Assembly (NCBI GenBank): GCA_015501595.1 | Contig: JADNRX010000084.1 | Location: 1 to 64,000, forward strand | Direction: 5' to 3' | DNA length: 64,000 nt | DNA from: Hymenopellis radicata | Lineage: Eukaryota > Basidiomycota > Agaricomycetes > Agaricales > Physalacriaceae | Shown here: positions 1-64,000 of the stretch, one piece after another | Layout of the letters: every line of letters begins with the position of its first letter | Numbering within the stretch: position 1 is the first letter of the stretch | Position numbers and translations under genes: made by a program | The notes under the pieces: model-generated | Database searches by the model: none | Told to the model about the DNA's origin: nothing | Seen by the model: the letters and a program-made list of their open reading frames with translations, nothing else

Positions 1-151
1 GCTACATAGTGGCGTAGAATCAATCGATGACACTCAACAGGTACGTATGCTAATACTTTGTTTTGGTGTGACCCTCCATACCTACAGATGTCACTCAACA
101 CCTTGCATATTTTTGTCCCTTTTTGTGATGCCTGTACTCCAGGAAGGTCCG

Positions 152-952
152 TCTCGAATGTCTCGGTGCATTTCCTCAGCTGTCGTTTTCTCCCGACTGC
201 TGGATCCAGAAATGTAACCCGCCTACGAAGGCGCACATCTAACAGTTCCTTGATGTCCAGACCAGACGCTCCTCCGATAGTAACGTGGCAAGGTAAAGCC
301 GAACCTCGCGTATATTTGAGCTGAGCAATCATTAGCATGACTTTCCTTGATAAGTAGTGGCACTTGTGCTTACAGGACGAGTAATAGAGACCTGAAAGGT
401 TGGGTTATAGAATGTCCAGCTGGAGGCATGTAAGGTTGCCACTCACAGTCCCAGTTATCATTATACCAGAGCCGTGCTTCGACGCGCCGGCGCATCGAAT
501 GGGTATCGAAGTCCAGCCTTCGGGATCCATGTCTGGGTCAGGGAGCGCCCTATTCTCAAGATAGGAAGCCTGGCGTAACCGCGGGCGGAGTGACTCTGGG
601 TGTAAGCAGGACGTTCTTTGTCAGACTACAAGCGTCGTCAATACTCCACGAAACAAACATCGACTGGGAACGGAGCACCATACACAGAAACTTCCCTCTC
701 TGGATGCAAGCGGTCAATCTGGGTCCTGTTATTCTTCTCGTAGAAGAACTCGGGGCGTGGATATTCCCTCGAGGCGCCCATACCGTCTTTCTCTGTGGGC
801 AACGTCGTTTCAACGGGCCATCCAATTAACCCAGAGAACGCCGGAGGATTGAGCGATGGAATCGTACTCTTGAAGAAAGTGTGGCCCCGACAGTGGATTG
901 TGGTCATGAAAATGAAATGATCCCCCGGAGCTTTACAATGAAGGCAAATCAT
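152..952 (-). pseudogene. Possible arrestin-like protein gene remnant
   Basis: Pieces of plausible coding sequence lie in several minus-strand frames. At 952-638 a piece contains HTFFKSTIPSLNPPAFSG, at about 560-480 a piece contains DPDMDPEGWTSIPIR, and at about 320-200 a piece contains KYTRGSALPCHVTIGGASG followed by LDIKELLDVRLRRRV. The order and the wording (a proline-rich 'P.IPP.F' strand, a 'D.D..GW..LP' linker, then a 'YTRG..IPC..T' strand and 'DVRLRRRV') resemble Agaricomycete arrestin-like proteins. The family call rests on my memory of the pattern, not on a search. No single frame or simple intron model joins the pieces. The N-terminal half would have to lie beyond the inverted repeat at 978-1689. 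A decayed gene or an unrelated protein are both possible. Confidence 0.3.
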
Positions 953-977
953 AGTCCTGTAACCGAACCCTCAAATG

Positions 978-1689
978 TGACAAGTCGACGATAGAGGGTC
1001 CTGGTGTTCTCGTGATTTTTTTGGCACTGGGAACATCGCGTCCGTATATGGTATATGATCGAGAAAAATGCCATGTTTTGCCGCCTGCCATGTGGCTGGG
1101 GCCCCATTTGGATCCGTGTGACTTACACGCGCGTAGTCGTTAAGGATGTACATCGCGCTGGACGCGACTTCAAGACCTCTGCCGTTTCCGCTTTCAACCA
1201 CGGATGGACTAAGATGCATCCAAGATGTTCCAGAGATGTCTGATCAGCTTGTCTGCCAGGTTGCTTTTGTTTGAAAGGCTCTGCGCACTTGGGGAAGTTT
1301 CCCGGGAAAGCCTTAGTTTCGCCAGAGGTCGAGCCTTGCTCATAATGTGGATATGCTCTCAACCGGAGCTGCCCGCAGTGTCTGCTGGTCGAGAATTGAA
1401 TTGGCCGGTAGAGAAGCGGTGGGTTATGTGGTTTGAAGTAGGGAATCATGCCTTTGTTAGCAGATGGCAAATATATTGTGGTTTCGTTGCAGAAGTAGGA
1501 CGCGCCAGTGAAGTTTTGACGTTGTCGTAGGTGACAGAGAGGCGCGTCGGTCAGATTGGGATGGATCTCTGGATCTGACACATGGCAAAAACATGGCATT
1601 TTTCTCGATCGTATACCATATACGGACGTGATGTTCCCAGTGCCAAAAAAATCACGAGAACTCCCAGACCGTATATCGTCGACTTGTCA
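978..1689. repeat. Inverted repeat, two ~112-bp arms around ~480 bp
   Basis: Positions 978-1094 and 1578-1689 are imperfect reverse complements. The most conserved block reads CACTGGGAACATC on the left and GATGTTCCCAGTG on the right, and both arms carry ATGCCATGTTTT or its complement. The 480-bp spacer holds no recognised gene, although a minus-strand open frame of about 140 codons crosses it. The structure could be a remnant of a foldback element or a local inverted duplication. If transcribed it would form a long hairpin. Confidence 0.75.
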
Positions 1690-2479
1690 CTTTTATTCGG
1701 TCGGTAACGAGACTAGGCAAATCAGTGACGCCACCATAACTCACAACAACCGAGATACCTCTAATCGTTGTAGGCCCCTGCAGAGATGTGGTATAGCATC
1801 AGAGGTTCCAGCATGGCTCATCAAGTTAAGCGTCGCTCAAGGTGCATGATTCGGATCCTTCTTCTCGAATGCGAAAGAATGACACGTGGAAGGTCCCTCG
1901 AGTATAGTCTGAGATCGCGGCAGGGGATAAAGACAGGCATAGGTGGGGAGGAGCTGGGACGATGCGGGCGCGCTCTGTTCCTCCAACGTATACCCAGGCA
2001 GCGTCGTCGTAGACGAGATGGTAGAAAAAGTGCACAGGCGACGCATCTGTTCCACTTCCGGAGCCTCCAGTTAGATTCAGCCTTTATAATCAGCGATCTT
2101 GAAACTCCCCACCTAGTTCAAAAGTCGAGAACAATGAATAGCGCTTATTGTTTATGATGAGTATAGACCCGAATCTTCTGGCACCACCTTCGTCAGGTAT
2201 ATTCAAGGACGTCCGCCCCGGCGATTGAGTTGCCGCCGTAGGTGAAGTTGGTGACGGCACATCACACCAGCTCCTGCCATGCATCAATATCCGCCCTATT
2301 ATAGAGCCGCTGAGGCCGAGGCTAAGAGCGCGACTGAGGCGCAGCGGAGAGGGCTGCGGCGGTGATGAAAGTGGCAATAACGTAGCCGCAGGGCTAGTAT
2401 ACAGGGTATATTGCAGTAATGTCCGGGTATGAGTACAAATGCGAACAGTATTATATAGGTGCAACCAGTGCCGGTGATG
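1690..2479. other. No recognisable gene
   Basis: Short open frames on both strands overlap each other and none resembles a known protein. This stretch separates the inverted repeat from the 3' end of the bub2-like gene and probably contains its 3' untranslated region. Confidence 0.5.
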
Positions 2480-3653
2480 TCAAGGCTCAAACGGATGCCT
2501 TACGAGCTCCTCATACAAATCTGCGGGCAAGTCGCGCACCAAAGTCACCGTAACCCCGATGACCTGGACTGCATCGAGCTCGGGGAATACTCGTAGTCGT
2601 TTCATGGGACTGGAAGGACGGTTGAGTGTACACCCCGGAGCGTGTCAAGTGATGCTTACCTTGCCTCCTTCATGACTTCTTCCCGCATGAGCAGTAGCTG
2701 TGCGATTACACATAGGACATTTAGGTGGACGCCGAACGCAAGAAGAAAGTCCCATAGTCGGAGTACTTGGTTTAAGGGCGGTGTACAGGCACATAGAGTT
2801 AAGACAGCTTGAGATGTGTTCAGTAAGAGCCCCATAGACCGGCGAGAAAGGTGCTTACATGGGAATGCGTATATTTCAGCCGATAGCTTCTTCTTGCGTA
2901 AAAAGTCGAAGAGTTCGGGGTCTACAATTTTTAGACACTTGTCTAGTAACTGCGAAGGTCAGGTGTGAAGTTGGTGGAAGAAGGGATAAACCAACTTTTA
3001 GACCTCTGTGTACACCGTCTAGGGTTGGTTGAACGTATAGAGGACAGGATTCCTCGATGAATTTGGAGAAGCAGTAGAATGCCTCGAGCTCGGAGGGCAT
3101 CGTGTAGAGGAATGGGGCTGCCAGCACGTTCATTCCTTGTACATAAGTAAATCCGAGTTGCTGCTTTTCTTGTCGGTCTGTATTAAAGATGAGTGTTTGG
3201 CACAGAAGATGCCGGTGACCTGCTGCTCACCGTGATTCCGCCATACAAAGGCATCGAGCAAACGGACGAGCATGTCCTCCCGAACTCGCTCTTTGAACCC
3301 TCGGTCAGTCGCAAGTGTTCTGACGAGGGCGTGGTTATCAAAGGACAGCGCATTGATTTCGCAGGAACATACCGGAAGGTGTCGTTTCTGATTTTCTCGC
3401 GGACGTCGCAGGGCCCGCGTGCGACATAATCGAGGTAGGTGTCCGCCTTGAGGTCGTTTATGCGGAGGAGTATTTTCCATATTCTAGGGCGAAGTGTGGG
3501 ATCCTGGTCTGAGGGAATGCCCTCTGTGAGGATCATACGGCGTAGTTTTTTGGTCCCATCGTCGTACTCGCCGGATGCACGGGATTTTGAGGAAAACTTT
3601 GGCTGGCTGAGGATTTTGGCGAATTGGACGTGGACGGGGACGCTGGGCGGCAT
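2480..3653 (-). CDS. bub2: Bub2/Cdc16-type TBC-domain GTPase-activating protein
   Basis: This is the GAP partner (with Bfa1/Byr4) of the Tem1/Spg1 GTPase in the mitotic exit and septation network, acting at spindle pole bodies. I read six exons: 3653-3373, 3319-3220, 3160-2996, 2949-2859, 2807-2660 and 2609-2480, all with GT-AG introns. They give about 304 residues, the usual Bub2 length. Diagnostic pieces are RRMILTEGIPSD near the N-terminus, EKIRNDTFR-TLATD across intron 1, FTYVQGMNVLAAPFLYTMPS across intron 3, LWDFLLAFGVHLNVL, and the C-terminal FPELDAVQVI. The TBC arginine finger lies in the RNDTFR block and the glutamine finger in YVQGMN. All reading frames are intact. Confidence 0.93.
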
Positions 3654-3812
3654 CGTACTATGACCTTTGATTCATGTGATGGACGGAGGCAAGGAGAAGG
3701 CGTGTTGATTGTGCCCCTAACCCTAATATTACTCCGGGCCGGGGCCTAGATGACCTCGATCACGTTTTTCTCTTTTTCACAAAAAAGTCTCTTCTGTACG
3801 ACTACGACCAGC

Positions 3813-4597
3813 ATGTTCTCCCTCTTCGCTCGCCGCCTGCCCCGCACTACACTCTCCGCCATTCATTTATGCGCGCGCGGTGTAGCAACTGTAACAGAGG
3901 TCGGCCCGACCAACGCTGTCTTCGTTCACGTCGTTCAGAAGATTGACAACAAAATCTCGCACCAAGCCCTCAAAGACGGCCTGGCTGCCAAATTTGGTCC
4001 CGTCGAGCGCCTCTGGCTCAAGCTTCCCGCTGGCAGGAATTGCATTGTCACCTTCCAGGAGCAAGCCGACGCTCAGAAGTTCATGGACAAGGGGACACTA
4101 GAGATTCCTCCAGCAATCCTGTCCGCCCAAAACTTTTCAGGGCCTCGCAAACCCGAGACGGGGACCCAGTCCAAACTCCGGAAGATAGACGACACCAAGA
4201 AATTCCCCCAACTTATCTTGCATAACATTCCTGCACAATTTGGTGTCTCAGCACCCGACATTGCCAAAGCGTTTGGCCAATTCGGCAAGGTCAGCGTTAG
4301 ACAGCGTACGTGGCTCCCTACTTTCGTGTTTCCTTCCAGCTTACCAGACTCTTAGCCACTTTCGGCGGATACCCTCGCGCTTTTGCCTTCGTTTCCTTCG
4401 AATCTCAGGAAGCCGCTGACAAGGCTCTGGAGACAATTCGGTCCGAGGAGGGGATCGTCATTGAGGGTGCCAGACTCGATGCAACTTACTCCGACGCCCA
4501 ACAGCGCCCCGACGGAAAGTACCCTGGTATGTTTCTTCTTCAATACTCCTTCCTTCGCGTCGCTAATCCTACTACAGTGCTCGCTGCCGAGTCTTAA
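3813..4597 (+). CDS. Two-RRM protein, predicted mitochondrial (tandem copy 1)
   Basis: Exons are 3813-4305, 4356-4526 and 4578-4597, which gives about 227 residues. The N-terminus (MFSLFARRLPRTTLSAIHLC) is rich in Arg, Ser and hydrophobics with no acids, typical of a mitochondrial presequence. RRM1 covers roughly residues 36-105 and RRM2 residues 132-205; RRM2 is split by intron 1 and contains RAFAFVSFES as its RNP1-like strand. A role in mitochondrial RNA binding is inferred from these two features only. The ATG at 3813 is chosen because the two other copies start at the same MFSLF. An upstream in-frame ATG at 3750 exists only here. The product is very similar to copies 2 and 3. Confidence 0.85.
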
Positions 4598-5376
4598 ATT
4601 GGTTTTGTTTATCTACACGAGTAATGCACTTTTAATGAATACGTTCGTTCCCCCACTCCGAGTGTTCCCTCTCTGCAAGAGTCACAGCTTCAGCCACTGT
4701 GCGGTTCGACCTCAACCACTTGTCCTGTAGAAACCGGGCGGACTATGCGATCAAGTCGTCGGGATTCCTCTGTTCAACTCGAACCACATCTCCACTCGGC
4801 ACCCTATGGTCTTCAGAGACCTGCCAGTCTTCAAAGTCTCGGCACGAGATGAGAGGATGTGTCTTCGAGTTGGTGAACCGTCAACGTGTCAATTGCTACC
4901 ATCAACGACGTATTTGCGTGCAGTATATTGATGACAGGGTCGAGTCTCGAACCAGTTACCAGCCGCTGGACGCCGGTTTATTGAGGGGATGAGGACAGAA
5001 ATTCGACGGGGAACGCGTCTTCCTTTTATGCTCGACGCGTTCAGACTCGAGCCTCCATCTCTCCGTAAAATTTCGTCCGTCTCCTCCAATTATGAGCCTC
5101 GATCCGCTTTCTAGCTTATCTTACACTGAACCTACTCGTACCTCGCAAACTCAGCTTACACAAAAGTTGAGCTTATACCTCAATCACGAGCGTCGAGTGT
5201 TCCAAAAATCTAAGGGAACGGGGATCAGGAACATATGGGGAACTTTAAATTTTGCCCCCAGGCGCGTCGCGTCAGTCAGTGACAAGCCGCGGTTTATTGC
5301 ATTTTAGGGTGTAGAGGGCTTCATGGACCCCTTGACTTTTAAGGAAAAATGATTCATTGCATACAAATACGGATTA
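4598..5376. other. Intergenic, duplicated downstream flank of RRM copy 1
   Basis: No gene is seen. Much of this stretch recurs downstream of copy 2 (6424-6900): both contain TTGGTTTTGTTTATC, the block around CACTCCGAGTGTTCC, and the tract ending in TGAGCCTCGATCCGC. It is therefore part of the tandem duplication unit rather than unique sequence. Confidence 0.7.
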
Positions 5377-5610
5377 TTGTGGTTCTATACTGCGTCAAAG
5401 AGTGCCATCGCAATAATCCGTCGCTGGTCTTTGAAATTTGATCGTGTGGCAGCTGTGGCTGTGCAATTCGATCCTTCCATTTTCGGTCACACTCGTCCTT
5501 CCTTCAGCGCGTTTACAAACAACATATGGCTTTCTGATAGACAAAGTGCGTGGCAACGTGCTCGCCATTCGATATCTCTCTGATACTGCGACGTAAAGAA
5601 ATCGGCGAGA
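5377..5610 (+). repeat. Truncated copy of the got1 promoter/5' end
   Basis: Positions 5520-5610 match the first exon, first intron and start of exon 2 of got1 (9223-9330): CTTTCTGATAGACAAAGTG, then CTCGCCATTCGAT, then AGAAATCGGCG. The got1 start codon has become ATA (ATATGG instead of ATGTGG). The copy stops a few bases into exon 2, and RRM copy 2 starts 40 bp later. Upstream, 5377-5520 also matches 7738-7885. Confidence 0.8.
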
Positions 5611-5653
5611 GATCACGTTTTTCTCTTTTTCAAAAAAAGTCTCGACGACCAGT

Positions 5654-6423
5654 ATGTTCTCCCTCTTCGCTCGCCGTCTGCCCCGCACTACACTCTCCGC
5701 CATTCATTTATGCGCGCGCGGTGTAGCATCAGAGGTTGGCCCGACCAACGCTGTCTACGTTCACCTCCGTCAGAAGGCTAACAACAAAATCTCGCACCAA
5801 CGCCTCAAAGACGGCCTGGCTGCCAACTTTGGTCCCGTCGAGCGCCTCTGGCTGGCCATGCCCGTTGGCAACAATTGCATTGTCATCTTCGAGGAGCAAG
5901 CCGACGCTCAGAAGCTCATGGACAAGGGGACACTAGAGATCCGTCCAGCAACGCTGACCGCCCGAAACTTCGCCGGGCCTCGCGAACCCGAGACGAGGAA
6001 ACTCCGGGAGATAAACTACACCAAGAAATGTCCGAGACTTATGTTGCATAACGTTCCTGCACAGCTTGGTATCTCATCACCCGAGATCGCCAAGGTGTTG
6101 GGCCAATTCGGCAAGGTCAGCGTTAGACATCGTACGTGGCTTCCCCCTCCGTTTCCTTCCAGCTTACCACCAGACTCTTAGCCACTTACCACGGATACCC
6201 CCGCCGTTTTGCCTTTGCTGCCTTTGAAACTCAGGAAGCCGCCGACAAGGCTCTGGAGACAATTCGGTCCGAGGAGGGGATCATCATTGAGGGTGCCAGA
6301 CTCGATGCAAATTACCCCGACAACGAACAGCAGCCCGACGGAAAGTACCGTGGTGTGTTTCTTCTTCAATACACCTTCCTTCGCGTCGCTAATCCTACTA
6401 CAGCGATCATTGCCGAGTCTTAA
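5654..6423 (+). CDS. Two-RRM protein, predicted mitochondrial (tandem copy 2)
   Basis: Exons are 5654-6131, 6182-6352 and 6404-6423, about 222 residues, with intron positions identical to copy 1. The presequence is unchanged. RRM1 shows substitutions such as VGNNCIVIFEEQ and a linker shortened by a few residues (GPREPETRKLREI). RRM2 keeps RFAFAAFETQEAADK. The reading frame is intact, so this copy may be functional. Its promoter region is a truncated copy of the got1 5' end, so its expression may have been acquired from got1. Function beyond RNA binding is not known. Confidence 0.85.
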
Positions 6424-7737
6424 ATTGGTTTTGTTTATCTACACGAGTAATGCACTTTTAATGAATACGTTCGTTCCCCCACTCCGAGTGTTCCCGCTGC
6501 AAGAGGCACAGCTTCAGCCACTGTGCGGTTCGTCCTGATCACTTGTCCTGTAGAAACCGGGCGGACTATGCGATCAAGTCGTCGGGATCCCTCTATTCAA
6601 AGTCTCGGCACAAGATTGGGGACGTGTCTTCGAGTTGGTGCACTGTCAACGTGTCGATTGCTCCCATCAACGACGTATCTGCGTGCAGATGACAGGGTCC
6701 GCCTTCGTATTAACCACTAGTCTCGAACCAGTTACCAGCCGCTCGGGGAACGCGTCTTCATTTTCTGCTCGACGCGTTCATCATCGCCAGACTCGAGCCT
6801 CTATCTCTCCCGTACAATTTCGTCCGTCTCCCTCCAATTATGAGCCTCGATCCGCCTTCTAGTTTATCCTACTCGTACCTCGCAGACTCAGCTTACAACA
6901 AAAGTTGAATTTATTGCCAGCGCCAACGAGCATCCATGGAGTTTGTGACTCAATGTGAGCCCAGGCCCACTTTGTTCGTAAATGGTGAGCTGCCCTTTCA
7001 TTTCTCCTTCGTCCTGTCTGGGAAATGGTATATGCATGTATTATGCGTATATCAATCAGACTACCGCGTTTCAACTGTGTTGTGGAGGGACTACTCGTGT
7101 CGGAACGTTCAGATCTCCTCCGTCCAGCCACAATCATAATGCGACGCGATAGAGCTCCGAAATTTGATACAGCTCTATATCTCAATTACGTGTTTGCATT
7201 TCTTTGTCGCCCAGAAGAATAATGTGGCCCTACCGCCGCGGTATGGAACGCGCCCCATTCTCTTTACCACCATGCCTCCCATTCAAAACTGGCTTTCACG
7301 CTGCGCGCGCCACCCGAGACAACACGCTCTCCTCGCCAGGCCTGCTATCATGCATCGAGTCGGCCTTGGAAAGAAGGAGTTCTGTTCTGAGCGCACTTTC
7401 TCGATGGAAGGCTATAACGGATCTTATGTTGGTTCAGAGTCCGGATTATGCTAGGGTGAAGAACTTGGGGAATAGACCGCTACTAGTCGACTTTTCGCGT
7501 CGTACATAGGTTAAAATCAATCTGACAATCCATCCTTGATCCAATGCCCTGGTGCCCTCGCTGGTCGTGGCATCCCACTCTATTTTACGTCAATCACGAG
7601 TGTGCAGGAACGGGGATCGGGAACATGGGAACAGGCGCGTCGCGTCAGTCAGTGACAAGCCGCGGTTTCGTGCATTTTACATGGACCCCGTTACTTGTAA
7701 GGAAACATAATTCATTGCATACAAATACAGAGTATTG
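6424..7737. other. Intergenic, duplicated flank plus unique sequence
   Basis: The first part repeats the flank of copy 1. From about 6900 to 7510 the sequence is unique in the window, with short open frames on both strands that resemble nothing I know. From about 7550 (TACGTCAATCACGAG..) the tract again parallels 5180-5380. Confidence 0.55.
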
Positions 7738-7975
7738 TGGTTCTACTGTGTCAAAGCATGTGGAAGAGTGCCATCGCAATAATCCGTCGCTGGTCTTTGA
7801 TCGTGTGGCTGTGCAATTCGTCAGCGCTTGGACCTTCCGTTTTCGGTCACACTGGTCTTTCCTTCCATCCCCCTTTCAGCGCGTTTACAAACAACATATG
7901 GCTTCACAATGTGCGTGGCAATGTGCTCGCCATTCGATATCTCTCTGACACTGGGACATAAAGAACTCGGCGTGG
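7738..7975 (+). repeat. Second truncated copy of the got1 promoter/5' end
   Basis: This matches 5377-5610 and the got1 5' end: TTTACAAACAACATATGGCTT, then GTGCGTGGCAATGTG, CTCGCCATTCGATATC and AGAACTCGGCGTGGCC. Exon 1 has lost several bases and again has ATA in place of the got1 start codon. RRM copy 3 starts 60 bp downstream. Confidence 0.8.
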
Positions 7976-8036
7976 CCTAGATGACCTCGATCACGTTTTT
8001 CTCTTTACAAAAAAAAGTCCCTTCCGTGGAACCAGC

Positions 8037-8808
8037 ATGTTCTCCCTCTTCGCCCGCCGTCTGCCCCGCACCACACTCTCCGCCATTCATTTATGCGCGC
8101 GCGGTGTAGCATCAGACACTCACGCTGTCTTCGTTCGCCTCGATCAGAAGATTGACGATAAAATCTCGCACCAGGCCCTCAAAGAGGGCCTGGCTGCCAA
8201 CTTTGGTCCCGTCGAGCGCCTCTGGCTGGCCATGCCCACTGGCAAGACTTGCGTTGTCACCTTCCAGGAGCACGCCGACGCTCAGAGGCTCATGGACAAG
8301 GGGACACTCGAGATCCCTCCAGCAATCCTGTCCGCCCAAGACTTCGCCAGGCCTCTCAAATCCACCCCCAGAATGCAGAAGTATAGTCGGGCGCTAGACA
8401 ACACCCAAAGATGCCAGCAACTTCTCGTGCATAATGTTCCTTCAGAAGATGGTATCACAGCAGCCGACGTCGCCAAGGTGTTTGGACAATTCGGCAAGGT
8501 CAACGTTAGACAGCGTATGTTGCTTTCCCCTCCGTTTCCTTCCGGCTTAGGAGACTCTTAGCCACTTACCGCGGATACCCTCGCCCTTTTGCCTTCCTCT
8601 ACTTCGAAACTCAGGAAGCTGCCGACAAGGCTCTGGAGACAATTCGGTCCGAGGAGGGGATCATCCTTGAGGGTGCCAGACTGCATGCAACTTACTCCAT
8701 CCAGGAGGAGCGCCCCGGCGGACAGTACCCTGGTATGTTTCTTCCTCTTCGATGTACTCCTTCCTTCGCGTCGCTAATCTTACTCCAGTGATCACTGCTG
8801 ATTCTTAA
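8037..8808 (+). CDS. Two-RRM protein, predicted mitochondrial (tandem copy 3)
   Basis: Exons are 8037-8514, 8562-8732 and 8789-8808, about 222 residues. Intron positions and the presequence match copies 1 and 2. This is the most diverged copy: the linker reads PLKSTPRMQKYSRALD, RRM2 starts QQLLVHNVPSEDGI and its RNP1-like strand is RPFAFLYFETQ. The frame is intact. Divergence concentrated in the linker and RRM2, with a conserved presequence, suggests selection on targeting and some change of RNA specificity; that is inference. Confidence 0.83.
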
Positions 8809-9233
8809 ATTGGTTTTTTTTTTTATCTATACGAGTAATACACTTTTAATGAATATGTTCCCCCACTCCGAGATTCCGCAATTCCATCTGCAAGACTCGC
8901 AGTTTCATAATCACTTCCTACTGCCAGTCTTGATATCCGTGAACTCAGGCTGTCAACGTGTCAATTGCTCCCATCAACGACGTATCTGCGTGCAGTATAG
9001 TCCGCCTTCATATTAACCACTTGTCGGTAGAGGTAGCGTACGTTTGGCATTTGGACTGATACCTGACTGATACTAGCCTTGAATTGAATCTTGAATTCGC
9101 CTCAGCGGAAATACATACCCCGATCCTCTCCAAAATTAGATACGGCTGACGAGTTGAACACGACCTCTCACCTTCCGCTTTCGGTCAGACTCGTCTTGCC
9201 TTCCATCCACCTTTCAGCGCGTTTGCAGGCAAC

Positions 9234-9847
9234 ATGTGGCTTTCTGATGGACAAAGTGCGTGGCAATGTACTCGCCATTCGATTGTCTCTCTGACACTGC
9301 GACATACAGAAATCGGCGTGGCCCTAACCACATTCGGCGGGCTGTTCATGCTGCTGGGCGTTATGCTGTTCTTTGACGGCGCTTTGCTCGCTTTGGGAAA
9401 CGTGCGCGGCCCGCGACTGCTCCATTATTTCAACGCCTAATTGTTGCAGATCCTCTTCGTCTCTGGGCTCACGCTCATCATCGGCCCGCAGAAAACGTTC
9501 TACTTTTTCGCCCGCAGCAGAAAAATACGTGGCACGATCTGCTTCATTGGGGGATAATCCTCGTCTTTATGAAATGGCCGTTCATCGGAGTCGTCGTCGA
9601 GACGTTTGGGTTCTTAAATCTATTCGGGTGCGCTTACTATTGTGGGATTGGCACTCGCTCATGTCCGCCTAGCGATTTCTTCCCCGTCATTGTCACCTTT
9701 ATGCGCCAGCTGCCGTTTGTAGGCACTGCGCTATCACTACCCTATGTCAGAGATGTACGTCTGCGCCATCATTCTTCTCCCGGATACATGCTTAATTTCG
9801 CAAAGGTTGTAGACCGTGTTGCAGGCTCTAGGACATCCGCTGTATGA
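9234..9847 (+). CDS. got1: Got1-type vesicle transport membrane protein
   Basis: Got1 is a small four-helix Golgi/ER membrane protein needed for vesicle fusion. Exon 1 (9234-9255) encodes MWLSDGQ; exon 2 (9310-9401) encodes IGVALTTFGGLFMLLGVMLF; exon 3 from 9450 encodes ILFVSGLTLIIGPQKTFYFF. Later exons give VVVETFGFLNLFG, DFFPVIVTFMRQLPF and the C-terminal VVDRVAGSRTSAV. At 9549-9553 the run is G5, which makes an immediate stop (GGA TAA). A run of G6 would restore the family-like continuation GGIILVFMKWPFIG. Everything downstream is well conserved, so a base-calling error is more likely than a pseudogene. The 5' end was copied twice upstream and the 3' end once downstream. Confidence 0.88.
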
Positions 9848-10858
9848 GGCTCATCATTTTCCTAATAATACACAAAAAACCAAATCTCATCACAAAGCGT
9901 GTCTCGTAAATCTCCCTTCGTTTGAGGACGATCGCGCCCGTGGCGTTGGCTTCGGAATGTTGTGTCTTCTTGCTAGTGTTCGCATTTCATGTCGAGTGCC
10001 ATAGTTATGCTTTGGATGCTGCCGTTGGTTTCTGCTACCGCATATCCAATCCTGTCGAGATCTCCTTCTGTTGCCTGTCGTGTCTTTAACCCTCATTCTA
10101 CTCTTCAGTTGCTTGTATAGGCTCCTCTGTGTTGCCTCGGATAATTTGAGGCCGGAGATATGTGCCATTGCTGTCTCCGGTGCTGGTAATTCCTCCGGTT
10201 GGTCTGCTTCGCGGCTCTGTCGGATTGCAGCAGTCGGCTTGGTCATTTGCCCCTGCCGTTCCGAGGCGTCTACCTCTTTCTGGACCTGGTAATGTTGATT
10301 TACTCCGTGTGAGTCCAAAGCCAGACCTCTTATTGCGTCTACTAACAATGCGCTTCAGAGGCCTAAGGACGACGAATGGAGAATAAAGCTCACCTAGCAA
10401 AATGTCCCACACGCGAAGTGACAGAATCAATGGAACACGTACAACTGCAGTAGCAAATGGATGCGACTGGTATAGTCTGAAATGCAGCATAGAAAATTTA
10501 CTTGGGAAAGCACAGGTGAACAGTGACAAGAACTCTCATATGGGCTGAGACTGGGGTGCCGCGTGTGGAGCAGCGAAACTAGTAACCAACGGGAGAAGTG
10601 AGTGCTCAGCGCTCAGCCTAGCGATTTCTTCCTCGTCATTGTTACCTTTATGCGCTGATCGGCACTGCTGAGCCTATCACTACCATATGTCAGAGATGTA
10701 CGTCTGCGCCATTCTTCTCCCAAATTTATGCTTAAATTGATATCTCGCAAACCGCGTTGCAGGCTCTAGGACATCTGTCGTATGAGGCTCATCATTTTCC
10801 TAATAATACACAAAAAACCAAACCTCATCACAAAGCGTGTCTCGTAAATCTCTCACCA
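9848..10858. repeat. Scrambled partial copies of got1 and permease 3' ends
   Basis: 10613-10856 is a degenerate direct copy of 9670-9917: the got1 last exons, intron and 3' region, with part of the RQLPFVG coding block lost. 9905-9955 resembles the permease 3' end at 10845-10935. 10262-10372 is an inverted copy of 11037-11134, covering a permease exon end, its intron and the next exon start. Nothing here is an intact gene. The order implies at least one duplication and one inversion between two convergent genes. Confidence 0.75.
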
Positions 10859-12914
10859 TCAAGCTACGTCAATGATCTCTGTACTCGGTTTTTCCTTCAC
10901 ATCCTCATTTGAGGACGAGCGCGCCTTTGGGGTAGGCAGCCACATTGACGATGCGACTGCGCGTCTCTGTGCCAACTCGTCTACGTTGCGGAATCGGAAG
11001 CCGTCCTTGGTGGTCTGGTCGATGACCAGGCCTCTGAAGCGCATTGTTAGTAGACGCAATTAACGATTGGGCTTCGTACTCACACGGCGTAAATCAACAT
11101 TGCCAAGTATCCAGAAAGAGGTACGAGGTATGAACGACGGGTGTATGCTCTGTCGGCCAAACCGCCCTGAGCGGGTGGGTACCAGGCGCCGCCTCCGACA
11201 CCCATGACAATGAGACCCGATCCTTTCTTTGTGTGTCTGCCGAGGTTTTTTGTGCCCAAGGTGAAGATACACTATGAGCGAGAAATGTAAGTGATTTAGA
11301 CGCGCGGAGAAAACAGGTATACGCACGGGATAGCAGATGGATTCGAAGAAGAATAGCGCATACAGACAACCAACACCGCTCCATCCTTTGAGTTCGACGA
11401 CCAGTAGGCAGAATAGGCTGCAGCAGAACGCATATAGCGAGAGCACCAAAGCGGGATCGATGAAGTTCAAAATGACTACGCCGACGAAGCTGGAATGAAA
11501 AGGTCAGATTAAGAAAGGCCTTCGGGCAGAAAAACTTACCGTCCAACAGTGAAGGTGATCTGGCAATACGAGAACATGTTACTGGCTTTGGGATGGTCGA
11601 TACCGATGCCTTGGTCGACGAGGAAATTAACGACGAAAGAGGCTACTCCGACTTGCGCACCACTATACCAGAGTCAGAACAGCCACTTGGTATGACTGGA
11701 GAAGAAGACTCACACATAAGTGGTCTGCGCCACAAAGCCGAAGATACAGCGGTATTGCTTCCAGAACGACTCTTGATCATTCTTAATCCCAACATCATGG
11801 ATCTCTTCAGCAAGGGCCTCTTCCGTAATTTCAGGCAACTGGCAGAAGCTACCAATAACCCCATCAGCACAAGTTCAATAGGCTAAACGGCATGTTGAAC
11901 ATACTAGAACAAGATGTTGAGGACCACCCCGAGGCCGGCTACAGCCAAATAGACCCTACATCACAGGATCAGAAAGGTGAGGGCAAGCGGGAGACCCGAA
12001 CAAACCATTGCACCGTGTCCAGCTTGGTGGCGTTCTCGCCTGTGAAAAACCATCTCGAAGCGATCAGCGGGCCTGTGAACGAGGCGACGCCCTGGAAGGC
12101 TTGGCTAAAGTTTAGGCGTGCGGCAGCATACTTTGGTGTGCCCAGGACGGCGATGTAGGAGTTGGCTGCTACTTCCAAGCAGGCGAGACCGCAACCTGTG
12201 AGCGGGCCATCAATCAGTGGACGGACCATAACGAGGTATGAAAGCTGACTGACCGATGACGAACGTACATCCCACGAAGCCGCCGTATTTCTGGTACTTT
12301 GCGGATGGCCAGAAGAAAATCGCACCTGACAGCGATGAGAAAACGGTGCCTTTATTCGGATGGTGAGCCGCCACGCCTCTCACCGAGACTGTAGAGCGTC
12401 AAGCCCAGATGGATACCGGCTTTGTAGCCCTTCTTTCTCATCTGCGGCGTGTGCTCAGGAAACGTGGGTGATAATGAAACCCCGAAACTACTCACGAAGA
12501 TGCTGGCGAATGGAGCAAAGACCAGATAGGCGCCAAAGTATGCCAGCTGGAGGAGGGTACTCTGCGTTTTCGTGATGCCGAATATGGTTTGGAAGTGGGC
12601 GTTAAGGACGTCGAGGAGCTAAGCGATGGTTAAACGGCATTAAGGGAAGCGAGAATAGGAGGAACACTTGCCCCATATGCGAATCCCCCTTGCGACAACG
12701 AAACACAGGTGAGTTGTAAGTTCCGATCGGTGTGGCGCAGTCCGAAAGGGGAGGCTTACAGGTGAAGAAGAGCGACGTGACGAGCGCAAAGGCGAATGCC
12801 CATCGGCCATTCGACAGCTGGGATCCTGCCACATACGTCAACGACAATCCTTGTCTCACGCCAAGAGAAAAGAAAAAGAAAAAAAGTACCTGTAGTTCCT
12901 TGGAGCGGCGCCAT
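10859..12914 (-). CDS. Sugar permease, FucP-type (FHS family) major facilitator
   Basis: A 12-helix MFS transporter of the fucose/glucose-galactose proton symporter group. Exon 1 (12914-12890) encodes MAPLQGTT; exon 2 starts at 12825 with SQLSNGRWAFAFALVTSLFF, then WGFAYG-LLDVLNAHFQ, the signature of the family. Later blocks include CGLACLEVAANSYIAVLG, NFSQAFQGVASFTGPLIA, VASFVVNFLVDQG and GSGLIVMGVGGGAWYPPAQG, ending STEIIDVA. All joins are in frame and I found no frameshift. The intron after WGFAYG uses a GC donor (GGG|GCAAGT at 12671). The gene is convergent with got1 and divergent from the next gene. The exact sugar cannot be read from sequence. Confidence 0.88.
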
Positions 12915-13273
12915 GGGTGGGTGGGGTGGTGGTGTCTATCCGTAAGTGTGAAAGCAGCATCGCGCAGCTCTTTATAGCGCTTCGAATAACATCAAAATAG
13001 GCACATCGGATGTGCTTCTGCATATGATGGCAAGTTCCCCACCCCGCGTGATGGGCAGTGGGGTAGCAGGTGACCACGCGATGCCTGAGATCCGACGTGG
13101 ATGCACTCCGTTGGGGATAGCGGTTGTAACGTTGTTGCTGGCGGAACAGAGGAGGGCGGAGGTGGGCGTCGGGACGGCTTGGTTCAGGGTCATGGGAGGC
13201 GACTTTTAACCCAAAGAGGCAGGTGTTACACGTGATCGCGTGCGGATATCGATCTTTTTCTTGCTCTTCCACC
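12915..13273. promoter_or_regulatory. Shared 359-bp divergent promoter region
   Basis: The interval lies between the start codon of the minus-strand permease and that of the plus-strand gene at 13274. Short frames here resemble no protein. No motif stands out enough to name. Confidence 0.4.
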
Positions 13274-14256
13274 ATGAGATCTGCGTTTGCCCGCTTTCTC
13301 AGTGTGCGCGTCTTCTAGAAAGATATACTAAGCTTGACTGACATATACCAGCATACATATGATGGTATTCGTGCGCAGAATCCGCTTGAGGGACGTCGTA
13401 TGTGGCTGCTGCGGGCCGTGGACGAGTTCTGGGCTTCGAATCGTTCAAAACCGGAGGCCTCGTCGGGGTTAGAGGCCCAGGTAGTATACAGTCTCCCTTT
13501 GACTCAAATTGCAACCGCGTTCTCAACTCGACACAGGACGATCCTTCCGCAGATGACGAAGATCCAATGGATCAGGTTATCGACGACGTGGAGGCGGGCA
13601 TCGTCCTGCGTACGGATTTCTCCAATGAGGACGCCTGGAATTCGTTTTTGGAGAAATTGAAAAAGGCCGAGGAGGAGCACAAGGAGAGTGTGGGGCAGGT
13701 GGGGCAGGTGGGGGAACGTGGGGATGATGAAAATTCCGGTGCGGAAGGGGAGGAAGAAGACGGGGACGACGGCCCGGGGCTCCTCATCAAGGTCATTGAT
13801 GCGTCCCTGCCTGAGGAGCGCGCGCTGTTCGAGGGTATATCGAACCTCAGCGCCCTGCGGCTGTTTAATGACGTGGACGTGCGTCCCGCGCCGCCAATGC
13901 CTTCTGGAACGAAAAGGACGACGCCACATAGGCTTGTCGATCGCGGAGGGTGGCAGGAGGTGTATTTGGGTATCACGATCTGGGTCTACGATGCGCAGTC
14001 CAATAGCGATCATTGCTTGAGGTTGGTCAATCCGGAAGGGGATGTTTATGGGACTGCGACGTGAGTATTTTGTGTTTGCTTACTTATGAGTTGTTTTTAT
14101 TTTTGTTTTAGAGGCGATAGCTGGCGCGCACAAGTCTCGCACGTCTACGAGCTCCAGTTCAACATGACATTTTTGGGGATGAAGATTAATTTTGGAGGGA
14201 TGGATCGGTGGGATTTTGCAGAGCGAAGCAGGAACCTGCGAGAGGTCGGTGAATAG
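13274..14256 (+). CDS. Conserved hypothetical protein, DUF6924-like
   Basis: The solid part is the long exon ending at about 14061, followed by a GT-AG intron and a last exon to the TAG at 14254-14256. Key blocks are GIVLRTDFSNEDAWNSFLEK, an acidic repeat-rich stretch (GQVGQVGERGDDENSG), LLIKVIDASLPEERALFEGI, and the C-terminal DRWDFAERSRNLREVGE. The 'LRTDFS..AW' opening and 'D...F.G' middle resemble the DUF6924 family as I remember it. Function is unknown. The 5' end is a model: ATG 13274, a GT-AG intron to 13353, exon HTYDGIRAQNPLEGR, then a second intron. The open frame itself reaches upstream only to a non-ATG position (13402). Confidence 0.65.
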
Positions 14257-14926
14257 TCTAGACGCACCGTGGCAGGAGGCGTTCGCTCGCACCTTGTGAC
14301 TACTGTATTGGCTGTATGGTGTCCAAGGTCGCCCGCGTGCGACACGATGATAGCCATCTTTTGGTCACTTGATTAGAGATTCATATTGAGTGATCTTCAT
14401 GTTACTGACAGAAAAGGTCGAGTTGTCGTTTAATTGGGCCGTCGGTCCCAGATACAACCTCATCTCGTCAATCTTCTCCTCCCCATCAAACAGAACAGCT
14501 GATGCTCCCACTAGTAGTTAACCATCGCGGTCTCGTCTACTTGCGAATATTCTACTCTTCGCGCTGTGCCACATGTTATGGACAGTACTAGCTGATGAGG
14601 AGTGCTATGGACCCGTCGCCCTTAACGGGGACGATGAATGTTACGCGCTACGAGGGTAGGCTACAGACCTGTCAGACCCGCGGAACATGAATGATCGTAT
14701 AAACGTCCAAGCCAACTCGAGCAGTTAAGGTAACACAGTGATGGAATTTCCGCCACCCCTTTCTGAACCGCCACAGTGACTCTTTGGAGGATTTGTGGTT
14801 GACATGACAGGTCGCAACCGACGCGATCTGATGACTGGCCGTGACTCAGGTCACATCCCTTTTTGACTTATAACCACCACCTCGTTGTAAATCCTCTCCA
14901 TTTACCGCTTAGCTCTTCCTCAAGCC
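14257..14926. other. Intergenic region
   Basis: No gene or repeat is recognised. The last part presumably holds the PARG promoter: the stretch around 14860-14880 is AT-rich and reads TTTTTGACTTATAACC. Confidence 0.4.
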
Positions 14927-15940
14927 ATGGCACCACCACCGAAACCTTTTTGGGTCAAGAAAGACGGCAACAAGAAAGAGGGCGCAGCTCGGTCTTCCCG
15001 AAAAGAAATCGCCGATGACACGCTCAAGGCCATTGAAACTGGCTGCTTCGTGTTGAAGGGCGTCAAACACGATCTCAAGGACTGCACGGCACGATCTTGT
15101 CGTTCTACGCGTTACTACGCTCCCAACTCCCTCCTCTCTACATGGCAGCGCTCCCCTTCCTCCCCTCCCCACGCCGACACCGAGATATCCATCTTACAAA
15201 TGACTACGCTGGAGGGCGCCCGGTACTTCTCCTCAATGGGCTCCGCAGGGAAGATTGCCGTGCTCAACTTTGCTTCCGCGAAAAAGCCAGGGGGAGGTTT
15301 TCTGGGAGGCGCGAGCGCACAGGAGGAGAGCATCGCTCGTTCCTCGAATCTATATCCCTCGCTCATGACAGACACTGGCCAGGAATTCTACCACTTTCAT
15401 AAGAAAGATCCCAAGCAAGGTTTCTACTCACACGCCATTATATATACGCCGTCCGTATCCCTATTTCGCGATGACAACGGGACATGGGTAGAGCCCATCG
15501 AGGTCGATATCGTCACGAGCGCTGCTGTAAACGCTGGCACTCTCCGTGATCATTATGAAAAGAACAAGGATAAGGACAAGCCGGAGTCTGAAGTGGAGAA
15601 AGAGTTGGAGGCGCTGGAAATGCAGATTGAGGTGGAGATGAAGGAGAGGATGGGCCGCATCCTGTTCATGTGCGAGAGTTCTCGCGCGAAGAACCTCGTT
15701 CTCGGCAGCTTTGGGACTGGCGTCTTTCGTAACAAGGTTGACCTTGTCGCCAAGCTATGGGCGGACTTGCTGGTCGTACCAGACGCGCGGTTTAAGCACT
15801 CATTCGAGCGGGTCGTCTTTGCCATCATTGACCAGAGGACGGTCGATAAGTTTCAGACCGCATTCGATGCACGGAAGGAGGAGCTGGCTACGACGAAGGA
15901 TGGGCCGAGCAGTGAGAGTAATATGATAGATCTCACTTGA
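14927..15940 (+). CDS. Microbial-type poly(ADP-ribose) glycohydrolase (PARG)
   Basis: A single-exon gene of 337 residues. PARG removes ADP-ribose chains from proteins. The signature GGGFLGGASAQEE (GGG, spacer, QEE with the catalytic glutamate) is at about residues 124-136, preceded by the macro-domain strand AVLNFASAKKPG. The N-terminal TRYYAPNSLL and C-terminal LVLGSFGTGVFRNK complete the macrodomain and match the TIGR02452/DUF2263 family. An unusual glutamate- and lysine-rich segment (about residues 210-245, KNKDKDKPESEVEKELEALE) is inserted before the last strands and is probably a solvent-exposed coiled coil. There are no signal peptide or membrane segments, so the protein is likely cytosolic or nuclear. 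Confidence 0.9.
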   Translation: MAPPPKPFWVKKDGNKKEGAARSSRKEIADDTLKAIETGCFVLKGVKHDLKDCTARSCRSTRYYAPNSLLSTWQRSPSSPPHADTEISILQMTTLEGARYFSSMGSAGKIAVLNFASAKKPGGGFLGGASAQEESIARSSNLYPSLMTDTGQEFYHFHKKDPKQGFYSHAIIYTPSVSLFRDDNGTWVEPIEVDIVTSAAVNAGTLRDHYEKNKDKDKPESEVEKELEALEMQIEVEMKERMGRILFMCESSRAKNLVLGSFGTGVFRNKVDLVAKLWADLLVVPDARFKHSFERVVFAIIDQRTVDKFQTAFDARKEELATTKDGPSSESNMIDLT

Positions 15941-16361
15941 TTCTGGGACTGAGATGTAACCTTATATCCCGTACGTTGTATACTATTTGTTGTACTGTGG
16001 TTGACACTTGTCTTTCTCTCAGGCTTTCTCGCCTTACCTTATCCAGCCCATCAGTACTTACATGAGGCTCTAATCGAAACGTACAGGGAAGATGCCACCG
16101 GGGACCAACACGTTGCTTCAACCTTTTACATTATGGTTAACTGTCCATCGCCGTTCTTCTCCTCCTTCTCTCCCCTTTCGCTCAATGCGCACTCGATTTC
16201 CATAACTCACCTAAATATCCAGCGATCTAACTAAATGGATCTGGGCGCTTGTTCGAAGCCCGTGAGTGCCCCGGAGTTTCTCACCAGGTGACACTTCGCA
16301 CAGTCTCTATATTAACTGCTGTTCCCACTCTGGGCACCTTATTACACTGACAGCACCCACC
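15941..16361. other. Intergenic region
   Basis: PARG terminator region and BTB gene promoter. CT-rich tracts at 16150-16190 and CTATATTAAC at about 16306 are compatible with a promoter. No gene is seen. Confidence 0.4.
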
Positions 16362-17211
16362 ATGGCGAACGCGAACGGGAACTCGTCTTCACGCCAGACC
16401 AGACGATCCAAGGATTACTATCTCTCCGGCGGTGATTTGTACTTTCTGGTGCGTGCTCGCTGATCGATATCTTGCCGTCGTATATTCAGTCTGGCCGAAC
16501 AGGTCGACGAGGTGTATTTCCGTGTTCATCGATACTTTTTCCTGCGCGAAAACCCCGAGTTTATAAGCGGGCTGAGGAAGGCGGATGCGTCGTGGAGGGA
16601 AGGCGAAGGCACGTCGGAAAGCACGGCGTACATATTGGATGATACGTCGGCAAGCGCCTTTGAGAAGCTGCTATGGGTGTTTTATAACCCGTGAGCCTTC
16701 GTCTTGTGTCTCTATTGTGATCTAACCGCAATCTGCACAGGACATTCTCGCTATACGACGCCCCGCTCGATGACTGGATCGTCATCATCAACCTCGCGAT
16801 GCTGTGGAGCTTTACCGAGGTCAAAGCGCTCGCGTTCCGTGAGATAGAGAAGATTGATATGGAGCTTGTCGACCGCATCGAGCTTTATCAGCGCCTGAAA
16901 GTGGATTATGCGGTGTTGGTGCCGCTGTATGCGAAGCTCTGTGAGAGGGAGGAGATGCTGACGACGGAGGAGTCCGTCCAACTAGGTCTGGGAACAGTGA
17001 TTCGGATATTCCAAGCGAGGGAGCGGCTGCGGTCTGGTATGAGGAGCGGGATGAAGAGTCCGTTGCCCGATAATGTAGGGCAGGAAGAGGTGATGGAGGT
17101 TGTGTCGGATGTGTTCAACCTGCGGAATACGAGTGAGTGCTCTGATTATGTCCCATAATGATAATTATTCCGCTAACTACTCATATATTACGTTTAGATG
17201 GCCTGGCTTGA
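16362..17211 (+). CDS. BTB/POZ-domain protein (Agaricomycete type)
   Basis: Exons are 16362-16448, 16503-16690, 16741-17132 and 17198-17211, all GT-AG. The product is about 226 residues. The BTB core reads YYLSGGDLYFL then VDEVYFRVHRYFFLRENPEF, then a short acidic loop and LDDTSASAFEKLLWVFYNP. The following helical part (WIVIINLAMLWSFTEVKALA) and the LVPLYAKLCER block are typical of the large BTB families of mushroom-forming fungi. Partners are unknown. The gene ends 27 bp from the convergent BTB gene below. Confidence 0.85.
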
Positions 17212-17238
17212 GCCTGATAGAATATTGTCCATGTTGTC

Positions 17239-18066
17239 TTATGCCGCTGCGAAGAATACCCTTTTGACCAACTCCTCCGCGATCCGCTTCTTCTCTGAGA
17301 ATGTGACCCTTCGACACGTACACGAGTACGTGCGTTGGTGGTATTCGTCCCGTACTGCTGCGACTTTGGTAAACGTCTTCAATCCCAGCGACATGGTCAT
17401 CGCGAGCGTTAACGGCTTCGTTCGCATGCAGAGGATAACGTAGGATGACACAAGAAGGGATGGATCTAGCTTGTACGTATTCCAAATCACGATCTTCTGG
17501 ACGGGGTCAAGATGTAGCGCGTGAAGGTGTTTGGAAGCGATTGGCGCAATGTCGTCGATTTCGTAAAGGCTCGCGAGTTTGAGCAGTGGTAGCCAGTCGT
17601 CGACAGTAGAGAAGGGTGGATTAGGCGTTGTAGGTCTAGACATGGAAATGGGAAGCTCGATCATGTTGGCGGCAGAATTGGCGGGGTTCTTACAATGGAC
17701 ATAGCACGTATAGAAGTTTGACGAAATCGCCTTCTGATACACCTGGGAGGCGGAAGGGGGATGCGTCGTTAAAGCCCTGCAATCTCTTCTGCCCGTCATA
17801 CGTCGGCGGCATGATGATTCGTAGGACTGGAGAGCGGGCATGTAGTGCAGCGAGGGAGAGGCGGAATAGAGTCTCTTCAACCTTGATTATAACAATAAGT
17901 TTGCTGTAGATGGATATTGAAGCATGGTGGGACGTACTTGTATAACAACATCACCTTCCTCGAGATAGTACTCTGCATGCTTCTTCGCTTTCTCCATGCG
18001 TTTGATTGGTACCGGCACTGGCATAGGAATCGAAGGAGCTAGAGAAGAGTTTACGGCCACTGCCAT
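17239..18066 (-). CDS. BTB/POZ-domain protein, convergent neighbour
   Basis: Exons are 18066-17938, 17881-17694 and 17635-17239, about 237 residues. The N-terminus is proline-rich (MAVAVNSSLAPSIPMPVPVP). The BTB core is EYYLEEGDVVIQ, VEETLFRLSLAALHARSPVL and GVSEGDFVKLLYVLCPL. The C-terminal half, WLPLLKLASLYEIDDIAPIA and LVSSYVILCMRTKPLTL, aligns in layout with the neighbouring BTB gene, and intron positions are the same. The two are probably an old inverted duplicate pair. All frames are intact. Confidence 0.82.
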
Positions 18067-18381
18067 AGAGGAGGGAAAAGTCAGAGTAAAGAACGTGTAA
18101 AGGCGCAGCGCATTGCTTCAAGGAGTAGAAAGTGGAAACAAAGACGGCTAAGCGAACTTATAAATAATGATCGTGAAAGACTTGGGCCTGGACAAAGCAA
18201 CGGTTGCCGCCACGCGTTCTATAAGGACCGGGGCACGAATGATGGTGGTCAGCGTGGTGAAGTAGAGGTCAACAAGTACTCCAACAACAAAACACGCGTT
18301 TCTCTGATTTGCATGACGGATCAAGATATGGCGAAGGGCAGTGGAGGACGGTGGGATACAGCAACTCTCATGCAACAAACT

Positions 18382-19407
18382 TCAACAACGCGTGCACGTG
18401 CTCCCTGATGATTGATTGCATTCGAGGGCGCCACAAACGCACATGGTAATACACAAAAAAGAAAGGCTAACTATAAAGGGTACATTCAAACACCGCCCAT
18501 GTTGTTTACAAGCCGCCATCTGACTGGCAGTCAGAGCATTGATGTTCGCGAACAGAGTCTTTGTAAGGGCGGAAACAGGCAACGACGGCTTTCCGGCGTA
18601 CTTCAAGTCGTGATACCTGAAGTAGATTTGCTCATTCGAAGGAGCGAAAGGACCTACGAATGCGTCAAATGTGTATCTCGTCGCGACCTGATAACTCACC
18701 ATTATATCCTTGCGCAATAAAACACGTCTTCATCGTCGAACCGTCTTCATTGGTAGTCACCAAGGTAAGCAAGGGCTTGTCTTTGCCGAGGATGCTCGTC
18801 ATATAGCCTTCGAGGCCGGCGATGTAGTTGTCCAGCGCGCTCAAGTGTTTCCTCCCCATCTGTTCCCAAATGAGTTGTTCCTTCAACTAATGAAGAGGCC
18901 ACGCACCTCAGAGGTAACACATTCCACAGAGAAATCGGCTCTCGTCCACAGCAAGTACTCGAGCGGGATGTCGCGAATCGCCCTTCCAGCATAGCGACCA
19001 AATTCCATGACATGGCCGCCCGCATCATCGTCGGTGTACCACGATTCGGATGCGGCAGGTCCTGAGACAGGAATCGCCGTGCACGCGATACCGAGGTTCT
19101 CTTCAAGCTTGCGCAGGCCCGCGAGGTAGGCTCGCGCGGGTTCCACAAGCGATGGCTATATAGAGTAGGTATAGAGAAAGAAGGCTGGATCAAGAGTACT
19201 CACATATTTCTTGATCATCTCGTTGAAGCAAAGATAGCACTCCGGGATATCCCTGAGAAATTTGTTACTGTGAAATCCACCTTTCATTCCAAAGCCGCCT
19301 GCGTCCCGGCTCGTGTAGAACGAGAGGGCATTGTTGTTTGAATATAGAAGATCCTTGTCAAGCTTGACAATGGGAGGAAATAAAGGATCGCATCGGTGGC
19401 AAGCCAT
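18382..19407 (-). CDS. Hypothetical protein with two FGKYKGK/DIPxxYL-like motifs (paralogue A)
   Basis: Exons are 19407-19204, 19155-18907, 18859-18700 and 18653-18382, all GT-AG. The start MACHRCDPLF contains a CxxC. Two similar motifs follow: GGFHSNKFLRDIPECYLCF and EFGRYAGRAIRDIPLEYLLW. The second closely resembles the short 'FGKYKGK..DIP..YL.W' motif of DUF3820-type proteins. The third exon encodes KHLSALDNYIAGLEGYM and the fourth KPSLPVSALTKTLFANINAL. Function is unknown. A paralogue at 22247-23454 shares intron positions and is interrupted by a MITE. The 3' end differs from the paralogue, so the last 25 residues may be a run-on. Confidence 0.72.
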
Positions 19408-22246
19408 GATGATGCGCGCGCGTGAGGAAGTTCCAGAGTAAAATATAAATAGGCACGAGCGAAGCGAGTGTCTATTTATAGAACTCTGGCCTTTACCTGA
19501 CTTTTCTCGCCCCGAAAGCTTGATCTTTTATCTTATCTTTCCGTTAATCTTATCTCAATTCCGTAGTAAAATTTAAACTTCCTATTGACTTCCTACCGCT
19601 TCAAATTGTCGTTCCTCGCTAGTCGTTCATTCTGAGCCAAAAGAATTATGGATACCGTAAGTCGTCTCTGTTTTCTACATCGAATTCGACTCTTTACTTC
19701 ATAGATTGATCCTCGGGACATCTACGGCCGCATCAGCAAACAGCATCGTATCTATGGTCAGTTCTCTTTTTGTAAGTCTTGCTCTGACCACTACGACGCC
19801 CACATAAGCCCTCATATTGAGGCTGCTCTGTCTATCACACGGGCTTGAAGCAACAATCCCAACATTGTTCCCGTCGCCAGGCAACGTCAATCGGCCACGT
19901 AAGTCAGGCAGCATTTTCTTCCTCCACTTTCAGAGGTTGACAGCAACGATGCGGGGCAGCGTACGCTCCACGGAGGCTGCACGTTCATAGCGCACCTCTC
20001 GCCACGTCTTCTTGTTTGACTGACGGCGGGGACGCGTAAGCCTCCGACGTCGAGCAGCAACACTTCTGGACGACGGTGCCGATTTACCAGCCTTCAACGT
20101 GGCTGCATGTAGGAATTCGGGCTGCATGGCGTTACAGGCCGTTTTCCATGGTGTGTCGCCCGCGCTTGCTTCAATCGTTCGCTCCTTTACGTAGTCATTG
20201 TCGAGAATGGTGTTGAGCTCAGGACAACGAACGCGCCGATGACAACATGACAACAACTTTGCCGCCGACAACATGGCAACACCAACAACACGACGACGAC
20301 GCCAATAACAACCACAATGCCAACAAAGGTCAACGAACGGCCAGCCAGGGCACGGATGATTATGTGCGTCTTGTGTCTATGGTGCTAGACATATTTGCTT
20401 TTCATGTAGGTGTCGTCAAGGATGCACCCCACGCACAATTATGGGGCAGCTGTCGCTGGTCTCGCTACCTCTGCCGCTCATGTGCCGACTCCCGTCATAT
20501 TCGACGTGATTCGCTTCGATGCTGACACGCGTCTACTGCTCCACACTTCTGATGTTGCATATTTCAACCGGGCACCGAATGGCACTACGACAGTACGTTT
20601 ATCTTCCTGCATGCTCCAGATCTTTCGTTCATGGAGATGTGCCGTTATCAAAGCGGCGATGCATCACGGTTCCACCAGATATTCCAGGTGCGCGCTGACA
20701 TTGTTGGGCGCAGATCGTGTGTATTGAGGGGATAGAGAACCTCGACCGGTTCCATCATGTGATGAGGAGTGGTGCGCGGCGGGTTGTGGATTTGTCACTT
20801 GCTGCCCCGCTGGAGCTTAACCAGCTGGAAGACGACCTCACGGTGTATGGGCAGATGCGGGTCATATCCGCAGGGCAAGTCCTTTTCAAATCCTCTCAGA
20901 AGGATAGTCCGCCGAATGGGAACTAGCACGTCCCGCGTTCTGATAGCATATGACATATGCAGCGCGGTGAAGGCTGTTTCATGCTTGACAACTGGGGAGC
21001 ACGCATTCGGTAACTCGTACGACGGCGCGGAGGTGTCCTTCTTCGATTCGTTTAATAGACCGAGTACGGGAAGTGCGGTGGTGAAAGCTGGGAAGAGCGA
21101 GAGGAGAGTGGAAAGCTGAAAGAGCCGTGGCGGCCACGCGAACTTGCGGGGTATGCAAAGGTACAGAGTGTGATTTCATCTGCTGTCCTCAATTATGGAA
21201 CTGTTGTTTACCCTCTCCTTGCTTCAAGGTCGTCATTCATCATCATTTTCATGCAACTGATGTAAGATGATGCCTCCAACAGGAAAACAAAAAACACATA
21301 TGACTACGATGAATGTATAATTCCCGCCCACAGATACCCCACGTCCAGCTTTACTCCTACACCTGCGGCTGCATCCAGAACAATCTAAATCTCATATTGT
21401 TTATATTTTACTCTGGACTGAAATTGCGCGCGCGCAATTTGACACCCTATAGATTGCTACAGGATCAGGTTGTGCAGTCGAGGCACATACTTATATGCAG
21501 GTCCAGGTTTTATGTGGGCATTATGACTCAAACTCGGTGATACCGAGTATTACGATGGACTCGCGTCTCGCAGCCCGTGGTATCCATCATTTTGGACACT
21601 TTAAGCTTCCGGGACGTAAGGTGGAATGAGTCAAAGAATAAATTGGGTGAGTCAAACATACCAAACGGAGTACTTAGATAGAGCTCGCAAGGTAAGAGAC
21701 CCATTTTAATGCGCAGTGATCCAGTGTGGGGAATGCACGTCACGTCGACGTGCTCCTACCACACAGAGTCGGCAAGCGTGAGATTACCGAGAGGGAAAGC
21801 AAGTGAAGCCGAGTAGAACACGTAAGAACTGGGTAGTCACTCGAATTCCAGCTTGTCCTACAACACGACAGCTAGTACTTATACATGCGAGTCAGACTAA
21901 GAGCAAAAGGGGAAATACCGGGAAACAGCGAGAGTAAACAGCGGCCGTATCACGTCCAGCGGTCCGCGATGTCGGGGAAACTGGCGAAGGAAACGTTAAC
22001 GCGTCAGGTAAGAAGAGAGAAGGGAATGCTGACAAAACAATCACGCTTTCCGTCACATCCAACAGACGGACTTCAACAACAAAACGCGCCATGACACGCC
22101 ATGACTGATTTGCCTCAAGACTTGGCGGAGGGCAGGTGGCATCCAAGCCCCATGTGAACAACAAGCTCCAACATTAATTGCATTCGAGGACGCTACAAAC
22201 GACATAGTGATACACAAAAAAGAAAGACTAACTATACAGGGTGCAT
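19408..22246. other. Mostly unrecognised sequence; possible small-exon gene at 19649-20926
   Basis: TATAAATA at 19445-19452 lies about 40 bp upstream of paralogue A and is a plausible TATA box for it. On the plus strand, ATG at 19649 (MDT), an intron, and IDPRDIYGRISKQHRIY look like a gene start. Plausible coding also appears at 20430-20600 (VPTPVIFDVIRFDADTRLLL) and 20720-20870 (NLDRFHHVMRSGARRVVDLS). I cannot join these into one model and do not recognise the protein. From 21120 to 22100 I see nothing. From about 22180 the sequence parallels the 3' flank of paralogue A. Confidence 0.3.
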
Positions 22247-23454
22247 TCAAACATCGCCCACCGTCAAAGCCGCCATAAGTTGACTTTCCTCCAGAGCATT
22301 GATGTTTGCGAAGAGAGTCTTTGTAAGGGCGGAAACTATCGTGGACGGCTTTCCTGAGCGTTCTTCAGCTGCTCATATGTGAAGTTGATTTGTCCTCTGG
22401 ACGTAGGACCTGCCATTGACGTGTCAAATGTGTGTATACGCTGTAATGACCTCCGAGCCGGCACTGACCAGTGTATCCAGACGCGACATAGCACACATCC
22501 CTCAGCTTTGAACCGTCTCGGTTGGTAATTTCCAAGGTGAGGAAAGGCTGATTTTCCGCCAAGCTCTTCAAATAGCTTTCCAGGCCAGAAATGTAGGTGT
22601 CCAGCGCGGACAGGTGCTTCTGCCCCTTCTAAACGCGCCGAGTGAGTGTTCAGTCAGTTGACAGGCAGGCCACACACTTTAGAGCTATAACAGTCATATG
22701 AGAAATCCACGAGTCCAAAGAAGATATTCGAGCGGGATGTCCCTTAGCATCTCTCCCTCGTAGCGGCCAAACTCTATGAAATGGGCGCCTGAATCATCGC
22801 CTACGTACCACGGCTCATATGTAGCAGCTCCATAAACAGGGATTGCTTTGCGCGCGATTCCTAGTTTCTCTTCGAGTCGGCGCAGGCCAGAGAGGTAGTC
22901 TCTGGCGGGTTGCAGTAGCCATGCCTAGGTGGTGGATCAATTGCATTTGTGGGAGATGGATTGGTCGGTGATGCTCACGTAGGGCGACATCATTGCATTG
23001 TAGCACAGGTAACACTCGGGTACTTCCCTTAGAGGCTTGTTTACGTGGTAACCACGGCTCATTATAAGACCACCTGCATCGTCGCTTATGTAGAACGAGA
23101 GGTAATCATTGGTGTCCCAGTAAAAGAACTTGTCCTTAAGGTTGACCTTAAGCTTGCCAATAGGAGGAGATACTGTACTAACGGGACCGTGTCTTCACAT
23201 AACGTGTAACGGGGCCGCGTGAGTGAAGACTTTCGGTCTTGCATAACGTGTAACAGAGGCTAAATGTCTGATATGAAGGCTTAAATAGGCAATTTTTGGC
23301 GCGGCGGCTAACGCCGCCACTCCCAATAAGGTAATTCCCGCTCCTGTGCCTTGATGTGAAGACTTACCCCAGTGAAGACCGACCGTAACGCGTAACATGG
23401 CATGAAGAGTTGGTCCCGTTAGTACAGTAAGGGATCGCAACGCTGGCAAGCCAT
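22247..23454 (-). pseudogene. Paralogue B of the FGKYKGK-motif protein, disrupted by a MITE
   Basis: The gene starts MACQRCDPL at 23454, aligned with MACHRCDPL of paralogue A, then is interrupted after codon 9 by a 255-bp element (23173-23427) that brings a stop codon two codons later. Beyond the element the frame resumes with SPPIGKLKVNLKDKFFYW, GGLIMSRGYHVNKPLREVPE, EFGRYEGEMLRDIPLEYLLW and KHLSALDTYISGLESYLKSL. Intron positions are as in A. Two further lesions exist: about two missing bases before GATTTCTC near 22715, and a missing A at about 22350 (GAAAG for GAAAAG), after which KPSTIVSALTKTLFANINAL resumes. Those two could be base-calling errors. The insertion cannot. Confidence 0.8.
23173..23427. 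mobile_element. TA-flanked MITE inside exon 1 of paralogue B
   Basis: The termini are perfect inverted repeats, CTGTACTAACGGGACC and GGTCCCGTTAGTACAG, flanked on both sides by TA. The uninterrupted paralogue A has a single TA at this place, so TA is the target-site duplication, as in Tc1/mariner-type elements. The interior carries ATAACGTGTAAC and CGTAACGCGTAAC motifs shared with the elements at 56781 and 62234. It has no coding capacity. Confidence 0.9.
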
Positions 23455-24084
23455 GACAACGAGGATGAATGGGAAGGGAGCTAAAGGTTCGAGGACGGGC
23501 AGCTGGAGGACATTTGTATAGTACTACAGGTCTCACACGTAGTCATGGGTCTAGGCGGCAATGCTAGACTTGTCTCGCGGATGGACGACGAGTTGAAGCA
23601 GGAAAAATGAGACGCGGTTAGAGGGAACAGTGGATGTGGTACTAGAAAGAATGATTCGGAAACATCAGAAGACACCAAGGATTGAATAGGCGAGGTCCAA
23701 TCTGAGATATTTGACAAGTCAAGAACCTTGCCAACAGGAGGCATAGAGAAAGCAGACCGTGACGTTTCAGCAGATAATTGCGAGCTGACCTCTGTCCCGC
23801 ATTGTACACTGCTCCCGCGGCGGGGGGAACCTCGCACCAGAGGAGAAATAAACAATGTAATGTGGAATGAGCGCCGATCGCCGATCAGCAGTCTCAATTT
23901 GGTCTGCTTGACGGCGTGGCCAACGGAATCTACGTGTCGCATACTAAATCATAGTAAATGCGAGCGAAAACTCTCATACAACTTGCCCCATGTGTGGACA
24001 CAACAAAGGGTGCTCCCTGAAGCTATTTCAACGATAAATACCCATGCCCGTGGGACGCCACACAGTCACATATCTCAAGAGTAC
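23455..24084. other. Intergenic with duplicated fragments
   Basis: No intact gene. A tract near 23700-23760 (CCTTGCCAACAGGAGGC) resembles one near 24305-24350 (CTTGCCCAAAGGAGGC), so a small segment has been duplicated. Confidence 0.4.
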
Positions 24085-24183
24085 GGCGCTATAGCCAAGT
24101 GGTTACGGCAACAGATTAGAATTGACAACCCATTGTATAGCTGTTTATCTGTTCCTCTTTGAGGGCGCAGGTTCAAATAGCCA
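24085..24183 (+). tRNA. Candidate tRNA-Ser(AGA) with intron, 3' end degenerate
   Basis: GGCGCTA could be the acceptor strand. The D arm GCCAAGTGGTTACGGC is intact and contains an A-box. ACAGA and TCTGT form the anticodon stem around TTAGAA, giving anticodon AGA, with a putative intron of about 25 nt. CCTCTTTGAGG forms the long variable arm expected of serine tRNAs. The T loop begins GGTTCAAA (B-box) but the 3' T-stem and acceptor strand (TAGCCAC) pair poorly. A truncated or pseudo tRNA is likely. Confidence 0.45.
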
Positions 24184-24472
24184 CATAGTTTTCTAGACTA
24201 ACTGTAAGTAAAAGGCCCAAGGGTACACCGCCCATATTGTTACTATGTATCTAGTATCGCCATTTGACTTTTTGTCGGAGCTTTGAAGAAGAGACTTTGT
24301 AAAGGCAAACTTGCCCAAAGGAGGCGTACAGACAGCAGACGTTTTCATGACAGAAGGATGCTGGAAAGGAGGAGAAGAATACGGGTGGTTCTGGTGGACG
24401 GATAATATGACGAAAGGCTTAATAGCATGCGCAGCTTGGAACATAACGGACTCAAAGTAGAGTGGTCCTCTT

Positions 24473-25676
24473 TCACAGCGAAAGCTCGTCCCCCTCTTCA
24501 CCCGAAGTCAAAGTTTCAGACCTCCGCCAGTCGAGCGCTGTAGGCGGAGCCTGAGACGAGGCGCTCAGACTTTCCCCGCCAACAATACGCGATTCCGTTT
24601 GAGGGTTGTCCTCTTCGGCATCGACGCTCTCATCTGGAACGACCTTCCTCCTCACCACCCTGCTTGTCCGTCGCGCCCTGAGGTCCTCATCCTCTTCATC
24701 ATCAGATGGACGTGACCGCCTTTGGCGGAGAATCATTCCAAAGGGGGGGATGTCCTGCCGAACCGGTGAATCATCCATCCCGCCTTCTTGAGTCGCCGCG
24801 TCACCCGATGCTTGCGATGAATCCAAGATGTCCTGCTCTTCATCGTCAACTTCGTCCTTGACTTCGTCACCTTTCTCCCACTCTTCGATGTAGGAATCCC
24901 GAAGATACTAAAAGGAGTGTGAACTACATGCGTGACATTAATCACCGAAAGCACTCACCTCATCTTTGACCAATGCAATAAAGAAAAATATATAGTTGAC
25001 TGACTCGTCATAGTCCGGAAGTAAGGCGGGTTGCGGTTTCGTAGTTTGCGCTACTTTGGTAAGCCTACCGTCCGAGTCACCGACTCTCTTGATGGCAGCG
25101 GCAGATTGCTTTCGAATCCAGGCGCGCTGCTTGGTGTATGGAATCGATGGGACGGGTATCGCGATGACCTCCCACCAGAGGGGATACTTCCATTTGGCAA
25201 AGCTCTGCCAGGACGAAATGTCGTCCTCTGTCTTGAATTCCTTTGCGAATTGTTCTGACTTAATGTCAGCTTTAGAATACACATCAATCTATAACTCACT
25301 CCACCTGCCACTCAGCTTTTGGTATTCGGGATGGGCGCGCCCCATATGGGCCTCGATGTCTTTAACGGGGACGTAGTACTCTCCTTCTATATCTCCGAAA
25401 CACCCATAAATCGGGCACGCAACGTTTTCTTCAGTGAAAAGTATATAGTATTTCGTCGGTGCCATCTTCCACTACTCGTCGCATTAGTTGACTGTCTTAA
25501 TGAGAGCCTCTTGAACTTACAAAGACGAGACCGTTTCTTGTGAGCAGCGTATTGATTTTGGAACCAAGCGCGGTCCATCGCAGAGCGTCGCTCGTCGAGA
25601 CGGGTGTGTCTGCGCCGAAGATGATGAATTTAGACAACTCCAGTGGAACTGTCAATAGTTTTTGGCTGTGAGACAT
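24473..25676 (-). CDS. Hypothetical protein with a C2H2-like motif and acidic C-terminus
   Basis: Exon 1 (25676-25521) encodes MSHSQKLLTVPLELSKFIIF. Exon 2 from 25471 encodes WKMAPTKYYILFTEENVACP and continues through a possible zinc finger: Cys, four residues, Cys, then His, four residues, His in the CPIYGC...HMGRAH stretch. The next part, EDDISSWQSFAKWKYPLWWE, is basic and tryptophan-rich; the last exon (from about 24900) is acidic and serine-rich with RRTSRVVRRKVV as a possible nuclear localisation signal. The join between the zinc-finger exon and the middle exon is uncertain: the best in-frame intron would be only 30 nt. Function is not recognised. Nuclear or DNA-related is a guess from composition. 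Confidence 0.6.
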
Positions 25677-27739
25677 CGTCGCGGGGAACCCAGTAATGAG
25701 AGTGGGTGGAAAAGACTAATGAACACGAAGAACGGCAAGCCTAAGCGTAAGCACACTGCACAACACTGCGCTTAGTGAACAGGAGAGAGAAACAATGTAG
25801 GTGGAATGAGTGCAAGAGGCAAGAAAGAAAGGGGTCTGAGGTCTGAGATCTTAGCACGGGTCGCTCGTAAGCACTCCCGCCCCGAACCCGCCGTTGGCTA
25901 GCTGTTTTCGGCGCGGTGCGGAAAGCTCAAAAGAGCGAACCGCATACCAGCGACGAAAGAGTAGTGGGTAGGGGAGGGGGGATTATATAGGGGGGTAGTG
26001 AAGTGGTGTGGTAGTGGTGGTGGCTGCGTCGCCGTGTTGTCCTTGTCCTCAGATCATCCTCATCCTCGCCCTCGCCGCCAGGTTGTCGTCCTTGTCGACG
26101 CGTCCTCGTCCTCGTCGCGTCATCCTCAACGCGTGCCTCTCCTCCTCCTCCTCCTCCACCTTCTCCTCCTGATCCTCGCGCCATCCTCGTTATCTCATCA
26201 TCGTCTCCACGTCCATCAACGCCGACTCAAAGTCGAGTGCCGGTGTTGTTGTCTCTGACGTGAAGTCGAGCGACGGTGCTGCGTCAGTGGTCGTAGTGAT
26301 GATGGAGAAGACAGAGAAACCCCCATGCGTCCGTTCGGATCTCGGCCCGGAATGCCGGAGGTGCACCTCTGATGACTCATACTCGGCGATGCCGGCAGCT
26401 CGCGGCGTTCTCTACTTGGAATTTGAATTCATATTTGATGTGGTAGGAACTGTCTTCATACATCACTCAGTCGGGTTTCGAGACTAATTTTGTTGCAGCG
26501 AACCTTCAGCTTTCAATCTCCGCTCTGCTACACTCTGGCGTGCAATCAGGCCTGCGTCTCTTAAACTTAAGGTCAACACGACTTGGCAATCCAGACGCAC
26601 CGCGGGCGCGTTGTATGTCGCGCGCATACGATAATGCTGCTCGCATCTTTCTCTATTTCCGACTCCATGTGGTGCCCCGGCGCCACCTAGCGCCACCTTC
26701 GATAGACCCTGTCAAGGTGCCTTTTCACGAGGTGTGGCGCTGATGCTTGTTGAAGTTATTGTAAAGAGGTAAACAATAAACGATGCTAGAGCTGCATGAT
26801 CAATCCCAAATCAATACCTAACGAATACTTAAGCCGACTCGTTCGCACAAGAGCTAACCTCATTCTCCGATATCGGGATATGTAGTACTATGCATATCGA
26901 GCGTTAGTCTAAGTGGGTGGGCGACGGTAAGCGCGCGCTTCTATCCGCAAAACAGCTTGAGCTTGATGCCAATTGAGAGGCGCTGGAAAGGGCAAACGAA
27001 ACAAGCCTCTTCTCTAGACTAAGATAGTTCCGAGAGATCATTCCAAGGCACAGGGGCGCCACGTTTTGGACTGGATAGTATTTCATTACGACACACCACG
27101 AATTTCACTCCCTCCGAATCCGATGGTATCGAAATATCTTGAGGATCAGTAAGCTGAAAAGCCAGTGACGACGATGCCAAGACCAAGTATAGGACGGAGG
27201 CGAATGTTGACTCGTACGCGGGGGCCGTGGCCCGTGGCCGTTGAAGGCTGTCGAAACAGCGTGTAATTAGCAAATGATAATCAGAGCGGTTTCATTGTTC
27301 AACTGAGACTAGTTTTGGCGCCAAGTTTGCGCGCCCCGTTGCCCACGTTAAATAACAAGCCTGAAGTGCAGATTTCCGTTGGATTTCCGAGTCATCATCA
27401 GCCGGGGATGGTATCCAGATTCTAGTTGATTGATATCAGTGTAACCCACAGCCCAATCCGAGTCGCAAGCATCAACAAGTAGAGACCAAGTAGAGACAGC
27501 ACGAGTATATCCGGAGGCCAAGTCCCGGCGTGTCAGCGAAATGAGTGGCCGGCACCACGGCATACGGCGTAAACGTCGTAATTCGAGTTGACTCACCGGG
27601 CCAACCTTGCGTTAAGGGAGGTAGAAAATGCCATCGCCAACTATCGACCCATCTGTACTTTCACAGTTCTCCCCACTCTCTTTACCTTTCGTTGCCCCCT
27701 CACGGGTTTTCTCGACATCGTCCGCCGTATTCGGTCGCG
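25677..27739. other. Long intergenic region with a CTC/GAG-rich tract
   Basis: Roughly 25940-26260 is a strand-asymmetric low-complexity tract of CCTC, TCGTC and CTCCTC repeats, which produces spurious Arg/Gly or Ser/Leu-rich frames. The rest has no recognisable gene. The last 200 bp before the ABC transporter ATG are CT-rich (TTTCACAGTTCTCCCC), typical of a fungal promoter. Confidence 0.55.
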
Positions 27740-30700
27740 ATGGATTACACTACGGAGGAACCCAACAAGCACGCGCCACCGAGTGAGCACGAGAAGGCAC
27801 CGTCAGAGAAGGCACCCTCAGAAGCGACAGCGTACGATGACCCCGTCATGGAGCACGAAGTATTGCAGCTCGCGCGCACGGTGACCAATGCGTCGCTGCC
27901 GAACGCCCGCCTGGGTGAGGGCGACAACCCGTTCGAGGGCTCTGCGGACCCGCGGATGGACCCCATGTCCGGGAAATTTGACTACCATCTCTGGATTCGG
28001 ACTGTGTTGTCTTTGAACGTGCTGCATGCGGGAGATGGAGAAGCCCCGGGACGTACAGCAGGTATTAGCTATCGCAACCTAAATGTATACGGGTATGGAA
28101 AGCCGACGGACCATCAGCGCACTGTTGGTGGCGTGCTGTTGGATCTGCCACGCATGGTTTACGATCTTGTCGGCGGCGTTTTCGGTGGATCGGGTGGAAG
28201 AGGCCGGAGGATCGACATTTTGCGCAACTTCGAAGGTCTCGTGAATGCCGGTGAGATGCTCGTCGTCCTGGGACGTCCTGGAAGGCAAGTTTCCTTTCAT
28301 TCTCTCCGAACGCATACTCACCGTATTCCTGCAGTGGATGCACCACCCTCCTCAAATCCATTGCTGGTGAAACCCACGGCTTCTACGTCCAGGAAAATGC
28401 CGAAATCAACTACCAGGGTATTCCCTGGAAAACGATGCACAAGGATTTCCGTGGCGAAGTTGTCTACAATGCCGAAACGGACGTGCATTTCCCCAACTTG
28501 ACCGTCGGCCAGACCCTCTCCTTTGCTGCGCGAGCACGGACGCCACGCGCGCGCCTCCCGGGTGTTACACGCGAGATGTGGGCGGACCACATGCGCGACG
28601 TCGTCATGGCCGTTTTCGGTTTGTCCCACACGATTCACACCAAAGTCGGAAACGATTTCGTCCGCGGTGTCAGTGGTGGCGAGAGGAAGCGTGTCAGTAT
28701 TGCTGAGGTCGCCCTAAGCGGCAGTCCCCTGCAATGCTGGGACAACTCGACGCGTGGATTGGACAGTGCCACTGCCTCGAGTTCGTCAAGACTGTCCGTT
28801 TGTCCACCAAGTACCAGGGTGCAACGGCGGTTGTCGCAATCTACCAGGCATCCCAGGATATATACGACGTGAGTTTACTCTTCCCCTCCTCTTCTCTCGC
28901 TCTCGCTGATCTCCTTTCTCCTTTTGTAGATTTTCGACAAGGTCGTGGTGCTCTATGAAGGTCGTCAGATCTACTTCGGGACAACCACCGACGCGAAGAA
29001 GTTCTTCATCGATATGGGCTTCGACTGCCCGCCGCGTCAGACCACCGCTGATTTCCTGACGTCGCTTACCAACCCCGCTGAGAGGCAAGCGCGTCCCGGC
29101 TTTGAGTCTCGCGTCCCGAGGACTCCGGACGAGTTCGCAAAGGCGTGGACGGAGAGTGACGACAGGAAGCGGTTGTTACAGCAAATCGACACGTTCGAGA
29201 GGCAGTACCCTGTTGGCGGTGAACAGCTTGCCAAGTTCAGGGATAGTAGGAAGAAGGATCAAGCCAAGGGAATGTAAGTACTCTTTTCTTGCGTTCGATC
29301 TTGCGCTAATACCAATTTCATAGGCGTACGAGGAGTCCCTACACGATCTCGATGCCAATGCAAGTTCGCCTCTGCATCAGTCGTGGATTCCAGCGTTTGC
29401 AAGGAGACATGACTCTCTTCTTCACTGCGCTCTTCGGTAACTTCATTATGGCCCTCATCATCGGTTCCATTTTCTACAATCTCGACAAGACCTCCTCCAG
29501 CTTCTACAGTCGCGGCGCTCTGCTATTCTTTGCCGTCTTGATGAACGCGTTCAGCAGTGTTCTCGAGGTGCGAAATCCGCTTGTCTTGCGTCTACGTATC
29601 GTTGACGTTTTCCTAGATCATGACTCTGTACGAACTGCGGCCTATTGTTGAAAAACACTCCCGCATGGCGTTCTACCACCCGTCCTCTGAAGCCATCTCG
29701 TCCATGATTTGCGATCTGCCCGCCAAGATCCTCAATGCCGTCGGTTTCAACTTGGTGCTGTATTTCATGACCAACCTGCGCCGGACACCATCTGCATTCT
29801 TCACCTTCCTGCTCTTCTCGTTCTTCTGCACACTCTCCATGTCGATGATCTTCCGGACGATCGGTGCCATGTCCCGTACCATCTCCCAGGCTATGGCCCC
29901 CGCCGCTATCATCATTCTCGCCCTCGTTATCTATACCGGATTCACAATCCCCACAAGCGGAATGGTGGTCTGGTTTAGATGGCTCAACTACATCGATCCG
30001 ATCGCGTATGCATTCGAGAGTTTGATGGTCAACGAGTTCGATGGACAAGAGTACCCTTGCGCTGTGTATGTACCCATGGGTCCCGGCTACGAGAACATCG
30101 ATCCTATCAACCGAGTTTGCGCGACAGCCGGCGCGCAAGTAGGCAGCAGTGTCGTTCAGGGTACGCTCTATCTCAGTGAGACCTTTTCTTACACTCGATC
30201 GCATATGTGGAGGTCTGTTCATTTGCTATTATGCTTCTGATGTAACAGTCCTGATATACTGCACAGGAATTTGGGTATCCTCGCTGCTTTCATCGTTTTC
30301 TTCTGCGCCGTTTACATCACTGCCACCGAGTACATTACCGCCGCCAAGTCCAAGGGCGAAGTCCTGGTCTTCCGTCGTGGACATATTCCTCCCGCTATCA
30401 AGAAGTCGGCTGAGGACGAGGAAGCTCAGACTACCCAACGTGACCTGGACACCCCGCCAAAGAACAGGACGAAGCCGCCGCCAAGATCCAGAAACAGACA
30501 GCGATATTCCATTGGGAGGACGTTTGTTACGATATCAAGATCAAGGGCGAACCAGACGGCTTTTGGACAATGTCAATGGATGGGTTGAACCTGGGACCTT
30601 GACCGCACTCATGGTGGGTTTATCCGCGCCTTCTTCTTGCCGACAGATTAACTAAGGTTCTCTAGGGTGCATCCGGTGCCGGCAAAACTACGCTTCTCGA

Positions 30701-32693
30701 TGTGCTGGCCTCTCGTGTCACTATGGGTGTCGTTACGGGATCCATGCTTGTTGACGGCCACCAGCGGGACGACTCTTTCCAGCGCAAGACGGGCTACGTG
30801 CAGCAGCAGGATCTCCACCTTCAGACTTCCACTGTTCGTGAGGCGCTCGAATTCAGTGCGCGCCTCAGACAGCCGAAGAGTGTCCCGGATGAGGAGAAGG
30901 TTGCCTATGTCAACGAGGTCATTCGTCTGCTGGAGATGGAAGCTTATGCTGACGCCGTCGTTGGTGTACCTGGAGAAGGTAAATCACCGTCTCACATACC
31001 GAAAAATGATATCTTAACAGCCTTTCGTAGGTCTTAACGTTGAACAGCGAAAACGCCTGACAATCGGTGTCGAACTCGCTGCTAAGCCTCAACTGCTCCT
31101 CTTCTTGGACGAACCCACATCCGGTCTTGACAGGTATAGCACATTTAATCACTAGCAAGGCTATTCGCTGACGATCATTCAGTCAAACTGCCTGGGCTAT
31201 CTGCACACTTCTCCGCAAGCTCGCCGCCAACGGACAAGCTATTCTTTGCACTATCCATCAACCATCGGCACTGCTCTTCCAGTCCTTCGATCGCCTTCTT
31301 TTCCTCGCCCGTGGAGGTCAGACTGTCTACTACGGCGACATTGGCGAAAACTCGACGACGCTCATCGAGTACTTTGAGAGCAAAGGCGCTCCGAAGTGCC
31401 CACCGGAAGCCAACCCCGCCGAGTGGATGCTTCAAGTCATCGGTGCTGCTCCTGGTGCCGTGGCGAACAGGGACTACGTGGCTGCTTGGCGCGAGAGCAA
31501 GGAATTGGTGGCGATCAAGGAAGAGCTACGGCACAAGCGGGAAGACGCTAAGCCCATCGTCGAGACTGGCAAGGAAGACAAGGAGGGCAAGCGGCCGTTT
31601 GCTGCTACCGTCCTCACGCAGTACTTGGCGTGTACATACCGTGTCTTCCAGCAGTACTGGCGCACGCCCTCCTACATCTACTCCAAGACGGCTCTTTCAG
31701 TGCTGACGGTATGTTGCTTTTCATGTTTCGTCAATTCACATTTGTCTGACATGTTGATAGGGTCTCTTCATTGGATTCTCCTTCTTCAATGCGGACAATA
31801 CTCTGCAGGGCCTCCAGAACCAGATGTTCTCCATCTTCATGCTGCTCACCATCTTTGGTAACCTCGTCAACCAGATCATGCCTCATTTCGTTACGCAGCG
31901 CTCCCTGTACGAGGTTCGCGAGCGTCCATCCAAGACATACTCGTGGCAAGCGTTCATGCTCGCTAACATCACCGCTGAATTGCCGTGGAACTCGCTCATG
32001 GGTGTCCTCATCTTCGTTTGCTGGTTCTACCCCATCGGCCTGCACCACAACGGTGAGGCTACGGACACGGTGACGGAGCGGAGCGGGCTTATGTTCCTTT
32101 TGATCTTGAGCTTCCTCCTCTTCACGTCGACCTTTACCAACATGATCATCGCCGGCATTGATCTCGCGGAGACGGGCGGTAATCTTGCCAACTTGTTGTT
32201 CTCACTGTGCTTGGTGTTCTGCGGGTATGTTCTTCATTCTCCCTTGTTGCCGCCGTCCTGACCATTGTGCAGTGTCCTCGCCGGACCCAGTACGTTCCCG
32301 CGCTTCTGGATCTTCATGTACCGGGTCTCGCCATTCACGTACCTCGTGGACGCTATGCTTTCCACTGGTTTAGCCAACTCCCCCGCTACGTGCTCTTCGA
32401 TCGAGGTTTCCACATTCGATCCACCCAGTGGCCAAACGTGCGGAGCTTATATGGCCACGTACATCGCCAACGTTGGCGACGGTATCGTTTACAACCCGAA
32501 TGCCACCGCCGACTGCCAGTTCTGCTCCGTTACGTCTACGAACGGTTTCCTGGCGCAAGTCAACTCTGTGTACGAGCACCGGTGGCGGAACTATGGTATC
32601 TTGTGGGTGTACATCATCTTCAATGTCTTTGGGGCGCTGTTCTTCTACTGGTTGGCCCGTGTGCCAAAGGGATCCAAGAGCAGGAACAAGTAA
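27740..32693 (+). CDS. PDR-type ABC transporter (ABC-G, full-length)
   Basis: A plasma-membrane drug/lipid efflux pump with the reverse NBD-TMD-NBD-TMD layout. I read 11 exons: 27740-28284, 28335-28868, 28930-29273, 29324-29567, 29617-30212, 30267-30613, 30666-30978, 31031-31133, 31183-31708, 31761-32224 and 32273-32693. NBD1 has the degenerate Walker A GRPGSGCTT, signature [13 protein letters not shown] and [16 protein letters not shown]2 has [28 protein letters not shown] and [15 protein letters not shown], the usual PDR asymmetry. Intron 1 splits Walker A and has a GC donor (AAG|GCAAGT at 28285). Three apparent one-base deletions occur near 28775, 30456 and 30553. The frame resumes with perfect family sequence each time, so base-calling error is likely. 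CYP-like or toxin genes are absent nearby. Confidence 0.92.
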
Positions 32694-33001
32694 TCTATAT
32701 GCTTACCGGACATTTTTCTATTTCTCTTTTCTTGGTTTCAGCTCATATACTGTTTAGAGTACCTACCTACACTTACGGATGATACGCATGACGATAGACC
32801 GTTTAGATTCCTCGAAGAGTACTCATCTACTCACACACTACTGCATGGCGGAGCAATTTCTTATGTATACAACAATCATCACTACTACTAATCACAATAA
32901 GTTAATGCAGTTTGTGAATTATCTCTGGGCCGCAAGTCTGTAGCTAACTTGACATGATTCACCGCGAATGCCAATAAATAATATATCAATGAAGGAACAT
33001 A

Positions 33002-33851
33002 CTACGCCATCTCCCAAACCTCTGCGATGCCAAACGCAAGCACCAGAGCGAAAATCGCCTGGAGATTAAACACCAAATAATCTGACGCTCCGTTATCAGA
33101 GGGTGTAGATGACGATGCCGCATCTGTGGCGCTTCCAACAGTCGAAGTCGAGCTATTAGTACTACCATCCCCCTGTGTATACCTAGTAGTATTTTGACTA
33201 TCGCCCCGTCTGCATCAACATGAACTGAACTCACACGAAGCTGACCAACGAAAATATCCCGAAAGCGTCCGAACCAGATTCGTTGTTTGACGGTGAGGCG
33301 CCCTTCGTGGCCAGCCGAACTTCATGCTCAACACCCGGATCGAGACCCGTTTGCGAGAAGAGCGGGCGCGCGCAGGTGAAGAAGTTGTCGTCGACCCAGC
33401 CGTCGACGTCCGTGGACGCGCCGTCGAGCGTGACGGTGTACAGCGGCGAAAACATGAATTGAAGGGAGTTGATGTAGATGGCGGATCCTGTCACGATGTG
33501 GCGTCATTTTTTTGGGACACGAAGCAGGAAGCAGTGGTTGACTACCTTTAAATTTGAAAGAAGCAGAGGCGTTGTTTGCCTGCGACATCGCTACGGAGTC
33601 GGTGCAGTTGGACGGCAATACGTTATAGCAGCCTGCTTGACCGCCGATTATGGTTCCGTTGGAATCAAACTTGCAGATTAACGCGTCGCCGGCGTTTTCG
33701 TACTACATAGAGCGTATAGTGCTTCCCGCGAAGCCCGTTAGTCACGTACTGTTATAGCAGAGTCGGTATCGTTGACTGTGATGTTGTTCTGGGCTAACGC
33801 GACGGAAAGACACGAGAATAAGGTAACGAACGCGAAGACGTTGCCCAGCAT
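33002..33851 (-). CDS. Secreted, probably GPI-anchored protein
   Basis: The N-terminus MLGNVFAFVTLFSCLSVALA is a signal peptide, followed by QNNITVNDTDSAIT, an opening seen in a large Agaricomycete family of beta-rich extracellular proteins. Further blocks are GCYNVLPSNC, ASFKFKGSAIYINSLQF and PLYTVTLDGASTDVDGW. Exon joins at about 33753/33706, 33554/33491 and 33235/33180 are all in frame. The C-terminus is Ser/Thr-rich then DYLVFNLQAIFALVLAFGI, with a small-residue site (NGAS) before it, a typical GPI signal. Conserved Cys pairs suggest disulphides. A wall or surface role is inferred from topology. Confidence 0.75.
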
Positions 33852-34476
33852 GATTGAAGGAGGAAGAGAGGAGAACGTCAATAAGAAAAAGACGAGGGAA
33901 AGAAGTGAAGATGAAAATGTATGCGAACTGAAACGCCCCCAGGATCGCGATAGGGACCAACTTAGTTGTTGATGATAGATCACATCACACCTATGCATCA
34001 TGATCAGGAACTGTCCAGAAACTCGAAACTACCATCAGAGACTGTTATCACTTCGCCCCGCATGACTCTCTTGTTTTGTTCTTGTTCCCCAGATACAGTA
34101 CCGAAGGAGTAGGTAAGGAGCCGATCGCCCAAATTGGGACAGTCGATCAACTTGTCTCCTGCCTTCATCTATCGTTGCCTGTGTGCCATCTGATACTCAC
34201 TGGCCCAAGGTTTTCTGCTAATCATTTCGACAATTCTTTATCTGTGGTCCAAAAAACGCGTAGCTTTGAGGGCCTCATTAATCTGCAAATTTCAAGAGAC
34301 TAAAGGTGTTCTTCTACAAGTCTTACGGAAGTTTTTGAACTGACCACTTCCGGTCTCGTCCAGCGGCATACAATATCATCTTTACCTTAGCCTTTTTGTC
34401 ATTTCCTACTGGCGATTAAGGTAACCCAACCAATTTTCCCAGTGCTTAGTCTCACTGCAGCCACTCTGTAACAGAG
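33852..34476. other. Divergent promoter region
   Basis: Lies between the start of the GPI protein gene (minus) and the F-box gene (plus). CT-rich stretches flank both starts. No other feature is recognised. Confidence 0.4.
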
Positions 34477-36155
34477 ATGACAGAGAATTCCAACTTAGTC
34501 CGCTGCACCATATGTGCTCTTCTCTTCCTTCAGCCTAACACACCCCGGCGGGCGCGCACGGCACGCGTAGAAGAGCTGCTTCGTGAGAACAACCCTCCGC
34601 TTGACGTCGAACTCTCCGCATTCCGCTCGGACATGGATAACACACGCGCTGCCCTTCAGGATCTTGACGCAAAGATTGCCCAGGCAAAGGAGGTGTTGGA
34701 TAACCTCCTCTCAGCACGGCAACAAGCGCTGTTGCACCTGGAAGACGTAAAGTCACTACTCCATCCCCTGCGTTCTATCCCCAGCGAGCTGTTGGTGGAG
34801 ATATTTAGCCATTGCATACCGAGGGTTAGGTACAGCGAAGATACCGACGCGCTTGAACCTCGACGAGCACCTTGGTTGTTGACGCGAGTCTGCCACCGCT
34901 GGAGAGAGCTTGTGGTCAACTCGCCGCGGTTGTGGACACAACTGTTGATTGATTTCGACAAGCATGCAGGATGCAATACCGATCTCCAGTTCGCGTACAG
35001 AGCAAGTCTCTTTATCGAGCGATCCAGAGGTCTGCCCATGGAAGTTTATCTCGGCAGCCCTCAACCTCTGTCAAACCACTGGCTCACAGTCCTCGAAAAT
35101 GGCATTCCTCACTGGAGGTATCTGCACGTGGACATTCCGCAGTCGTCCTTGCAGTGTCTTTTTGAACACGTCTTCTCCAACCTCCAGACACTAGTTCTAT
35201 TGAGCAATCAGTCGACCGGTCCGGACCTTGAGGGCTTTCAACCATCGAGGGTACCTGTCCTTCGGGAGTTAGAAGTACTTTCACGTTATTCCTGGGAGGA
35301 TTTAGAGTCTGTCGTCGCGTTCCCTTGGTCTCAACTCACTTCCGTTGAGAATTTCCCAGCCTTCGATGTAGATGGCTTGAATCATTTGCGGATGTTGACG
35401 AATTTGGAAAACCTTCAGGTTCTTGTCGATGGCTATGACTCGGCCATCCATACTCCCATTCGGGATATCGTCGCACTTCCAAAGCTTCACCGCCTCATCA
35501 TTGAAGAGAGTAACAATGCCACGGGACGCGGCAAAGAGTTTCTCGCCGCATTGAAGATTCCTGCTCTGGCTGAACTAACGCTCGAATTTTCAAACGATGA
35601 CCTTACCCTTTTTCCGACATCGACATCTCCGCTTGGCAATCTCAACAAACTGGACATTTCCTGCGACATGAATGCGCACGAGGAGAACACTCAGCATCTT
35701 CTGAACTTCCTCGCTCTTACCCACCGAGTCGAATGGTTGCGCATTTACGATCTTACAATGACAGTCGAGTTCGTTAATGGCCTCAACCTCTCCAATTTTT
35801 CGAACGGAGCTTCCGTTAGACTTCCGTACCTGCTCTTCTTGGACATTGGCAAATGCAAATGTGTTGATGCCCTTGCTAATGATCTCGACCCACTCGTCGA
35901 CATGCTATATTCCCGGCTTCCGGGGTGCGCGATGAAGCGACAAAAGGCAGAGAGAAGACAGATGCTGTGAACCAACAGAGTCTAGTCACCGGTTCTGCTC
36001 CAAGATCCAGACAGGATTTGAATATCCTGAAAACGGTGCAGCTTCCACGACGGGTGTATGTTGAGATGAGAGAAGACCGGCCGGATACTTTTCTGGAGAT
36101 GAGCCGGAAGGTAAAACTGGAATGTGGCGTTACCACGGAGGACGATCCTTATTAG
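34477..36155 (+). CDS. F-box-like protein
   Basis: An intron-less gene. A coiled coil at about residues 45-95 (DMDNTRAALQDLDAKIAQAK) precedes the F-box-like motif LRSIPSELLVEIFSHCIPRV and RRAPWLLTRVCHRWRELVV (residues about 97-155), which binds Skp1. Leucine-rich, LRR-like repeats follow (LRELEVLSRY, LENLQVLVDGY, LAELTLEFSND). As written the frame stops at 35970 with 497 residues. At 35922-35925 a run of G4 would, as G5, shift into the frame VRDEATKGREKTDAVNQQ and extend to VTTEDDPY at 36155, which looks like the usual C-terminal tail of these genes. Substrate is unknown. Agaricomycetes carry hundreds of such genes. Confidence 0.85.
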
Positions 36156-37158
36156 CATACTACTTACGATATCTTGTTGAAGCTCCTCTTTCACTAGACA
36201 TTCGTATAGTATCCGGCCTGTCATGTATAGTAAATCTCTCAAAGAACCAATGCATTAGCTTGGTACGGCTTGACTAGAACAGCCTGGCAGTGCCGAGTAG
36301 ACTTCTCCATATCGGGACTCCATTGGATGCTCTTTTCTGCAGAATATTGAGGCTCATGTTTGCTGTGCGCATTCAGACATCGAGCAGGATGTCAAGCTCC
36401 TGTCCCGCCGCTTACGTAGTGCCCCATCGGCAGCAAATCTGCCACATGTCTGTCCCTCTTACCGCTACTGTCACTTGAGGGCAATGAACTGCTTTGACCT
36501 TGAACGGCTCGGGTCTCGTTACTGTACTCACATGTATGACTTACACCGGCCTTGGAGCGTTACGCTCTGGTATAAGCCTCGGCACCTTATACAGACCCCA
36601 AAGTCAGCGTTACGCCCACTGTAACCTTATACAGGTATATGGTAGGTATTCGACCAACGCACGGTACTCATTGCCAAGGCACAGACGAGACTTGAGAATA
36701 CCGCCACAAGAGCGCCGCCATTGATGATTACGTGCCCCAGAGAAGAAAAATTCCATTTTGAGGCCTATTTTCCATGATTTTTTCGCGCGCAACGCACCCG
36801 GACCTCTACAACGACCGCTGCGTTACGGGTTACAACCTCCTCAACCATACACACAACGGACCCTCCGTTACGCGTTACGGTATAAGTCATACATGTGAGT
36901 ACAGTATAAGTATACACTTCGCGCTTTATGGAACGCGATATTCAATTACCGTATAGGACGATCTCCGGACTAGGTTTTATCGACTCCCGAAAATGCGCAC
37001 ATTACACTTGACTTGAATTGACATCCTCCTAAAGGGCTAGTTCTACGTGATACACAAATTCGTTGATATACAAGACAAGTACAGACCAAAAAAGACGACA
37101 GCAAAAATATCAAAGCACTTCAAGGGAACCGCTATCCTCCGTTCGCTTTACCTTCCTT
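36156..37158. other. Intergenic region containing a MITE
   Basis: Holds the 383-bp MITE listed separately. The rest has no recognisable gene. The final ~140 bp are the 3' region of CRM1. Confidence 0.5.
36522..36904. mobile_element. TA-flanked MITE with ~28-bp inverted termini
   Basis: Left end CTGTACTCACATGTATGACT and right end AGTCATACATGTGAGTACAG are perfect reverse complements, and similarity continues a few bases inward. TA flanks both sides (36520-36521 and 36905-36906). The interior has repeated GCGTTACG and TTATAC words. The CTGTACT terminus links it to the other TA-flanked elements in the window. Confidence 0.88.
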
Positions 37159-40100
37159 TCACGCGATGGCTTCATCCTCAATCTGATCGGGCTTCAACAT
37201 ACCCGGGATCTTTTCAGCCCTCGACCTCTCTTCCTCGGCCTTCCTCTTCGCCTCCGCCTCCTTCTCCTCGAGGAACAGCTCCGTACTATCATCCGAGAAC
37301 TCCTTCAACTGGATGAGGAAGTCGCGTACAGCACCCTTGAAGTTCACAGCGTCGTTGTAGTACGTCCCAAGACGAGTGGTGAATTCGTTGATTTGAGATC
37401 TATAGTATATCATTAATGAGATCCAAAAAAAACACACAATGGACATACCGCTGGACATGACCGAACGCGCTTCCCAGGAGATTGCCACAATAGTCCTGCA
37501 GCCACTCCTTGTTCTTCGACGGGTCCGGCTGCTCCGGGAAGAGCGGTACACCCGCAAGGCTCCCATCAACAAGATGGAAGAGTCTGGCGAGGATCGCCGT
37601 TTGCAGGGTGAAGCCCGATTTGTGCTCCGAGTCAGTCAAGACGAAAAATATCTCCTGGATTATGACGAGGAAGAATTGCTGGAAAAAGGCCGTATAGATA
37701 TCTGCAGATGATTGTGCAAACTTGAGAAGAAGGTCGAAGAGAACTGGGAAGGGACTTTTAGTAACAGCCAAACGACTTGTAGTAAGGAGACGTCGTACTG
37801 TTCAACGCCACATCAGCAATGTCTCGCATCGTGTGCTTTATTCCCCAGAAGATGCTATTCATAAACATCTTGAATTGTTCGGGTTGCAGGAGAAGTAGCG
37901 CTGAAACTCGGGCGTTAGATTCAATGGCATCTCCCGACAACATCAACGTACCGGAGAAACAATGCTTGTTGATAGCTTCCAGTAATCTGTAGAACCATAG
38001 ACGATGCTCCGGGAACTCGGTAAAGTCCTGCGTTATCATCCCGATCGTGGGCTCAAACACCGCCTCTAATATCGGTATAATTTGCGGTGCAAGCAAACCC
38101 TATTAGTGAGTTCATCAGCACGCCAGAGGACTGCGTCTGAACAGAATAACTTACCTGTAACCGGTTAATAACTACAGTCATAAGCCCCAAAACCTCTGCA
38201 TCTCGAGCAGTGGGTACATTGGTCGAATAATCGCCCAAGACGGCATCCAGCAGCGGCGGTATGAAGGACGAATTGACCCCTTCGAGATCGTCGGCGCGTT
38301 GAATGTACGTCTCCATAAGCTTCAACACGTCCTTCTTCACCGTTCTAAGTTGCCGCACTTTGGGCGTACGCGATGCGATGGGACCTAGAGAGGCGATTAG
38401 TAACATGATAAAAGATGGTTGAGAGCACCGTTAACGAGGCGACGAAGAGATAAGACGTACCATCTTTGGCGGTCGCATCACTGATGAGAGCGCTCACTGC
38501 TTTATAAAGCCCCAACATATCCAAGAATATCCGCGCCAGCTGCGGCAAGAAGAACGGCCCTATTGACGTGCAACCCGATATGTTGCTCTTGAGCACGTTC
38601 GAGAGCAGCTTGATGTTCTCCGGACTCGCGAGGATGTCGGTAGAGTGCGCGGCCTGTGCCATGAGAGCATCCCACTAAAGTAAACTGAGCATCGTATCCG
38701 AAATGAGGGCGAACGCACGTACGGCACCGTTTGGTAGCTCCATAAGCTCGCTGAGAAGCTTCTCTTGCATGAGCTTGTTGGGCTGAGCCGCTATCATGTA
38801 TCCGATGGCCTCATAGAAGGTGTGCACCTACAGCGAACGTGAGGCTTCAACATCAAATCAATGAAGATGATAGCCTACCTGAGATGGTGCGAGATCCACA
38901 GTTGTCCTGTTCAGATTGCGGAGAATCTCGTTGATGAACGGCTCCTTCTCGCCCGACTGCTGCATGACAAAGTGCCGTCTACATTTTTGAGCAATCTTGA
39001 TGAAAGTGTCACACGCCATGTCCTGGACACCTACGCCACGGATTAATGAGCTGCACGGCGAGAATGAAGAAAGAATAAATGCGCTTACCCTCATGCGTCT
39101 CGTGCATGAACTCGAACAGCTTGTTCACCACCGTCTTGAGGAACTTCCAATGCGCCTTGAGAAACCTCGGTACTGCCCACGATATACATGATATCACTGG
39201 CCACTACAGCCTTGTTGTCCTTTCCCCTCTTCATTTCGACCAGTCCCAAAAGTCCTTGATAACCCCGACGAGGAAGCGCTTCTCCATCTCCTCGCTCATT
39301 GCTCCAGAGATCGAGCCAATAGCCCAGCAGAGCGTGTTGAGATTTGCCCAGGACCACTCACTGCCGTCAACCTGTTTGGCGAGCTTCGAAGTGAGGATGG
39401 CTTCGGTGTCAACAACGTCGAGATGCGTGAGGTAGATGAGAAGCTCTCGCATAGATTTGTACAAGACAATAGTGTCGATTTCTTTGAGGTGCTCTCGAAC
39501 AATTTCGCCCTCATCGTTTTCCACGACGAGTACCTGTTGTATGACGTTAGGAACATCATAGAAAGCAAGGATGAAAGACCTACCTCTTCAGGCTTCACCA
39601 TACGCTCGATAACCACTAATCGCAGATTCGAAAGGATCTCCGCGTACCCGTCTTTACGCATCTTGACTCCCATTCCAGCTCCGCCAGCTTCATCGCCAAA
39701 GCTGATCCCAAAAGAGCTGATGGGCATAATCGACTGCTCGTTGTACAAGGCGGCCAGTAGTTTGGTCCAGTATTCCACGCAGATCTTAAAGATCTCCCTC
39801 TCCTCCACGGCGCTAATTTTCACCAGATACGCGTGCCCGAGTAAGTTCGCATCAGGATGAGCATCTTCAATGAGTGCAAGGTGGTTCGAGAAGAAATTGG
39901 TGAGGAACAACGCCAGGTTCAGAACGAGCTCCTCGCCCTGGTCGCCTGCATTTTGATAAGCTTCAACGAAGTTGGTTGAGGGCGGTACAATGACGGTGAT
40001 GGTCGAGATGACACTCGTGTACAAGATTGTTAGCCTGTTGCCATATTGGCCGACAGAAGGAAGCGAGGCGATTTCTGCAAGACACCGGAGGGAGATGTTA

Positions 40101-41110
40101 CGGAATTCGGGCGGAGAGAGGAAACGATTCGTAAGAAGGTCGATGATGGGCGTCTCGAATATGAATCCGAGGGGTATCCACCCGAGGAAGCGGAAGAGCG
40201 TCTCTAATGTAGCGCGCACGAGGGAGACTTTTGAAGCTTCTTGTAGAATTTCAGTGCATAATTTGAAGACCTCGCTGAATTCGTTCCACATTTGTTGTTT
40301 AAGAGCCGCAATCTTGGCGCTAGTCATCGTCTCGAAGGAGAAATCGAATACTTCTTCGGAGAGCAATTTCAGGATAGCCATGTTGTTCTCGCACAGAGCG
40401 AGGTTGGTTTTTGAGGATTCCACGAGTTCCGGAATAAATGTGGGCCAGTTATGTGGCCATTCTTGTTTGAGAACCTACAGTTGGTTATTTAGCCGCCCGA
40501 AAGCTAGAGAATGGAATGGGTGCACTCACTTGGATGAGGGCTAGGTTTAGCTTGCTGATGTACACCTTTTCCTTGCGCAACGAGGTATCATCAGACGCGA
40601 CTTTGACAGTAGCAGAGACAATGAAGTTGCGAATTCCTGGAGTTTCTGAGTCATGGTACCATTTTGAAGTTGTTGTACAAACGCACCTTGCCTCTGACCT
40701 TCAGGGAGCGTTTTCCATCGCGTCGAGATGAGTTTCTCTAGAATTTGTAGCCCAATGTACTGCACCACCGCGATATGAGTCTATTGCACAGCACAATGGG
40801 GTTACTGAAACGCACTTTGCTCTGTGGGATCCCAGAACGTTCCAAAATTTCCGGGACGCGCGTCCAGCTTTCTGGATGCTCTTGAAATGCCTCCAAGGCT
40901 TCCTTGGCCTTCTTCGCCTACAGAACGATCAGTAAACCCGAAAGCCATTGTGGCGAGTTGGCGTACATCGTCTCCCCGACCGCTGTAAAAGGCCAACACC
41001 ACCCGATCGTAGAGGTCCACGTCAAATTCACGTTCAAAGTCTAGTAAAGACTGGATTTGTTTATCGATATCAGCAGCAGCAATCTAAGCGAGTCGGGCAC
41101 GCACCTCCAT
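37159..41110 (-). CDS. crm1: CRM1/exportin-1 nuclear export receptor
   Basis: The karyopherin that exports leucine-rich NES cargo with Ran-GTP. It starts at 41110 (ME, intron, [19 protein letters not shown]). Later exons carry the importin-beta N-terminal block ([19 protein letters not shown]), [76 protein letters not shown] and [20 protein letters not shown], to [16 protein letters not shown] at the stop (37159). With introns and corrections the length is about 1,070 residues, as expected. Apparent one-base deletions lie at 39248-39251 (T4 for T5 on the coding strand) and two near 39169-39175. CRM1 is essential in studied fungi, so these are probably sequence errors. The residue aligned with the leptomycin-reactive Cys is Val ([13 protein letters not shown]). 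Confidence 0.95.
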
Positions 41111-41321
41111 GACATCGATGTAAAAGGGCAACCACCAAATTGCCGCGCCCATGTGCCGGTTCCGACGCTCTTCGATCAGGTTCCGGTGGCAGTGCATATC
41201 CTCTTTGGGACGATTCTAGATTTGGAATTTGACCCGCAAAGTTCCTCTCCTCCATCCCCCCAACTCTTTTGTTGGTGAGCACTGCGACAAGCGTTACTGA
41301 AATCATCTATTCATGTTATAG
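41111..41321. promoter_or_regulatory. 211-bp divergent promoter between crm1 and a membrane-protein gene
   Basis: Two start codons face away from each other across 211 bp. No TATA box is evident, as is common for housekeeping genes. A shared bidirectional promoter is inferred from spacing. Confidence 0.5.
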
Positions 41322-42105
41322 ATGAGTGCATTATTTGGACGCATACGCAATGTCTTGAGACCCACGGCTGCACACGGCCGCCTTGTCATGGCACCACGCG
41401 AGGATCCGAGACCTCTTCTGTATCAGCGCGCCAAAATGCCTTGGTGGATAAATTGGATGTACGGCCTGCTTGGAGTGAGTATACTCATGACGTGCGTGCA
41501 CACCGCTACCTTTTCAGGAAATAACCTAACTTTGACAACAGCGCGTCGAGCATGGACCTTGCATGGAATCACTGGCGAGAGAGTACACCAATAAAAGTGA
41601 AAAAGACTACGCGACTGACGATGGCAGCGACGAGGAAGAGCGATATGAACTGCGCTCTACATATTCACGATTTTCTGCTGCCTCCCTTCTCTTCGTCACT
41701 GGTTGCACCACAGCGGCATTCGCGCTCTTGCTGCGCTCCCAATTCGTGATAGCCATGGGCATCCTTCCAAAGACTCTAACCACCGAGCGGTCCGTCTTCG
41801 TGCAGACTTACAGAACTGGAGAACGTCAAGGTTTTCGCATACCCATCCAGGAGAGCAAGCTTATCCCCGGAAAGAAGCCAGACCAGTTAATCCTCAATGT
41901 CGAGGGGAGGATATATTCCTGGGCTCTCCCCCTTGACGCGGACGCTCGTATTCACGGAGAAAAACTTGATGTGAAGGAGGCTCGGCGAAGAATCATCGCA
42001 GATTGGGGCTCAAAATACATATCCAAAGAGTTGACTGGCCAGACGGGCGGTATTGCCATTGGCAGCAGATCGCGTGGTACGGGTATTGGTAGTACTGCCC
42101 GTTAA
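41322..42105 (+). CDS. Small membrane protein of unknown function
   Basis: Two exons joined at 41475/41543 (GLLG then RVEHGPCMESLAREY). The N-terminus is basic (MSALFGRIRNVLRPTAAHGR) and may be a mitochondrial presequence. A hydrophobic stretch, SLLFVTGCTTAAFALLL to about VIAMGILP, forms one or two membrane segments in the middle. The C-terminal part (QLILNVEGRIYSWALPLDAD, then an Arg/Gly/Ser-rich tail) is hydrophilic. The family is not recognised. The product is about 235 residues and all in frame. Confidence 0.65.
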
Positions 42106-43832
42106 AACTAGAACATGGTATGTTTCTTGCCAATTTTGCGGAACATTCGCTAAGAGTGACGAGATGTATGCGTACAAGTACCAATGCAGACTGAGAGTGT
42201 GCCATGCACTTGATCTCAACCATTTGACTTCTGGACTCGCGATACTCGATATCTAGACATTTTGACTAGGATGTGGACCTTGTGACGCAGCCGCCTCCTC
42301 GGCAACGCGACCAACGACTTTGGCGGCCTGACCTGGAGAGGTTCGCATTTGTACACAGGATATCGATGTCCTCCCAGCGGATGTTGGCCTCGCCGGTCGG
42401 GTTTTCTCTCAGAAAACGTGCGTATGTCTCCTTCATTTTAGACGTCGCACTACTAATTCGTGCCGCAAGCTCAGGCCTCCAATCCTCTCGGGTAAACGAC
42501 AGCGTTGATTTCGATCTGTATCTGGCGACGTTCGGGTTTATTCGCCCAATTTGGACACTTGGCGGTGAACTTGATTGAGTACGTTACCGCGATACCCCGA
42601 GTCCCTAGACTAAAGGCTCAGGTTTCATGCAGGTAGGGATAGCGTACCGCTGCCGCCGTTGTGCTCGCGATGCGAGCTACTCACTGCTCGAATACGGACG
42701 GCTTAGAGTAGGATAGCACCACACTTCGAATATTAGCTGGACGACTTGAACGGCGTTAGGACGGACAATACTGGGGTCTAGAGCGGCGTCGACTTCGCCT
42801 GATGACCACATTTCTTCTTTACTAGACTCATCCTCGCCGCTAGGGATTTCAGCATAGTTGAGGGGGGCTATCCCTATACCTACGAGCCGAGCCAGTCGGA
42901 TAACTTCCTCGTTCGTGACGTCGATCTGGATCTTGCATCGTTCGGCTTCATGGTTGAATTCGAACACGATGACGGCGAACTTGTGCTAGTACGTTACTCT
43001 TGTATCCCTGTATTCTTGGACTCACAGCTTCTAGGGAACACGACAGTAATTTGCAGTGACGCAGCCACCGCTACGCTCGCGTGCTGAGCGACTCACTGCT
43101 GCGATATAGACGACTAGCACAAAATATTACGGCTCGCTTCGGATATCCACTCAACGAATCAAGGTGGAGGCTGCTATGCTCAAGTTCGGTCTCGAATACA
43201 CCTCTGGATGCCGTCTCTGTCGACATGACAAACGCGGAACACAGGATCGAGGAGATTCAATGACGAGGGGTGTAAGGTTTGTCCTTTCAATCCTTCTCGA
43301 TCCCCTTTGATGTTGATTAACTTGTAGCTCGTATTCGTGACGACGATGGCGCCGTCTCGTTTCCCTGCCTTTCGATAATCTGGAGTTATGTTTCCGTGCT
43401 GTTTCCAGAGAATGTCCATTTGTTGAGGCGAATTTGAGGCGGCGGAAGGTTCGATAAGTCGGTATAAGTAGGAGAATCTTGTCATTGAGTGGAGTTGAAA
43501 TATGATCTGATTTACGCAACGTTCTCAAGCAGGGATCTTCTCCAGATGTATTCAACTATGTTTCCGAATCATCATTGTCGGTTGCGCTAGAGTGAGCCGA
43601 TAACCACGATGACACGAGACAAGGGACAGCACTAACAGAACGTGAAGGTCGAAAACCCCCGCCATCTCATGGACTCGAAAATGCATAGAATATTCCGGGA
43701 AAACGAGTGTGGGGGTAAGTACTTGAATAAGTAAAGGTATTCAGAGATAAGGAGAGAACTTTGGTTGCCAGAACCGCGCCAGCGCATACACCACCACGAC
43801 CTGCTCTTCTTCAACCGGCTATTTTGACCATC
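42106..43832. other. Region with possible gene fragments, minus strand
   Basis: Two minus-strand frames look protein-like. One is at 43485-43180 (MTRFSYLYRLIEPSAASN ... SYKLINIKGDREGLKGQTLH). The other is at 42967-42677 (CKIQIDVTNEEVIRLARL then PSGEDESSKEEMW). I recognise neither. The tracts at 42590-42720 and 42990-43130 are degenerate direct repeats of each other (both have GAGTACGTTAC-like starts and GACTCACTGCT-like middles), so this area has undergone local duplication. Confidence 0.3.
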
Positions 43833-45123
43833 TCAAACCTTCCCGGCAGACAACTTGTGGCCAGATGCCAGCGCGCCGGCCTCAGCGCGATCTTCGTCTC
43901 CATTCTGCTCAGGTGTCTCTTCTACAACCTCTTGAGCCTGGGCCTCCAGATCGATGTTCGCTGTGGCATGTCCGGTGCTCGTGGACGTCGTGTGGTTCGG
44001 CGCACTGGCAAATTGCAGAGACTCCGTGTCTGAGAGCACATTGCTCCGCATGTGTGGGAGGGATGGGCGTGACCATGAGTCATTGGGACGCGATTGACCG
44101 GCCATGACACGGGCGATGATGAGGGTGGGTGCGATACCCTGGATGGCAAGTCAGTATGGTCAATGACTAGTACAAGCTGAGACACTCACTGTGATGCTAT
44201 AGGATATGACCTCAGGGTAGGGGTAAGCATTCAAGATTGGTCCGCCAGTGTAAAACTGGTATGCATATGCAATAAGGACAGCTATGTAGATGATGGCATA
44301 CATAGCGGCCGATTCAACAAGAATCTCAATAATGCCGCGGTAGGTCTTGAGGCTAGCACCGAGGCCGCTAACCCACACAATGCGAAAGAGGATGAGGACG
44401 GTGCACAAGCTATTTGTCGCCACGGTCATTGAGTAATAGACCAGCAACCAATTTAATCGACTGGGACTAGTGAAGTTGACATCGGCCAAGAAGGAGGCTA
44501 TAATCATGCCGGCACTGACTATACAGAAAATATCAGCAGGACAAGTTTGTTGGGGGATAGGACTCACTTGTCTCAGTGATCACACAAAGGCCGGGTATGG
44601 CAATGACTTTTAAATTTCCGCCATACAGCACCCAGCAGCGCCAAACCTAATTGAAGCCATCAGTGGTTCAGGATTACTTGAGCACCAGGGAAAGTACACA
44701 CCAAGATCAGGTCTGCGACGAAGACACTAAGGGCTCGAAGTACGTCTGAAGCAATCGTCATTGCTATATCACCAGTAAGGTACAAGTTCCACTCCGTCTC
44801 CAACGACGTCCCGTGGGCAATGAAGAGATGGTCAACATAAAAGCCAAGATGACAGTATTGGCAAACCATAAGAAGGTGACGATGGTGGCAAGGCTAATCC
44901 GTTTCGGAATGGGCTGCGCCGTGCTCTCGACTAAATAAGATGTTGATCTGAGAAGAGGAAGTTGTCTGAAAGGCCACCCACTTATATAATATAAGGCAAC
45001 AAAGAAAATGCAGGTGTGAATGCCATGGCAGAAGACCAGGAGAATCTTTGGATGTAACTCTGTGGACATGATAGACTGAACATTGGCTACGGTGTATCCG
45101 TAGTCCTCCCAAGTTGGCGACAT
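43833..45123 (-). CDS. Multi-pass membrane protein, Agaricomycete receptor-like family
   Basis: Exons begin at 45123 with MSPTWEDYGYTVANVQSIMS. Membrane segments include HPKILLVFCHGIHTCIFFVA, the WFANTVILAF region, DVLRALSVFVADLIL, the VWRCWVLYGGNLKVIAIPG block, WLLVYYSMTVATNSLCTVLI and SAAMYAIIYIAVLIAYAY. The 'WRCWVLYG.N..V...P..C' motif is typical of a very large Agaricomycete family of roughly seven-helix proteins. The hydrophilic C-terminus (SWSRPSLPHMRSNVLSDTES) is cytosolic. One apparent lesion exists: T4 instead of T5 on the coding strand at 44839-44842, after which VDHLFIAHGTSLETEWNLYL resumes. Ligand and signalling role are unknown. Confidence 0.75.
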
Positions 45124-46556
45124 GGTGGTTTTTGGTTTGCTGACTGGTGCGGCCGTCTGCCTCTTTATATATACTATGACGAAGCCATGCAAGTAGACAA
45201 TGACGAAGGGTTGGCTGATCCTGTCCTGATCTGAGTGAAGCGATGATAAATTGCAAGATTAATACAGTCGTAATCATCTTGCGGTGCAATAATCAACCAA
45301 GTCTACGAACAGCGAAAGATGGGTTGAGTGTACCTATGCGACTGGGACCAAATGTTGTTCGATACGGTGTTCTGATCTAGATGTAACGGAAGAACAAGGA
45401 GGACGGCGAAAAGTGGATGGCGTACTCGCTGGGCATCAGCAACGACCATCTGGATCTGCGGGATGTTCAATGATATGGTTCAAGAAGACTCGGACGATCG
45501 CGACGAGGGCCTATCGCACCTCATGTGCGATGTTGCATGAGAATTCTCAGCGTATACAACGGCGAAGACGGACCTAAGCGACATGTCGCAAATGTTGTCG
45601 GGTGGTAAGACGACGAACATCGTGATCTAATGGGAGAAGAAATGGTCAAAATAGACAGTGAGCCCAGCGGCCGGACGAGATGATGCCAGAAATGTTGCTC
45701 GCCTCGCTCGAGGTCCATCTTTCCTCGGAGAGTGGACGTCGACTATGACAGCCTAGATCCCTGTGACTTTGCTCCAGAACGAAAGCGTTACCTAGTCTGC
45801 ATGTCGTATTTGCTATGATGTTGGTCATTGACAGAAAGCAAACCCGGCCCAGTCGTCGATCTTTGCTCTTACCACTGACGCTGTCAATCCAACTGGTAGA
45901 CGTGCGGAAGCACCTCCACGAAGACAGCGCCACATCAAGAGATGGGGAGTAGTGCAGAGGGACGTATCGATTTTAGTATGGCGAGGTAGGCGTCGGACGC
46001 GGTTTCAGGTTGGCGGCGTTGAGAGCCCGCAGATGGTAGGTGCATGTGGGAAGAAGAGTCTGCTTTTGGTAGGGGAAGAAGACGCGAGGTACTTAGTGGA
46101 CAAATCTCGTTTCGTGAGTAAGGGTTTGGACTGTGGCGGTATGTACGCGGCTTGGAGTAGATTCAATTCACTGACGTTTTATCAACTTTTCGCATAGCCT
46201 TGGAACGGCGCGCGATCCTAGCTCCATTCAGCTGTATTAAATACAATCCCAGCACAATGCTCTCCTTCGCAATATGCCACCAGCGTCCGACAACGATACT
46301 TAGCACGACGATAGCCAGCGGAAGTACAAAGCTATCTCACGTCGTGCCTAAAGATGGCATCTGTGATCTCTGTTTCTGGAGTAGCAAGAATGCCATGAAT
46401 TTTCTCCATTCTTGCTCTAAGAAAAGACAACGAAGAAGACCAGCCAGACGACTGAGACCTGTGAGTTGGGTGAGGAAGGAAGGAGGGAGGAACACCTTCA
46501 GGAAGTGAACAGACCCGATCCCCCTGGGGACGAGCCGAGTGGACAGATCCGAGAAC
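45124..46556. other. Long intergenic region
   Basis: Open frames on both strands overlap and resemble nothing I know. No repeat structure is seen until the ACCGGTCA-rich element at 46557. Confidence 0.45.
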
Positions 46557-46817
46557 CTAGGGTTTTAAGGTCAGGTCAGGTCAGGTCAAATGACCTTTCG
46601 ATGCCATGACCGGTGACCGGATCGGTCAGCCAAATCTTGCATTTTGGCTTGACTGCTGACCGTGACCGGTTAAGCAGTCTGACCGGTCAGGTCACAATCG
46701 GTCAAGGCAGTTATAACCGGTTATAACCGGTTTCGGTCATGACCGGTCATTCTCGGTTATAGTCGGTCTTGACTGCCATTATTTCACTAAAACGGTAACA
46801 GGTGGGACCGAACCCTA
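46557..46817. repeat. ACCGGTCA-rich element, left of the TET/JBP island
   Basis: Starts TAGGGTTTTAAGGTCAGG, then has a run of GGTCA repeats and many copies of GACCGGTCA or ACCGGTTA in both orientations. About 260 bp later it reaches GGGACCGAACCCTA. It is the inverted-orientation relative of the element at 53991-54211 (whose outward end is also TAGGGTTTT). I find no convincing target-site duplication here. Confidence 0.7.
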
Positions 46818-46968
46818 GACCAGAGGTATATTCCAAGTATAAGAGTCAAGCATACAACCCAGTACACCATTGTGCTACAGAAACCTAAGCCCCATGGCTT
46901 TCATCCTCGCTCTTCAAGGCAATATGTATACAAAAAAAAAGAATACAATTCAACTAACAAGATACAAG

Positions 46969-48626
46969 CTATACGACAGGAAAATACTTAAGTCCATCAC
47001 TCCAGCGACGCTCACGATCTACCTCCCACTGCTCCTTCTCTTCATCGGAGGCCTGTGACCAAAATTCCTCATCCGTTCGCCCACCGTTGTACACCCAACG
47101 AAAGAGACCACCGGCGGAGTAGTGAGTGACAGAATAGCGACGCTCTCCAGCTCTAATGCGAATGTTTGAGTGAATGATTAGGGCGGAGGGAAGGTATATG
47201 GTGGAGCCGGGAGGTAACTCAATGACGAGCTTCAGATCCCAAAGGACAATGTGGCCTCCTTTGGAATGGTCGAAAGGTCCGAAGGGAGATACCGCACACC
47301 AGCCATCAGGCTTGTTTGCGAAATCGCCGTGAGGTTCACAAATGGCGCGTCCGCCGCAGTTAACGGTCATACAGGCGAACGGGTTGTTGGAATAGTTGCG
47401 ACGGAGGTGGGGAAGGGCGGAGGTGAGGGAAGTCAGCGTCGAGGAGTACGCGTGGTACATGGGTGCGTTGTGTGTCTCGAAGGTTCCTGTACATAGTCAG
47501 CAAACGAAAGATAAGGGTTGCGAAAGAAAGCACGCACTGCCAACCCAGCCCGCCAGACGAATGAAACAATGGTTGTGGAGAAGACCATGCATGAACGTCT
47601 TGACACCGGCGGAGAGTGCACGGTTTCCCGGAGCCTAATAAGAGTAAGTACCAAAGCCGAATATAATTAAAGAAAATACACACCAACTCGCCACCTCCAT
47701 GAGAAACGCCCACCGCCGGGGCAGGAAAGCGCCCACGTTTGTGAATGCGCTGTTTCTCTGAAAACGAGACGCCGCGAGAACCCTGCTCAATGGCATCAAC
47801 TACGCCATTCTCCACCGCGGCCCATCCATCCTCATCGCGAGGCTTTCCAGCAATAAGGACCATCATGCGACGATGGCGGTCCACAATAGGGCGACTTCCG
47901 GGAGTGTAGGTGATGAGACGCATGCCGTCTTGCGCGAGTACCCACTCCAGATCGTCGGCATGAGTTTTCGAGGGGATATCACGACGTTTGCCCTTCCATC
48001 CACCTTCAGCTGCAGGAAGGTCTTGGGCGTCGATATCCACGATAACAGGCTCGAGCATCTCGCGCTGACGCTTTGCCCCCACGTCCTTGACTGAGGATCC
48101 CGATTCATCCAGCTTGCGTTTACGCGCAGCAAGCCGACGTGAGCGAGAATTTCTCGTTCGGTGGTTTTGGGAGGATGGGATGGGTAACTCGTGAATTGTG
48201 GACGATGGTAGAGATGAGGACGATAGGGAGGCTGTGACGGGTGGCGATGGCGGGGCAGGATACGCGTCTGTGGAAGATTGAGGCTGTAAAAGAAGTAAGT
48301 AGAGCATGTAATCAACGAATAAAAATACGCACGATTTCCGACGCGCGCTCATCCTCCAGCTCGTTCTCTGTGTCGACATCCTCTTGCACAGCCTCCATCT
48401 CCGTGTACCGGAGGGATAATAGGTCCTTCAGGTCAACGTCGACCACAATAGGCGGCCCAAGCTCCTGCCAGGGTGAAAAATTCGCGTCCTGTGCGTGTTT
48501 TTCGCACTAAAGGGCAAGAATCAGCATATGTTCGGATAAGAGAGGAGACAAAGAATGAACCACGCAGCATGGTACGCGCTGAATAGTGTATGCATGGGAC
48601 TCCGCGTCCCAGGTCGGGTCTTCGGC
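46969..48626 (-). CDS. TET/JBP-type 2OG-Fe(II) DNA dioxygenase
   Basis: The family oxidises 5-methylcytosine or thymine in DNA and is hugely expanded in Agaricomycetes. Visible exons: to 48576 (PTWDAESHAYTIQR), 48506-48333 (FSPWQELGPPIVVDVDLKDL), 48283-47684, 47634-47538 and 47486-46969. The catalytic part has the HxD in AICEPHGDFANKPDGWC, then FDHSKGGHIVLWDLKLVIEL, the distal His in IIHSNIRI and the 2OG-binding Arg in GERRYSVTHYSAGGLFRWV. RRMMVLIAGKPRDEDGW and PAVGVSHGGGEL precede the catalytic fold. All key residues are present and in frame. The N-terminal start is unresolved. The recognition rests on family memory. Linked to transposons: a hAT transposase lies 1.8 kb upstream on the same strand. 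Confidence 0.82.
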
Positions 48627-48886
48627 CCACACACACACACCAGACGCGTACCAGCACGAAATAGAAGAGACTCAAGAAAGAAAGGACGTACTCCTGGAGA
48701 AAGGCGAACGAGGCGACGCAGACAAGGGTGCAAGGTGGTAGTCAGTGGGAAAGAAGTTTTAACCTTTGTTGATTTGTTTGGCTACAGATCAGTACAAATA
48801 AAATGAGGTGCAAGGGGGTGTCTTCGAAGATAGGCTGGATACATGAAGGGAGGCATTGGTTGAAGGGTAATATCATGGCTATCTGT

Positions 48887-49942
48887 CTATGCCGCCGCAG
48901 TGTCTTTGGAGTCGCCAACGATTGTACCCATCATCCTCCAATTCCGCTCGTTCCCCTCTACGTTCTCCTCATTCGGCGAGATCTAGAATAATGATAATTA
49001 GCTAAGTAACCAATAAGACAAGGACGACGCACAGCTACGACACGCATTAGCGCCACACGAACTGCTCGAATTGCAGCTTCTGTGTTTTGAGCAACACGTT
49101 GTTGGAGATGTTGAGTACGAGCATGATCCGCAAAGACGCGTTCCACCGAGGTATTGGAGGGACAAGGAGGGTAATTCGTCAAAGATGACATGGTAGATGA
49201 TGGTAGGATGCAGGATGCCGGGTGATCGGACGAAGAATGCAAGATGATCGACATGGAGATTGAGGTAGATACGACAAACAGAGAATACAAAACAACAAGA
49301 AGTACGAGTACTGTCCGTACGGACGCATACGAGTACTTGTGAACGCGAACTTTTACATCTTTTTGTCCGGCGTGCAATCTTTACATCCTGGCGTATCCGT
49401 GCGACCTTCTGATTATGTTTGGAGCGCAAGGCCCTTTGCTCCTCGGTATACTGCTGGTCGTATTTGGGAGTGCCGCGGCGAGGAAGGAGCTCGGGGTTGA
49501 CACTGCGAAACGAGTGGGTTACAAACGGGGCAATAGACAAGAAGTCCACGTACTCTCGGCGAGACTGCTGCTCGTTCAGAGACAGGTCGTATCTCCTCTT
49601 TCCGCGATAGGTATCATTATAACTATTTTCGCGAGCGCGGGCCGCTGCATATTCCTCCTCTGATTGACGTTCGCGTGCTCGTTTCCTAGAACCTGATCAG
49701 TGTGCGAACAACATATAGATGAAGGAGACACACCTGGCCATGCACTCCCGTGAAGCTTGGCGTCGCCGTTCTCGCCTTTCCTCGTCACTGTCTGTCCCTC
49801 GCCTCTCCTTCTTCGCCTCTTCCCGCCGTCGGCGCTTTTCTGCCAGAAAATCCCTATGTCGAAGAGCATCCTGCGTAGCTTCAACGGCATGGGGGCACCG
49901 GAAGTTTTCCGTGCACGTTCAGAGAACTTGCTTCGTGCCATA
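48887..49942 (-). CDS. Unknown basic, coiled-coil protein next to the TET/JBP gene
   Basis: Plausible coding starts near 49930 with FRCPHAVEATQDALRHRDFL, then a strongly charged helix (EKRRRREEAKKERRGTDSDE), a GT-AG intron, KRARERQSEEEYAAARAREN, SYNDTYRGKRRYDLSLNEQQ, and FRSVNPELLPRRGTPKYDQQ. A separate later exon has YPPCPSNTSVERVFADHART and QNTEAAIRAVRVALMRVVA, then an intron and ISPNEENVEGNERNWRMMGT ending at 48887. The start codon and the middle joins are not resolved. I do not recognise the family. It shares strand and island with the dioxygenase, which makes a functional link worth testing, no more. Confidence 0.45.
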
Positions 49943-50391
49943 GAGCCAGGGAGATAGGGTGGTGTATCGGCTTGACGAGGAGATGATGATCGTTCAAGAC
50001 AGAGATAGTACTGATCAGTAAGTACTTGCCAAGTTTGACATTTGATCACGCACACGTAAAGTCTCAATCGTTCATTGTGGCGGTAGACTCAGTAGGAATA
50101 CTGTTCGTCGTGGTAACGATTTGTAAAAAGGTCCTTTGTAAAGAATATTGACCCAACGTACCGCCATATCTGTGGAAGCACGGTAAAGTTGGTATATTTG
50201 GCGGCTGAGATGGTGTTAACTCACCATGCAACCGCAATCACGTACAACTGTTTTCTCCTCATTTCCGAAGTTTCTTCACTGCTGGATGGGTTAACGAGCG
50301 CGAGGTCACACAGAAGTATGGGTGGAAAACAAATGGATTGAGCAAAGGTAAGTTACTAACTACAAATCAAGCTCCAAGTCCATCATAGTAC
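49943..50391. other. Intergenic region
   Basis: No recognisable gene between the unknown basic protein and the 3' end of the hAT transposase. Confidence 0.45.
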
Positions 50392-53300
50392 CTAAAGCTT
50401 CCAGCTGGGAGTCGAGCTTTGCGCGCTCCTCATCTCCGCCAACAACGCCTCGTACGGTTCGATTGTGACCGGTTCGTTTTCGACATGCTGGTTAATGGCG
50501 GCGAAGTCCGTCTTGTCTTCCCGCCAGCGAGCTTTCATTAGCTGCAGCTCCTCGAACTTCACCGAACCCAGTCGAGCACGAAGAGAGGACGCCGTTTCGC
50601 CACTGCTCGAGAACATACGTTCGCAGGAGAACAGATGTGGCTTGCGCGGGGAGAATGTCTACTGCCATGCGGGCAATGGTCGGCCAACGACGTGCATTCT
50701 TCTACAGATTGAATGGTTAATAATTGGCAGACAAGAAAAATATAACACATACCTCCCAGTGCTGGCAGAGATCCATCTTTGCCGTGGCCTTCTTCGCAAA
50801 ATGCTTAGTCCAAGAATGCATCTCGGCCTCCCAAGAAGTACGGCCCGTATCACGAGTCTTCATCAGAGTCTCCCGATAGCGGGCAAACTCGACGTCGGGA
50901 TCCTCATCGTTGGATTCGGAATCGGATTCCTCAGCTGGGCCGGGTGACGAAGTAGGAGGATGGACGGAAGAGCGAGCGTCGTCACCCTCATCCTCAGAAT
51001 TGTCTTGATCGGGGTCGTCGTCGCTGGCGTTGCTGTCCGATTCCTCCGGCCCGAGATAATCTCTTGCAAACGAATGGGCCAATACTTCTCCATCTGCAGA
51101 CTCAAGTTAGATCAGTAATCGGTGAACAAAAAGAGGAACATACCCGCCGCTTCCACAACCTTTCGTGCTTCCTCTTGCCAATTCTTTGCATTTGGATTAC
51201 CATCTGCGATTTCTTGCGCCTGCTCTTTCGCTCCTCCCCAGTGCTTTTCGAACCACGAGAGCTTGTAGAACGGATGGATAACTAATGGAAATGAATTAGT
51301 GTGACGAGTGAATGAATTAAAATACGCACACATTGCCAGAATATATGACGGTTTCAGATCAAACTTGCTGTAGTATTTTTTCGAACTTGGCGATGCCGGC
51401 GTCGATGGCGGGGTAGTACAATTCGAATCGGGGATCTTTGCGTTTGGTCGTCCACTGTTTCAGGAGTTTTTCGTAGGCCGGGATTACACTCCAAATAGTG
51501 GGCTTCTCGCTTGACGACCAACTCTGCTGGATGCTGTGAGGATCCTGACAAATCCATTAAGGAAGAGAAAGCTCAGAAACAAATACTACGCACCTTAAGG
51601 AGAAGTTCGCAGTCTTGAACGCGGACCCAGTCTTCCGCGCCGAGCTTGAAATGCCGTCCAAGGAATCTTCTTGGTAGGTTGTCCTTTCTGGCGAATGACG
51701 GTAATAGGTCCGTACCGGTCATCCGCAGAGTCAAGAAAACGGTTAATGGCCTAAAGAGAATCTTAGGAAGGCAGACAATATATATAGGATGACGCACCTT
51801 TTTTAATTTGTGCGCGCGATGAACCATGCCATATGCAGTCCCCAGCGCGTGTTTCCGTGAAGAATGAGTGCCAGCGTGTTCTTCAAGCCGAGCTCCGTCT
51901 GAAGTGCGTGGAAGTACGCGATGCGTTGTCCAGATGCTTGAATCTTGACGGTTAACGTCCGGATCGCGGCAAGGACATCGAGACCGCCGAGAATAAGGTT
52001 GTCCGGGTCGCTGGGATCCATTCCCAGATGGCTTGAGTCGTGGCAATGGCGGCTTGCGAGGTGATCATGGTCATCATGGCCTCGATACCCAAGTTGAGGA
52101 TATGCGCAAGACACCTGCAAGTAAATTAGCGTGAATTAAAAATAAGAAGAACTTGCACGCACATCAGCTGGTGCTGAGCCGCCTTCCAATCGCCGAGATC
52201 CAACGCCTTGTGAAGCTTTTCGAGAGCGCGACAAAATGGTCCATTGCTTGGGGCGTTATCCAGAGTAACGTCTCCAAGCTGAGTTTTGAAACTCAGCAAG
52301 GCGTAGATCAACGAGACCAAACTAACTGACCTTTGATATCTTCTTCTCAATATCGATGATGCCGACTCTCTGGCAGGTACTGAAGAAGTACCTCGCTTCG
52401 TTCTCCCCGCTGTGGTCGCCCTCAATGGCACGGAATCCGATTACCGACGTCCGGATACTCCATTTTGGACGCTTGTTCTCTCGGATCGCGATCACTGTCC
52501 AAGTACCGGTGCATCCCAAGAATCCGGTCTTTCGCGCGTGTCTTTCTGCAGTCCAGGCATCGGCAGCGCCGCAGATGACGCCAATGGCCTCCTTCACCAA
52601 GGTGAGTATAGAATTTTTCTACTGAATGGGAATGCCTACCTTGATCGCTTTTCTATCATCTTCTAGGGCCTTCACTAATTCATTATGAATGAAGTTCATG
52701 ATCTTGTAGCGGTGGGTAGCTCTGAGGCGACGGTGGATGGGCGCATTGCGACGAGAGCATTTCGGAATTTTAATATTATTGGCAGTGGCGAGGGACTGGC
52801 GAATATCGGTGAGTATTTCCTTTCATCAATCAATACGACTTACCTGGTCCGTGCAGCAGATGAACTTTGCGATATGCTCCAGCGCGGAAGCAACAGTAAA
52901 CCCCTTAGGAACCTTCGACTTGTCAAAACCCATCCCCGTCAACTTTCCAGCATTTGGATCCTTTCCTGCCGCCTTCGCCTCTGCCGCCTCTGCCGCCTCT
53001 TTCTTTTTCTTCAGGTCGGCCGGAGGCATGGCGCTGTCACGTATCTCCAGTCCCTTATCCTTGCAATACTTCTCATATACGTCGAAATGTTGCCGACAAT
53101 GAGCGCGAAGTGAGGAGTTGCCGCCGACTTTGAAGGCCCCTCGGAGGCCGGTCTTACCGTTAATGATGTTCGGATTAGCTCTGGTATCATGGTAAGTCAT
53201 CGGCTACTATCATCCAGAGAAATTGAACAACATACTTGCAGATCCTACAGAAACGGCCGGTAATCGGCTTGTCGTTGTTCTGGCCGCGAAATACAACTGC

Positions 53301-53815
53301 TTTGACCGGGTCGAATATGCTGTTGAGGTCATCCGCGCTGGCCTTGGTTTGGTGGACTTGTGGGATGTCTGCCGTATGGCGGCTATGGAGGACCTGTTTC
53401 TTGCATGGTGAGTTAACACGACAGCACGAAGATATGGGTTGCTCACTTTGTCGTTGCCAGCCTCGTCTTCCGACACCTCTATCACTTCGTCGCTAACAGT
53501 CGCCATGGACACGTCACCGTCTCCATTACCGCCGCCGTCTTCACTGTTTTGCTCGACGACGACGATGGCCTTCTGCCTCTTCTTGGCAGGTGCCTTACCC
53601 TTACCGTTCTTTGATTTGGTGACGACCTCTCTCTCGGATGCCTCGCTTTCGTCGCCGCCGCCCTCAGAGCTGTCGTGTGCGCGCTTATTACCATTAGCTG
53701 CCTGTCGTCGGGTGACTGCTCCCGTTGCACCCTTTGCAGTTGCAGTCTTGGTAGCTTTTTTGTTCGGGGGATTTCCCTTACTGCTCGAGGCAGCCGGTTG
53801 CTTGCGGGGAGGCAT
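50392..53815 (-). pseudogene. hAT-superfamily transposase, degenerate
   Basis: The N-terminus is lysine-rich with nuclear-localisation-like KSKNGKGKAPAKKRQK, then a BED-like zinc finger (CRICK ... LRAHCRQHF). The catalytic RNase H-like fold has AADAWTAERHARKTGFLG, SVIGFRAIEGDHSGENEARY, GDVTLDNAPSNGPFCRALEK and MCLAHILNLGIEAM. The C-terminal dimerisation region is CERMFSSSGETASSLRARLG. At least six frame changes separate these blocks (near 52720, 52760, 52028, 51830, 51640, 51385 and 50618), both plus and minus one, several at homopolymers. This is more damage than in any housekeeping gene of the window, so true decay is likely even if some events are sequence errors. Confidence 0.85.
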
Positions 53816-53990
53816 TGCAAGTTGAGGGAAGAGAGGTCGGAAATTTTGGTTGGACTAGGCTCTTATTATCGTTTGTTTATTTCCACTTCCGTAGCGATCG
53901 ACAACTCGAGTACAGCTCGCCACCCTCTATATTTCCCAAATCTTTTAATAGACATAAATATATTAGCTTTGCAGTAGTTATCTGTGCTTA

Positions 53991-54211
53991 AGACCGGTCA
54001 AAACCGGTCAAAACCGGTCATGACCAATACCGGTCATGACCAGCCTTAACTGGTTAAGTGCGGTCAAGGATATTTCCGAGAAATGACATAACCTGTGACC
54101 GTAACCGGTTAAATGATGTGACCGGTCAAGTCTTAGCGGTCAAATTCTCGGTCAGGTCCGGTCAGGTCAAGCAATTTGACCGGTCAAGCTTGACCTGACC
54201 CGAAAACCCTA
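53991..54211. mobile_element. 221-bp non-autonomous hAT-like element with 8-bp target duplication
   Basis: Starts AGACCGGTCAAAACCGGTCA and ends CCCGAAAACCCTA. It is packed with GACCGGTCA and ACCGGTTA words. The 8-bp TGTGCTTA is repeated exactly on both sides (53983-53990 and 54212-54219). The other copy of the flanking hAT sequence carries TGTGCTTA once (61333-61340), so this is an insertion. An 8-bp duplication is the hallmark of hAT transposition. Confidence 0.85.
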
Positions 54212-56526
54212 TGTGCTTACCATACCCTCGTACAGCGCCGAGTGCGTTCGTTGGGTTGCTGAGTCGTTCCGGCCGTTCAGCATCGTCAAGGATCGAGCAT
54301 TTGAAAAGCTCATGAAAAGCGGGCGTCCCGAGACGTACATCCCGCATCCCACCACGATCTCTCGCGACACCAAGGTCCTGTTTGGGAAAACACGTCGTCG
54401 TCTAGCAACCTTTTTCCAAGTAAGTCTTCCTTTCAACTATACTGATAATGGGTACTCACCACGTCTAATAGAATTATCCCGGTCGTATCGCCCTCGCCAC
54501 GGATGCGTGGACCTCGCCTAATCATCGCGCCTTCGTTGCCTACTCCGCTCACTGGGAGGAAAATGGGGAACCCGTCAGCGCGATGCTCGACTTTCGCGAG
54601 CTAGCCGAGTCACATACGGGCGAGGCACTGGCCAATCTCACGAAGGAAGTCGTCGAGGAGTTTGGAATCGAGGATAAGGTCTGTTGTGGCTGTCTGTGCA
54701 TGTAAATAATAGTTATTCATGAAATGTCAGATTATTGGCATTACCTGTGACAATGCGGCCAATAACGACGTGATGATGGACAAACTCGGCGAAGACATGG
54801 AGGATTTCGATGGTCCACGGGCGCGTGCGCGCTGCTTCACGCACGTCGTCAACTTGGTGGCTAAAAGCCTGTTGAAACTGTTCGACGCACCAAAGAAAAA
54901 GAGCCGCAAGTCGAAGAAGGGCAAGGAGAAGGCCGCTGACACAGAGTTTGACGACGACGATGATGATGCTGCTGCCGAGGAAGAAGACAAGGATCCTATC
55001 GACATCGCGGACATACTTGCCCAGCTCAAGCTCATGGAGCTGACCACGCCGGAGATGGACGACCCGGACGACGTCTTCGACGAGCTTGCAACGATGGAAG
55101 AGGGTGCCAAGCTGGAATTCTTTAATGAGGTAAAGGCTGTATCCAAGGCCTTGTCAAAGGTGAGCTCTCACGCTGTCAATCAGTCTTCTATTAATGTAAC
55201 GAACTTACTAAACGCCCTTTGCCCAGATCCGAAAAATCTCCTTCAAGATCATCAACTCGACCACCATCTTGCTACCTCGCTGGAACGCCCTCGTCGCCGA
55301 ACACAACCTGTCGCCCAAGAAACTCCCTCGTGACGTCCCCACTCGATGGAACTCGACATACGACATGTTGAATGTCGCACTGCAATATAAGCGCGTCGTT
55401 CGCGATATCACTGGCGAGGACGCGCTGCTAGACTTCACGCTGACGAATGTCGAGTGGGAAACACTGGAGAACCTACGTGACGTTCTTTCTGTATGTTCTC
55501 TTTTATCTTGCTCTTTCTCAATTCTAACCAAGCATGTCTTTAGGCCTTCAAGGATGCAACGACGTTCTTCTCAAAGCGTAGTACCACCCTCGCCTCCGTC
55601 ATTCCAGCTATGGAAGTATGCTGGCCACCGCCGTCATCAAGAAAGATACCGGCGACGTGACTCTATCTAAACCCATCAAAGCTGCCCTCCTCGTCGCAAA
55701 AAATACCCTCAATCGCTACTACAACCTCACCGACATGTCTGACCTGTATCGCATCGCTATTGGTACGTTGTTCAATATATAAATTAACTGTGAACTCATC
55801 TGCATCACAGTCATGCATCCTCGTTACAAGTTCGGGTACTTTGATGACCAGAACTGGTTACCCCAGTGGAAGAAGGACGCGTGCCGGCTTGTTCTTCGGA
55901 CCTTCGCGAAATATGAGGAGGCGTACGAGCGTGAGTTAGTTGAGATTGTCGAAGATACGCCTGTTCAGCCCAAGGTATGTTGCATTCTTTCCTCATCTAA
56001 CTTAGCGGCTAACTTCATTTAGCCATCAACGACGTTCAATATGTTCGACGCCATCAATGACGAACCGATCCCCGACACCGAGATCAAGCACAACGAGCTC
56101 GACCGATATCTCGCCGCTGACCGTCAGCTCGTGAGGGATCCGTTGAAGTGGTGGTGCCAAAATGAGGCGACATACCCCATCTTGTCTCGCATGGCGCGCG
56201 ATTATCTCTCTATTCCCCGTACGTGCTGTTTCTCTTCTATATCATTTTGTTCTGATTCCTGTGCAGCATCTTCTGTTGATGTCGAGCGTTTCTTTAGTAA
56301 AGGACGTCTCCTCATTACACATGTTCGAAACCGACTTACTGGGCAGACGGCGCGGGCCTTGATGTGCCTCGGCTCCTGGAGTCTCCTCGACATGATCCAC
56401 GATGAGGACATCGAGCGTGTCACCCGCCTGCCACAGGTTCCGGAGGCTGATGGCGACGAGGACGGGGATGTTCTCATGCCTGAAGGATACGAACGCATTG
56501 TGCTGCTGTCCGCCGACGACGCGTAG
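54212..56526 (+). pseudogene. 5'-truncated copy of the second hAT transposase
   Basis: Starts inside an intron; the first complete exon begins at 54236 (AECVRWVAESFRPFSIVKDR). Then TDAWTSPNHRAFVAYSAHW, IIGITCDNAANNDVMMDKLG, RARCFTHVVNLVAKSLLK, an acidic insert, LPRDVPTRWNSTYDMLNV, and the dimerisation domain ASSVDVERFFSKGRLLITHV. It lacks the zinc-finger N-terminus present in the inverted copy at 59026-62768. Both copies share one frame break at PAME|SMLATAVIKKDTG (here near 55611), so that lesion predates the duplication. Not expected to make active transposase alone. Confidence 0.9.
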
Positions 56527-56780
56527 GTTATTGTCATTATATTTCCGCTCGCTTGTACATACATCATATCTACTGCTCTACTATGTACCATTACCTACTG
56601 TTCCGCAGGTGTGTACATAGTCTAAATGTATGGTTTTTCGTGGCGAAACGCATTAGAATAAGAATGGGTCGGGTAACCCTTAGACCCGTGCTCACCCTTG
56701 GGTGAATCTTGCGGGAAACCCGCACCCTCGACGCGGGTGGGGGTGATAGGCGGGTAAGGGTCCGGGTTTATTCCGAACTA

Positions 56781-57033
56781 CTGTACTCTTTCGACCGCAT
56801 TTTCACATAACGCGTCACGCGTGCATGTGAAGTGAAGATCTAGATACACCATAATGCATCACGGTCCAGATTTTTAGGTACGGGATGCCCAAAATAGCAA
56901 AAATTTCGGCCGCCCAAGGCGGGCCGTCCAAATAAGGAAATTTGCGCTGTTTTTGACCCTAATGAAGATGTTCGCTACATCTTCACAACCATAACGCGTC
57001 ACAGGCCGTGAAGATATGGTCGAAAGAGTACAG
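56781..57033. mobile_element. TA-flanked MITE (type 1), left arm only
   Basis: Ends CTGTACTCTTTCGACC and GGTCGAAAGAGTACAG, perfect inverted repeats, with TA on both sides. The right arm at the same place (near 58544) reads CCGAACTACCCGG with a single TA and no element, so it is the empty site. The interior has CATAACGCGTCACG words. Confidence 0.92.
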
Positions 57034-57090
57034 TACCGGAAATCACCCGCGCTATTCACTAGTGCTAAGTAGCAAACATGGTACCCAGTG

Positions 57091-57778
57091 TACTGTAGTG
57101 TTACGACTCGATATTCACATAACGCGTAACATCGGGTCGTGAACTGAACTAATTCGCCACCCATAATGCGTAACAGGCCAAAATTTGTGCGTCAGCAAGC
57201 CCAAAAAGGAATTTTTCATCATGGCAGCTGCCGCCACCGGTCCTTTTACGGTAATTAGACCCTGAATGAACTACGAGTTTGTTAGTTGTAATATGTAACA
57301 CCCGGTGAACATCGGGTTGTAATACTATACACTTTAATTCAATTCGTCGGTCACGGGTCACAGAGGATCCGAAATTGACGAAAAGTCACAAGAGTCACGC
57401 GAAAATTGAGAAAAAAAGTCCCTGGCGGGGCCCCCGCCAGCCTCCCGCCGCGGCGGCAATTACCATATATGGTAATTCGACGAAACCATAATTTCATCGG
57501 ACCGGTCACAGGTCACATGGCCCGACGAATTGAATGAAAGTCTACAGTACTACAGTATTGTACTACTGTCCTATTTCGACCGTAGGTTCACATCACGGGT
57601 GACAAGCCCGAAAAATGAACCTATTATACTGTCCTATTTCGACCATAAGTTCACATCACAGGTCACAGGCCTCCGAATTTCCTTATCGGACACCGGAAAA
57701 CGCCTCCGATCACTTATCGGGCGTGGGAAGGTCAAAAAATTCAAAATTTTGTGAACTTACGGTCGAAATACTACAGTA
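57091..57778. mobile_element. Cluster of TA-flanked MITEs, partly nested
   Basis: At least three elements. 57093 to about 57330 starts CTGTAGTGTTACGACTCG and ends in a degenerate complement. 57325-57547 (type 2) has CACTTTAATTCAATTCGTCG and CGACGAATTGAATGAAAGT near its ends and a CCATATATGGTAATT core. 57566-57776 has CTGTCCTATTTCGACC and GGTCGAAATACTACAG, and a second internal copy of the left end at 57630. Adjacent or overlapping ends suggest insertion of one into the edge of another. Confidence 0.75.
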
Positions 57779-58517
57779 TAAGCAGGTCACTAGTTTTTTT
57801 TGGCTGTGAACCTGCCCCAAATTGGTCACAAATTGGACTTTTGCTCTCAAATTGAGCTTGACAACAGTTTTTATAGGATTTTTCTCCTTTTTGGTATATT
57901 TTCTATCTAGAATAGTACATTTTTCTCTAATTATACTGAGATTCAGCCTAAAACCTATGAAATAACCCTGCCATTGAAAAATTTAGTGAACTTATTTTCA
58001 GTAAGTCACAGTGGTGTACTGTACTATCGCGACCACAAATTCACCTAACACGTCACAGGACCCTATGAAATGAACCTATTCGGTTCCCATAACATGTAAC
58101 GGGCAATTTTTTCCGTCGGGTCAGGCCCTAATGAGGAAATTTTTCGCACGGCGGCTAGCGCCGCCACCTTCCGCCACTCTCGATATAGACTTCAGACCCT
58201 GAATGAACTACTGTACGGTTTCGACCATAAGTTCCCATAACGCATCACGGGAACTTCGGAACTGAACTTAGCACTTTGGATAACGCGTAACGAGGCTCTA
58301 TTTCAGGGTTGTGTCGCTCAAAACGACAATTTTTCGGGCCTGCCTGTGGTGGGACTTCCAAATCGGGTGGTGTGCCTGAAAACTAGTAAACAGCCCAGAT
58401 GTCCCGCGGATGATTCAATTTGAACCCGCACCTGAACTCGCCAAGTACCCACATCCGCCTCACGGGTACGGGTCACCCGCCATAATCACCCTCGGGCCTT
58501 GAGGGGTTGACGAGTTA
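57779..58517. other. Spacer of the inverted repeat with degenerate MITE pieces
   Basis: AT-rich to about 58000 with no gene. From 58010 on, fragments with CTGTACTATCGCGACC, ATAACATGTAACGGGC and ATAACGCGTAACGAGGC resemble type 1 MITE ends and interiors but I cannot pair their termini. Part of 58290-58380 (GGGCCTGCCTGTGGTGGGAC) matches the MITE interior at 62340-62390. Confidence 0.6.
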
Positions 58518-58744
58518 CTAGTGAATAGCGCGGGTGATTTCCGGGTAGTTCGGAATAAACCCGGACCCTTACCCGCCTATCACCCCCACCCGCGTCGAGG
58601 GTGCGGGTTTCCCGCAAGATTCACCCAAGGGTGAGCACAGGTCTAAGGGTTACCCGACCCATTCTTATTCTAATGCGTTTCGCTACGAAAAACCATACAT
58701 TTAGACTATGTACAAACCTGCGGAACAGTAGGTAATGGTACATA

Positions 58745-58977
58745 CTGTAGACTTTCAATCAATTCGTCGGTCTATGTGACCTGTGACCTCTCTGACGAAA
58801 TTTTGGTTTCGTCGACTTACCACATATGGTAATTACCGCCGCGGCGGAGCTGCGGCGGGAGGCTGGCGGGCGCCCCGCCGTGGACTTTTTCGTGATTTTA
58901 GCTGTGACTACTGTGACTTTTCGTCGATTTCGGATCCTCTGTGACCAGTGACCGACGAATTGATTTAAAGTCTACAG
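58745..58977. mobile_element. TA-flanked MITE (type 2), right arm only
   Basis: Ends CTGTAGACTTTCAATCAATT and AATTGATTTAAAGTCTACAG, with TA on each side (58743-58744, 58978-58979). The left arm has the empty site CTCTACTATGTACC near 56580. The interior has CACATATGGTAATTACC and a GC-rich CCGCCGCGGCGG core. Confidence 0.92.
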
Positions 58978-59025
58978 TAGTAGAGCAGTAGATATGATGT
59001 ATGTAAAAGCGAGCGGAAATATAAC

Positions 59026-62000
59026 CTACGCGTCGTCGGCGGACAGCAGCACAATGCGTTCGTATCCTTCAGGCATGAGAACATCCCCGTCCTCGTCGCC
59101 ATCAGCCTCCGGAACCTGTGGCAGGCGGGTGACACGCTCGATGTCCTCATCGTGGATCATGTCGAGGAGACTCCAGGAGCCGAGGCACATCAAGGCCCGC
59201 GCCGTCTGCCCAGTAAGTCGGTTTCGAACATGTGTAATGAGGAGACGTCCTTTACTAAAGAAACGCTCGACATCAACAGAAGATGCTGCACAGGAATCAG
59301 AACAAAATGATATAGAAGAGAAACAGCACGTACGGGGAATAGAGAGATAATCGCGCGCCATGCGAGACAAGATGGGGTATGTCGCCTCATTTTGGCACCA
59401 CCACTTCAACGGATCCCTCACGAGCTGACGGTCAGCGGCGAGATATCGGTCGAGCTCGTTGTGCTTGATCTCGGTGTCGGGGATCGGTTCGTCATTGATG
59501 GCGTCGAACATATTGAACGTCGTTGATGGCTAAATGAAGTTAGCCGCTAAGTTAGATGAGGAAAGAATGCAACATACCTTGGGCTGAACAGGCGTATCTT
59601 CGACAATCTCAACTAACTCACGCTCGTACGCCTCCTCATATTTCGCGAAGGTCCGAAGAACAAGCCGGCACGCGTCCTTCTTCCACTGGGGTAACCAGTT
59701 CTGGTCATCAAAGTACCCGAACTTGTAACGAGGATGCATGACTGTGATGCAGATGAGTTCACAGTTAATTTATATATTGAACAACGTACCAATAGCGATG
59801 CGATACAGGTCAGACATGTCGGTGAGGTTGTAGTAGCGATTGAGGGTATTTTTTGCGACGAGGAGGGCAGCTTTGATGGGTTTAGATAGAGTCACGTCGC
59901 CGGTATCTTTCTTGATGACGGCGGTGGCCAGCATACTTCCATAGCTGGAATGACGGAGGCGAGGGTGGTACTACGCTTTGAGAAGAACGTCGTTGCATCC
60001 TTGAAGGCCTAAAGACATGCTTGGTTAGAATTGAGAAAGAGCAAGATAAAAGAGAACATACAGAAAGAACGTCACGTAGGTTCTCCAGTGTTTCCCACTC
60101 GACATTCGTCAGCGTGAAGTCTAGCAGCGCGTCCTCGCCAGTGATATCGCGAACGACGCGCTTATATTGCAGTGCGACATTCAACATGTCGTATGTCGAG
60201 TTCCATCGAGTGGGGACGTCACGAGGGAGTTTCTTGGGCGACAGGTTGTGTTCGGCGACGAGGGCGTTCCAGCGAGGTAGCAAGATGGTGGTCGAGTTGA
60301 TGATCTTGAAGGAGATTTTTCGGATCTGGGCAAAGGGCGTTTAGTAAGTTCGTTACATTAATAGAAGACTGATTGACAGCGTGAGAGCTCACCTTTGACA
60401 AGGCCTTGGATACAGCCTTTACCTCATTAAAGAATTCCAGCTTGGCACCCTCTTCCATCGTTGCAAGCTCGTCGAAGACGTCGTCCGGGTCGTCCATCTC
60501 CGGCGTGGTCAGCTCCATGAGCTTGAGCTGGGCAAGTATGTCCGCGATGTCGATAGGATCCTTGTCTTCTTCCTCGGCAGCAGCATCATCATCGTCGTCG
60601 TCAAACTCTGTGTCAGCGGCCTTCTCCTTGCCCTTCTTCGACTTGCGGCTCTTTTTCTTTGGTGCGTCGAACAGTTTCAACAGGCTTTTAGCCACCAAGT
60701 TGACGACGTGCGTGAAGCAGCGCGCACGCGCCCGTGGACCATCGAAATCCTCCATGTCTTCGCCGAGTTTGTCCATCATCACGTCGTTATTGGCCGCATT
60801 GTCACAGGTAATGCCAATAATCTGACATTTCATGAATAACTATTATTTACATGCACAGACAGCCACAACAGACCTTATCCTCGATTCCAAACTCCTCGAC
60901 GACTTCCTTCGTGAGATTGGCCAGTGCCTCGCCCGTATGTGACTCGGCTAGCTCGCGAAAGTCGAGCATCGCGCTGACGGGTTCCCCATTTTCCTCCCAG
61001 TGAGCGGAGTAGGCAACGAAGGCGCGATGATTAGGCGAGGTCCACGCATCCGTGGCGAGGGCGATACGACCGGGATAATTCTATTAGACGTGGTGAGTAC
61101 CCATTATCAGTATAGTTGAAAGGAAGACTTACTTGGAAAAAGGTTGCTAGACGACGACGTGTTTTCCCAAACAGGACCTTGGTGTCGCGAGAGATCGTGG
61201 TGGGATGCGGGATGTACGTCTCGGGACGCCCGCTTTTCATGAGCTTTTCAAATGCTCGATCCTTGACGATGCTGAACGGCCGGAACGACTCAGCAACCCA
61301 ACGAACGCACTCGGCGCTGTACGAGGGTATGGTAAGCACAATATTATTGAGCACGATGAATCATACTCACCGGACTTCAGGCTTTGTTAGAGGGACGTGC
61401 GAGAAGATTCGGGCCCCAGCCTTCTTGAGCTTGGTAAAGGCCGTCGTGAGTAGCCCATTCTTCTTGCCGCCATGTTTCTTGACGAGGCCGCGTGCCTTAT
61501 CCAGGTTCTGCATCTCGAGCGCCGCTGTGACTGTATCCTTACCCCAGCAACGGATGGCATGGTCCTTGAGGTTCTTCGTGGACGTACGATCCTGTGTCTC
61601 GAGGTTGCGAGCGACGCGATGCTTGCAGCCGCGAGCGGCGCAGGTGAACATATGATGCTTTTGATTTTTACCACTCGTTTTGTTGCGCCGATACTCGATT
61701 GCCATTTCGGGACGGAAGAATGCATAGATCGGGGTGCGTAGATGTTTGCGGATATTTTCTGAAGAATACTGATTAATATATGACAGGGCTTCAAGACGAA
61801 GAACATACCAAGCTCCTGCTCATCGGTCAGCTCGACAATCTCGACCTCAGGCGACGGTGAGCGGACAGATGGGACACGGGGACCTTGACGGCCAGAACGA
61901 GGCTGTTCCTCGATGTCGTTGTCGACCTCGGCTGTACGACTTGGTCCAGCCGAAGATTCAGCTTGACGGCGACGTTCGTCGTAGCCGTCTCCCATGTCCT

Positions 62001-62768
62001 CGACATCCTCAATGACAGTACGGCGACGACGGACTGGGACGGGCTGAGGGATGTCATCGTCGACGTCCATGCCCATACCGTCGGACGAGAGACTGAAGCG
62101 GCTAGCAGCGGGTGAGGATGCCTGGGAGGAGCGCATAGACTCCAAGGCCGGCATGTTGTCCTCCGACGGCGCGAAAGAGCTCGCGTCGTTGAACGCAAAC
62201 TCGCCTAAAAAAAAAATTTAGCAAGGATGTCTACTGTACCGTTTCGACCGCATGTTCGCATAACGCGTCACGCGGCCGTCGGAACCTAACTTAGAGCTAA
62301 TGATAACGCGTAACGGGGCCTCATTTCAGGGCTGCATCGCCCAAAACGGCAATTTTTCGGGCCCGCCTGCGGCGGGACTTCCAAATTGGGCCTTGTGCCT
62401 GAAAACGAACCTATTTCCTGTAAGTTCGCGGCATAACGCGTCACATGCCGCGAACTTACGGTCGAAACGGTACAGTAGATGGGATCGGCGGAGTACCTAC
62501 TCTCACTGTCCGTGGCGGTGACGAGGCCAGGAAGGGACGACGACGACGAGGATGTGCGCATGCTGAACGCCTTCTTCGTCGAGGCTGCTTTTTTAGGGGG
62601 AGACAGAATGGTAACAACTTTTTTGAAGGTATTACCGACGGCTGATGCCGCTTTTGCAGTGCGTGAGATTTTGGGCTGAGGAGGTCCTCCAGAGTCCGAC
62701 GTGGGCTCTGGCGACTGCGACGCTTGTCGTTTGGCGCTGGGTCGCCGCTCGCGCGGTGGCAGCTTCAT
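59026..62768 (-). CDS. hAT-superfamily transposase with full N-terminus
   Basis: Exons: 62768-62501, 62204-61809, 61758-61371, 61316-61133, 61080-60874, 60821-60393, 60325-60062, from 60008, then from about 59740 and 59570 to 59026. It begins MKLPPRERRPSAKRQASQSP, has a serine/acidic disordered region, then a BED-like zinc finger (MFTCAARGCKH ... LKDHAIRCWG), the catalytic blocks TDAWTSPNHRAFVAYSAHW, CDNAANN and RCFTHVVNL, and the dimerisation domain SSVDVERFFSKGRLL with LTGQTARALMCLGSW. The first intron contains a MITE. One frame break near 59940, shared with the truncated copy, argues that this copy is inactive or that a few bases are missing in both. Confidence 0.85.
62234..62475. mobile_element. 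TA-flanked MITE (type 1) inside a transposase intron
   Basis: Ends CTGTACCGTTTCGACC and GGTCGAAACGGTACAG, perfect inverted repeats with TA on both sides. It lies wholly within intron 1 of the hAT transposase (62205-62500). Removing the element and one TA leaves a 52-nt intron, the normal size here. Interior words GATAACGCGTAACGGGGCC and CATAACGCGTCAC match the other type 1 elements. Confidence 0.93.
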
Positions 62769-63074
62769 GATCGAGGCGATGAATGAGGACCGGAGTTGTG
62801 GCGATGTCGAATAGAGTTGGATGGAAAGAAGCGACGATGGATGTCGTTGACGGGAGGACCCTTTATATTGTGTTGCACTTATTTACGGAGGCAAATTTTT
62901 GTGTACTGCGAACGGAATCTAACCTTGCTGTACCTCCTAGCCAGTTTCGACGCCACGGGTGACACGGGTAACCTGTGTCACACCGGGTTTTGCCGGGTTC
63001 CCAAAATGGAACCCTCACCCGAACCCGCGGCTACCCGAACCCGCGACCCGGTCCGGGTTACCGAACCCGCGCTA

Positions 63075-63308
63075 CTGTACTATTTCGATCAATTCGTCAG
63101 GTCTTGTGACCTGTGACCGGGTCTGACGAAATTTTCGTTTCGTCAGATTACCATATATGGCAATAGCCGACGCGGCGGAGCTGCGTCGGGAGGCCAGCGG
63201 GGGCCCCGCCCGGGGGTTTTTCGCAAAATTTCCAGTGACCATTGTGACATTTCGTCAATTCGAAGGTCCTTGTGACCTGTGACGAACGAATTGAATGAAA
63301 TAGTACAG
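63075..63308. mobile_element. MITE (type 2) abutting the hAT 5' terminus
   Basis: Ends CTGTACTATTTCGATCAATT and AATTGAATGAAATAGTACAG. It begins right after the TA that closes the hAT terminal repeat (CGCGCTA). On the far side it is followed by CG, not TA, so one copy of the duplication is mutated or lost. The core is ACCATATATGGCAAT plus a GC-rich stretch, as in the other type 2 elements. Confidence 0.85.
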
Positions 63309-64000
63309 CGATCAACCCAGATCCTTTCATTAATCCTCTGAGACCAAAGACTCTGAAGACGCTCAGGTGTCAACCAACACACGGGAGCATTCTTATTTTC
63401 AATCACACGTTCACGTCGCTGGGAGCAAAGGACTTGTCACTGGGGTTTAGTCTTTAAACCCATTCTCTGTGTTACCGAGTCGGGCATTCACCGCCACACT
63501 TAGAGGCTTGTGGAGCTTTCTAACGGACCGCAACCCCTGGAGCCGCGCCTTTCGCGCCGTTGATGACATAAATGAGTTTGGTGGACGACGGGATGATAGC
63601 CGGAGGATCGCACAGGGTGGTGGTCGGTGGCGGGCGGCAGTTGGATGACGGGTCCATGTACAGCGGAGAGTAGTATCTTTGTTTGAATTTGAGCACCGCC
63701 ATCGCAACGAGGGGCGCTTCGCTTGGTGGCCTAGACTACGGGAATGCGCAGGCGTCGATACATGTGTAGAGTCGCAGTCATTATTGTGATGCGCCGTGTT
63801 TGAAGGGGGCTTCGGGGTCGGGGATTCGGTGAAAAGGTGAGACTCGCGTTTCAGATGTGTGAGCGTGAGAAAGTAGTGGAACCTAAAATGATGGGGTGGC
63901 AAGGGGATGAAAGTCGCACTTGCCATGAGCACGACGACGTCGCGGCGCCCCTCGTTGCGGGTGGATATAGGAATGCGGCCACTCCCGCCACCCCCGAATG
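63309..64000. other. Unrecognised terminal region
   Basis: A minus-strand frame at 63702-63520 (MAVLKFKQRYYSPLYMDPSS) could be the first exon of a gene that starts here, but I do not recognise it and see no continuation. The rest is featureless. Confidence 0.25.

Follow-up and report, generated by a model that had tools for sequence, protein, structure and literature searches.

Gene content and termini of the element

The window analysed here, a stretch of 64,000 nucleotides, is part of contig C1229 (173,325 bp) of the 75.5-Mb Hymenopellis radicata genome, and one of the proteins encoded in it is NCBI BDZ89DRAFT_951577 (Hymenopellis radicata). It contains a complete hAT-superfamily transposon of 7,654 bp, here called E (positions 46,558-54,211; ends TAGGGTTTT...AAAACCCTA; genes on the minus strand), which is delimited on the basis of a copy in contig C245 flanked on both sides by TGTGCTTA and of sibling elements with 8-bp target site duplications (TSDs). 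The first-pass annotation of this DNA had described three minus-strand genes between two inverted arrays rich in GGTCA and ACCGGT, each with TAGGGTTTT facing outward, and this arrangement is indeed seen in the window; of the span that it proposed (46,557-54,211), the right end stands and the left start moves to 46,558. The left terminal inverted repeat, TAGGGTTTTAAGGTCAGGTCA (46,558-46,578, plus strand), matches the right one (54,191-54,211, minus strand; reverse complement TAGGGTTTTCGGGTCAGGTCA) at 19 of 21 bases. The subterminal arrays of E are ACCGGTCA arrays. The left one occupies 46,558-46,817 and includes an internal inverted ACCCTA that ends at 46,817, and the right one occupies 53,991-54,211, with no evidence there of a separate MITE. 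Short terminal inverted repeats and dense GGTCA arrays of this kind are those of a hAT element. The two arrays together comprise 488 bp, or 0.8% of the window, yet hold 13 of its 24 ACCGGT sites, and these account for 13 of the 30 CpGs in the arrays. When the window is divided into 250-bp bins, only two reach five or more GGTCA/TGACC motifs; they lie at opposite ends of E and have 17 motifs each.

The hAT transposase gene (50,363-53,815, minus strand) has about 12 exons by comparison with one of two copies in contig C556 (C556b), and as assembled it carries frameshifts at ~50,630 and ~51,649. In C556b the gene yields an open 12-exon model of 953 aa that contains the hAT C-terminal dimerisation domain (PF05699; E = 9.8e-10, 38.5 bits, cut-off 21.4). 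The same domain scores above the cut-off in C245, C161, C556a, C808, and C946; it does not in the window copy, whose motif the frameshift at 50,630 interrupts. The siblings with an open frame thereby establish the transposase as hAT. A trimmed transposase query retrieved six fungal proteins at 39-43% identity, with Lyophyllum, Hypsizygus, Tricholomella, and Agaricus among their sources and a hAT C-terminal domain in five of them (the untrimmed query gave one match, probably being swamped by low-complexity words; the protein searches scored the best 7,995 candidates by shared words), and a PDB search with the C556b transposase gave a weak match to Hermes (E = 0.007). Candidate D-D-E motifs are also present, putatively assigned by their likeness to hAT motifs, and the transposase has a BED-like domain at its N-terminus. 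The description of this transposase as decayed goes beyond the data: a comparison of the window with C245 shows 51 differences, the final one of which is simply where C245 ends, and almost all of these are single-base indels; decay is therefore indistinguishable from sequence error. At 50,630, where the window breaks, C245 is in frame, and it has a break of its own at ~51,673. Stops projected on the C556b transposase number none in C556b, one in C556a, two in C808, four each in C161 and C245, five in C946, and six in the window, counts that are imperfect in that projections can enter introns or other frames.

Downstream of the transposase, what had been annotated as a single gene at 48,887-49,942 resolves into two ORFs conserved in the siblings. 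The first is an Arg/Lys-rich 'basic protein' ORF of uncertain exon structure (~49,505-49,941, minus strand; MARSKFSERARKTSG...RKRARERQ...), with similar segments in C161, C556, and C808. The second (48,958-49,191, minus strand) starts with MSSLTNYPPCPSNTSVERVFA and carries the motif NT[PS]VER[VA]F; its first ~50 aa are recognisable in the same three contigs. Pfam gives no match to the basic ORF or to the window version of the small ORF. Between the two lies a conserved palindromic stretch, CGTATGCGTCCGTACGGACAGTACTCGTA (49,295-49,340), that is similar in C161 and C808 and partly so in C556. By eye, an analogous basic ORF is carried by a hAT element in contig C574, inside whose ends no TET gene is detectable, and the basic ORF therefore probably belongs to the hAT rather than to the TET gene.

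The remaining gene encodes a TET/JBP-like Fe(II)/2OG dioxygenase (46,969-48,570, minus strand; exons at ~48,570-48,333, 48,283-47,684, 47,634-47,538, and 47,486-46,969; candidate ATG at 48,570). Its catalytic domain is open, and as assembled it has one 1-bp frameshift near the N-terminus, at 48,476, a position at which C245 is again in frame and the window is not. The predicted structure of the TET protein P0001 (284 aa, pLDDT 95.6) has the double-stranded beta-helix fold of TET/JBP enzymes, and Foldseek and VIA place CcTet, NgTET1, and TET2 best, well above AlkB-type proteins and FTO. The Fe(II) triad HxD...H is invariant in all 48 aligned TET sequences, so that predicted fold and triad together show a TET/JBP-like dioxygenase, with 5-methylcytosine (5mC) oxidation as its putative activity. 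At the level of sequence, the window's own TET protein matches no Pfam family above chance, while 10 of the 48 aligned sequences match Tet_JBP at E≤0.1 (best 9.5e-7). When two profiles built from E's TET family (A1 and A2) were run against the PDB, CcTET was missed at E≤10 and no other TET was recovered by sequence, the remaining matches looking like chance. TET relatives do occur in Lentinula and Mycena. The positions of Gly331 and Asp337 in CcTET correspond to Asn170 and Cys176 in E's TET, provided that there is no gap between the motifs. The dN/dS ratio of the TET gene is 0.11 between the window and C161 and 0.15 between C556b and C808, values that suggest purifying selection; between the window and the C556 type the ratios are 0.045-0.046 and are rough because dS (~3) is saturated. 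This set excludes C161 versus C556a, C556b, and C808, and transposase ratios were left unused on account of contamination by frame errors. The projected catalytic codons of TET contain no stop in five of the six copies and three stops in C161, and the TET gene of C808 is split by an insertion.

Filled site, empty site, and copies in the genome

Besides the window itself, a genome search with 46,557-54,211 as query recovered one other full copy (C245:4,356-11,995), which is 99% identical to the first and has identical end bases. Its junctions read ...ATATTGTGCTTA / TAGGGTTTT ... AAAACCCTA / TGTGCTTACCATACC..., a perfect 8-bp duplication around the whole of E. The left flank of C245 corresponds in two pieces to the minus strand of the window at 61,333-63,074, where the window has ~242 bp extra between the pieces, and this E-less sequence reads ATATTGTGCTTACCATACC, an empty site inside the gene of another hAT. 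The unfilled target TGTGCTTA lies at 61,333-61,340 (minus strand), in an E-less copy of this second hAT (58,517-63,074). With a perfect TSD in C245 and an empty site in the window, 46,558-54,211 is therefore one transposon, a stronger statement than mere linkage of a TET gene and a hAT. The suspicion of a TET/JBP link to a hAT without KDZ was thus right, and the accompanying doubt about a single composite element is countered by the same pair of sites. The 8-mer on either side of the full element in C245 has a further copy inside E, at 53,983, and it is this copy that the first-pass annotation had read as an 8-bp duplication of the right bracket alone. The 8-mer is also found at two unrelated places in the window (365, and 25,748 on the minus strand), and by simple arithmetic the chance of meeting a given 8-mer within 7.65 kb is ~12%.

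The right bracket as an independent MITE was rejected. Matches to it on other contigs start at 54,028 or later in the first genome search; in a more sensitive search, with a query beginning at 53,981, the alignments of the full-length relatives set in at 53,992 or 54,003 and sit inside full elements. Among the copies examined, all 6 full-length and all 11 short ones have a left end to go with the right array. C719 and C1225 show a right end alone, close to contig ends, and other single-end matches were recorded in C40, C136, C954, and C634, and once more in C556.

On its right side, E in the window is followed by one TSD copy, TGTGCTTA (54,212-54,219, plus strand, as judged by comparison with C245), and by the target gene of C245 (54,212-57,063), which is repeated in inverted orientation at 58,517-61,340 with 99.5% identity over the main 2,377 bp. 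The left flank is foreign, with the junction exactly at the E terminus, and the comparison of junctions confirms the earlier remark that the outer flanks of the window unit do not match. This odd left junction may stem from a rearrangement in which the end of E took part, or it may be a join made in assembly; the exact 15-base pattern AACCCTACGAGAACC, with which a partner of the junction was sought, had no matches. The C245 copy and the window copy may be one insertion represented twice.

Full-length relatives of E are present in C161, C556 (two copies, a and b), and C808, which with C245 and the window gives six places. Matching TSDs are seen in four of the six, and are exact in C245 (TGTGCTTA), C556b (CTGGATAC), and C808 (GAGAGGAG), with one extra base in C161 (ATGAGGCC); the window (at its left junction) and C556a lack them. 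The length of 8 bp is that of the hAT superfamily. C556a is 99.9% identical to C556b and lies inverted beside it with unmatched flanks, and C946 carries the transposase side of an E-type element. In C161, both C556 copies, and C808, the transposase, basic ORF, small ORF, and TET gene follow in constant order between E termini. Genes placed independently of one another, with the brackets scattered as solo MITEs, had been named beforehand as the finding that would speak for coincidence; this was looked for in the same genome and is not what the homologous loci look like. Short relatives with E termini share just the ends with E in the comparison made, and among the 11 examined at both ends, 9 have exact 8-bp duplications and 2 match at 7 of 8 bases; they are non-autonomous siblings of E.

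Mosaic elements and the surroundings of other TET genes

The full-length elements differ from one another in halves. Between C556b and C161, identity is 93% in the first 4.1 kb, which spans the right terminus, the transposase, and the start of the basic ORF, and falls to 65% in the remaining 3.1 kb. Between C161 and C808 it is 97% in the first 4.1 kb and 81% in the 0.5 kb that follows, then drops to 64-73% and ends at 80% in the last 0.2 kb. For C556b and C808 the figures are 87% in the first 5.3 kb, a stretch that takes in a variable middle portion, and 97% in the TET half; in blocks of ~400 alignment columns their identity is 88-99% up to C556b position 4,063, 53-82% up to 5,275, and 96-99% beyond. 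Transposase halves that are 93-97% identical can thus carry TET halves that are only ~65% alike. Since the TSDs of C556b and C808 are exact (with the one extra base in C161), misjoined contigs do not explain this contrast, and the simplest reading of the alignments is that the TET half has been exchanged between elements. Compared with the TET gene of the window, blocks in the catalytic part are 76, 77, and 70% identical in C161 and 69, 70, and 67% in C556b, and the flanking blocks are 53 and 55% identical in C161 and 57 and 59% in C556b; the pairing of the window and C161 TETs in a 60-row tree has weak support (0.473). The mosaic halves suggest an anti-silencing module that evolves separately from the transposase. 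A broader picture, to which we give an even chance of being right, is that of a mushroom hAT family whose elements join two exchangeable modules, one with the transposase and the other, for anti-silencing, with TET, the small ORF, the greater part of the basic ORF, and one of the termini; TET cassettes would be swapped between co-resident elements in an arms race with host DNA methylation, much as phages swap weapon modules.

Genome-wide, 55 TET places were retained from 127 genome matches after second exons and most weak matches had been dropped, and were compared with 39 Plavaka, 68 hAT, and at least 108 KDZ places, in lists thinned to about one per place. A hAT lies within 12 kb of nine TET places (1.2 expected by random placement), a KDZ, among the matches listed, within 12 kb of five (1.9 expected), and a Plavaka within 12 kb of five (0.7 expected). 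The nine hAT-near places comprise the six E copies and places in C202, C475, and C574. As the TET genes of the six E copies all lack a listed KDZ or Plavaka match at a distance of up to 12 kb, both were rejected as carrier; C808 has a short Plavaka match beyond this distance, 12.6 kb away from TET and 2.7 kb past the end of the element. The window TET is hAT-linked, with the transposase upstream on the same strand, and this holds for each of the five places that resemble it most. The KDZ-linked TET genes in C774, C544, and C458 are in divergent orientation, 2.2-2.8 kb from the transposase. In C202 and C475, TET is located 6.7-10.3 kb downstream of a related hAT-domain match on the same strand; an alignment of their TET regions over 1,772 bp shows 98.9% identity, and no common termini were found around them in a comparison that covered the C475 locus without its intervening stretch. 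In C574 the TET gene is outside the hAT (termini at 125,459 and 133,137), whose 8-bp flanks are unmatched. The hAT-linked TETs form one group in the tree of 60 TET rows (support 0.998), which is consistent with their having stemmed from one capture.

Possible function and relation to known TET-bearing transposons

We consider it likely that the region is one cut-and-paste hAT that encodes its own TET, that this TET counters host methylation of the element, and that the TET half is an exchangeable module of the E family. The transposase would bind the repeated GGTCA motifs beside the ends of E, and host CG methylation of the element, with its 13 ACCGGT sites and 30 CpGs in the arrays, would hinder this binding or transcription. 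The TET protein would oxidise 5mC there and so keep the element expressed and mobile. CpG is undepleted (observed/expected 1.08 in E and 1.07 outside), and CpG transitions relative to other C/G transitions are in uneven excess over six comparisons (2.7-fold in one, 1.5- to 1.9-fold in three, none in two); the removal of methylation at ends or promoters is therefore inferred from the enzyme class and from views put forward in PMC12730594. The dense CpG-bearing arrays at both ends of E are an obvious target for testing. The same genome contains TET-bearing and TET-less siblings, a related hAT that lacks TET between its termini, TETs linked to KDZ, and an empty site, and a comparison of methylation among these would bear on whether a transposon-borne TET shields the ends of its own element.

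Alternatively, the TET of this single transposon might act globally in trans, oxidising 5mC non-specifically and on other elements too rather than on its own ends. Oxidised mC on many Coprinopsis and Laccaria transposons, retrotransposons included, is cited from other work in PMC12730594, together with speculation about non-specific action, and the present genome has many TET relatives with no listed transposase nearby. However, the gene is carried inside the element and its catalytic part is stop-free in five of six copies, which fits a benefit to its own family, an argument tempered by the insertion in the C808 gene and the frameshift near the N-terminus in the window; on balance we regard action in trans as unlikely. 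Far less probable is a chance capture of TET, with the gene now decaying as a passenger that brings no benefit, as might be read from the stops in C161 and the insertion in C808, since dN/dS is low where computable, the triad is invariant across the aligned family, and the TET half is present in all six full-length copies. A chance island of an independent TET gene, a hAT relic, and two solo MITEs, to which the differing outer flanks and the 8-mer at the inner edge of the right array might point, is refuted by the filled and empty sites, unless C245 is an assembly artefact, and with the gene order kept between identical termini in C161, C556 (twice), and C808 it has next to no probability left.

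For a TET that would protect its own element, VANDAL/VANC of Arabidopsis offers an analogue of another make, as VANC is not known to be a dioxygenase, nor VANDALs to belong to hAT. In that system a transposon protein counters the silencing of its own family, and the likeness serves as a working analogy only (PMC5735166, PMC10398659). The background given in the first-pass annotation, a link of Agaricomycete TET/JBP genes chiefly to KDZ, is incomplete, as TET-bearing hAT7, EnSpm, Plavaka, IS3EU, Harbinger, ESTA, and Helitron elements have been published (PMC12730594). Among the closest of these are the hAT7 elements of Puccinia, with PU-type TET and 7-bp TSDs (Kojima 2025, PMC12730594), which like E combine a hAT transposase and a TET/JBP gene in one element. 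In the three named hAT7 elements the two genes are co-oriented, as in E, but TET is upstream of the transposase there and downstream in E (PMC12730594). The hosts also differ, being rusts (Pucciniomycetes) for hAT7 and a member of the Agaricales for E, and the 8-bp TSDs of E exclude it from hAT7 (PMC12730594).

Among mushroom DNA transposons, the Kyakuja/Zisupton (KDZ) elements of Agaricomycetes, with AG-type TET, resemble E in carrying TET/JBP inside, and the KDZ-near TETs of C774, C544, and C458 share the motif HxDxxN...GxC with E's TET. They differ from E in their transposase, which in E is hAT, with no listed KDZ within 12 kb of TET in its copies. The AG type is described as close to CcTET, which the profiles of E's TET miss by sequence at E≤10, and as conserving Asp337 (and Gly331 or Ser), and the published account reports no movement of AG-type genes between superfamilies (PMC12730594). 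PE-type elements (EnSpm, Plavaka, Zisupton, and Helitron2 of Agaricus bisporus) share with E an Agaricales host and a very divergent TET recognised by structure, and the PE carriers listed include no hAT (PMC12730594). E's TET is excluded from the PE type, which has HxE where the E family has HxD in 48 of 48 sequences. The main text of PMC12730594 reports TET-bearing transposons of mushrooms only outside hAT; a literature search for a hAT transposon with a TET dioxygenase in Agaricomycetes found no report, and E is not reported in the titles and abstract openings of the literature on TET/JBP/KDZ transposons and on H. radicata transposable elements. A classical hAT with 8-bp TSDs and a TET gene in Agaricales is a further capture.

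The second hAT beside E

Two near-identical copies of a second hAT lie in the window in inverted orientation (54212-57063 and 58517-63074), sharing 99.5% identity across 2,377 bp, and the right-hand copy (58517-63074) contains the target site without E, the hAT-superfamily transposon with a TET/JBP-like dioxygenase. Judged by eye, the ends of the second hAT resemble TAGTGAATAGCGCGGGT, and the duplication GTAACTCG is common to the left flank in C245 (the contig holding another full E copy) and the 58,5xx end of the second hAT in the window. In the window, the second hAT carries an insertion of ~242 bp (62234-62475) that C245 lacks; judged by eye, it resembles a MITE whose ends read TACTGTACCGTTTCGACC.

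Paired E-family copies and elements with E-like ends

Two E-family copies in contig C556 (50802-58111, L035; 58737-66045, L036) are 99.9% identical and inverted to each other, with 625 bp between them. A perfect duplication surrounds one member of the pair. The flanks of the other do not match, giving another odd junction located exactly at an E terminus.

Elements of ~2-6 kb (L041-L051; contigs C474, C1151, C728, and others) have E-like ends and internal stretches in common; these stretches do not match the E genes, and the elements are probably non-autonomous. Three elements contain a second, inward copy of the terminal ACCCTA motif, set 190-260 bp in from the left end (at 46817 in the window E, with equivalents in C808 and C1151).

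Other TET-like loci

Elsewhere in the genome, Pfam Tet_JBP yielded weak matches, below the cut-off (E-value ~2e-4), in contigs C391, C1362, and C699 (L001-L003). In both C202 (88337-101918) and C475 (49874-69905), a more distant hAT transposase is followed on the same strand by a TET gene, which lies downstream at 6.7-10.3 kb from the nearest match to the hAT domain; this arrangement may represent a second, larger TET-carrying hAT family.
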